DNA of 34,511 bases from an uncultured Erysipelotrichaceae bacterium (GTDB taxonomy: Bacteria > Bacillota_I > Bacilli_A > Erysipelotrichales > Erysipelotrichaceae), in contig CALVCT010000017.1 of the NCBI GenBank assembly GCA_944326055.1, positions 1 to 34,511 of the forward strand, in the 5' to 3' direction. A model generated the notes under the pieces. That model searched no databases, had not been told where the DNA came from, and saw only the letters and a list, made by a program, of their open reading frames with translations. The position numbers and the translations under genes were made by a program. This document shows, in pieces, positions 1 through 34,511 of the stretch. Each line of letters opens with the position of its first letter. Position 1 is the stretch's first letter.

Positions 1-655
1 ATCTGAGCACCACCTGAGCACTGGTCTTATGGTATCTTTTAGCGATATCTTTGATCACTTCATCTTCTAATAGCTGCTTTGTATAGCCTCTACCTGCTAG
101 AGGATACCAACTTTGTGCATGCAGACCAAGTGCTTTTAAATGTTCTAAGACTTTCGCATCTTGATAGTATGGATGCATCTCATTTTGAACGATCTGGGGT
201 CTGATCCTTACTTGTGACAAGAAGCGATCTATCTCTTTTTCGTAATAGCAAGATACACCACCATAGAGTACATAGCCTTTATCGATCGCCTCTTCGATCG
301 CTCTATAGGCATCGATGTCATCATGTGATGGATGATGCAACATCATCATATCAAGATGGGCAATATCAAGGCGTTCGATAGCTTCTTTTACTTTATATCG
401 TGCATCCTTATACTCACTAGGATAGAGTTTAGTGATGATAAAGAGATCTTCTCTTTTGATCGACGATGACCTGATCGCGGCTCCAACTTCTTTTTCATTG
501 CCATAAAAGGATGCTGTATCGATCAGCCGATAGCCACTACTTAGTGCATGACCTATCGCACCGTGAAGCTCTTTGCCACACAAAGCATAAGTGCCAAGAC
601 CGACATATGGTATAAGTGCTCCCGATAAAGTATCTAGACCATCGATGTATCTCAT
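1..655 (-). CDS. Aldo/keto reductase, 3' end outside the window
   Basis: NAD(P)H-dependent reduction of aldehydes or ketones in the cytoplasm; the substrate is unknown. Reading the minus strand from the ATG at 655 gives about 218 residues with the full catalytic tetrad of the family: Asp46 and Tyr51 (IDTASFYGNE), Lys76 (IITKLYPSEY) and His107 (MMMLHHP). The later SWYPLAGRG and TSAQVVLR segments match the cofactor-binding half. About 50-60 C-terminal residues are missing because the gene runs off position 1. The ATG overlaps the TGA of the cyclophilin-like gene (ATGA), so it is the last visible gene of the operon divergent from the LysR regulator. Family assignment is firm; the physiological role is not. 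Confidence 0.92.
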   Translation of the reverse strand, partial: MRYIDGLDTLSGALIPYVGLGTYALCGKELHGAIGHALSSGYRLIDTASFYGNEKEVGAAIRSSSIKREDLFIITKLYPSEYKDARYKVKEAIERLDIAHLDMMMLHHPSHDDIDAYRAIEEAIDKGYVLYGGVSCYYEKEIDRFLSQVRIRPQIVQNEMHPYYQDAKVLEHLKALGLHAQSWYPLAGRGYTKQLLEDEVIKDIAKRYHKTSAQVVLR

Positions 656-1005
656 CTAATGACCAACTGTACAGCTTTACTCAAAGCTTCCTCAAACCCT
701 CGCATATCATCGATATGCCCAATAGTTGTATAACTATAAGTCGTCATATGATCTTTATAGAAGATGACAAGACAATCATCGCCAAAAAGCATCACATCTC
801 CTCTTTTGATCATCTCTATCTTTTTTATAGAAGTCGGTAAATGATGATCGATATAGCAGTACTTTTCATTGCCGTTTAGATCTTCCATCTTTAAATTCAT
901 AGGTAGAAGTCCCATCAAGGCTTCTGTCGACGCATTTTTGATGATCGCGATATCAAATACCACATCATCTGCATGAAGTTCGATATTCTTTCTTTGTGTC
1001 ATCAT
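652..1005 (-). CDS. Cyclophilin-like fold protein
   Basis: 117-residue protein resembling the bacterial cyclophilin-like family (small beta-barrel proteins of unknown activity). The recognisable pattern is an early small-residue-rich stretch (IIKNASTEALMGLLP), a central LNGNEKYCYI strand, LPTSIKKIEMIKRGD, then IFYKDHMTTYSYTTIGHIDD, where GD, FY and the Ser-Tyr-Thr strand are typical. There is no signal peptide, so it is cytoplasmic. The start lies 2 bases after the hydrolase stop and the end overlaps the aldo/keto reductase start by 4 bases, so translation is probably coupled. Such proteins often sit beside aldo/keto reductases and alpha/beta hydrolases under LysR control (from memory). No catalytic role can be assigned. 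Confidence 0.8.
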   Translation of the reverse strand: MMTQRKNIELHADDVVFDIAIIKNASTEALMGLLPMNLKMEDLNGNEKYCYIDHHLPTSIKKIEMIKRGDVMLFGDDCLVIFYKDHMTTYSYTTIGHIDDMRGFEEALSKAVQLVIR

Positions 1006-1007
1006 CT

Positions 1008-1976
1008 TTATTTAAAAGCCTTCAAGATAAAGTCTTCGATCTTAGCAAACGGTATCACATCGAGATCATCATAGAGATCTGTATGTACAGCACCTTCGAT
1101 CGCCAAAAACTCTTTATTGTCTTTGTATCTATTGTCCTTGATCATATCTTCATAAGCATCTTTGCCCATATAGAAAGAATGTGCTTTGTCACCATGGATC
1201 ATTAAGACGGCACTTCTTATCTCATGAGAATAAGCGAGTATCGGCTGATTGAGAAATGACATCGTGCCTGTGATGTTCCAACCTTCATTGGAATTTAGCG
1301 ATCTAGGATGATAACCACGCTTAGTCTTATAATAGTCATAGTAATCTTTCACAAACCAAGGCGCATCATCTGGTAGTGGATCTAAGACACCGCCAGCTCT
1401 TTCTTGTTTGCCATATCTAAGGTCAACGAGCCTTTGGGCCGCATACATCTCACGCATCTTGTGTCTAGCTTCTTCAGAATCCTCACTATCGAAGTATCCT
1501 TTAGCAGAAACACGAGACATATCATACATCGTTGAAACGACAGTGGCTTTGATACGCGTATCTAAAGCTGCACAATTAAGAGCTAGACCGCCCCAGCCAC
1601 AGATACCGATGATAGCGATCTTCTCTTCATCTACTTCATCCAATAGCGATAGAAAATCGACAGCAGCCATGAAGTCCTCGGTATTGATATCAGGAGATGC
1701 TACGTTTCTTACATTTCCACCTGACTCACCAGTAAATGATGGATCAAAAGCGATCGTGAGGAAGCCTCTTTTTGCCATAGCGTGGGCATAGAGACCAGAT
1801 GCTTGCTCTTTGGTAGCACCAAATGGTCCTGCTACAGCTGTCGCCCCTTTGATCTTAGACTCTTTTGGTCTATACATATCAGCGACGATATCGATACCAT
1901 AGCGGTTTTGAAAACCTACTTTCTTATGACTCACATTTTCATCCAACTCAAAAGTCTTATCCCAGACATCCTTCAT
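1008..1976 (-). CDS. Alpha/beta hydrolase with a cysteine nucleophile
   Basis: 322-residue cytoplasmic hydrolase of the dienelactone-hydrolase/YcjY-like type. The nucleophile elbow reads GICGWGG, with Cys in place of Ser, and is followed by LNCAA. Later MIHGDKAHS and EGAVHTDLYDD can supply the acid and the catalytic His. An upstream in-frame ATG at 2045 would add 23 unrelated residues. The ATG at 1976 is preferred because GGAGA lies about 9 bases before it and the family-like sequence begins there (MKDVWDKTFEL). The start overlaps the end of the preceding small gene by 20 bases. The substrate is unknown; a link with the aldo/keto reductase in detoxifying reactive carbonyls or esters is inference. 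Confidence 0.85.
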   Translation of the reverse strand: MKDVWDKTFELDENVSHKKVGFQNRYGIDIVADMYRPKESKIKGATAVAGPFGATKEQASGLYAHAMAKRGFLTIAFDPSFTGESGGNVRNVASPDINTEDFMAAVDFLSLLDEVDEEKIAIIGICGWGGLALNCAALDTRIKATVVSTMYDMSRVSAKGYFDSEDSEEARHKMREMYAAQRLVDLRYGKQERAGGVLDPLPDDAPWFVKDYYDYYKTKRGYHPRSLNSNEGWNITGTMSFLNQPILAYSHEIRSAVLMIHGDKAHSFYMGKDAYEDMIKDNRYKDNKEFLAIEGAVHTDLYDDLDVIPFAKIEDFILKAFK

Positions 1977-2187
1977 CTTCTTTAGTCTCCTTATCCAATA
2001 GATATAAAAGATGATCGAGGCAATCGATCTTATATTGATCAGCATGCAGGATATCTAATAGACAAGCTCTGTGCTTCCTTAAAAAGAGCTGCTGACTCTT
2101 TTTGTCAGGTAGAGCACAATATTCTTCGATCATTTTCTTGGCACATCCTGCATCCTTTAAATTACGTCTCAGTCTCGATTCATCCAT
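1957..2187 (-). CDS. Small conserved helical protein, first gene of the LysR-divergent operon
   Basis: About 76 residues, charged and helical, with three Cys (DAGCAKK, HRACLLD, KIDCLDHLLYLL). The LPDKKSQQLFLRKHRACLLD.. core followed by an ..Q..IDCLD.. segment resembles a small uncharacterised Firmicute protein family that often precedes alpha/beta hydrolases or reductases (from memory). The in-frame ATG at 2214 would add nine residues and has no ribosome binding site. The ATG at 2187 also lacks one, but TATCAT ends six bases before it, so a leaderless transcript would start exactly there. It overlaps the hydrolase gene by 20 bases. Function is unknown. Confidence 0.7.
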   Translation of the reverse strand: MDESRLRRNLKDAGCAKKMIEEYCALPDKKSQQLFLRKHRACLLDILHADQYKIDCLDHLLYLLDKETKEDEGCLG

Positions 2188-2193
2188 GTCTTT

Positions 2194-2222
2194 ATGATAG
2201 AAGATATTGATCATTATTACTA
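2194..2222 (-). promoter_or_regulatory. Candidate leaderless promoter of the hydrolase/reductase operon
   Basis: On the minus strand TAGTAA, a 17-base spacer and TATCAT lie so that six bases separate the -10 box from the ATG at 2187. The -35 match is poor, as expected for a LysR-activated promoter. No Shine-Dalgarno sequence is present. Confidence 0.4.
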
Positions 2223-2227
2223 ATACT

Positions 2228-2256
2228 TTGTTTACATAGTGTGATATGCTTAATAC
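2228..2256 (+). promoter_or_regulatory. Candidate promoter of the LysR gene
   Basis: TTGTTT and TAATAC separated by 17 bases, 18 bases before the LysR ATG. It overlaps the region where a LysR dimer would be expected to bind to control the divergent operon. No clean T-N11-A palindrome stands out. Confidence 0.4.
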
Positions 2257-2273
2257 GCATAGAAGGAGAATAT

Positions 2274-3158
2274 ATGGAGATAAGGACCTTGCGCTATTTT
2301 TTAGCAGTAGCTCGTGAAGAGAATATCACAAAAGCAGCCAATCTTCTGCATGTAACCCAACCTAATCTCTCACGTCAGATCAAAGATCTCGAATATGAAC
2401 TAGGAAAAAAGCTCTTCTTGCGTAAGAGCCATCGTATCATCTTGACAAGCGATGGCATGTTATTTCGTAAAAGAGCAGAAGAAATCATCGCTCTAGTCGA
2501 CAAGACTGAAAAAGAGTTCAGCGATCTAGAAGATGAAGTGAGTGGTGATGTCTATATCGGTGGTGGTGAGACTTACATCATGAGCACGATCGCCAAAGTC
2601 ATAAGACAGATACAAGATAGATATCCCCGCATCCACTTTCATCTCTATAGTGGCAATGCAGCTGATGTGATCGAAAGATTAGATAAAGGCTTATTGGATT
2701 TCGGCGTCGTCATCGATCCTGTCGATATATCAAAGTATGATGATGTCAAACTCCGCGGTAAAGATACTTGGGGCATCATCATGCGTCAGGATGACGAGTT
2801 GGCTAAGTTTGAAGCGATAAGAAAAGAAGACATCATCAAGCGTAAACTCATCATCTCAAGACAACTATTGACTAATGACGATGAGCATTTCAAGAAATGG
2901 TCTACAAAGGATTATGACGAGCTTGATATCGTCGCCACTTACAATCTTTTATATAATGCATCGATCTTAGTCAAAGAGAAAGTCGGGATCGCCCTAACTT
3001 TAGATCGTCTTGTCGATACTTCTAAAGACAGCGGTCTTACTTTCAGAGCACTGACACCGACATTGAATTCCGAATTATCTTTGATCTACAAGAAATATCA
3101 AGTCTTTTCTAAGGCAGCTGAGCTCTTTTTAAAGATGATCAAAAAAGTCTCATCTTGA
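2274..3158 (+). CDS. LysR-family transcriptional regulator
   Basis: 294-residue regulator. Residues 1-60 form the winged helix-turn-helix (MEIRTLRYFLAVAREENITK, AANLLHVTQPNLSRQI, then LGKKLFLR). The rest is a periplasmic-binding-like effector domain beginning near VSGDVYIGGGE. The ATG at 2274 is chosen over an upstream in-frame ATG at 2241 because AGAAGGAGAA lies directly before it and the HTH starts there. It is transcribed divergently from the small protein-hydrolase-cyclophilin-reductase operon with under 90 bases between starts, the classic LysR arrangement, so it probably controls that operon in response to a small molecule. The effector is unknown. Confidence 0.95.
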   Translation: MEIRTLRYFLAVAREENITKAANLLHVTQPNLSRQIKDLEYELGKKLFLRKSHRIILTSDGMLFRKRAEEIIALVDKTEKEFSDLEDEVSGDVYIGGGETYIMSTIAKVIRQIQDRYPRIHFHLYSGNAADVIERLDKGLLDFGVVIDPVDISKYDDVKLRGKDTWGIIMRQDDELAKFEAIRKEDIIKRKLIISRQLLTNDDEHFKKWSTKDYDELDIVATYNLLYNASILVKEKVGIALTLDRLVDTSKDSGLTFRALTPTLNSELSLIYKKYQVFSKAAELFLKMIKKVSS

Positions 3159-3162
3159 TTTT

Positions 3163-3223
3163 CTATCGATATGCAAAGGATGATGTTTAGCTATCTTATA
3201 TCATCAAGATACACGATCGATAG
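3163..3223. repeat. Inverted repeat between convergent genes
   Basis: CTATCGAT (3163-3170) and ATCGATAG (3216-3223) are 8-base perfect arms around a 45-base loop. The loop itself has TATCTT/AAGATA arms. There is no T-run, so it is not a standard terminator, although it lies between the convergent LysR and FlaR-like genes. Nothing else was seen in 3159-3288. Confidence 0.35.
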
Positions 3224-3288
3224 TTATTATTTCTTAAGATCTTCATCTTAAAAAACTGACAAGCACATCATTATCGATGCAGGTGATC

Positions 3289-3783
3289 TTATCCATATCT
3301 TCTCTCTTTGATATATTCATTTACTTCCGCACGCGTTTTGAAAGTGATGTCTTTGATATGATCATGTCTATTTAGAGCATCTAAGATCTTTGGCCTTTGA
3401 CTTATCGGAAAATCTCTTATAAAATCCATGAATTCCTCATCGATCTCTTCTTCGACCCAAGGCATATCTGGACGCTTCTTATTCAAACGAGAGATGATAC
3501 TAGAAAGACAGACATCAAGATCAAGATCCAAGAAATAGACTGTATCAGCACGATCAAGCCTTTTATCTAAAGTACGACTATAATTCCCATCGATGATCCA
3601 CGCATCCTTATCAAGTATCTTATCTAATGCCACATCGAATTCTTCTTGCGTATAAGTCGTCTTATCTTCTTTATGCCAGATCATGTCAAGATAGTATAAT
3701 GGAAGTTCACTAACGTCATGAAGATAACGGGCAAATGTACTCTTACCACTGCCAGGACAGCCGATGACTAAAACTTTTTTCAT
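3289..3783 (-). CDS. P-loop kinase of the AAA/adenylate-kinase type, FlaR-like
   Basis: 164 residues, cytoplasmic. The Walker A motif is at residues 8-16 (GCPGSGKST), followed by LYYLDMIWHKEDK and WIIDGNYSRTLDKRLDRAD, the signature of proteins annotated as DNA topology modulation protein FlaR or putative adenylate kinase. The LDLDLDVCLSSIISR segment is typical of the family. The open frame extends upstream past position 3900, but the family begins at MKKVLVIGCPG, so the ATG at 3783 is the start. It has no convincing Shine-Dalgarno sequence; a perfect TATAAT ends six bases before the ATG, suggesting a leaderless mRNA. The phosphoacceptor is unknown. Confidence 0.88.
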   Translation of the reverse strand: MKKVLVIGCPGSGKSTFARYLHDVSELPLYYLDMIWHKEDKTTYTQEEFDVALDKILDKDAWIIDGNYSRTLDKRLDRADTVYFLDLDLDVCLSSIISRLNKKRPDMPWVEEEIDEEFMDFIRDFPISQRPKILDALNRHDHIKDITFKTRAEVNEYIKERRYG

Positions 3784-3789
3784 AGGCTC

Positions 3790-3818
3790 ATTATACGATA
3801 TTATTACTTTATTGACTA
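3790..3818 (-). promoter_or_regulatory. Leaderless promoter of the FlaR-like gene
   Basis: On the minus strand TAGTCA, 17 bases, then a perfect TATAAT (3795-3790). GAGCCT fills the six bases to the ATG, which places the predicted +1 on the A of the start codon. Confidence 0.6.
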
Positions 3819-3851
3819 TCGCCATGGCATAATAGAGAAAAGGAGAAGATG

Positions 3852-4862
3852 ATGGCTGAGAAGAGAAGATATAAGATGAATGCGAAACTGCGTATCCGAT
3901 ATGCACAAGTCAAGAAAGACTTATTAGAACTTGAAGAAGATGTGACTCAAAGTGTCAACTCACAGTTAAATGAATTAGCGAAAGAGACAGAAGGTGGCAT
4001 CTCTGATGTCCAAAGTCTACAAGATGCCCTGCTTGATGAAGTAGAGCTTTTAGATGACGCTTCTAAGATGTTCGAACGCATGCATAAGAGCACATCAAGC
4101 ACAGCTGATGAGATCAAGACACGTATCTCAGAAGCTAAACGCTATGAGAAAGAGACAGAAGATCGCCGCTTTTTTAGACCTAACCCGACTAATGCGATGA
4201 TCGATTATAGTGAAGAGAAACTCAAACACTTCGCTCGTGGTAATACTTTCTATAAACTCTTTTGGATCTTCTTCATCGGTTGTTTTGGTGGAGTCGTGAT
4301 CGAGATGTTGTTTTGTCTTATCACAAGAGGCCATCTTGAAAATCGTGTCGGTCTCATCTGGGGACCTTTCAATCTCGTATATGGCTTCGGTGCTCTAGCT
4401 CTTTCGTTCTTCCTATATAAATATCGCAATAGATCAAGATTATATTCATTTGCGGGAGGTTTTATCGTCGGTAGTGTCATCGAATATCTGTGTAGTCTCT
4501 TTCAAGAGATCGTCTTTGGATCAACTTCTTGGGACTATTCGAACATGCCTTTCAATATCAACGGACGTATCTGTCTTCTCTATTCGATCTTCTGGGGCAT
4601 CTTGGGCATCCTTTGGATCAAATACATCTATCCAAGGATGGCGATCTGGATCATGAAGATCCCAAATAAAATCGGTAAGGTCTTGACTTGGTGCTTGCTT
4701 GTCTTTATGATCATCGATTCTTTAGCTAGTGGCCTTGTCGTCTATCGCTGGTCTGAGAGAGTAAATGGTGTCGTCGCTACAAATGGTATCGAGCGCTTTA
4801 TCGATGAAGTCTATCCTGACAAAACGATGGAGTGGCTCTTTCCTAATCTAGAGTTCAAGTAA
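3852..4862 (+). CDS. CmpB-like putative ABC transporter permease, membrane protein
   Basis: About 336 residues. Residues 1-115 form a charged, coiled-coil-like cytoplasmic region. The rest is a membrane domain with about five helices matching the Firmicute family called putative ABC transporter permease (CmpB type): GGVVIEMLFCLITRGHLENR, GLIWGPFNLVYGFGALAL, IEYLCSLFQEIVFGSTSWDY, NGRICLLYSIFWGILGILWI. Two adjacent ATGs exist; GGAG ends three bases before the first (3849) and six before the second (3852), so 3852 is preferred. No ATPase gene is adjacent, and many family members occur alone, so the transporter label is weak. The substrate is unknown. It is divergent from the FlaR-like gene. Confidence 0.85.
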   Translation: MAEKRRYKMNAKLRIRYAQVKKDLLELEEDVTQSVNSQLNELAKETEGGISDVQSLQDALLDEVELLDDASKMFERMHKSTSSTADEIKTRISEAKRYEKETEDRRFFRPNPTNAMIDYSEEKLKHFARGNTFYKLFWIFFIGCFGGVVIEMLFCLITRGHLENRVGLIWGPFNLVYGFGALALSFFLYKYRNRSRLYSFAGGFIVGSVIEYLCSLFQEIVFGSTSWDYSNMPFNINGRICLLYSIFWGILGILWIKYIYPRMAIWIMKIPNKIGKVLTWCLLVFMIIDSLASGLVVYRWSERVNGVVATNGIERFIDEVYPDKTMEWLFPNLEFK

Positions 4863-5009
4863 AGTTATCTACTACACTTTTTAACGATAGTCATCCCAGA
4901 AGCAGTTTCCAAGCATCATAAAAGCGATAAATAAGGAGATGATCTTTTTGTGACTTCTCTTTTTCTAACTATAAAACTTCCAGTCATAAGTAAAGACAAA
5001 GGAAAAGAC

Positions 5010-5038
5010 ATACGTTACAATGATGAAAAAGCGAGGTA
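5010..5038 (+). promoter_or_regulatory. Candidate promoter of the CoA-disulfide reductase gene (position approximate)
   Basis: AAGACA and TACAAT separated by 17 bases, shortly before a GAGGTAAAG ribosome binding site and the ATG at 5045. The -35 box matches consensus at four of six positions. The rest of 4863-5044 shows no gene. Confidence 0.35.
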
Positions 5039-5044
5039 AAGATT

Positions 5045-6646
5045 ATGAAAGTTGTCATCGTCGGTGGTGTTGCAGGCGGAGCTTCAGCAGCAGCTAGACT
5101 TAGAAGATTAGATGAAGATGCCAAGATCATCATCTTTGAAAGATCACATTATGTATCTTATGCCAATTGCGGCCTGCCTTATTATCTTGGTGGCATCATC
5201 AAAGATGAAAGCGATCTTCTTCTTGAGACAGCAGAGTCACTATATGAACGCTTTAGGATCGATGTCAGAGTCGATAGTGAAGTCATCAGTGTCGATATCG
5301 CAAATAAGACAGTGACAGTGAAGCATGCGGGTCATGAATATAAAGAGAGTTATGATCACCTGATCTTAGCGCCAGGTTCGACATATCGTAAATTGTACGC
5401 TAACGAAGATAAGCTAGCTCACCTTAAGAATGTCGAAGATGTTCGCTATCTCAAAGAGGCGCTAGTCAAGGCTCAAAAAGTAGCGATCATCGGTGGTGGT
5501 TTCATCGGCATCGAGACCGCCGAGAACCTAAGACATATCGGCAAAGAAGTAGCTATCTTTGAATACGCTGATCATATCTTAGCTAATCTAGACCCTGATA
5601 TGGCGATGTATCTTGAAGATGAGATCAGAAAAAATGATATCGAACTTCACCTTCAAGCTCGTATCAAAGAGATCAGTGATGAGCAAAATATCACTTTAGA
5701 AGATGGCACAGTATATGACTATGATCTTGTGATCGTAGCTGCTGGGGTCAGAGCCAACACTGATTTTCTAAAGAATTCAGGAATCGAACTTGATGAAAGA
5801 GGCAATATCATCACAGATGAATACATGATGACAAGTGCGATCGATGTCTGGGCCTGTGGTGATGCCACAGTCTCGCCACACTTCATCAGCGGCAAACTTG
5901 AAAACGTTGCCTTGGCTGGCCCTGCCAATAAACAAGGACGTTTGATCGCCGATAATATCTGCGGTCTCAAGAGAGCTTATGATGGCTCGATCGGCACCAG
6001 TATCATCAAAGTCTTCGATCTTGCAGGTGCTTCAACAGGTTATAACACAGCTCGCCTCAGACGCGATGGCTATGCCTTTAAGACGATATGCACACATCCA
6101 AGCAGCCATGCTACTTATTATCCTGGCGCCAAAGCTCTTCACATCAAGCTCTTCTATGATGAAGATCATCTGATCTTAGGCGCACAAGTCGTTGCAAAAG
6201 AAGGTGCTGACAAGTTCATCGATGTGATCGCTACAGCGATCAAGGCAAAAATGAGAGTCGAGGACTTGAGTGATTTAGAGCTCGCATATGCACCACCCTT
6301 CCTCTCTGCTAAATCGCCGGCTAACTATCTTGGCTTTATCGCCTCTAATGTCTTTAACGGCTTAGAAGAGCTCATCTTAGAAAACGAGTTGCCTGAAGGA
6401 GCGATCATCCTTGATGTTAGGACAAAAGAAGAATATGATCGTGGTCATCTAGATAACAGTATCAACATCCCTGTCGATGAACTTAGAGAACGTCTGGATG
6501 AACTTGAAATGTACAAAGGCGATATCATCGATGTCTATTGTGCTGTTGGTATCAGAGCTCATATCGCCTCACGTATCCTTATAGCTAAAGGCTATAAGAC
6601 AAGAAATATCACCGGTGGCTATAGTAGTCATCGAGCGTATAGTTAA
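5045..6646 (+). CDS. CoA-disulfide reductase fused to a rhodanese domain
   Basis: 533-residue FAD flavoprotein. The N-terminal FAD site is VVIVGGVAGGASAAARLRRL, and the single redox Cys of the CoADR/NADH oxidase/persulfide reductase group is Cys42 (YANCGLPYYLGG). A second Rossmann site is VAIIGGGFIGIETAE, and the FAD-binding WACGDAT motif follows. The dimerisation domain spans roughly 320-440. A C-terminal rhodanese domain starts near EGAIILDVRTKEEYDRGH and has its active Cys near 499 (VYCAVGIRAH). It probably reduces CoA disulfide or persulfide with NAD(P)H and helps thiol/sulfane-sulfur homeostasis. Which substrate dominates cannot be told from sequence. It is monocistronic and ends in a strong terminator. 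Confidence 0.93.
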   Translation: MKVVIVGGVAGGASAAARLRRLDEDAKIIIFERSHYVSYANCGLPYYLGGIIKDESDLLLETAESLYERFRIDVRVDSEVISVDIANKTVTVKHAGHEYKESYDHLILAPGSTYRKLYANEDKLAHLKNVEDVRYLKEALVKAQKVAIIGGGFIGIETAENLRHIGKEVAIFEYADHILANLDPDMAMYLEDEIRKNDIELHLQARIKEISDEQNITLEDGTVYDYDLVIVAAGVRANTDFLKNSGIELDERGNIITDEYMMTSAIDVWACGDATVSPHFISGKLENVALAGPANKQGRLIADNICGLKRAYDGSIGTSIIKVFDLAGASTGYNTARLRRDGYAFKTICTHPSSHATYYPGAKALHIKLFYDEDHLILGAQVVAKEGADKFIDVIATAIKAKMRVEDLSDLELAYAPPFLSAKSPANYLGFIASNVFNGLEELILENELPEGAIILDVRTKEEYDRGHLDNSINIPVDELRERLDELEMYKGDIIDVYCAVGIRAHIASRILIAKGYKTRNITGGYSSHRAYS

Positions 6647-6671
6647 AAGATGTCAAGCTTGACATCTTTTT
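6645..6671. terminator. Bidirectional terminator between convergent genes
   Basis: Perfect 26-base palindrome with arms AAAAGATGTCAAG and CTTGACATCTTTT, overlapping the stop codons of the reductase (plus) and alanine dehydrogenase (minus). T-runs exist on both strands. Confidence 0.9.
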
Positions 6672-7779
6672 ATATCAACTTTTCAGGATCATGATATTCC
6701 CCACCTAAGGCTTCCGCAACAGCTTCATAAGTATAATAGCCTTTATAGGTATTGAGTCCTTTCATAAATCCTTTGTCTTCTTTTAGAGCTATCAAACCCT
6801 TATCCGCTAGCTTTTCGATATACGGCAGTGTCGCATTTGAAAGAGCGAGCGTCGAGGTGCGTGGTACTGCCCCTGGCATATTAGCGACAGCGTAATGTAA
6901 AACACCATATCTTTCATAGACAGGATCATCATGCGTCGTCGTATGATCGCATGTGGCGATACAACCACCCTGGTCGATCGAGACATCAACGATAGCAGCT
7001 CCTTTCTTCATCGTTTTGACCATCTCTTCCGAGACGATCTTTGGCGCTCTTGCGCCATGAAGAAGGATAGCGCCTATCACAAGATCAGCTTCTTTGATCG
7101 ACTTTTGGATATTGTATTCATTTGAAAAAACCGTATGGATCTGCCCATTAGTCAGCTCATCGATCTCCGCCATCCTCCTTTGATTGCGGATAAAGACCTC
7201 AACATCAGCACCTAGGCCATTAGCCATCCTTGCCGCTTCAAAGCCGACGACACCGCCACCTAAGACCATGACTTTGGCTGGTCTGACGCCAGGCACTCCT
7301 CCAAGCAAGATCCCCTCGCCGCCATTTGCTTTCTGTAAGATCCAAGCACCAACTTGGACAGCCATTCGTCCGGCAACTTGTGACATCGGGCGCAAGAGCG
7401 GTAGAGCACCTGAATCATCTTCGATCGTCTCATAGGCGATCGCTGTAACTTTATGATCGATAAGGGCTTTGGCGAAATCTGGTTCAGCAGCGATGTGTAA
7501 GTATGTAAAGACCATCTGATCTTCTCGCAAGTACTTATATTCACTCTTTTGGTATTCTTTGACTTTGATGATGAGCTCAGATCTCGCAAAGACTTCATCA
7601 GTACTCACGATCTTGGCTCCGACCTCAAGATATTCTTCATCTTTAAACCCACTGCCGACACCAGCCTTACTCTCAACAAAGACTTCATGACCCTTATTTA
7701 TAAGTGCTAAAGCGCCTGCCGGGGTCAAAGCGACACGTTCTTCATTATTTTTGATCTCTTTTGGTACACCTATCTTCAT
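6670..7779 (-). CDS. ald: Alanine dehydrogenase
   Basis: NAD-dependent interconversion of L-alanine with pyruvate and ammonia, in the cytoplasm. The 369-residue length is normal. The N terminus MKIGVPKEIKNNEERVALTP is diagnostic. Expected substrate residues are present (Lys in IIKVKEYQKSEY, His in FTYLHIAAEPD), followed by LPLLRPMSQVAGRMAVQ, the NAD-binding VMVLGGGVVGFEAARMA, and SIDQGGC near the active site. AAAGGAGC precedes the ATG and the start lies one base past the stop of the M32 carboxypeptidase gene, so the two are co-transcribed. With the peptidase and butyrate kinase it suggests peptide and amino-acid catabolism (inference). Confidence 0.96.
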   Translation of the reverse strand: MKIGVPKEIKNNEERVALTPAGALALINKGHEVFVESKAGVGSGFKDEEYLEVGAKIVSTDEVFARSELIIKVKEYQKSEYKYLREDQMVFTYLHIAAEPDFAKALIDHKVTAIAYETIEDDSGALPLLRPMSQVAGRMAVQVGAWILQKANGGEGILLGGVPGVRPAKVMVLGGGVVGFEAARMANGLGADVEVFIRNQRRMAEIDELTNGQIHTVFSNEYNIQKSIKEADLVIGAILLHGARAPKIVSEEMVKTMKKGAAIVDVSIDQGGCIATCDHTTTHDDPVYERYGVLHYAVANMPGAVPRTSTLALSNATLPYIEKLADKGLIALKEDKGFMKGLNTYKGYYTYEAVAEALGGEYHDPEKLI

Positions 7780-7780
7780 C

Positions 7781-9280
7781 TCATGCTCCTTTCAAGTCGT
7801 ATAACTTTGTATATTTATCTTTCAAATAGTCGATATAATGATGTGGATCAAAATCTTCATGAGTAGCGATCCTTGTGATTGTCTTGAAGTCGTAGATCGC
7901 ACCATATCTATGGATGTTCTCTTTAAGATAGTCCGTGATCACCTTGATATCCCCATCTTCAAGATGTCGATCGATATCGATCTCTTCTTCCACTACTTTC
8001 ATGATCTGTGCAGCTAAAGCACTGCCTAAGGCATATGTTGGAAAATAGCCAAAGCTACCATCTGACCAATGGATATCCTGCAAGATACCTTCTTTTGCGC
8101 TCCTTGGCCTTATACCAAGATAGTTCATATAGTAGTCGTTCCAAACATCCTCTAAATGATCAAGATCGATAGAACCATCGAAGATCCCTTTTTCGATCTC
8201 ATAACGGATCAAGATGTGTATCGGATAAGTAAGTTCATCAGCATCTGTCCTGATAAGCGAAGGCTTAGCGACATTACAAGCTCTAGTAAAAGAAACGATA
8301 TCGACATCCTCTAACTGTGCTGGATATAGCTCCTTTAAAAAGTCAAAGTAGTTTTTGATAAAAGACTCTCTTCTTCCGATATAGTTCTCCAAAAGACGAC
8401 TTTGCGATTCATGCATGCCACTAGATACATCGCGTAAGATCGTTCCTTCTAAGTTCTTATCCATCTGATGTTCATAGAAGGCATGACCGACTTCATGAAC
8501 GATGGAATAGATCGCAGAAGCGATATTGTGTTCATCATAAAAAGTCGTGATACGTACATCATCGGTCGATAATCCTGAAGTGAAAGGATGCATCGAGACG
8601 CCCATATAGCCCCAAGAAGGATCAAAGTTCAAGATCTCTTTGAGCTTTGTCATCAAAAGAGCTTGTCTTTCTTTATCATAGAAGCGATAGATGAAATCAT
8701 CACGTATCGGCTTGGCTTTTTTGATCTTTTCGATAAGTGGCAATATCTCACTTTTGATCAGTGCAAAGAACTCATCGTAATCAGCTTTTGTCATTCCTTC
8801 TTCATATTCATCAAGCATGACATCATAAGGATCCTTTTGAGGATCATAAAGCATGGCTATCTTCTTTTTAAGCTCGATGACTTTTAAGAGATGTGGCTTA
8901 AATAGTGTAAAATCGTCTTTCTTTTTAGCTTCATGCCAAGAAGCTGTCGATGCGAGCGTCACTTTAGTGTATTGAGCATACAGATCTTGAGGAATAGCTT
9001 CAAGTTTTTTAAAGCCCTTATATAAAAGAGCGATGTGGCGATCTGTGACTTCATCAAGATCTTCTTTACTCAATTCTTCTAATAAGGCTTTGATCGTTCG
9101 ATCAGTCTTTATCTTATAGCTTTCAGCTACCATATAAGACAAGCGGTCATAGCGATATTCTTGTCCCGCTGGTGGTGCTATCGTCTCATCATCAAAATAA
9201 GTCGTCCCAATAACAAGATCATAAGCACTCTTTTTGAATTCCCACTCTTTGATCTTTTCTAGTTTCTCTTTATTATCCAT
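7781..9280 (-). CDS. M32 family metallo-carboxypeptidase
   Basis: 499-residue cytoplasmic zinc carboxypeptidase that trims C-terminal residues from peptides. The zinc motif HEVGH is at 262-266 (SIVHEVGHAFYEHQ). Other M32 signatures are HPFTSGLSTDDVRITT at 231-246, SGMHESQSRLLEN after the zinc site and IRTDADELTYPIHI. The length matches the family. The ATG is preceded by AAGGAG and starts three bases after the butyrate kinase stop; its own end almost abuts the ald start. There is no signal peptide. It belongs to a compact operon with buk and ald and probably feeds amino acids into fermentation. Confidence 0.96.
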   Translation of the reverse strand: MDNKEKLEKIKEWEFKKSAYDLVIGTTYFDDETIAPPAGQEYRYDRLSYMVAESYKIKTDRTIKALLEELSKEDLDEVTDRHIALLYKGFKKLEAIPQDLYAQYTKVTLASTASWHEAKKKDDFTLFKPHLLKVIELKKKIAMLYDPQKDPYDVMLDEYEEGMTKADYDEFFALIKSEILPLIEKIKKAKPIRDDFIYRFYDKERQALLMTKLKEILNFDPSWGYMGVSMHPFTSGLSTDDVRITTFYDEHNIASAIYSIVHEVGHAFYEHQMDKNLEGTILRDVSSGMHESQSRLLENYIGRRESFIKNYFDFLKELYPAQLEDVDIVSFTRACNVAKPSLIRTDADELTYPIHILIRYEIEKGIFDGSIDLDHLEDVWNDYYMNYLGIRPRSAKEGILQDIHWSDGSFGYFPTYALGSALAAQIMKVVEEEIDIDRHLEDGDIKVITDYLKENIHRYGAIYDFKTITRIATHEDFDPHHYIDYLKDKYTKLYDLKGA

Positions 9281-9283
9281 ATC

Positions 9284-10384
9284 TTACTCCTTGAAACCCT
9301 CAAAAACAGGCTTACCGCTATATCTTTTCGCTTGCTTTTCACCTCTTAGCACTTCAAGAGCTCTAGAAGCTAAAGCTCGTTGCTCATACTCTCCTTTATA
9401 GACGCTGATAGGTGCGATGAAAGAACAACGCTCATCTAGCATCTTCGATATCTCCTCAAAACGTAATAGACCGCCAGTCAAGATGATCTGATCGACATGC
9501 CCCTTGAGGACTGTCGCCATGGCACCTATGCATTTTGCGACTTGATAGATCATCGCATCAAAGACCCGTTTAGCTTTATCATCACCTTTTTTGTAGAGTT
9601 CATAGACTTTGTCACTATTTGAAGTTTTAAAATGATCAGAAAAGCCACCACTTACTGAACAGAGATCTTTCATCTCTTCTTTTGACCTATCCCAAAGATA
9701 TTCAACGACATCTGTCACAGCCATCGAGCCCATTCGTGTCGGTGTGAAAGGACCATCTCCTCCACCTCCATCATTGCCATCGATCATCCTTCCATGATGA
9801 TGAGCACAGATCGAGATCCCGCCATCGATATGAGCTACGATAAGATCAAGCTTTTCATAATCTTTGCCCACTTCTTTCGCATACATCTTTGCGACAGCTT
9901 TTTGATTGAGGGCATGTGAGATCGCTTTACGATAGATGCCATCGATACCTGTGACTCTGGCGATATCATCATATTCATCAGTAACTGTTGGATCTGACAT
10001 AAAGATCCTAGCACCATATCTATCGCTCAATCTTTTTCCCATCTGTACCCCTAACATCGAAGAGTGATAGAGACCGCCTTTTGCCTCTTTTGTATCTTTG
10101 ATCAGACGCTCATCTACTTCATAAGTCCCACTTTCGACACTATAGCTTGCACCACCGCGACAAGCGATCGCATCAAGATCAGTAAGATCGATACCGTTGT
10201 CTTTGATGAAATCTTCGACGACTTGCATCCGATAATCAAGTTGATCATTGATATGACCAAAAGTCTTTAAGATCGATGAATCATGAAAGACATCTGTCGT
10301 AAAGAGTTCATTTTCATCGATGAATAAAGATAGTTTTGTCGATGTCGAGCCAGGATTGATGACGAAGATCTTATACTTCTTCAT
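9284..10384 (-). CDS. buk: Butyrate kinase
   Basis: ATP-forming conversion of butyryl phosphate to butyrate, or the branched-chain equivalent, in the acetokinase/ASKHA superfamily. 366 residues. Motifs are NPGSTSTKLSLF at 10-21, CRGG near 95, SDPTVTDEYDDIARVTGIDG, AHIDGGISICAHHHGRMIDG and FTPTRMGS, all characteristic of butyrate kinases rather than acetate kinases. No phosphotransbutyrylase gene is adjacent, so the partner lies elsewhere or the physiological acyl group differs. It overlaps the preceding small basic-protein gene by 14 bases and continues into the M32 peptidase and ald genes. Confidence 0.94.
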   Translation of the reverse strand: MKKYKIFVINPGSTSTKLSLFIDENELFTTDVFHDSSILKTFGHINDQLDYRMQVVEDFIKDNGIDLTDLDAIACRGGASYSVESGTYEVDERLIKDTKEAKGGLYHSSMLGVQMGKRLSDRYGARIFMSDPTVTDEYDDIARVTGIDGIYRKAISHALNQKAVAKMYAKEVGKDYEKLDLIVAHIDGGISICAHHHGRMIDGNDGGGGDGPFTPTRMGSMAVTDVVEYLWDRSKEEMKDLCSVSGGFSDHFKTSNSDKVYELYKKGDDKAKRVFDAMIYQVAKCIGAMATVLKGHVDQIILTGGLLRFEEISKMLDERCSFIAPISVYKGEYEQRALASRALEVLRGEKQAKRYSGKPVFEGFKE

Positions 10385-10595
10385 AACTTATCGTCCTCTT
10401 AGCTAAAAAGCGCTTTGCATATTTATCAAATACGCGATCTAAAGCTTCATCGATATTTATGATGAGCTTTCTTTTACTGTGATCAATAGCTTTATTGAAT
10501 TCCTTGACTGATTCTTTGGCTTTACCTTTAATCTTAGAGATCAAATCGCTTGATGATCCATAGCGTTTTATAGCTTTTCTTACTTTCTTTTGCAT
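10371..10595 (-). CDS. Small basic helical protein upstream of butyrate kinase
   Basis: 74 residues, rich in Lys/Arg (MQKKVRKAIKRYGSSSD.., IKGKAKESVKEFNKAID, then FDKYAKRFLAKRTISYEEV). It has no recognised domain or signal peptide. The frame is open further upstream to 10724, but that would cross the terminator of the preceding operon, so the ATG at 10595 is chosen. It has no Shine-Dalgarno sequence, but TATCAT ends six bases before the ATG. The 14-base overlap with buk and codon choice like its neighbours support a real gene. It could be a nucleic-acid- or membrane-binding peptide; no function is claimed. Confidence 0.5.
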   Translation of the reverse strand: MQKKVRKAIKRYGSSSDLISKIKGKAKESVKEFNKAIDHSKRKLIINIDEALDRVFDKYAKRFLAKRTISYEEV

Positions 10596-10601
10596 AGAGA
10601 T

Positions 10602-10630
10602 ATGATAAGCCTTTTGTCTTGATATTTCTA
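10602..10630 (-). promoter_or_regulatory. Candidate leaderless promoter of the buk operon
   Basis: TAGAAA, 17 bases, TATCAT, then six bases to the ATG at 10595. It lies just downstream of the terminator at 10633-10652, where a promoter is needed. The -35 match is weak. Confidence 0.4.
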
Positions 10631-10632
10631 TT

Positions 10633-10652
10633 AAAAAAGGCGCCGTAGCGCC
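10633..10652 (-). terminator. Rho-independent terminator of the cupin operon
   Basis: On the minus strand GGCGC-TACG-GCGCC followed by TTTTTT, three bases after the stop of the decarboxylase-like gene. Confidence 0.88.
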
Positions 10653-10654
10653 GA

Positions 10655-11320
10655 TCATACTGTGGCTTTCTCTAGAGCACTTATCGCATTGAGCGATCTT
10701 GGATATCCAATATAGGGAAGACATTGGATGATGACAGACATCAAGAACTCCTTATCGTTCCCCACAGCGATATTGCCCCTAGCATGTGAGATGAGTTGTG
10801 GCTCTACGCCACCTTGAGCTAATAGGAAGCAGAAAGTGATCATCTCTCTTTGTCTTAGATCTAGACCCTTTCTGGTATAGTAATCGCCAAAACAATTTGC
10901 TGCTAGATACCGATTGACGACACTAGCTTTATAAGCATCTTTCATCCCTTCACCAAAGATCGAGACTTGTGCTTTGACACCTTCTTTTAGACGGTCTTCG
11001 ATCGTCGTGACCATCGTCTCTGTGTCATCTTTGAGACCTTTGGTCGCGATGACTTCGTTTGCGATATCTAAGAAAGCTTCTGCTCTTGCGATGCCAAGGT
11101 AGTCATGAGCTTGATAGATAAGCTCTTTGACTTCAACGACGCTCAGCTCATCTTTTAGTGTCTTATCTAAAAGATCGCTGAATGTCTTATAGCCACCCGC
11201 ACCCATTAAGACCGCTAAGATAGCTAGATATCGCGTCTTGTCGTCAAGAGTATATCCTTCTTCATTTTTTACTTCTTCAAGAAAATAAGCTAAGCGCTCT
11301 TTAAAACTCTTATCGCTCAT
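10655..11320 (-). CDS. Carboxymuconolactone decarboxylase-like (AhpD-fold) protein
   Basis: 221-residue helical protein with two CMD-like halves. The clearer C-terminal half reads LRQREMITFCFLLAQGG, VEPQLISHARGNIAVGND, where His in ISHARG matches the conserved CMD position. The Cys of the redox-active AhpD CxxC is absent, so peroxidase activity is unlikely. The N-terminal half (DDKTRYLAILAVLMGAGGYK, then IYQAHDYLGIARA) is a diverged repeat. It overlaps the end of the cupin gene by 11 bases. Cupin plus CMD pairs are common in Firmicutes and often lie near reductases; their substrate is generally unknown. A terminator follows at once. Confidence 0.85.
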   Translation of the reverse strand: MSDKSFKERLAYFLEEVKNEEGYTLDDKTRYLAILAVLMGAGGYKTFSDLLDKTLKDELSVVEVKELIYQAHDYLGIARAEAFLDIANEVIATKGLKDDTETMVTTIEDRLKEGVKAQVSIFGEGMKDAYKASVVNRYLAANCFGDYYTRKGLDLRQREMITFCFLLAQGGVEPQLISHARGNIAVGNDKEFLMSVIIQCLPYIGYPRSLNAISALEKATV

Positions 11321-11750
11321 ACTTCACTAGTCCTTCATAAGCCACATCATCAACTTCTTCAAGCCATTCGTTTGATGTCTCTTCTCCTGGTACTTCAAAT
11401 GCGATATGAGAGAACCAACTATCTTTCTTAGCGCCATGCCAGTGTTTGATACCTTCTTTGATATAGACGACACTGCCCTCTTTAAGTTCGACAGGATCTT
11501 GGCCCCACTCTTGATACCAACCTTCACCAGCTGTACAGATCAGCATCTGACCACCACCACTTTTTGCATGGTGGATATGCCAATTATTACGGCATCCAGG
11601 TTCAAATGTGACGTTTGAGATCGCAAATGGTTCTTTTGTGAGTAAGTTGAGATAGCATTGACCGATAAAGTATGCAGCATAAGCTTCATTCTTCACTCCC
11701 AAGCCAAAGTGATCTGCTTTCTTAAAATCTTCATATTCTAGATATTTCAT
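11310..11750 (-). CDS. Cupin domain protein
   Basis: 146-residue single-domain cupin. Motif 1 is NNWHIHHAKSGGGQMLICTAGEG, with metal ligands in HIHH and a Gln. Motif 2 is VYIKEGIKHWHGAKKDSWF, with the last ligand His in KHWHG. The protein starts with MKYLEYEDFKKADHFGLG, like cupins paired with carboxymuconolactone-decarboxylase-like proteins. AGGAGG lies close to the ATG. It heads a two-gene operon with its own near-consensus promoter and an operator-like dyad. Its role is unknown; with its partner it may act on a small oxidised metabolite (inference). Confidence 0.9.
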   Translation of the reverse strand: MKYLEYEDFKKADHFGLGVKNEAYAAYFIGQCYLNLLTKEPFAISNVTFEPGCRNNWHIHHAKSGGGQMLICTAGEGWYQEWGQDPVELKEGSVVYIKEGIKHWHGAKKDSWFSHIAFEVPGEETSNEWLEEVDDVAYEGLVKYER

Positions 11751-11767
11751 GATCGTCCTCCTATAAA

Positions 11768-11791
11768 AATGTAGCCCTTTACGACTACATT
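11768..11791 (-). promoter_or_regulatory. Operator-like dyad overlapping the -10 and start region of the cupin promoter
   Basis: On the minus strand AATGTAGTC and GGCTACATT are 9-base arms (one G-T pair) around GTAAAG. The left arm overlaps the -10 box and the predicted start point is inside. It could be a repressor operator, a 5' stabilising hairpin, or the terminator of the ABC operon, since T5 follows. Confidence 0.55.
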
Positions 11792-11817
11792 CTAATCAGC
11801 TATTTGATGACTGTAAA
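11789..11817 (-). promoter_or_regulatory. Promoter of the cupin operon
   Basis: TTTACA, 17 bases, TAGAAT on the minus strand; each box is one mismatch from consensus. AGGAGG and the cupin ATG follow. Confidence 0.7.
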
Positions 11818-11854
11818 ATACTTATAAGCCATAGTTATGCATGCCTTTTGAGCA

Positions 11855-12595
11855 TCATATGCGATCATAATATGAAGCCAAGAAACGACGTGTACGCTCT
11901 TCTTTGGCCTCTTCAAAGATCTCTTTAGCCGTACCTTCTTCAACGATCTTGCCACCTTCCATAAAGATGACTTTACTAGAGACGTTCTTAGCGAAGTTCA
12001 TCTCATGTGTCACGACGATCATCGTCATGCCGCTTTGCGCAAGATCACGCATGACACTCAAGACTTCCCCGATAAGTTCAGGGTCTAAAGATGAAGTCGG
12101 CTCATCAAAATAGATGATCTCTGGCCGATAGACCATCGCTCTAGCGATCGCCACACGTTGTTGCTGGCCACCAGAGAGCTGTCTTGGATAGTAATCATAG
12201 CGATCTGAAAGACCGACGCGATCTAAAGCTTCTTTAGCTAAAGTGATGGCTTCCTTCTTGTCCATCTTACGGGCAACGATCAATCCTTCTGTAACGTTCT
12301 CTAAGGCTGTCTTATTGATAAAAAGAGCGTAATTCTGAAAGACGAACGCTGTCTTCTTACGGATATCGAAGATCTCTTTCTTACTCATCCTAGCAAGATC
12401 ATAGTGGACGTCATCAAAGATCATCTCACCTTCATCTGCCATCGTAAGGAAATTAAGACAACGTAAAAGAGTCGTTTTACCTGAACCACTAGATCCCAAT
12501 ATCGATATAACATCACCTTTTTTGACACTCAGGTCGATACCTTTCAATACTTCTAGGTCATCGAACTTCTTTTTCAATCCCTTTATCTCTAACAT
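11855..12595 (-). CDS. Amino-acid ABC transporter ATP-binding protein
   Basis: 246-residue ATPase of the polar amino-acid uptake family. Walker A is [13 protein letters not shown] near 34-46, the Q-loop is [18 protein letters not shown], the signature is [15 protein letters not shown], Walker B is [14 protein letters not shown] and the H-loop is VVTHEMNFA. The FQNYALF..KTALENV form resembles cystine importer ATPases. It lies one base after the permease stop and is the last gene of a four-gene operon with a PatB-type lyase, a binding protein and a permease. Substrate assignment to cystine or a related sulfur amino acid rests on the lyase partner. Confidence 0.95.
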
Positions 12596-12596
12596 A

Positions 12597-13256
12597 CTAA
12601 TCCATCCTCAATCTTTTCTCCATCACTGTCTGAAGCTTTGTGAGCACTGTACAGAAGATAAGATAGACCAAAGCTACTTCCATATATAACGCAAAAGTCT
12701 CATAAGTCTGTGCCGCTACTCTTTGTGCCACTAAGAACATATCTACCACTGTGATACTGGCTGCCAAAGAAGTATCTTTGACAAGACCGATCAAGGAATT
12801 AGATAGTGGTGGGAAAGCTGTACGCATCGCTTGAGGTAAGATGATACGATACATGATCTGGACATAGTTCATCCCTACGCAATAACCAGCTTCAAATTGA
12901 CTATTTGGTACAGCCTCGATCGCTGCTCTGATCGTCTCTGAGGCATAAGCACCTGTATTGATCGAAAAGACGATGATCGCAGATGGAAAAGCATCGATAA
13001 CGATACCAAGTGATGGTAGACCAAAAAAGACGATGAATAGTTGGACAATTAATGGTGTACCACGGATGATCCAGACATAGAAGCGTGCTACTTGCTTGGC
13101 AACTTTGATATTAGCTACTTGAACGATCGCAACTAAAAGGGCGATCACAAGAGCGATCGCAAAAGAGATGATCGTCAAAGGTATCGTAACTTTAAGTCCT
13201 TGGATCAATATCTCAAAGAAAGATGAAGTCAAGATCTCTATGAGTCTATCGTTCAT
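12597..13256 (-). CDS. Amino-acid ABC transporter permease
   Basis: 219-residue inner-membrane permease of the His/Glu/cystine type, with about five helices (for example [20 protein letters not shown] and [19 protein letters not shown]). The EAA loop is present as [39 protein letters not shown], which contacts the ATPase. The start overlaps the stop of the binding-protein gene and the gene ends one base from the ATPase start. The operon places it in sulfur amino-acid uptake. Confidence 0.95.
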
Positions 13257-14044
13257 CAGCGCTCCTTTGTGACATCGATACCGAAATACTTCTCAGATAT
13301 CTCTTCAAGTTCACCTGATTCTCTCATTGCATCTAGTGCTTCATCGATAGCTTCACGCAAGGCATATTCGCCTTTTCTGACTGGTACTAGTGATGAGGCA
13401 GTATCATCACTGTATGCGACGATCTTTACTGGCTCATCTGGATGCTTACTGATGTAGTCACCAAATGCCGTCTCGGCGTTGAGCGTGGCATCAGCACGAT
13501 CTGAAGCGATGAGTTCCATCGTTTGGTAAACGCTATCGACACTGACAAGCTCGCAACCTAGACTCTGAGCTTCTGTGCCCCAGGAACTAGTGAGATTTTG
13601 TGCACATCTTTTGCCTGCCAGATCATCAAAAGATGTGATCTCTGTATCATCTTCTGCCACGAGAAGTGCTCCTCTAACATAAGTATATGGCTTAGAAAAG
13701 TCATACTTCAAAGCTCTATCTTCACTATATTCGACTTCGTTGATGACCGTATCGACACGTCCAGAATCCATGGCTGCAAAAAGTGAATCCCATTCTGCTT
13801 CAAAGAACTCGACTTCAACACCAAGATGTTCACCGATCTTCTTAGCTACCTCGACATCAAAACCAACGAGCTCACCATCTTCATCGTGATAGCTGTTTGG
13901 TGAATATGTCCCTTCTGTACCAACGATCATGACACCATTATCTAAGATCGTCTGTAACTGATCTTTATCTACGCTTGACGTTTCACTCGTACATCCCATT
14001 AGGATGAACATCATCGCCAATATGACCAAAACTAACTTCTTCAT
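13256..14044 (-). CDS. Amino-acid ABC transporter substrate-binding lipoprotein
   Basis: 262 residues, anchored outside the membrane by a lipobox ending at Cys18 (MKKLVLVILAMMFILMGC). The family-3 solute-binding fold starts at LDNGVMIVGTEGTYSPNSYH and continues with VGFDVEVAKKIGEHLGVEVEF, AEWDSLFAAMDSGRVDTVIN, SEDRALKYDFSKPY and DLAGKRCAQNLTSSWG. It binds a polar amino acid; cystine is most likely given the upstream C-S lyase. It overlaps the lyase stop by four bases (ATGA) and the permease start. Length is typical. Confidence 0.94.
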   Translation of the reverse strand: MKKLVLVILAMMFILMGCTSETSSVDKDQLQTILDNGVMIVGTEGTYSPNSYHDEDGELVGFDVEVAKKIGEHLGVEVEFFEAEWDSLFAAMDSGRVDTVINEVEYSEDRALKYDFSKPYTYVRGALLVAEDDTEITSFDDLAGKRCAQNLTSSWGTEAQSLGCELVSVDSVYQTMELIASDRADATLNAETAFGDYISKHPDEPVKIVAYSDDTASSLVPVRKGEYALREAIDEALDAMRESGELEEISEKYFGIDVTKER

Positions 14045-15216
14045 ATCCCTTTCCTTTCTTCTAATATATCGATACTCTTTTTGAGTCTTTCTAAAGCATC
14101 CTTTATCACTGATCTTGGATAAGCTGTGTTCATGCGCAAGTGATCAAGACCATCACCATGATAGATCGATCCATCAGACAAGATGAGACCAGAAGTCTCT
14201 CTAATATGCCTTGAAAGCACCGTAGATCTGATCTTAAGAGCACTATGATCGATCCAAAGTAAGTATGTCGCTTCGCTATCTAAGATCTTGAGTGCAGGTA
14301 TGTTTTTAGCAATGTATTCTTTGATAAACTCCTTATTAGCAAAATAATAATCCCTTAGTTCATCTAGCCAGTACTCCGATTCTTTAAAGGCAGCTATCGT
14401 CGCCACCATCGCAAAAGCATTTGGTTCAGCTACTTCATCAGTATTGATGGCTCTTCTTACTTTATTTCGTAGTCTCTCATCGTAAACGACGATAGCACTG
14501 CTTTGAAGACCAGCTAGATTATAAGCTTTAGAAGCAGCTATACAAGTGATACTGATGCGCTTATTGAGCTCAGAGACACTAGCAAACGGGACATATCGTT
14601 TACCAGGATCAGTAAGATCACCATGGATCTCATCCGAGATGACTGTCACATGATTTTTAAAACATAGTTCACCAATGCGTACTAATTCATCTTCATGCCA
14701 GATACGACCAACAGGATTATGAGGATCACATAATATCATCATCGTACATTGTGGATCTTTGAGCTTAGCTTCAAGATCATCGAAATCGATAGTATACTGA
14801 CCATCTTTGACGATCAGCTCTGATTCAAGTGGAAAGCGTCCATTATTGATTATAGAGTTAAAAAAGATATTGTATACCGGTGTCATGACCAAGACTTTCT
14901 CAGCTGGTGTCGTAAGTTTCCTTATGACACTTGAGATCGTCGGTATCACGCCTGTCGCAAATAAAAGATCATCTTTAGAGAACTTCAAACCATGTCTTCG
15001 ATCGTAGTAATCGATGATGACATCATACCACTCATCAGCGACATCGGTGTAACCAAAGATCCCATGTGCTACTCGTTTCTCTAAAGCCGCAATGATCTCA
15101 GGCGCAGCTTTAAAGTCCATATCAGCTGTCGAAAGCGGCAATTCACCATCTTTGACATCCCACTTTGAACTATAAGTACCTCTTCTATCTACTATCTCAT
15201 CAAAATCGATATGCAT
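14041..15216 (-). CDS. PatB/MalY-type aminotransferase, probable C-S lyase
   Basis: 391-residue PLP enzyme of the MalY/PatB subgroup, which usually has cystathionine or cystine beta-lyase activity giving pyruvate, ammonia and a thiol. The start MHIDFDEIVDRRGTYSSKWD and LPLSTADMDFKAAPEI are subgroup signatures. CDPHNPVGRIW, SDEIHGDLTDPGKRYVPFAS and the PLP Lys in CIAASKAYNLAGLQSSA follow. GAGGTGG lies before the ATG. It heads an operon with an amino-acid ABC importer, so imported cystine or another sulfur amino acid is probably cleaved inside the cell. A transaminase role is possible but less likely. Confidence 0.92.
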   Translation of the reverse strand: MHIDFDEIVDRRGTYSSKWDVKDGELPLSTADMDFKAAPEIIAALEKRVAHGIFGYTDVADEWYDVIIDYYDRRHGLKFSKDDLLFATGVIPTISSVIRKLTTPAEKVLVMTPVYNIFFNSIINNGRFPLESELIVKDGQYTIDFDDLEAKLKDPQCTMMILCDPHNPVGRIWHEDELVRIGELCFKNHVTVISDEIHGDLTDPGKRYVPFASVSELNKRISITCIAASKAYNLAGLQSSAIVVYDERLRNKVRRAINTDEVAEPNAFAMVATIAAFKESEYWLDELRDYYFANKEFIKEYIAKNIPALKILDSEATYLLWIDHSALKIRSTVLSRHIRETSGLILSDGSIYHGDGLDHLRMNTAYPRSVIKDALERLKKSIDILEERKGI

Positions 15217-15234
15217 TTGACCACCTCAGATAAT

Positions 15235-15263
15235 ATGATAATCACAAAAGATAAAGTCTGCAA
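15235..15263 (-). promoter_or_regulatory. Promoter of the lyase/ABC importer operon
   Basis: TTGCAG, 17 bases, TATCAT on the minus strand, followed by the GAGGTGG ribosome binding site. No T-box or S-box leader fits, as only about 12 transcribed bases separate the -10 box from the binding site. Confidence 0.6.
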
Positions 15264-15346
15264 TCATCATGCAACCGTACTATACTACTAGCTCATTTTA
15301 TTGAAAAATACTTATTTTGTATAGTTTACTATAACTTTAACTAATA

Positions 15347-16762
15347 CTAGTGCAAACTTATAAGCAACGCATCTTGTCGCTCTTTAGCATTCTTCAGATC
15401 ATCAAAATCACCAAGATCTCTAAGATCGATGTGATCAGCAGTGATCGCATAGTGATCGAATTCGCTGAGTTTTGATGGATATATGCCCATTAATTGTCCT
15501 TTGATGCTGGAAGTGCGCAGATCTATGACTTTCTTTAAGGTCTCAAGTGCCTTTTTATGATCTTCATAAGAAGTGAAAGCACTTGGATCCTCTTTTACAT
15601 AAGGTGCTATCATACGTGAGATCTTTGCATATTTATAATCAAAAGTTCCACTAGAAAAATACTCATCAATAAGAACTGTTGCCTTCTCATACATCAAAGC
15701 TAAATATTCTTTCATCACTTCATGATATAGCGGTCTTTTTAACATCACGTCCCCCGTACATGGAGTATCGATAGGATAGTTGATAAGAACGTTTGCATCT
15801 CTTATCGGATCGCTCATCCCAAGAGCATATGTTCCAAAAGCTAGATTATAGTCCCAAGGCAAGATCGAAAGCTTTCCATCTTCTTCATACAAATAATAAT
15901 TGTGTCCCGTATAGCCAACATAACTGTCCCAATTGAGAAGGAAGTTTGAGACAGCAAAATAAGATACGACTTCATCGATATCGATGACCGATGCAAGATC
16001 TTGACCACTAGATAAGACTTCTAACGCTTTGATGACTCTTACTTTATCAGACTTATCGACAGCGACCTTGGCATGATCAAAGATATTAGGGTAACTTTCG
16101 ATATCGTCATCTTTATAGATCAAATAAAGATCTCGATTGTCGTCATCGATATAACGATAATCAGGTTTGTATAGTGCTCCATGATCGTTTCCATAATTAC
16201 GCCTCAAAAAAGCTTCTTCCATTTCTTCGATCGCTAGATACAGACCAAAATCCTGACCATTGATCTTAAGCCAGACGTAACTTACAAGCGGTGTTGGCAC
16301 ACTCAACATATCGAACATATCATAGGCTAGATAAGTCTTCATATAACTGTTATCTTGAAAAGAAGCATCTAGTGAGAACTTATCAAGGCCATGATAATCA
16401 CGCATCTCATAGTGATCGAACTCGATCTTGAAACTATAACGTATAAGTCCATACTCAGAAATAAGCCTGCGTGAGTTATTCCCTTTGATCCTAAAACCGA
16501 CATCAGATATCTTCTCGCCATCGATCGTGATATCAGCTCTCAAATATTCCTCTTCACCTGCCTTTAGATAACTAACGATATCATCAACTTCGATATCGAT
16601 CTCATGAACATATGAATCATCAAAGAGCTTAGAAACATATAACGGTTCTCTGATAGCACTCTTGATCCCAAAGTCTTCGGCATGAAAAAGGATGGCCACG
16701 ATCATTAACATCACTACAACACATAAGATGACAAGTTTATCAAAATACTTAGAGCGAAGCAT
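15347..16762 (-). CDS. CotH-family kinase, membrane anchored
   Basis: 471-residue protein with one N-terminal membrane segment (residues about 9-27) and a large domain expected outside the membrane. The CotH fold is recognised from EIDIEVDDIVSYLKAGEEEY, FRIKGNNSRRL, RDYHGLDKFSLDASFQDNSY and the C-terminal NWDSYVGYTGHNYYLY, then LSILPWDYNLAFG. In the B. subtilis spore-coat enzyme similar Asp residues bind metal and ATP. The family phosphorylates secreted proteins, so this may modify surface proteins, including the repeat lipoprotein of the same operon (inference). It starts one base after the DUF4956 stop and ends the operon. Confidence 0.88.
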   Translation of the reverse strand: MLRSKYFDKLVILCVVVMLMIVAILFHAEDFGIKSAIREPLYVSKLFDDSYVHEIDIEVDDIVSYLKAGEEEYLRADITIDGEKISDVGFRIKGNNSRRLISEYGLIRYSFKIEFDHYEMRDYHGLDKFSLDASFQDNSYMKTYLAYDMFDMLSVPTPLVSYVWLKINGQDFGLYLAIEEMEEAFLRRNYGNDHGALYKPDYRYIDDDNRDLYLIYKDDDIESYPNIFDHAKVAVDKSDKVRVIKALEVLSSGQDLASVIDIDEVVSYFAVSNFLLNWDSYVGYTGHNYYLYEEDGKLSILPWDYNLAFGTYALGMSDPIRDANVLINYPIDTPCTGDVMLKRPLYHEVMKEYLALMYEKATVLIDEYFSSGTFDYKYAKISRMIAPYVKEDPSAFTSYEDHKKALETLKKVIDLRTSSIKGQLMGIYPSKLSEFDHYAITADHIDLRDLGDFDDLKNAKERQDALLISLH

Positions 16763-16763
16763 C

Positions 16764-17435
16764 CTAACCTAGATACTCTCCATTATAAGATATAAGAGCA
16801 ACGTGCTCGATCGCCTCATAAGCATCAAGTGTATCGATAAAAGAGACATCTTCATCTTTGAGCCTAACTTCCATGTCAAGTTCTGTGATACCAGAGGAGA
16901 TAGATTTATTTTTGAGAGAAGAGCGTTTGGTATGTGCAGCTATTAGATCGATGATCTCTTTCTCTTTGGTGTTATCTTTAAGATGGATGACCAATAGATA
17001 AGGACGATCGATGCTTTTGCGTCTTGACATCACCACCAACATGAGACCGATGAAAAGACTGCCAAAGACAGCCAGCGGTATAAGGCCAGCGGCTAAGACG
17101 ATACCGATCGCAATAGACCAAAAAAGAAAGACGATATCTAGTGGTTCCTTGATAGCAGATCGAAAGCGGACGATCGAAAGTGCACCGACCATACCTAAAG
17201 AGAGTACGACATTTGAGACGACAGTCATGATAAGCATCGTTGTGACAAGGGTCATTCCAATAAGTGAGGTGCCAAAGCTCGCTGAATACATGATACCTGT
17301 ATAAGTCTTTTGATAGACATAATAGACAAAGATCCCAAGAAGTAGAGCTAAGATCAAAGCTACAGCCATGTCGAAAAATGAGATCGATGTCAAATTCTCA
17401 ATGAATGATGAGCGAAATATCTCCTGAAATGTCAT
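16764..17435 (-). CDS. DUF4956 membrane protein
   Basis: 223-residue protein with about four membrane helices: FFDMAVALILALLLGIFVYY, GMTLVTTMLIMTVVSNVVLS, PLDIVFLFWSIAIGIVLAAG and VFGSLFIGLMLVVMS. The conserved loop LGMVGALSIVRFRSAIKEPL is the hallmark of DUF4956. A cytoplasmic alpha/beta tail of about 80 residues follows (LLVIHLKDN..). Function is unknown. In many Firmicutes it accompanies a VTC-domain protein and CotH (from memory), as here, with an ATGA overlap to the VTC gene. It may form the membrane part of a complex that uses the VTC product. Confidence 0.85.
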   Translation of the reverse strand: MTFQEIFRSSFIENLTSISFFDMAVALILALLLGIFVYYVYQKTYTGIMYSASFGTSLIGMTLVTTMLIMTVVSNVVLSLGMVGALSIVRFRSAIKEPLDIVFLFWSIAIGIVLAAGLIPLAVFGSLFIGLMLVVMSRRKSIDRPYLLVIHLKDNTKEKEIIDLIAAHTKRSSLKNKSISSGITELDMEVRLKDEDVSFIDTLDAYEAIEHVALISYNGEYLG

Positions 17436-18112
17436 GATCGGCCTCCTATTCTACTGATCGCATATTTACTATATGATGTCCTTCTTGTATCGATGTCTAT
17501 CAGTGCTCTTATCGTATCTGGAAGATATCTGTCATATTTGATCTCTAAGATCGTATTCTCTTCAAGTTGCATATAGTTTGCATCCTGATCTAAGAAATCT
17601 TTGATCTCAAAGATCTTTGAGATATCGCTATCGAAGGTTATGCGCACATTACCATAAGGATAGACAAACGCTTCACGCTCATACCTTACGGCACTGACGG
17701 GCGCAAGTTTATTTTTAAGACGCACATAGAATTCTTTTTTAAGTTCTTCTTTACTTTTTAAAAGAAAATCGATATCACCTTCGATGATCTTCTCTACTTC
17801 ATCTTTTGAAAGTTTGACACTATCTTTTGCGCTAAGATCACCACGTTTATACTTCTTCTCTAGCTTGATGAAGCTTAGATCGTCACCATAATAGCGGATA
17901 CGAAACTTTTCTTTATAATTAAGACCTTCCGTCTTAGCCCTATATGCCCTATCATACTCATCATCAAAATATAAGCTCGTCACTAAGTAGCGTCCATTCT
18001 TACCGTGGCTGTCAAAAGGCAAAACTTTTCTAAGACGCAAGCGAAGCACCAAGTCTTCAGCTTTCGTGACTTGGTGCTTTATCTCGTGCCTTATCGGAAC
18101 TTTCTTAATCAT
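17432..18112 (-). CDS. VTC-domain protein, polyphosphate-polymerase-like
   Basis: 226-residue cytoplasmic tunnel-fold protein related to the catalytic domain of yeast Vtc4. Conserved basic and acidic tunnel residues are visible: PIRHEIKHQV, VTSLYFDDEYDRAYRAK, EKFRIRYYG, FIKLEKKYKRGDLSAKDSV, VRYEREAFVY, VRITFDSD and ILEIKYDRYLP. It may synthesise polyphosphate or bind another triphosphate; bacterial members are poorly characterised. The frame is open another 51 codons upstream, but that stretch is the other-frame reading of the lipoprotein repeats, so the ATG at 18112 (MIKKVPIRHEIK) is taken. It overlaps the lipoprotein stop by 8 bases, implying translational coupling. Confidence 0.85.
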   Translation of the reverse strand: MIKKVPIRHEIKHQVTKAEDLVLRLRLRKVLPFDSHGKNGRYLVTSLYFDDEYDRAYRAKTEGLNYKEKFRIRYYGDDLSFIKLEKKYKRGDLSAKDSVKLSKDEVEKIIEGDIDFLLKSKEELKKEFYVRLKNKLAPVSAVRYEREAFVYPYGNVRITFDSDISKIFEIKDFLDQDANYMQLEENTILEIKYDRYLPDTIRALIDIDTRRTSYSKYAISRIGGRS

Positions 18113-18893
18113 CGTAGGCACTATCGCCATAGTTACTATTACTATAATCTGACGAACTATAGTTCGATGTACCATAGTTGGTATAGCTATAATCTGTGAC
18201 ACCATCGTTATTTGGTCCATAGTCTGTATCATCGTAATCTGTGACACCATCGTTATTTGGGCCATAGTCTGTGTTATCGTAATCCGTCACTCCATCATTA
18301 TTTGGACCATAGTCTGTATCATCGTAATCCGTGACACCATCGTTATTTGGACCATAATCTGTATCGTCATAGTCAGTAAAGCCATCGCTATCTGGTCCAT
18401 AATCTGTATCGACATAACTTGTAATGCCATAATCAGTCTCATTTCTAAGATCGATCTGATTTTGCCACTTATGTGTATCGATGGTCACTTTGACTTCACT
18501 TACGACATCATCGACAAAAGATGTATATGGAATGACTGAACCTTCTTCGATCTCAATTATGACTTGACGTTTTTCGCCTTCGACTTCCTCGACAAGATAG
18601 CCTGCTTCACCGATCTTCGTCAATAATTCCGCAACAACAGCTCTCGTTTCTTTTCCAACATATGAACTGGTATCTGAAGCGATCGCTTTTCCATCGTCAT
18701 TAACACCTTTGACATCGATGACATTGCCATTTTCATCATAAGATATCGCGATCTCAGGATTGACTCTTAAAGTCAAGACGCCAGTACTAGCTAGAGTATT
18801 CTGTGTCTCTGTAGTAGATGCGCTGTTTGTTGAGCAGCCCACTAAGGTCATAACCATAGCCAGCATGATCATTAGGGTATATAACTTTTTCAT
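18105..18893 (-). CDS. Lipoprotein with an RsgI-like extracytoplasmic domain and acidic tandem repeats
   Basis: 262 residues. The signal peptide ends in a lipobox with Cys20 (LAMVMTLVGC). Residues about 38-150 resemble the extracytoplasmic domain of RsgI anti-sigma factors: LTLRVNPEIAISYDENGNVI, then GVNDDGKA, matching INPSVKIDVNRDDDVIGISG and LNDDGAY in the neighbouring RsgI, including the Asn-Pro pair (residues 45-46) at the position where RsgI proteins self-cleave. The tail is five 15-residue repeats of the type TDYDDTDYGPNNDGV and a Ser/Asn/Tyr-rich end. AAGGAGG precedes the ATG. No cytoplasmic sigma-binding part exists, so it may be a decoy, co-sensor or surface substrate. It probably has its own SigI-type promoter. 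Confidence 0.85.
   Translation of the reverse strand: MKKLYTLMIMLAMVMTLVGCSTNSASTTETQNTLASTGVLTLRVNPEIAISYDENGNVIDVKGVNDDGKAIASDTSSYVGKETRAVVAELLTKIGEAGYLVEEVEGEKRQVIIEIEEGSVIPYTSFVDDVVSEVKVTIDTHKWQNQIDLRNETDYGITSYVDTDYGPDSDGFTDYDDTDYGPNNDGVTDYDDTDYGPNNDGVTDYDNTDYGPNNDGVTDYDDTDYGPNNDGVTDYSYTNYGTSNYSSSDYSNSNYGDSAYDD
18193..18417 (-). repeat. Five tandem 45-base coding repeats
   Basis: Units start at 18193, 18238, 18283, 18328 and 18373. Each encodes a 15-residue block with TDY..TDYGP..DG. The unit at 18373-18417, nearest the N terminus, is most diverged. A length of 45 keeps the frame, so copy number can change without breaking the gene. Confidence 0.9.
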
Positions 18894-18933
18894 TTGATTC
18901 CTCCTTGGCTCTTTTGCCTTTACACTTATAGCT

Positions 18934-18961
18934 TACGTAGCTGGTTTTCTATTTTTGGGGT
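18934..18961 (-). promoter_or_regulatory. SigI-type promoter of the lipoprotein-VTC-DUF4956-CotH operon
   Basis: On the minus strand ACCCCA (18961-18956), 18 bases, CGTA (18937-18934). The A of the box is the last base of the rsgI stop codon. It resembles the ACCCC/CGWA elements described for SigI promoters of Bacillus and Clostridium; the fit of the spacing was not checked. Confidence 0.6.
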
Positions 18962-19749
18962 CAGTCATCATAATTTGAGCTATTTTCTTCATCATATTGT
19001 GAATCAGCGTAATTCGATGAAGCGTCGCTGTACTCGTACTCACTATCTTTAGTGGTATCTGGACTGATCGTTGGCGCTGGCGTGACTTGAGGTGTGGTCG
19101 CATCGTCTATATCCCCATAATCGTCATCATCATAAGAACTGTCACTTTCGATCACGATCTCTGGCATGATGATCTCTTCATGACCACTTTGGTCAGTTAT
19201 CGTGATCTTTACTTCTAGATCATCTTTGAGATGGATAAGCGTATCGTCGATAGCTTCACGTTTTTCTTTGATCCATGTAGCATCGTTAGAAGCAAATTCG
19301 ATAGCTATCGTCTGACCTTGATAGAGATATCCAAGATCGATCGCTCTATCCATCAGTTCATCAAAGACGATATCGATATCCTTGCCATCATAGTCATAAC
19401 CATCGATGAGGTATGCACCATCATCATTGAGTCCACTGATCCCTATCACATCATCATCTCTATTCACATCGATCTTGACGCTAGGATTGATCCTAAAAAG
19501 AAGTGAATCCGTCACGATACTATCCATATAGATATCAAAAGCGAAGAAAAAGATAAATACAGCAAAGACAGCGATCAATGGATAGATCGATCTCAGACCC
19601 TTCTTCTTTGGAGCAGCTTCTTTGATAAGCTCGATAGACTCTACTTCCATGCCTACTTGGTAGTCTTTATTGTAGATCTTGATGAAAGTGCCATCTTGAT
19701 CTAAAGCGATCGCATATAGCGTATGTACTTCCAAGATCAAATATCTCAT
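18961..19749 (-). CDS. rsgI: Anti-sigma-I factor RsgI
   Basis: 262-residue single-pass membrane protein that holds SigI inactive. Residues 1-45 form the cytoplasmic RsgI N-terminal domain (MRYLILEVHTLYAIALDQDG). A membrane helix spans about 55-73 (YPLIAVFAVFIFFFAFDIY). The outer domain begins LLFRINPSVKIDVNRDDD, with Asn88-Pro89 at the site where RsgI proteins undergo autoproteolysis, followed by GLNDDGAY. The C terminus is a flexible Asp/Ser/Tyr/Pro tail with no carbohydrate-binding module, unlike the clostridial cellulosome RsgIs. The ATG at 19749 is chosen because AAAGGAGGT lies nine bases before it and it overlaps the sigI stop (ATGA). Confidence 0.9.
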   Translation of the reverse strand: MRYLILEVHTLYAIALDQDGTFIKIYNKDYQVGMEVESIELIKEAAPKKKGLRSIYPLIAVFAVFIFFFAFDIYMDSIVTDSLLFRINPSVKIDVNRDDDVIGISGLNDDGAYLIDGYDYDGKDIDIVFDELMDRAIDLGYLYQGQTIAIEFASNDATWIKEKREAIDDTLIHLKDDLEVKITITDQSGHEEIIMPEIVIESDSSYDDDDYGDIDDATTPQVTPAPTISPDTTKDSEYEYSDASSNYADSQYDEENSSNYDD

Positions 19750-20462
19750 ACTGCCGTACCTCCTTTGAGGACGCGCCAAAGATGACCGCGAATGATCTCA
19801 TAACCATTAGTCAATATCACCAACATCGTTACAAGATACTTACGATGACGCTCTAAGACTTTACGCTCATTTTTATCTAAAGTCAGTCTTTGGATCGGTA
19901 GCTTCTTACTTATAAGCAGATCATCTAAGATCGAGGGATCTTCTTTAGCTTTAGCGATCATCTTTTGGATCAGGGCTTTTGTGCGCTCTTGCTTAGGCGA
20001 AGATGTCGTAAGGTCTTTAAAAGAAACACCAAAAGTCTCTAAGACTTTACTTAATTCTGAGATCTCAGCTTGCGTAGCTAATAGCCGCATATGCTCATCT
20101 GTCTTATCACGCCCATCAGTGATCATATCGATAAGTTGATCACCTTCTTCATTCTCTTTATCGAGAGATATATGATCTTTGTGCCTTGCTTCCTTACGAT
20201 CATGATCGATAAGTCGGCTGCGGATGATCATTTGAGCATAGTGCAAGAAAGTACCCCTATCCCTATCGTATGACAAGATCGCTTCATGAAAGGCGATCAT
20301 TGCGATCTGAAGTTCATCGCTGCTTTCATTTGTATAGGTGCCAGTATATTTACTGACTTCTGACTTGATAAAAGGAAGATACTCGCGTATCAATACATCA
20401 GCAGCTTCAAGGTCATATCTAGCTTGTGATACTTTTTTTAAGATCTGGTGCTCGTCTTGCAA
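19746..20462 (-). CDS. sigI: RNA polymerase sigma factor SigI
   Basis: 238-residue sigma-70-type factor of the SigI group. Region 2 includes SDELQIAMIAFHEAILSYDRDRGTF and HYAQMIIRSRLIDHDRKEAR. The SigI-specific C-terminal domain has FGVSFKDLTTSSPKQERT and LPIQRLTLDKNERKVLERHRKYL, which act as the promoter-binding domain instead of a classic region 4. The start is a TTG at 20462 with GGAGG eight bases before it. The TGA overlaps the rsgI ATG, the standard sigI-rsgI layout. It probably activates its own promoter and that of the downstream lipoprotein operon once RsgI is cleaved. Confidence 0.93.
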   Translation of the reverse strand: MQDEHQILKKVSQARYDLEAADVLIREYLPFIKSEVSKYTGTYTNESSDELQIAMIAFHEAILSYDRDRGTFLHYAQMIIRSRLIDHDRKEARHKDHISLDKENEEGDQLIDMITDGRDKTDEHMRLLATQAEISELSKVLETFGVSFKDLTTSSPKQERTKALIQKMIAKAKEDPSILDDLLISKKLPIQRLTLDKNERKVLERHRKYLVTMLVILTNGYEIIRGHLWRVLKGGTAV

Positions 20463-20485
20463 GTCTTGGTCCTCCTAGTATAGAG

Positions 20486-20514
20486 TTCGTAAGGCTTTAT
20501 ATTAAAACTGGGGT
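20486..20514 (-). promoter_or_regulatory. SigI-type autoregulatory promoter of sigI-rsgI
   Basis: On the minus strand ACCCCA (20514-20509), 19 bases, CGAA (20489-20486), followed by a short leader and GGAGG. It matches the reported ACCCCC/CGAA type of SigI elements; a housekeeping promoter may also lie here. Confidence 0.6.
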
Positions 20515-20599
20515 AGATGGTATAAAGAACTTGAAAAAGATACTTTATTTATAAGTAATCTATAGGAAACACCGCTATATAACAAGTTAAATAAATGTT

Positions 20600-20620
20600 A
20601 AAAAAGGTGACATATCACCT
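20600..20620 (-). terminator. Rho-independent terminator after the helical-protein gene
   Basis: On the minus strand AGGTGA-TATG-TCACCT followed by six T. It separates the MazG/helicase cassette from sigI. Nothing else was recognised in 20515-20673. Confidence 0.85.
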
Positions 20621-20673
20621 ATATATCACCATATTGCCGATAGTGACGAGATCGATCTAATAGTTTATAGATC

Positions 20674-21108
20674 TTAGATCTCTGCCTCTGAAAGTAAAAA
20701 GTTGAGCTCTCTTTTGATCTCTCTTATCTGATAGATGGCCTCTTCTACTTGTCTTTTAGCATCAGAGATCTTTGATTGGATGAAGACATCAGTAAAAATA
20801 TTGTCGAAGAAATAATCAGCGAAAGTCGCAAAACCACTGATATCGATGTCAAGTGTCAGGTTTTTGCCGACATCCTCTAGTTCATCTTTGAAACGTTTGA
20901 TAGCTGATCTAGCTGCTTCGATCTCATCTTTAGCGGCATCGATCCTTGAATGCTTGAGCATCGTCGTGAATAGACCACCACCAAACATATCCAACAAGCC
21001 CCAACTTCCTGCATTATCAAGCTCTCTTTGGGCTGCTTGTAATCTTTCTATCGCTTCATCAGCAGCTTCGATCGCTTCTCTTACCTCTTCGATATAATAA
21101 TATTCCAT
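20674..21108 (-). CDS. Helical hypothetical protein
   Basis: 144 residues, almost all helical. An N-terminal coiled-coil-like stretch (EEVREAIEAADEAIERLQAA) is followed by a Gly-rich turn (GSWGLLDMFGGGLFTTMLKH) and two more helices (IDAAKDEIEAARSAIKRFKD, then ISDAKRQVEEAIYQIREIKR). The GLLDMFGGG..T.LKHSRID.A pattern recurs in Firmicute hypothetical proteins (from memory), function unknown. GGGAGGTAAAG precedes the ATG and the start is two bases after the helicase stop, so it is translated from the same mRNA. It could be a structural or regulatory partner of the helicase. Confidence 0.8.
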   Translation of the reverse strand: MEYYYIEEVREAIEAADEAIERLQAAQRELDNAGSWGLLDMFGGGLFTTMLKHSRIDAAKDEIEAARSAIKRFKDELEDVGKNLTLDIDISGFATFADYFFDNIFTDVFIQSKISDAKRQVEEAIYQIREIKRELNFLLSEAEI

Positions 21109-21110
21109 CT

Positions 21111-22973
21111 TTACCTCCCTTTCAGTCTCTCTTTTAGATAAATGCTAAGTGCCTTATCGACACAATATACATAACAGCCTTTCATCCCTCTTGTCATCAA
21201 GACTTTATAAGTATCTTTTATTATCTTATCCGCTAACTTACTAGCTTCTTTACTATCTAAAGCCATTAGTTTCTTGATGCCTTTTAAGGACATGTCTGTA
21301 CTAGCACGTTTAGTATGATCAGTGATGATATGACCATCTTCATAGCGTAAGTCCTCGCCGATGATGACGCCGACATAGTCGAATTCAAGGCCTTGTACTG
21401 TATGGATACAACCTATCTGATCTACAGATCCATCATCGATGGCCCAGGTGTCAGTATTATTAAGATTCCAAGAAGCTTTGAAGTCACCGATGACGATATC
21501 GTATACATCGGGATCACTTCTGTATTGCTTGATCCAATCCCAACAATACCCTGCGACCATCCTTGATCTGTTATCGACCTTGTTTTTTTCTATGATGAGT
21601 TCTCTTACTTCATCTGGTGTATCCAAGATACGAAGATCATAGTCGTGATCGAAATCATCAGTGACATCTTCCTTTATCTCAAAGACGCTGTCGATCCATG
21701 AAAGATATGAATCGCTACCACTACATCTGAATTGTGATATCAGCGTATCTTCATATATCTCGGCATCAAAATACATCGCCCACTTCCTTATCGCTTCAGT
21801 ACTACCGATATCATCGATCGTGACGATCTGATCATCATCGACAAAGAAGATAGCCATCTTTGTAGCACTTATGATCTCCTTTATCTGATTCTCGCCATAG
21901 TTCTTATATAAGCCAGAGCGCGCATTCAAACGATGAGCTTCATCTGTGATGATACAATCAAAGGCATCTTTAGGGGCATCATAGAACTTGCTGGAATTCT
22001 GAAAGAGATTATCGACGTAAGCTTTACGGTAGCTGCCAGAAGTGAGTTTCTTGAGATAAACATTGCGCGGTGCACTGTTTTTAGTGACGTAGATAACATT
22101 TTGATCAAGATTCAAGATCCCTACTAGCATATTGATCGCCAAGACGCTCTTGCCAGTACCAGGACCACCACTAATGATATAGACTCTCTTCTTATTACTT
22201 TGTGATCTAGCGATCGCAAGTGCTCTTTCATAGATGATCTTTTGATCATCGATGAGCGTAAATTCTTTATTGCCTAGAAGTAAAGATGTGATGTTTTCTT
22301 GAAGAGACTTACTTGGTAATATACGACCATTTTCAATATGATAGAGCACATCGACATTGCCCTTTTTGATGAATCTCGCGATGAAATCTCTTAATTTCAA
22401 GACATCGTGTCTTGTGAAGACCGGTGCTTTATCAAGATAGTACTTATAGATATCATCATAGAGATCATCATCCGCTTCAGCTTCATAATTATGTAGATAA
22501 GCACAAGGCTCAAGTAAGATATGGTTCTCTCTGATATCGGCGTTGTAGTCATATAAAAGACTGGCATAAGCCCAAGCTTGATAAGCTGGATGGCTCGTTT
22601 CATGGATCCCACCTCCAATGACAGTCTTGACTATCGCATCTTTAGTTGGCACTTTTTCAACTTTTTGCCATTGTTTGAGCTCGACGATGATCGCTGTCTC
22701 TCGATCGTCTTCACCCTTACCTGAGATGACCATATCGATACGCATATTGGCACTAGGCAAACGATATGCGATCGCAACTTTCGCATCATCTGGAATGCGC
22801 CCATCATCTAAGACGTTCGACATATACTGCATCGAATTGCGCCATGCCATGAATTCATTTTTTGCTGTTCTTCGATGTAGCTTCTCTAAGACTTTCTCTT
22901 CGATCTTCCTATCGATCTCATTGGTGCGCGTATCATCGATGAACTGTCTTTTAGTTTCTTGATAGACGATCAT
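21111..22973 (-). CDS. Nuclease-like domain plus SF1 helicase (DUF2075 type)
   Basis: 620 residues, cytoplasmic. The N-terminal part carries a PD-(D/E)XK-like pattern: Asp80 in MRIDMVI and E98-L-K100 in IIVELKQW. The C-terminal part is a DUF2075/Schlafen-like superfamily 1 helicase: Walker A SGGPGTGKSVLA (about 268-279), Walker B CIITDEAHR (about 340-348), motif III-like FFVDDDQIVT, SQFRCSGSDSYLSW, and IGCIHTVQGLEFDYVGVIIG near the end with KVLMTRGMKGCYVY. The start overlaps the pyrophosphohydrolase stop (ATGA). Such nuclease-helicase proteins are suspected of roles in DNA repair or phage defence; no direct evidence here chooses between them. Confidence 0.88.
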   Translation of the reverse strand: MIVYQETKRQFIDDTRTNEIDRKIEEKVLEKLHRRTAKNEFMAWRNSMQYMSNVLDDGRIPDDAKVAIAYRLPSANMRIDMVISGKGEDDRETAIIVELKQWQKVEKVPTKDAIVKTVIGGGIHETSHPAYQAWAYASLLYDYNADIRENHILLEPCAYLHNYEAEADDDLYDDIYKYYLDKAPVFTRHDVLKLRDFIARFIKKGNVDVLYHIENGRILPSKSLQENITSLLLGNKEFTLIDDQKIIYERALAIARSQSNKKRVYIISGGPGTGKSVLAINMLVGILNLDQNVIYVTKNSAPRNVYLKKLTSGSYRKAYVDNLFQNSSKFYDAPKDAFDCIITDEAHRLNARSGLYKNYGENQIKEIISATKMAIFFVDDDQIVTIDDIGSTEAIRKWAMYFDAEIYEDTLISQFRCSGSDSYLSWIDSVFEIKEDVTDDFDHDYDLRILDTPDEVRELIIEKNKVDNRSRMVAGYCWDWIKQYRSDPDVYDIVIGDFKASWNLNNTDTWAIDDGSVDQIGCIHTVQGLEFDYVGVIIGEDLRYEDGHIITDHTKRASTDMSLKGIKKLMALDSKEASKLADKIIKDTYKVLMTRGMKGCYVYCVDKALSIYLKERLKGR

Positions 22974-23284
22974 AACTTATCATATTTGAGTGCTTTACCT
23001 TTAGCTTTAGCAACAGGATATTTGAGCTTATTCTTTTCTAACTTTCTAAGCACGACCTCTTCAACATCGACATCAAGTTTATCAGCCATGATCAGACAAT
23101 AATCAAGCACATCAGCTAGTTCATCTAAGACAGCCTCTCTATCATACTCTTCACTCCATTGAAAACACTCCAAAAGTTCGCCAGCCTCGATCGCTATCGA
23201 TCGAGCTAAACTCGCTGGTGTGTGGAACTTGTCCCAATCACGCTCTTTATTGAACTTGCGTATCGCTTCTATCGCTTTTTTCAA
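22970..23284 (-). CDS. MazG-like nucleotide pyrophosphohydrolase
   Basis: 104-residue all-helical NTP pyrophosphatase of the MazG/dUTPase superfamily. The metal-binding pattern is clear: AIEAGELLECFQWSEE, then DELADVLDYCLIMADKLD, supplying the E-xx-E and E-xxx-D ligands. HTPASLARSIAIEA is the usual helix 1 lead-in. The likely role is hydrolysis of noncanonical or signalling nucleoside triphosphates. The start is a TTG at 23284 with GGGAGG seven bases before it. It heads a cassette with the nuclease-helicase and a helical protein. Confidence 0.9.
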   Translation of the reverse strand: MKKAIEAIRKFNKERDWDKFHTPASLARSIAIEAGELLECFQWSEEYDREAVLDELADVLDYCLIMADKLDVDVEEVVLRKLEKNKLKYPVAKAKGKALKYDKL

Positions 23285-23307
23285 GGTCAGTCCTCCCTTT
23301 CTTGACT

Positions 23308-23313
23308 ATTATA
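23308..23313 (-). promoter_or_regulatory. -10 box before the MazG-like gene
   Basis: Perfect TATAAT on the minus strand but no good -35 box at 17 bases. A small palindrome, GGTCA-5 bases-TGACC (23339-23353), lies just upstream and could bind a regulator. Confidence 0.45.
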
Positions 23314-23405
23314 GACCAAATATACATCTAAAAGAAAAGGTCAATTTCTGACCATTTATCTTAGTAACGACAACTTAACATAGTATTCATGCTTTCAAGA
23401 TCATC

Positions 23406-24062
23406 TTACGATAATCCTCTCTTTTTGATATCTAGTATGTCTAAGATGTCATAGGGATCATCACATTTATATCGGCATGGTGGATCGATATCTTTGATCT
23501 TGGCCCAACGCGCTAAAGCAAAATCGACACCGGCTCGATGTGCACACTCATAGTCACTAGCTCCATCCCCCACAAACAAGACTTCATCTTTATCCACTTG
23601 GGCTAAGACTTCAAGCAGATATAGAGAAGATGGATCAGGCTTTGGTGCTTTGACGATGTCAGAAGTGATGATATAGCGCTCTTTAAAGAGCCATCTGATA
23701 TCTTTGAATGGCTTAGCGAGTTCTGGCATATCACGCATCGTTCTCGATGTTGCGATCGCTAATATATATTCATAAGCTTCAAGCTCATATAAGACTTCTT
23801 TGATATGGTCGCACAAGGGCAGATCCAATAATTTCTCTGAATGCGGCCCATAACACTCGTCCTCAAAAGCACTGATGTCTTTTTCATCGATGCCAAGATA
23901 AGCCCAAGCATAAGACGGTGTCATGAAGAAACAATTCTTGAAGTCTTGGTCATCGCGATGACGCTCAGGATAGAACTTCTCATAGGCTTTCTTGATATTA
24001 GCGATGATGGCACGTGAGTCTAAGATCGTACCATCGATGTCAAAGACGATCATCTTATACAT
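23406..24062 (-). CDS. HAD-family phosphatase (phosphoglycolate phosphatase-like)
   Basis: About 218 residues. HAD motif I is VFDIDGTILDSR near the N terminus, motif II is LAIATSRTMRD, the conserved Lys lies in VKAPKPDPSSLYLLEVL and motif IV is VLFVGDGASDYECAHRAG. A helical cap of subclass I lies between motifs I and II. An in-frame TTG at 24071 overlaps the patatin stop, but the ATG at 24062 has GAGAG nine bases before it and fits the family start (MYKMIVFDIDGT). It is co-transcribed with the patatin-like gene. The substrate is not predictable. Confidence 0.88.
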   Translation of the reverse strand: MYKMIVFDIDGTILDSRAIIANIKKAYEKFYPERHRDDQDFKNCFFMTPSYAWAYLGIDEKDISAFEDECYGPHSEKLLDLPLCDHIKEVLYELEAYEYILAIATSRTMRDMPELAKPFKDIRWLFKERYIITSDIVKAPKPDPSSLYLLEVLAQVDKDEVLFVGDGASDYECAHRAGVDFALARWAKIKDIDPPCRYKCDDPYDILDILDIKKRGLS

Positions 24063-24067
24063 GATAC

Positions 24068-24910
24068 TCAACTCTCGAGATAAGTAAGCAGCTCTTCATA
24101 GCAACTCATCGCATCATCATAGCCTCTTTGATAGAGCTCTTTAAGCACTTCGACATCAGACTCAAGTCGATCTACATCGACTTTCGTGCTTGGTGCTATC
24201 GTAAAGATCGAACCATACTTCTCAAGCATCTCCATCTCATCACATTGATGGTTATACAACTCATTCATCTTCATGAGACACTCTTGCAGTTTGGGATATT
24301 CTCGATATGTCCTTTGGACGATGAAAGGTGAAAGATCATTACCTTTGCGATATCCTCTTTCTCTTGTCCTGATGATGACGATCTTCTTATAGCCTTCATT
24401 TATCGCCCATCTAAACGGTACTTTATCACTACAGCCGCCATCAAGACATCTAATACCATCTACTTCGATCATCTTAGAAATAAAAGGCATCGAAGCTGAA
24501 GCTTTACAAGCCTCAAAGATATCCGAGCACTTGCCTTTTTCAAAGTATACAGGTCTACCTTCACTACAATCAGTAGCTACCGCAACAAATCTGGTCTTTG
24601 ACTCAGTAAAAGTCTCTTCATCAAAGGGATAGATATCCATAGCTTCATCAAAAAGGAAATCGAGATTGACGATACGACGCGTAAGAAGCTTTCTTTCATC
24701 GATATAGCGCTTATCTTTACGACAGTTGATATTGATATAAGCACTACGTCCTTTTTGCTTAGAGATGTAGTTTATAGCAGCTAAAGAACCTGCAGATACG
24801 CCAATAACACATCCGAACATCAAGCCTTTTTCTAAGAAATAGTCTAAGACGCCTTGTGAATAGACGCCCCTAAAAGCTCCACCCTCAAGTACTAAACATG
24901 TATCTTTCAT
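24068..24910 (-). CDS. Patatin-like phospholipase
   Basis: About 280 residues. A Ser-Asp dyad lipase: the oxyanion loop is EGGAFRGVYSQG (9-20), nucleophile Ser39 is in GVSAG, and Asp157 is in the DGG of CLDGGCSDKVPF. SASMPFISKMIEVDG is typical of the bacterial YlbK/RssA-like group. It hydrolyses acyl esters of lipids, probably at the inner membrane face. Extending to a TTG at 24916 adds two residues; neither start has a Shine-Dalgarno sequence, but TAGAAT ends seven bases before the ATG. It is followed closely by the HAD phosphatase, and divergent to the MBL hydrolase. Confidence 0.9.
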   Translation of the reverse strand: MKDTCLVLEGGAFRGVYSQGVLDYFLEKGLMFGCVIGVSAGSLAAINYISKQKGRSAYININCRKDKRYIDERKLLTRRIVNLDFLFDEAMDIYPFDEETFTESKTRFVAVATDCSEGRPVYFEKGKCSDIFEACKASASMPFISKMIEVDGIRCLDGGCSDKVPFRWAINEGYKKIVIIRTRERGYRKGNDLSPFIVQRTYREYPKLQECLMKMNELYNHQCDEMEMLEKYGSIFTIAPSTKVDVDRLESDVEVLKELYQRGYDDAMSCYEELLTYLES

Positions 24911-24917
24911 AGACAAG

Positions 24918-24946
24918 ATTCTACTATCTTTTAAGTAAGATTGCTA
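24918..24946 (-). promoter_or_regulatory. Candidate leaderless promoter of the patatin gene
   Basis: TAGCAA, 17 bases, TAGAAT on the minus strand, then seven bases to the ATG at 24910. No Shine-Dalgarno sequence is present. Confidence 0.4.
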
Positions 24947-25000
24947 TTAGATTTGCACTAAGTTATTTCATGTATCATCTATTTAGCGTATCATTAGATA

Positions 25001-25018
25001 AAGGTGGTGATTCAATTG
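25001..25018 (+). promoter_or_regulatory. Strong ribosome binding site that sets a TTG start
   Basis: AAGGTGGTGA differs from AAGGAGGTGA at one base and ends five bases before the TTG at 25016. It shows that the upstream GTG codons are not the start. Confidence 0.75.
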
Positions 25019-25690
25019 ATCGAAGTAAAAGAACTATTTGAAGATATCTATGCTTATGATAATGGTAGAGTCAGAGCTTTTTTGATCAAAGGTGAAAATG
25101 AAGATTTGCTGATCGATACATTATTCAAAGAAGATAAACTCATCCCAATGATCAAAAAAGAAGATAGATCACTAAAAGTCGTATTGACACATAGCGACAG
25201 AGATCATATCGGCGGTCTAGATGAAGAGGTAAAAGAATGCTATATTCACCTCTATGATGCAGCGGATATAAAGACGACAAAAGTCATAACGATCAAAGAA
25301 GGCGATCATATAAGCTGTGGCAGATATGACTTCATAGTCATCCATATACCAGGTCACACCAAAGGCTCGATAGCTCTTTTCGACAAAGAAAAAGGTATCC
25401 TCATATCAGGTGATAGTATCCAAAAAGGTGGACCGATATATATGTTTGGAGAGCATAGAGACTTAGATGCCTATATCGCTAGCTTAAAGAAGCTTAAAAA
25501 CATAAAAAACGACATAAAAGTGATACTCCCAAGTCATCATGATTGTCCAATAGATCCAAGTTACATCGAAAAAGATCTAGAAGATATCTTAGCGCTTAAA
25601 GAAGGAAGACTTAGACATGAAAAAACACCTAACATGCCTTGTGACACTTATCATGGCACTTATGTCGATTATTACTATATAGAGAACTAA
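25016..25690 (+). CDS. MBL-fold metallo-hydrolase
   Basis: About 224 residues of the metallo-beta-lactamase fold. The metal motif reads THSDRDHIGG, with Asp where the second His of HxHxDH normally sits, followed by the later ligands in IPGHTKGSIALF, ISGDSIQ and LPSHHD. The start is a TTG at 25016: AAGGTGGTGA, a nearly perfect anti-16S match, covers the two in-frame GTG codons at 25004 and 25007, so those are ribosome binding site rather than start. It is monocistronic, ends in a strong hairpin and is divergent from the patatin gene. The substrate is unknown; thioesters or lactones are common in the fold. Confidence 0.88.
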   Translation: MIEVKELFEDIYAYDNGRVRAFLIKGENEDLLIDTLFKEDKLIPMIKKEDRSLKVVLTHSDRDHIGGLDEEVKECYIHLYDAADIKTTKVITIKEGDHISCGRYDFIVIHIPGHTKGSIALFDKEKGILISGDSIQKGGPIYMFGEHRDLDAYIASLKKLKNIKNDIKVILPSHHDCPIDPSYIEKDLEDILALKEGRLRHEKTPNMPCDTYHGTYVDYYYIEN

Positions 25691-25710
25691 AGCCCCGAAA
25701 TGGGGCTTTT
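25689..25710 (+). terminator. Terminator of the MBL hydrolase gene
   Basis: AAAGCCCC-GAAAT-GGGGCTTT followed by one further T, overlapping the stop codon. Confidence 0.8.
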
Positions 25711-25799
25711 CATCATACTTGTCTTGCTAAAGTATATACGAGACTTAACGATAAGAGTCTTAAAACTATGACATCATATCTGATCTTAAGAATTGTTTA

Positions 25800-25829
25800 A
25801 TAGTTGATCAGCAAACACTAATCAACTAT
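25800..25829 (-). terminator. Probable terminator of the amino-sugar operon
   Basis: 9-base arms ATAGTTGAT and ATCAACTAT around 12 bases; the HAD stop codon lies in the loop. The following T-run is poor (TTAAAC), so efficiency is uncertain. Confidence 0.5.
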
Positions 25830-26453
25830 ATCAAGTATCTCGATAAGATCATCGATGATATAGTCGGCTCTACTTTGGTCTATACCATAGCGCGTATCTC
25901 TTAATGCTATGACTTTTAGATTCGCTCTTTTTCCAGCTTCAATGCCAAGATTTGAGTCCTCTATCACATAGAAATCATCATCACTTGCATCATACTTACT
26001 TTTGGCATAGTTATACACTTCAGGGTCAGGTTTACTTCTTTTGAAGTCATCACCAGTAATAAGATAGTCAAAATACTCTCTTATCTCTAACTCATCGACC
26101 ATCATATTGATACTTTCCATATTTGATGATGAGACAAGAGACATCCTATGTCCCCTATCTTTGAGTGCCTTTAAGACATAAGTCGCATGTGGCATGACGA
26201 TGGCTTTATAGTCATATGGACGATCTTTATAGTATAAAGACTTTTCTTTATTATAAGCATCGACATCAAAATCTTCGCCAAACCACTTCCTATATAACAT
26301 CGCATCTCTTTTAGCGTTGCCTCCGACCATCGTCAAAAGATCTTCTTCTTTCCATGGCAGACCTTTATAAGTCATGAACTCCCGAGATCTTGCTAGTGCT
26401 ACTTCCTCCGAATCGATGAGGACACCATCTTTATCAAATAAGATGATGCTCAT
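25818..26453 (-). CDS. HAD phosphatase, beta-phosphoglucomutase-like
   Basis: 211 residues. Motif I is LFDKDGVLIDSE at the N terminus, motif II is MSLVSSSNMESI, the Lys motif is KRSKPDPEVYNYA, and motif IV is YVIEDSNLGIEAGKRA. The helical cap contains EEDLLTMVGGNAKRDAML. This is the sugar-phosphate phosphatase/mutase-like branch. It overlaps the stop of the ceramidase-like gene (TAATG) and closes the amino-sugar PTS operon, so a phosphorylated sugar from that pathway is the likely substrate. A true mutase role is less likely because other phosphatases share these motifs. Confidence 0.88.
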   Translation of the reverse strand: MSIILFDKDGVLIDSEEVALARSREFMTYKGLPWKEEDLLTMVGGNAKRDAMLYRKWFGEDFDVDAYNKEKSLYYKDRPYDYKAIVMPHATYVLKALKDRGHRMSLVSSSNMESINMMVDELEIREYFDYLITGDDFKRSKPDPEVYNYAKSKYDASDDDFYVIEDSNLGIEAGKRANLKVIALRDTRYGIDQSRADYIIDDLIEILDIVD

Positions 26454-27610
26454 TACTTGAACCTTTCAAGAAAAGCCACTAGTTCTTTCTTCGTATCTAA
26501 AGATAGAGTGTCCATGAACATCTCATAAGTCACATATGTAAAACCGATAGGCAAGATATATGGTTCATAACCATTAGAATAACTTATGATCATCGCTTTT
26601 GAAGTATCGATATAGTCAAGATAGGCTGAGAAGATCTCGTTTGGATAGAAGATCAAACTGTAGTCACCAAGATCTACGATATCTACTATCGCATGAGTCG
26701 CTTCCTTTTCAGGGTTCTCATAGATCCTTTGGCGCATGATCTTACCGTTCTCGATCGTTTCAAGTTCTCTTGGTGTTAGATCGCTTCTAAGTTTACTAAG
26801 ATCTATATCACTGAAATCATGTTTATATTCAATGACCACTTCATCAAAAGAAAGATCTAACTTCTTGTATTCCCCACCCTCATCTAGTAGCTTGATGACT
26901 TCATCTTTAAGCACTGTACCAAGCTCAATGACAGAATCATAGGTCTGATCTTTTCTTGTGAATCGTGTTGAGAAATCTCCTGATGCACCAGTCACATAAG
27001 TAAAGAAGATCTCCTTATTTTCCTCTTTTAGCAACTCTAAAGCTTTACCAGGGAACTCGCTGCTGAAAAATGGGGTCGTTGACTTCAAGATCGTTGGATG
27101 GATATTATGTATGATGAAGACCACTTGGGTATCTTCTTTTTTCATCGAACTTGAAAGTTCGATCACAAGCAGATATTCATTATCAGTCTCATATCCTGAT
27201 ATCCTTGATGAGCCGATTCCTTTAAAATGTTCTAGATGCACACGATAATAAAGTTCATCATAATATTTGAAGTCAAGATCAAAAAGCTCTTTACTTAAAA
27301 GTTCAAGTAAATAAGTAATATAACGATCATCTTCAACATCATTGCCATAATGCGTATGTGTCGTACTGACTATCACATGTGCATCACCATAGATATCAGT
27401 GACGATATCTTTTATCTTTTGGCAGATCTTTTCCTTCAATCCCAAAAGATCAAGACTGATATGGATATATAGTTCCTTATCTTTGATCGCGATGATACGT
27501 GCATGTAGATCATCTTTGTACTCGTCGATCAAGAACGTCTGTTCGATATGCCCACAAGCTTTTGTGGGAAATGGTGCATTGATGATTATTTCTTTTCTTG
27601 CTAGTTCCAT
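26453..27610 (-). CDS. Neutral ceramidase-like hydrolase
   Basis: 385 residues without signal peptide. The N-terminal half resembles neutral/alkaline ceramidase domains: IISLDLLGL-like strand near 50-58, VSTTHTHYGNDV with His85 and His87 as zinc ligands, HNIHPTILKS, and YVTGASGDFSTRF matching the G.AGD region. The C-terminal half is shorter than in secreted ceramidases. The family cleaves N-acyl amide bonds. Being cytoplasmic and inside an amino-sugar PTS operon, it may act on an N-acyl amino sugar rather than a lipid (inference). No clear Shine-Dalgarno sequence precedes the ATG; a hairpin lies just upstream. Confidence 0.7.
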   Translation of the reverse strand: MELARKEIIINAPFPTKACGHIEQTFLIDEYKDDLHARIIAIKDKELYIHISLDLLGLKEKICQKIKDIVTDIYGDAHVIVSTTHTHYGNDVEDDRYITYLLELLSKELFDLDFKYYDELYYRVHLEHFKGIGSSRISGYETDNEYLLVIELSSSMKKEDTQVVFIIHNIHPTILKSTTPFFSSEFPGKALELLKEENKEIFFTYVTGASGDFSTRFTRKDQTYDSVIELGTVLKDEVIKLLDEGGEYKKLDLSFDEVVIEYKHDFSDIDLSKLRSDLTPRELETIENGKIMRQRIYENPEKEATHAIVDIVDLGDYSLIFYPNEIFSAYLDYIDTSKAMIISYSNGYEPYILPIGFTYVTYEMFMDTLSLDTKKELVAFLERFK

Positions 27611-27616
27611 AATGGA

Positions 27617-27638
27617 AAGGGCGCTCTTAGTCGCCCTT
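27617..27638 (-). promoter_or_regulatory. Intercistronic hairpin between PTS IIA and the ceramidase-like gene
   Basis: AAGGGCG and CGCCCTT arms around eight bases on the minus strand; the IIA stop is inside the loop. No T-run follows, so it may protect or process the mRNA or limit translation of the next gene. Confidence 0.5.
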
Positions 27639-28052
27639 ATCCTCCTTTTTCTTTCTTTTTCTATTTTCGAGTAATTTAGTAAAATCGACTAGACTAGATC
27701 TTCCTGTTTCAACAAGATGATCATAATCCAATTCATCACTACTTCTTGCGGCGATCACTTCCATAAGTAAGCCAAGATTGACACCAGCTAAGATATGGAC
27801 GTTCTTATCTTGCAAGAAGACGGTCTGATTACACGGTGTGCCACCCATGAGGTCAGCAAGGATGATGACACCATCACCCTCATCTAAACGGTCGACAGCT
27901 TCGATCAGTCTCGATCTGAAGCCCTCTGCTTCCTCTTCTCTTTTCAAAAGCAGAGCTTCAACACCTGAAAGATCTTCACCAAAAAAGACTTTAGCTGTCT
28001 CGACCAGACCTTCAGCTAAGACACCATGACTTATAACTAAGATATTCTTCAT
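27627..28052 (-). CDS. PTS mannose-family IIA component
   Basis: 141 residues. The phosphorylation site is His9 in ILVISHGVLAEGL. The fold signature VIILADLMGGTPCNQTVF follows, then AGVNLGLLMEVIAAR. It receives phosphate from HPr and passes it to the IIB protein. The C terminus is a basic tail (ENRKRKKKEDKGD). It starts two bases after the IIB stop, as expected for a separate-subunit mannose-class PTS. Confidence 0.93.
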   Translation of the reverse strand: MKNILVISHGVLAEGLVETAKVFFGEDLSGVEALLLKREEEAEGFRSRLIEAVDRLDEGDGVIILADLMGGTPCNQTVFLQDKNVHILAGVNLGLLMEVIAARSSDELDYDHLVETGRSSLVDFTKLLENRKRKKKEDKGD

Positions 28053-28054
28053 AG

Positions 28055-28525
28055 TTATTTAACAAGATCAGCAACATCCTGTTTCTTCAGGTCGTTTTGG
28101 ATCTGATGGTATAACTTGATACCTTTATCCATGATGTATTTAAGATCTTCACGATCTTGTGCATCTAGGAAGAAGCAAGCCGCAACTTTCTCACGATCGC
28201 CTCTAGCATAGACACCACTGATATCTACTTCATCGCAAGTAAAGCCTTTTTCGACCATCTCTTTAAGATCAGAGATCTCTTTAAAGACGACCATCGTGCG
28301 ATCATCACTATCTTCCTCTTCTTCGATAAGATCGAAAGCATCTTCTGGTGAAACGACATCGACGCTAGCATCTATAGCAGCAAGTTCTAACAACATGACT
28401 TGCGTATCGTCGTTTGCGATCTTCTCGTTGACTACTATAAAGTGATCTATCCTAAGATATGTTGCGAAAGTCGATACTTGACCATGCAACATACGCCCAT
28501 CAAGACGATATTGTAATATTGCCAT
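28055..28525 (-). CDS. PTS mannose-family IIB component
   Basis: 156 residues. The motif RLDGRMLHGQV carries the phosphorylated His14. Later IVVNEKIANDDTQVMLLELA, then a domain ending with KLYHQIQNDLKKQ, match sorbose/N-acetylgalactosamine-type IIB proteins. It transfers phosphate to the incoming sugar. It lies nine bases after the IID stop and just before IIA. Confidence 0.93.
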   Translation of the reverse strand: MAILQYRLDGRMLHGQVSTFATYLRIDHFIVVNEKIANDDTQVMLLELAAIDASVDVVSPEDAFDLIEEEEDSDDRTMVVFKEISDLKEMVEKGFTCDEVDISGVYARGDREKVAACFFLDAQDREDLKYIMDKGIKLYHQIQNDLKKQDVADLVK

Positions 28526-28534
28526 CGCTTACAC

Positions 28535-29404
28535 CTATGCAGCAAAGCCCAAGAGAGCAAAGATCAGTGCCAATATAAAGATGACAACGACAAGTTTCAA
28601 AGAAGAAACGTTCTTCTTGTACAAGAGAGCTAAGATAAGTGTTAGTACAAGTGGAGCAAGTCCAGGAATGATGTTGTCGAGTTCTTGTTGGATATTGAGC
28701 ACATAATCACCGATAGCGATATTCGTCGTTAGGTTAAATCCTACCCATGATGGAACAAGAGCACCAAGAGCTGTCATACCTAAGATAGAAGCAGCTTCCA
28801 TGACTCTATCGAGGATATTCGATTTGTTCATATCACGAATGATCTTGATACCATTGCGATATGAGTAGAAATAACCATAGTAACAGATACCGACATAGTA
28901 GACATTCATAAGAATGACCATGAGTATCGCACCTATTGGTGATCCTGCAACAGCGAATCCTGCACATAGAGCACCAAAGATAGCTGTTAAAGTAGCATCG
29001 ATAGAATCACCGATACCAGCAAGAGGACCCATGAGCGAAGCCTTCATCGTATTGACTGATTCTTTTAGTTCATCCTTTTCAGGACCATCAGCCATATTAG
29101 CGATAGCTTCTTCTTGCGCACACGAGATACCTAAGTTGATACCCATCCATTGTGGAGTAGTATTATAGAATGCCATATGACGCTTAGCAGCATCGATCTG
29201 GTCTTCTTTGTTTGGATAGAGTTTCTTGATGACTTTCTTCATCGCTGTGAAGTAAGTCAATGTCTGGAAACGTTCATAGTTGATAGAACACATTGGGAAG
29301 AGTGTGAAACGCCAGAAACAGCTATTCAACTCTTTGTTCGTTAGTTTATGTTCTTCCCTTACTTCAGGAGTTTGTTCGACCATTTCGATATTCCTCTCTG
29401 ACAT
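28535..29404 (-). CDS. PTS mannose-family IID component
   Basis: 289-residue membrane protein. The N-terminal region LTNKELNSCFWRFTLFPMCS and the NTTPQWMGINLGISCAQEEA segment, followed by SLMGPLAGIGDSIDATLTA, are diagnostic of IID. Membrane segments follow, ending with LVVVIFILALIFALLGF. With IIC it forms the channel. It overlaps the IIC stop. Confidence 0.95.
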   Translation of the reverse strand: MSERNIEMVEQTPEVREEHKLTNKELNSCFWRFTLFPMCSINYERFQTLTYFTAMKKVIKKLYPNKEDQIDAAKRHMAFYNTTPQWMGINLGISCAQEEAIANMADGPEKDELKESVNTMKASLMGPLAGIGDSIDATLTAIFGALCAGFAVAGSPIGAILMVILMNVYYVGICYYGYFYSYRNGIKIIRDMNKSNILDRVMEAASILGMTALGALVPSWVGFNLTTNIAIGDYVLNIQQELDNIIPGLAPLVLTLILALLYKKNVSSLKLVVVIFILALIFALLGFAA

Positions 29405-30165
29405 TATAGTGCTCCTCCTTTCTTCTTTTTAGCTACTGGTACATAGAAGTATACCGTTAGAGCAAATGCTGCACCTAAGAGTGCGATCGCTAGTAATGAT
29501 CCTCCAAATACAGCTGCCATAACAAAGCCGATGATGAAGAATGGGATATACTTTGGCTTATACATCAAAGCAAACAGCATACCGAATCCTAACGCTGGTA
29601 GCATACCTGTCGCCATCGTCAACCAGTTCTGTACCCAAGCAGGCATATTGTCGTTGATCATTTGGACGAATGGTGAACCAAAGTAGATACATAAGAAGAT
29701 AGGGATTGCCTTGGTGATAAAGAAGATCGCTGAACCGACAAACTGTAGACGAGACATCTTGTCTAGTTCACCCTTCTCAGCATAACCATCGGCAATGTGC
29801 ATCAAGCTCGAGTTGAGCGTCCAAGCAAGCATCTGGTCTAACTGACCTAAAACAGCTACTGGAACCGCAAGAGCGATAGCACTTTCCATACTGATCTCAG
29901 TCATGATACATAGTGCAACACTGACTGTAGTAGCAGTAGTCTTGTTTACAGGAATAGCGGCACCAACAGCGACGACACCCATGTAGACAAGTTGCAAGGT
30001 ACCACCAATGACGATACCCGTTCCTGGATCACCTAATAATAGACCGACGATAGCACCAGCTACTACAGGTTGATTCAGACCCATGTTGTACATACCGTAA
30101 CCGAGCCAGTCGATCACAGAACATACAAGTGTGACATAAAGCACATACCCTAGATCAAAACCCAT
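29404..30165 (-). CDS. PTS mannose-family IIC component
   Basis: 253-residue membrane protein of the AgaC/AgaW/SorA type. GLNQPVVAGAIVGLLLGDPG, then GGTLQLVYMGVVAVGAAIPV is the conserved IIC signature, followed by several further helices to a Lys-rich C terminus (VAKKKKGGA). Substrate specificity cannot be read directly; the operon suggests an amino sugar such as N-acetylmannosamine, N-acetylglucosamine or a derivative. Confidence 0.95.
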   Translation of the reverse strand: MGFDLGYVLYVTLVCSVIDWLGYGMYNMGLNQPVVAGAIVGLLLGDPGTGIVIGGTLQLVYMGVVAVGAAIPVNKTTATTVSVALCIMTEISMESAIALAVPVAVLGQLDQMLAWTLNSSLMHIADGYAEKGELDKMSRLQFVGSAIFFITKAIPIFLCIYFGSPFVQMINDNMPAWVQNWLTMATGMLPALGFGMLFALMYKPKYIPFFIIGFVMAAVFGGSLLAIALLGAAFALTVYFYVPVAKKKKGGAL

Positions 30166-30177
30166 ATTTATCCTCCT

Positions 30178-30891
30178 TTAGTTTTGATTGAAACTATTTA
30201 TCGCATTAACGAATCTACGTGTTATGGCAAACGGTGATGTGATAGCTGTACCAACAGTGATGACATCAGCACCGTATTGGTAAGCATTTCTTGCATCATC
30301 GATCGTCCAGATCCGTCCTTCAGCATTGATGAATGCATTAGGGAACTTAGCTCTAATATCTTTAATGACATCAAGGTCGACTCCCTTTGCATATTTATCT
30401 TTTGTATCTTCTGTATAACCTGATAATGTCGTTGAGATGATATCAGCACCTTGTGCCATACACATCTCTGCATCATGTAATGTAGCTAGATCAGCCATGA
30501 CTAATTGATCAGGATATTTCTTCTTGATCTCACCGATCAGTTCATAAGCATAGCGGCCTTCACAATTCTTACGACAAGTGCCATCGACAGCGATGATCTC
30601 ACAACCTAGTTCGACCAATCTGTCCACTTCTTTCATCGTTGGCGTAATATAGACATCGCATCCTGGAGTAACGACTTTCCATATGCCGACCATCGGTAGA
30701 TCTGGATACTTACTTTTGACAAGCTCGATGTTTGGTGGAGTATTGACTCTGATACCTACACCGCCACCTACGACAGCACAATCGACCATCTGAAGCATAT
30801 CTTCTGGTCGGTAGAAAGGATTTCCATCGTCCTTATTGCCTTGACAAGAAACGATCAAATGCCCTCTAATTTTCTCTAAAACACTATTCAT
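30178..30891 (-). CDS. nanE: N-acetylmannosamine-6-phosphate 2-epimerase
   Basis: 237-residue TIM-barrel enzyme converting N-acetylmannosamine 6-phosphate to N-acetylglucosamine 6-phosphate. Signatures are LIVSCQGNKDDGNPFYRPED at the N terminus, GGGVGIRVNTPPNIE, VGIWKVVTPGCDVYITPT, IIAVDGT, MADLATLHDAEMC, INAEGRIWTIDDARNAYQYG and VTVGTAITSP. No NanA lyase or NanK kinase is present, so the phosphorylated substrate is supplied by the PTS rather than by sialic acid breakdown through NanK (inference). It lies 12 bases before the IIC gene. Confidence 0.94.
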   Translation of the reverse strand: MNSVLEKIRGHLIVSCQGNKDDGNPFYRPEDMLQMVDCAVVGGGVGIRVNTPPNIELVKSKYPDLPMVGIWKVVTPGCDVYITPTMKEVDRLVELGCEIIAVDGTCRKNCEGRYAYELIGEIKKKYPDQLVMADLATLHDAEMCMAQGADIISTTLSGYTEDTKDKYAKGVDLDVIKDIRAKFPNAFINAEGRIWTIDDARNAYQYGADVITVGTAITSPFAITRRFVNAINSFNQN

Positions 30892-30902
30892 GATTTCCTC
30901 CT

Positions 30903-31631
30903 TTAGATACGTGATCTATAGTGTTCAAATCGTTTTTGATCATTGACTGTATCACCTGTGATAAGTGGTACATCATCTCCATCTGTAGCTAATCTGTGCA
31001 CTGTTTTCACTGTTAGGCTCTGTGAGATGAAGTTATTGCATATCGAAGAAACAGAGCAGACATTAGCTATACCACCTGTCTCAAGTAAAGCATCACCATG
31101 AGGCCCACAATTATCGATCACAACATCACCAAACATGTACAGTTTCTTACCACTAGGATGTCTTGAAGCTTCAGCGTTTGTATGTTTCATACTCGTAACG
31201 ATCACGACCTTGTGTCCATGCCTTTTCGCTTCGATCGCTAGATCGATCACTAAACCATTGATGCCCGAGTTTGAAATGATCATGAAGACATCTTGCGGTC
31301 TGATGTCATATAGCTCATAGAATCTTTGTGCAAGATCACTTCTTCTTTCAAAGTCATTATCTTTATCAGTGAATTCTTTAAGTGTGATGACACCTTTTGT
31401 GACAAAGTCAGTTAGTCTCATCATATGTATAGGGATTAAGTTACCTAACTTACCGCTCATCTCGATTCCCATGCCGATCGAATGACCAGTACCAAAGATG
31501 TGGACAACTCCATCATTTTTGATGCATTCAGCAAATAATTCACTAGCCTTATCGATATTCTCATCTTGTGATGTAGATAATTCTTTAAGCAAAGCGACGA
31601 TACGCTCTTTGAAGACATTCTTATCGACCAT
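30903..31631 (-). CDS. SIS-domain sugar isomerase-like protein, intact site
   Basis: 242 residues. A SIS domain of the UPF0309-like group: the sugar-phosphate loop HIFGTGHSIGMGIEMSGKLG and the second loop FMIISNSGINGLVIDLAIEA with Ser-Asn-Ser-Gly. GPHGDALLETGGIANVCSVS is typical of the group. It probably binds or isomerises a phospho-amino-sugar. Its start shares a base with the stop of a paralogous SIS gene, and nanE follows 11 bases later. Confidence 0.9.
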   Translation of the reverse strand: MVDKNVFKERIVALLKELSTSQDENIDKASELFAECIKNDGVVHIFGTGHSIGMGIEMSGKLGNLIPIHMMRLTDFVTKGVITLKEFTDKDNDFERRSDLAQRFYELYDIRPQDVFMIISNSGINGLVIDLAIEAKRHGHKVVIVTSMKHTNAEASRHPSGKKLYMFGDVVIDNCGPHGDALLETGGIANVCSVSSICNNFISQSLTVKTVHRLATDGDDVPLITGDTVNDQKRFEHYRSRI

Positions 31632-32368
31632 TATCGAACTCTCCCTTCATAAGCATCTGTCAAAGCATTATTGTGTACGTCAGCTCCTTTTACATTCGCA
31701 GATAAGAGCACTGGAGCTTCAATGCCATTTTCGACATATAGTTTATAGATCTCAGCTTCAAGACACTGAGCTAAAACATTAGCAACAGTACCAAAGAGTT
31801 GGCCAACACCACGACCATCGACTTCAGCTAAAATATCGGGTTCATCTAAAGTCGTCATGATCGCTAGATCAGCAATATCTAAAAGTCTCTTACCACTATC
31901 ATCGATAGCTGGCAAGACATCATAAGAATTCTTATTAACTAATGCGATGACCTTCTGACCCTTACTTTTAGCATATAGCGCCATCTTGACGATTAGTGGC
32001 TCATTGCCTTTTTGTGATACTAAGACATAAGCATCACGGTCATCGAGTTTGTAGATAGAAAGTAGATCTTCTAAGATACTTGCATCTTGATATACTGACA
32101 TATCATCGATCTTTGACTGTTCGATCATGCCACGAGTGAGAAGATCAGATACTTTGATACCATGGAATGGTGAAAGTCCACCAGCGCGAAAGAAAAGTTC
32201 ATTGACGAACTCTTCACCGGGTCCGACACCGAACAATTGAACTATTCCGCCTTTTTGGATCGTAGAAAATAGAGACTGTGCTACTTCTGACAAGAGGTCA
32301 GAATTAGCACTGAAGTTGTCATCGATCGCTTTGATAAAGCGATCGGCAATAAACACCTCGCTATTCAT
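31631..32368 (-). CDS. SIS-domain protein, degenerate paralogue, first gene of the operon
   Basis: 245 residues aligned by eye over the whole length with the next gene: QLFGVGPGEEFVNELFFRAG corresponds to HIFGTGHSIG.., KVSDLLTRGMIEQSK to RLTDFVTKGVITLKE, and GVGQLFGTVANVLAQCLEAE to the C-terminal loop. The second ligand loop reads VLVSQKGNEPLIVK, lacking the S-x-S-G of active SIS proteins. It may be a non-catalytic partner or a sensor. GGGGAGAG precedes the ATG. It is the first gene after the poly-G promoter. Confidence 0.85.
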   Translation of the reverse strand: MNSEVFIADRFIKAIDDNFSANSDLLSEVAQSLFSTIQKGGIVQLFGVGPGEEFVNELFFRAGGLSPFHGIKVSDLLTRGMIEQSKIDDMSVYQDASILEDLLSIYKLDDRDAYVLVSQKGNEPLIVKMALYAKSKGQKVIALVNKNSYDVLPAIDDSGKRLLDIADLAIMTTLDEPDILAEVDGRGVGQLFGTVANVLAQCLEAEIYKLYVENGIEAPVLLSANVKGADVHNNALTDAYEGRVR

Positions 32369-32394
32369 ATTCTCTCCCCTCTGTTTATAAAGAA

Positions 32395-32423
32395 AATATA
32401 CCCCCCCCGTATCTTTGTGTCAA
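32395..32423 (-). promoter_or_regulatory. Promoter of the amino-sugar operon with G8 in its spacer
   Basis: On the minus strand a perfect TTGACA (32423-32418), a 17-base spacer CAAAGATACGGGGGGGG, then TATATT (32400-32395). The last eight spacer bases are all G, so slippage would change the spacing from the optimum. Confidence 0.85.
32401..32408 (-). repeat. Homopolymer of eight G (C on plus strand)
   Basis: Uninterrupted C8 on the plus strand in an AT-rich promoter; by far the most conspicuous G/C run noticed in the window. Confidence 0.95.
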
Positions 32424-32428
32424 CATCA

Positions 32429-32448
32429 ATTTGCAAGTGCTTTCAAAT
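32429..32448. promoter_or_regulatory. Dyad upstream of the amino-sugar promoter, cre-like
   Basis: ATTTGCAAGTGCTTTCAAAT is a 20-base imperfect palindrome (ATTTG.AAG..CTT.CAAAT) ending six bases before the -35 box. The minus strand contains TGAAAGCACTTGCA, 12 of 14 matches to the CcpA cre consensus. It could equally be the site of a dedicated regulator. Confidence 0.55.
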
Positions 32449-32495
32449 ATTCGTTGTATTTCCAAGCAAGTTTTTTCAAAACTTTTGCAAGCAAC

Positions 32496-32522
32496 AAAAA
32501 AGCTCTCGTCCAAACAAGAGCC
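32496..32522 (-). terminator. Second terminator after the surface-protein gene
   Basis: On the minus strand GCTCTTGT-TTGG-ACGAGAGC followed by six T; eight-base stem with one G-T pair. Confidence 0.85.
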
Positions 32523-32568
32523 AAAGATGATCTCACAAAGATCAAAGACCTATATATCATAACAAAGC

Positions 32569-32601
32569 CAAAAGAAAACCATCACCCGGGCTGAGTGATG
32601 G
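32569..32601 (-). terminator. First terminator after the surface-protein gene
   Basis: Stem CCATCAC/GTGATGG around nine bases, then TTTTCTTTT on the minus strand, about 20 bases after the stop. Confidence 0.8.
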
Positions 32602-32623
32602 CTTTTAGTTTAGTCAGTGATCA

Positions 32624-34321
32624 TTACTTCGTACTTGTATCAACGATCATGAACTTGATGACACATGCATCATATTCATCTGACCAGATATATTCATCAC
32701 CGAATTCTTTCTGACACTCTTTAGTGTTAGATGGTAAATCTTTAGATGGTGATGATGGACGATATGTAGGTCTTGATGGTTTTTCTTGTGTGACTGGTGT
32801 TGTGATCGTTCCATTTGCTTGAACTACAATACCATTTACGGTTGCTGGTGTGTTTGTTTTATTCACTACTGTGGTGCCTTCAGGAAGTTGTAATGATGTA
32901 CCTGCTGGGACATTAGTCAAAGTGACAGTATCTCCTAGATTTGCTGCTGATGTAGATTCAATCGAAGCTTTACCAACTGCATAAGTTGAACCGATGGTTG
33001 CTTGTGGTTGTGATGCTTGATCTACATATGCAGATGGATCAGATGTGAATGTACCGCCACTGACTATTTTCTTATCATCTTCTTCGACGAAATCAGAATC
33101 TATCGCTTTGATTCCTCCGTCAAAACTACCATCAGTTATTTTTACACTAACATCTTGATCGATTTGTTCTGTTGATTTTAAATTACAATCAAGGTTACGT
33201 ACTCCATAATTTGACGACGTGAATAGTCCACCAGAAATATTTACTTCTAGATTAGATGTTGCATACCCAGCCCCTCGTCTACCTATTATAGTTATTGAAT
33301 CGCCGATGTTTGATGAACCACTATTACTACGATACATGCTTAATAGAGTGTCGTCAGTCTCGTATATATCCGCACCAGACAATTCAGTACCACCACTAAT
33401 TGTTCCAGAGTATACGTTAAGTGTTCCACTACATACCTCAACACCTGATCCATTGGTACTTGTTATCGTCGGACCATTGTCATTTAATTTGCCTATACTT
33501 AAAACGCCTGAACTTGGCCAATATATTGAAGTCCTTCTAGATGATAATGTACCTCCATTTATACTTAAACTTGATCCACTATCACCTCCAGAGTATAAGT
33601 TATTTGTTGATGCAACATAGCCATCTGAAATCAATATCCCATCATCGATCACTACTTCAGCTCCCGGACTGTTGTTGTTATAATTTCTGTTAAAAATCAC
33701 AAGAACCGATTTACCTTCAGCGTGAGTTTGGTCTGATTCTAATCTGCCACCTGTTATACTCACTCTTCCACCATACGTCTCTATACAATCTACGTATTTG
33801 CTATATACTTTACCACTCGTTTCTACTGAGCCTCCAACATTAACAATCGTAGCAGCCACGCTATTTCCGTAATTATTTATTTCCGCATCGCCCCCTAAAG
33901 TAAATTCACCCTCGTTAACAACAGCATTAACAGCAACTGTTGAAAGATTGATACTACCATTTGTAATCATCAAATTGCCTTTGTTATAGATATGGCATTC
34001 AAAACTAGGACTTCCTTGTATCTCATCATATACTATTTTTTTGCCGTAAGAAGAACTCAATAAGAGTTTATTTCCATTTAAATTCAAAGTAACAGACTTT
34101 TCTTCAGGAATTTCAATCGCTGAGCTTGAATTTAATTGTCCACCTAATTCAACGGTAAACTCGTTTGATTCTGTATTGTCGATGGCTTCTTGTATACTAT
34201 CAAAATAATTCGTTTCTCCATCGTTCTCTATAACTTTTACTAAACCATCTTCTGCACTTATTGGGACCAATAAGGTGATCACTGCCATTGTTGACAGCAA
34301 TAGTTTTAATAGCTTCTTCAT
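32624..34321 (-). CDS. Secreted beta-helix-like surface protein
   Basis: 565 residues. A Sec signal peptide covers about 1-23 (MKKLLKLLLSTMAVITLLVP). Residues about 30-450 are repetitive short strands rich in Gly, Asn, Ser and Thr with recurring patterns (LNLNGNKLLLSSS, MITNGSINLS, VSITGGRLESD, VNISGGLFTSS, VKITDGSFDGG), as in right-handed beta-helix adhesins. A Pro/Ser-rich linker follows (PSRPTYRPSSPSKDLPSN), then a small C-terminal domain with paired Cys and WSDEYDACV, a motif seen in surface proteins of Erysipelotrichia-like bacteria (from memory). No LPxTG or membrane anchor is seen. GGGAG precedes the ATG. Base use of the middle part differs from its neighbours. Confidence 0.85.
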   Translation of the reverse strand: MKKLLKLLLSTMAVITLLVPISAEDGLVKVIENDGETNYFDSIQEAIDNTESNEFTVELGGQLNSSSAIEIPEEKSVTLNLNGNKLLLSSSYGKKIVYDEIQGSPSFECHIYNKGNLMITNGSINLSTVAVNAVVNEGEFTLGGDAEINNYGNSVAATIVNVGGSVETSGKVYSKYVDCIETYGGRVSITGGRLESDQTHAEGKSVLVIFNRNYNNNSPGAEVVIDDGILISDGYVASTNNLYSGGDSGSSLSINGGTLSSRRTSIYWPSSGVLSIGKLNDNGPTITSTNGSGVEVCSGTLNVYSGTISGGTELSGADIYETDDTLLSMYRSNSGSSNIGDSITIIGRRGAGYATSNLEVNISGGLFTSSNYGVRNLDCNLKSTEQIDQDVSVKITDGSFDGGIKAIDSDFVEEDDKKIVSGGTFTSDPSAYVDQASQPQATIGSTYAVGKASIESTSAANLGDTVTLTNVPAGTSLQLPEGTTVVNKTNTPATVNGIVVQANGTITTPVTQEKPSRPTYRPSSPSKDLPSNTKECQKEFGDEYIWSDEYDACVIKFMIVDTSTK

Positions 34322-34359
34322 TTCACTTCTCCCTCTACATTAAGATGTAAGAACACTAA

Positions 34360-34410
34360 AAAGCACCCTTTCTATAGATATTGTCACATATCTAAGATGA
34401 TGGGTGCTTT
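34360..34410 (-). terminator. Large hairpin with T-run upstream of the surface-protein gene
   Basis: Arms AAAGCACCC and GGGTGCTTT, with an inner TAGATAT/ATATCTA stem. On the minus strand TTTTT follows. The ATG lies only 38 bases further on, so it is either the terminator of an upstream unit or an attenuator in the leader. Confidence 0.65.
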
Positions 34411-34457
34411 ATAAAAGTTCTTATTGTCTAAGAATAAGTTCTCTATTACATAACTAG

Positions 34458-34511
<54 letters not shown>

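What the first reader, a model, noticed from the sequence alone, without database searches (positions are those of the whole stretch)
15347..20514. SigI/RsgI signalling module wired to a repeat lipoprotein, VTC, DUF4956 and CotH
Seen: six contiguous same-strand genes, mostly overlapping: sigI, rsgI, lipoprotein with RsgI-type outer domain, VTC-domain protein, DUF4956 membrane protein, membrane-anchored CotH kinase. Known: SigI is released when RsgI is cleaved, and in cellulolytic clostridia it controls extracellular enzymes; CotH proteins phosphorylate secreted proteins; VTC proteins relate to polyphosphate synthesis. Inference: an envelope signal cleaves RsgI, and SigI then induces a machine that makes or uses phosphate polymer and phosphorylates surface proteins. 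I do not know of a described SigI system with this output.
Basis: partly seen in the sequence, partly recalled or inferred. Interest (0 to 1): 0.85.

Follow-up and report, generated by a model that had tools for sequence, protein, structure and literature searches.

The report
Self-regulating bacterial surface-kinase gene circuit
Many gut bacteria carry a six-gene unit in which one dedicated gene switch (SigI/RsgI) controls only itself and a predicted surface-protein kinase module, and the switch's own outer tail carries the same repeated motif as the kinase's likely target, suggesting an undescribed self-monitoring surface-modification circuit.

Summary
The minus strand of 15347-20514 carries sigI, rsgI, a SEAL-domain lipoprotein, VTC, DUF4956 and a membrane-anchored CotH. 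The wiring is real and recurrent. Of 53 CotH loci with enough upstream sequence, drawn from Oscillospiraceae, Lachnospiraceae, Erysipelotrichaceae and others, 53 have SigI+RsgI+two SEAL proteins and 52 have all six genes. A SigI promoter (ACCCC-N19/20-CGWA) precedes sigI. A profile trained only on those sites finds a second copy before the lipoprotein-VTC-DUF4956-CotH block in 60 of 67 loci, against 0 of 757 other genes. In 13 related genomes all 23 pattern matches lie in this locus. SigI therefore appears dedicated to its own two transcripts. New finding: the lipoprotein and RsgI end in disordered acidic tails dense in [S/T]-x-Y. In 80 random clostridial SigI loci such a lipoprotein tail occurs in 5 of 5 loci with CotH and 0 of 75 without. 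Best reading: CotH, outside the membrane, modifies these tails, and VTC-DUF4956 is a phosphate-polymer synthase/membrane partner. The biochemistry is inferred. I found no description of this system. A 2010 C. perfringens table lists a similar cluster without interpretation; a 2025 paper found the trio only in Pel loci.

The parts
20481..20514 (-). promoter P1, SigI type: ACCCC-N20-CGAA-CTCTA, upstream of sigI
   Evidence: CCCC-N19-CGTA is present upstream of sigI in 46 of 62 relatives against 0.22 in shuffles
19746..20462 (-). sigI, sigma factor SigI (TTG start, 238 aa)
   Evidence: NCBIfam NF006178 E 8e-49, TIGR02895 E 1.5e-46
18961..19749 (-). rsgI, anti-sigma factor: RsgI_N, one TM helix, SEAL domain with INP site, acidic disordered tail
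   Evidence: Pfam RsgI_N and RsgI_M; TM 55-73
18964..19149 (-). RsgI C-terminal tail with S/T-x-Y motifs (SNYADSQYDEENSSNYDD)
   Evidence: sequence; S/T at Y-2 in 81% of 506 Tyr in linked RsgI tails
18929..18961 (-). promoter P2, SigI type: ACCCC-N19-CGTA-AGCTA, in the gap before the lipoprotein gene
   Evidence: 26 bits with a profile trained on sigI promoters only; one of two matches in the whole genome
18105..18893 (-). lipoprotein with SEAL domain (VNP site) and 15-residue repeats
   Evidence: RsgI_M E 3e-14; AF2 model matches B. subtilis RsgI SEAL 8t9n
18108..18437 (-). lipoprotein tail: repeats (DTDYGPNNDGVTDYD), dense [S/T]-x-Y
17432..18112 (-). VTC-domain protein (no TM segment, predicted cytosolic; triphosphate-tunnel family)
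   Evidence: PF09359 E 9e-38; invariant catalytic residues; PDB Vtc4 match
16764..17435 (-). DUF4956 membrane protein: TM helices plus C-terminal ACT/MgtC-like domain; invariant R-x-R motif
   Evidence: PF16316 E 5e-11; AF2 pLDDT 83; Foldseek MgtC C-terminal domain; alignment
15347..16762 (-). CotH kinase-fold protein, N-terminal TM anchor, catalytic domain predicted outside
   Evidence: PF08757 E 4e-56; 5jd9 alignment keeps N-x-D and PWDY; TM 10-28

Best explanation
This is a self-contained, self-regulating surface-modification circuit. (1) RsgI holds SigI at the membrane; an envelope signal pulls apart its self-cleaved SEAL domain and frees SigI (mechanism known for RsgI, inferred here). (2) SigI transcribes two units from two near-identical promoters: sigI-rsgI, and lipoprotein-VTC-DUF4956-CotH (strong sequence evidence). 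In the genomes tested it has no other evident target. (3) CotH, anchored in the membrane with its kinase domain outside, phosphorylates or otherwise modifies the [S/T]-x-Y repeats of the lipoprotein and of RsgI itself (inferred from co-occurrence). (4) VTC and DUF4956 form a cytosol-membrane pair that makes a phosphate polymer and may pass it across the membrane (inferred). (5) Because RsgI carries the same tail as the putative substrate, the state of the modification can feed back on SigI (inferred).
For: Synteny: 52 of 53 complete loci have all six genes. In a sample of 324 genomes of the window's phylum, 7 of 8 true SigI genes lie next to VTC. Promoters: P1 in 46 of 62 loci against 0.22 in shuffles. 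A profile from P1 finds P2 before the lipoprotein in 60 of 67 loci, with 0/62 at rsgI, 2/94 at VTC, 0/110 at DUF4956, 0/91 at CotH and 0/757 at other genes. All 23 genome-wide matches in 13 genomes lie in this locus, and 11 of 13 appear to do so in 11 more distant genomes. P2 persists where sigI-rsgI is divergent (L193, L206) or the genes are reordered (L191, L202). Tails: S/T two residues before Tyr for 81% of 506 Tyr in RsgI and 76% of 1447 in lipoproteins, against 17% of 238 in unlinked SEAL proteins. In 80 clostridial SigI loci, dense lipoprotein tails occur in 5 of 5 with CotH and 0 of 75 without. Where an ECF sigma replaces SigI (L079, L092), the tailed lipoprotein-VTC-DUF4956-CotH set is kept. 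A phosphopeptide of the B. subtilis CotH substrate CotB, pSLKpSSDYQpSSK, contains S-D-Y (PMC7821199). VTC catalytic residues are invariant or nearly so in 36 sequences.
Against: No expression, phosphoproteomic or biochemical data were found for any member. Co-occurrence of tail and CotH is correlation. The commonest repeat (GPNNDGVTDYNDTDY) also resembles calcium-binding acidic repeats. In CotB the mapped phosphoserines are at Y-3 and Y+2, not Y-2. I found no published assay of a bacterial VTC protein making polyphosphate. In S. intermedius, deleting the VTC gene had no reported effect while deleting DUF4956 or CotH altered Pel level and aggregation (PMC12345266). No ATP source is known outside the membrane. 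Loci are related by descent, so counts are not independent.
Confidence: 0.6

Rival explanations
1. The tails are calcium-binding or wall-spanning disordered spacers that sense wall integrity. CotH modifies something else, such as a surface polysaccharide or other secreted proteins, and the tails track CotH only because the operon is inherited as a block.
For: The commonest unit (GPNNDGVTDY) resembles acidic Ca-binding repeats. The related VTC-DUF4956-CotH set is an accessory of Pel polysaccharide loci, and mutants there change Pel level (PMC7112168; PMC12345266). Disordered protein regions are needed for wall homeostasis in B. subtilis (a title cited in an RsgI context; that paper was not read).
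Against: Many tails lack the DG loop but keep [S/T]-x-Y (NTNYGNTNYG, GDSGYESGDSGYDD, SDYDDSDYQSSDY), so the constant feature is the motif, not a Ca loop. No polysaccharide synthase lies in the operon, and genes downstream of CotH vary.
Confidence: 0.25
2. VTC-DUF4956 makes or exports no polyphosphate. It is a regulatory or nucleotide-handling pair (VTC as another triphosphate-tunnel enzyme, DUF4956 as an MgtC-like regulator), and CotH acts alone.
For: DUF4956 is MgtC-like. Triphosphate-tunnel enzymes have many activities (PMC4641920 abstract). The S. intermedius VTC deletion had no phenotype while its neighbours did.
Against: The residues that match the Vtc4 tunnel are conserved throughout. 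VTC and DUF4956 are adjacent in 108 of 110 cases, and two invariant arginines (R-F-R) lie at a membrane helix end.
Confidence: 0.3
3. The six genes are merely neighbours; SigI controls other genes, as in cellulosome bacteria, and the CotH set is constitutive.
For: SigI of cellulolytic clostridia has many extracellular-enzyme targets (PMC4711584). 75 of 80 random clostridial SigI loci lack the CotH set.
Against: P2 in 60 of 67 loci and none before 757 other genes. The two promoters account for every genome-wide match in 13 genomes. Synteny holds across many families.
Confidence: 0.04

Closest known systems
SigI/RsgI systems (B. subtilis; C. thermocellum cellulosome regulators)
   Same: SigI, RsgI_N, SEAL domain with Asn-Pro site, CCCC/CGWA promoter, self-regulation
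   Different: RsgI ends in an [S/T]-x-Y tail instead of a carbohydrate-binding module; the regulon is one locus holding a CotH module and a second, lipid-anchored SEAL protein
CotH spore-coat kinases (B. subtilis CotB/CotG phosphorylation, PMC7821199)
   Same: CotH fold and catalytic motifs; candidate substrate is a disordered Ser/Thr-rich repeat region
   Different: membrane-anchored and extracytoplasmic, under SigI rather than sporulation sigma K; tails are acidic and Tyr-rich, not basic
Pel-locus accessory genes CotH-PPP-DUF4956(-DUF4832) (PMC7112168, PMC12345266)
   Same: same three protein families together
   Different: no pel genes found beside it; here tied to SigI/RsgI and a tailed SEAL lipoprotein. 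The 2025 paper reports failing to find the trio outside Pel loci, which these data contradict
C. perfringens NELoc-2 (PMC2879425, Table 4)
   Same: SigI, a cell-wall protein (probably RsgI, inferred), VTC, DUF4956 (annotated tubulin, inferred) and CotH in one locus
   Different: two VTC-DUF4956 pairs, a resolvase and a glycosyltransferase; no SEAL lipoprotein is listed; not interpreted as a SigI circuit there
C. thermocellum cseP (CotH-dockerin), SigI6-dependent promoter (PMC4711584)
   Same: a CotH gene under a SigI promoter
   Different: cellulosomal, single gene, no VTC/DUF4956 or tails reported in the passages read

Membership tests
SigI/RsgI signalling system | SigI-type sigma factor | tested here: met
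   NF006178 E 8e-49, TIGR02895 E 1.5e-46, although below their strict equivalog cut-offs
SigI/RsgI signalling system | RsgI with RsgI_N, TM helix and SEAL/RsgI_M domain with Asn-Pro site | tested here: met
   INP present; PDB chains of cleaved RsgI start at the Pro that aligns with this site
SigI/RsgI signalling system | SigI-type promoter before its own operon | tested here: met
SigI/RsgI signalling system | signal-induced cleavage and SigI release | not testable with these tools
   needs experiment
Cellulosome-type RsgI | C-terminal carbohydrate-binding or enzyme module | tested here: not met
   no such Pfam domain; the C-terminus is a disordered-looking repeat tail
CotH kinase family | CotH domain with catalytic Asp residues | tested here: met
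   PF08757 E 4e-56; N-x-D and PWDY aligned with 5jd9 and the Asp residues invariant in 11 sequences
CotH kinase family | protein kinase activity on repeat substrates | not testable with these tools
   only the co-occurrence of [S/T]-x-Y tails was tested
VTC polyphosphate polymerase | VTC triphosphate-tunnel domain with conserved basic/acidic tunnel residues | tested here: met
   PF09359 E 9e-38; R8 E10 K12 R71 R73 E85 K87 K96 R146 R157 E190 K192 S215 K216 invariant in 18; N-terminal two thirds aligned to Vtc4
VTC polyphosphate polymerase | SPX domain / VTC1-type TM domain of the eukaryotic complex | tested here: not met
   226-aa single-domain protein; DUF4956 is a separate membrane partner of a different family
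Pel accessory gene set | contiguous with pel genes | tested here: not met
   neighbours are an aminotransferase, an amino-acid ABC transporter and a Schlafen-type helicase; no pel genes among the genes scanned

The most novel reading that the evidence does not exclude
An extracytoplasmic protein-modification system fuelled by a phosphate polymer: VTC makes polyphosphate in the cytosol, DUF4956 passes it out, and CotH uses it, or an ATP-independent donor derived from it, to phosphorylate [S/T]-x-Y tails on a lipoprotein and on its own anti-sigma factor, so that RsgI reports the modification state to SigI.
Probability: 0.15. Interest if true: 0.93.

Novelty: new variant of a known kind. Interest (0 to 1): 0.77.

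Why it matters
It links an unexplained gene trio (VTC, DUF4956, CotH) to a dedicated sigma/anti-sigma switch and to a specific candidate substrate sequence, in many gut Firmicutes. This makes three open questions testable: what bacterial VTC proteins make, how a kinase outside the membrane gets its phosphate donor, and what CotH does when it is not building spore coats. The tail shared by anti-sigma factor and substrate points to a feedback design that, as far as I found, has not been described.

Tried and rejected
A first promoter pattern (ACCCC...CGAA only) gave scattered matches in the own genome and only 1 of 66 upstream regions. It looked like a failed hypothesis until gapped 4-mer counting showed that the common form is CCCC-N19-CGTA. 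Seed profiles for CotH were at first too narrow and missed divergent CotH genes such as the one in L074, so Pfam searches were added. Foldseek for DUF4956 gave only the C-terminal ACT/MgtC-like domain, with no match at E <= 0.001 and none for the membrane part, so no channel fold is claimed. Searching from a clostridial centre failed by locus id and then worked by handle. Papers on SEAL autoproteolysis were not held; that mechanism rests on other papers' statements and PDB entries. Calcium-binding tails were considered and ranked second. Coincidental neighbourhood was rejected on promoter and synteny evidence. A VTC-DUF4956 fusion in one contig (L184) is not used as evidence, because a membrane helix is missing at the join and it may be a decayed copy.
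Full report
What is in the window. The minus strand of 15347-20514 encodes, in order of transcription, SigI, RsgI, a lipoprotein with an RsgI_M domain, a VTC protein, a DUF4956 membrane protein and a CotH protein. sigI and rsgI overlap by 4 nt, lipoprotein and VTC by 8 nt, VTC and DUF4956 by 4 nt, and DUF4956 and CotH are 1 nt apart. Only rsgI and the lipoprotein gene are separated, by 67 nt. The genome is a 1.38 Mb, 81-contig assembly. The nearest named relative of its CotH comes from an uncultured Erysipelotrichaceae bacterium (67%).

Recurrence. In 60 relatives, nearly every VTC gene found has a DUF4956 gene beside it (108 of 110 in the larger set). The six-gene order recurs in the window's genus and in other genera of the family. 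A scan of genomes of 84,980 bacterial and archaeal species with this CotH subfamily found at least 588 stretches that encode a relative, of which the best 80 loci were kept. Among the 53 with at least 4.5 kb upstream, all 53 have SigI, RsgI and two SEAL proteins, and 52 also have VTC and DUF4956. Hosts include Oscillospiraceae, Lachnospiraceae, Erysipelotrichaceae, Anaerovoracaceae and Tissierellia. This sample is conditional on the CotH subfamily. Two samples are not. In 324 genomes of the window's phylum only 8 SigI genes score clearly (135 bits or more; the next is 43), and 7 of them lie within about 3 kb of VTC. In 80 SigI loci of the class of a Faecalibacterium (one per genome from a 291-genome draw), 5 carry the CotH set. 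So this is one specialised branch of SigI systems, dominant in the window's phylum and a minority in Clostridia.

Two promoters, one regulon. Published SigI promoters have a C-rich -35 and CGWA at -10 (PMC4711584). The window has ACCCC-N20-CGAA before sigI. In relatives the form is CCCC-N19-CGTA, in 46 of 62 sigI upstream regions against 0.22 in shuffles. A weight matrix built only from these sites finds a second copy before the lipoprotein gene in 60 of 67 loci, against 0 of 62 rsgI, 2 of 94 VTC, 0 of 110 DUF4956, 0 of 91 CotH and 0 of 757 other genes. In the window it is 18929-18961, in the gap after rsgI. It is kept where sigI-rsgI is transcribed in the opposite direction (L193, L206) and where the genes are reordered (L191, L202). 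Across 13 whole genomes of the family the strict pattern has 23 matches, all in this locus, while the reversed control pattern has 14 matches. In 11 more distant genomes 11 of 13 matches appear to be in this locus (judged from contig positions). SigI here therefore appears to serve only its own two transcripts. Matches to a consensus are not proof of transcription, but the two sites, the specificity and the conservation together are strong.

The tails. RsgI and the lipoprotein both end in long acidic, low-complexity regions. In 61 linked RsgI proteins 81% of 506 tail tyrosines, and in 70 linked other SEAL proteins (nearly all the lipoprotein) 76% of 1447, have Ser or Thr two residues earlier, against 17% of 238 in unlinked SEAL proteins (chance from composition about 16-20%). 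Of about 7,080 open frames in 139 loci, dense runs of the motif occur only in SEAL proteins, in 7 fragments at contig ends that look like cut lipoproteins, and weakly in 3 CotH proteins. In the independent set of 80 clostridial SigI loci, lipoproteins with 15 or more motifs occur in 5 of 5 loci with CotH, and no SEAL protein of the 75 others has more than 4. In another family of the order SigI is replaced by a short ECF-like sigma factor, yet a tailed SEAL lipoprotein, VTC, DUF4956 and CotH remain together (L079, L092). The commonest unit is DTDYGPNNDGVTDYN, but others (NTNYG, GDSGYES, DDSDYQSS) keep only the [S/T]-x-Y core. A B. subtilis CotB phosphopeptide, pSLKpSSDYQpSSK, contains S-D-Y within the repeat region that CotH phosphorylates (PMC7821199), although the mapped phosphoserines there are at Y-3 and Y+2.

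Protein features. The lipoprotein's globular part aligns with RsgI SEAL domains (PDB 8t9n E 9e-13; chains of cleaved RsgI begin at the Pro that aligns with its Asn-Pro), and its model superposes on B. subtilis RsgI (TM 0.65). VTC keeps the tunnel residues throughout, and its first two thirds align to yeast Vtc4. DUF4956 is modelled as membrane helices followed by a C-terminal domain like that of MgtC, with two invariant arginines (R-F-R) in the membrane part. CotH aligns with 5jd9 across N-x-D and PWDY and has one N-terminal TM helix. By the usual positive-inside reasoning (inference) its kinase domain and both tails lie outside and VTC lies inside.

Mechanism. Shown by sequence: the operon, the two promoters, the SEAL sites, the tail motif and its association with CotH, and the catalytic residues. 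Known for the families: RsgI self-cleavage followed by intramembrane proteolysis (PMC12203970), and phosphorylation of coat proteins by CotH (PMC7821199). Inferred: CotH modifies the tails; VTC-DUF4956 makes and may export a phosphate polymer; the tail on RsgI provides feedback. The main doubt on the polymer step is that the S. intermedius VTC gene could be deleted without a reported effect, while deleting its DUF4956 or CotH neighbour changed Pel level and aggregation (PMC12345266).

Known or new. The trio was reported as an accessory of Pel loci (PMC7112168), and a 2025 paper says its authors failed to find it elsewhere; the data here show that it is common elsewhere. A C. perfringens locus table of 2010 contains SigI, VTC, a membrane protein called tubulin that is probably DUF4956, and CotH, with no regulatory reading. 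A SigI6-dependent CotH-dockerin gene is known in C. thermocellum. Full-text searches found no description of this circuit, but only open-licence papers were searchable.

Noticed in passing
L079:6535-12054 and L092:241-5911: The same lipoprotein-VTC-DUF4956-CotH set stands beside a short ECF-like sigma factor with a SEAL anti-sigma factor instead of SigI/RsgI.
   Followed up: partly
L122:8799-9972; also L115, L116, L124: ECF-like sigma factor (seen in L115, L122) beside a SEAL anti-sigma protein with a His-rich C-terminus and no CotH: a separate, possibly metal-related SEAL system.
   Followed up: no
L074:7416-14854: In a genome of the window's genus, VTC-DUF4956-CotH is followed by genes of 685, 348 and 468 aa, an order resembling C. 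perfringens NELoc-2, without SigI.
   Followed up: partly
L184:293-1555: VTC and DUF4956 read as one open frame with part of DUF4956 missing: a fusion or a decayed copy.
   Followed up: partly
L103:4212-9037: RsgI-SigI beside two DUF4956 genes and a VTC gene, with no CotH found (also none by Pfam in that genome).
   Followed up: no
L208:5251-6483 and L141:5306-6479: A likely transposase (L208) and a likely toxin-antitoxin pair (L141) inserted exactly between the two transcription units.
   Followed up: no
window 32289-32370: ARAGORN reports tRNA-Asp with anticodon ATC; it overlaps a SIS-domain gene and is probably a false call.
   Followed up: no
window 28535-32368: Genes for a mannose-family PTS component, NanE epimerase and a SIS-domain protein: probably an amino-sugar uptake cluster, unrelated to the finding.
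   Followed up: no
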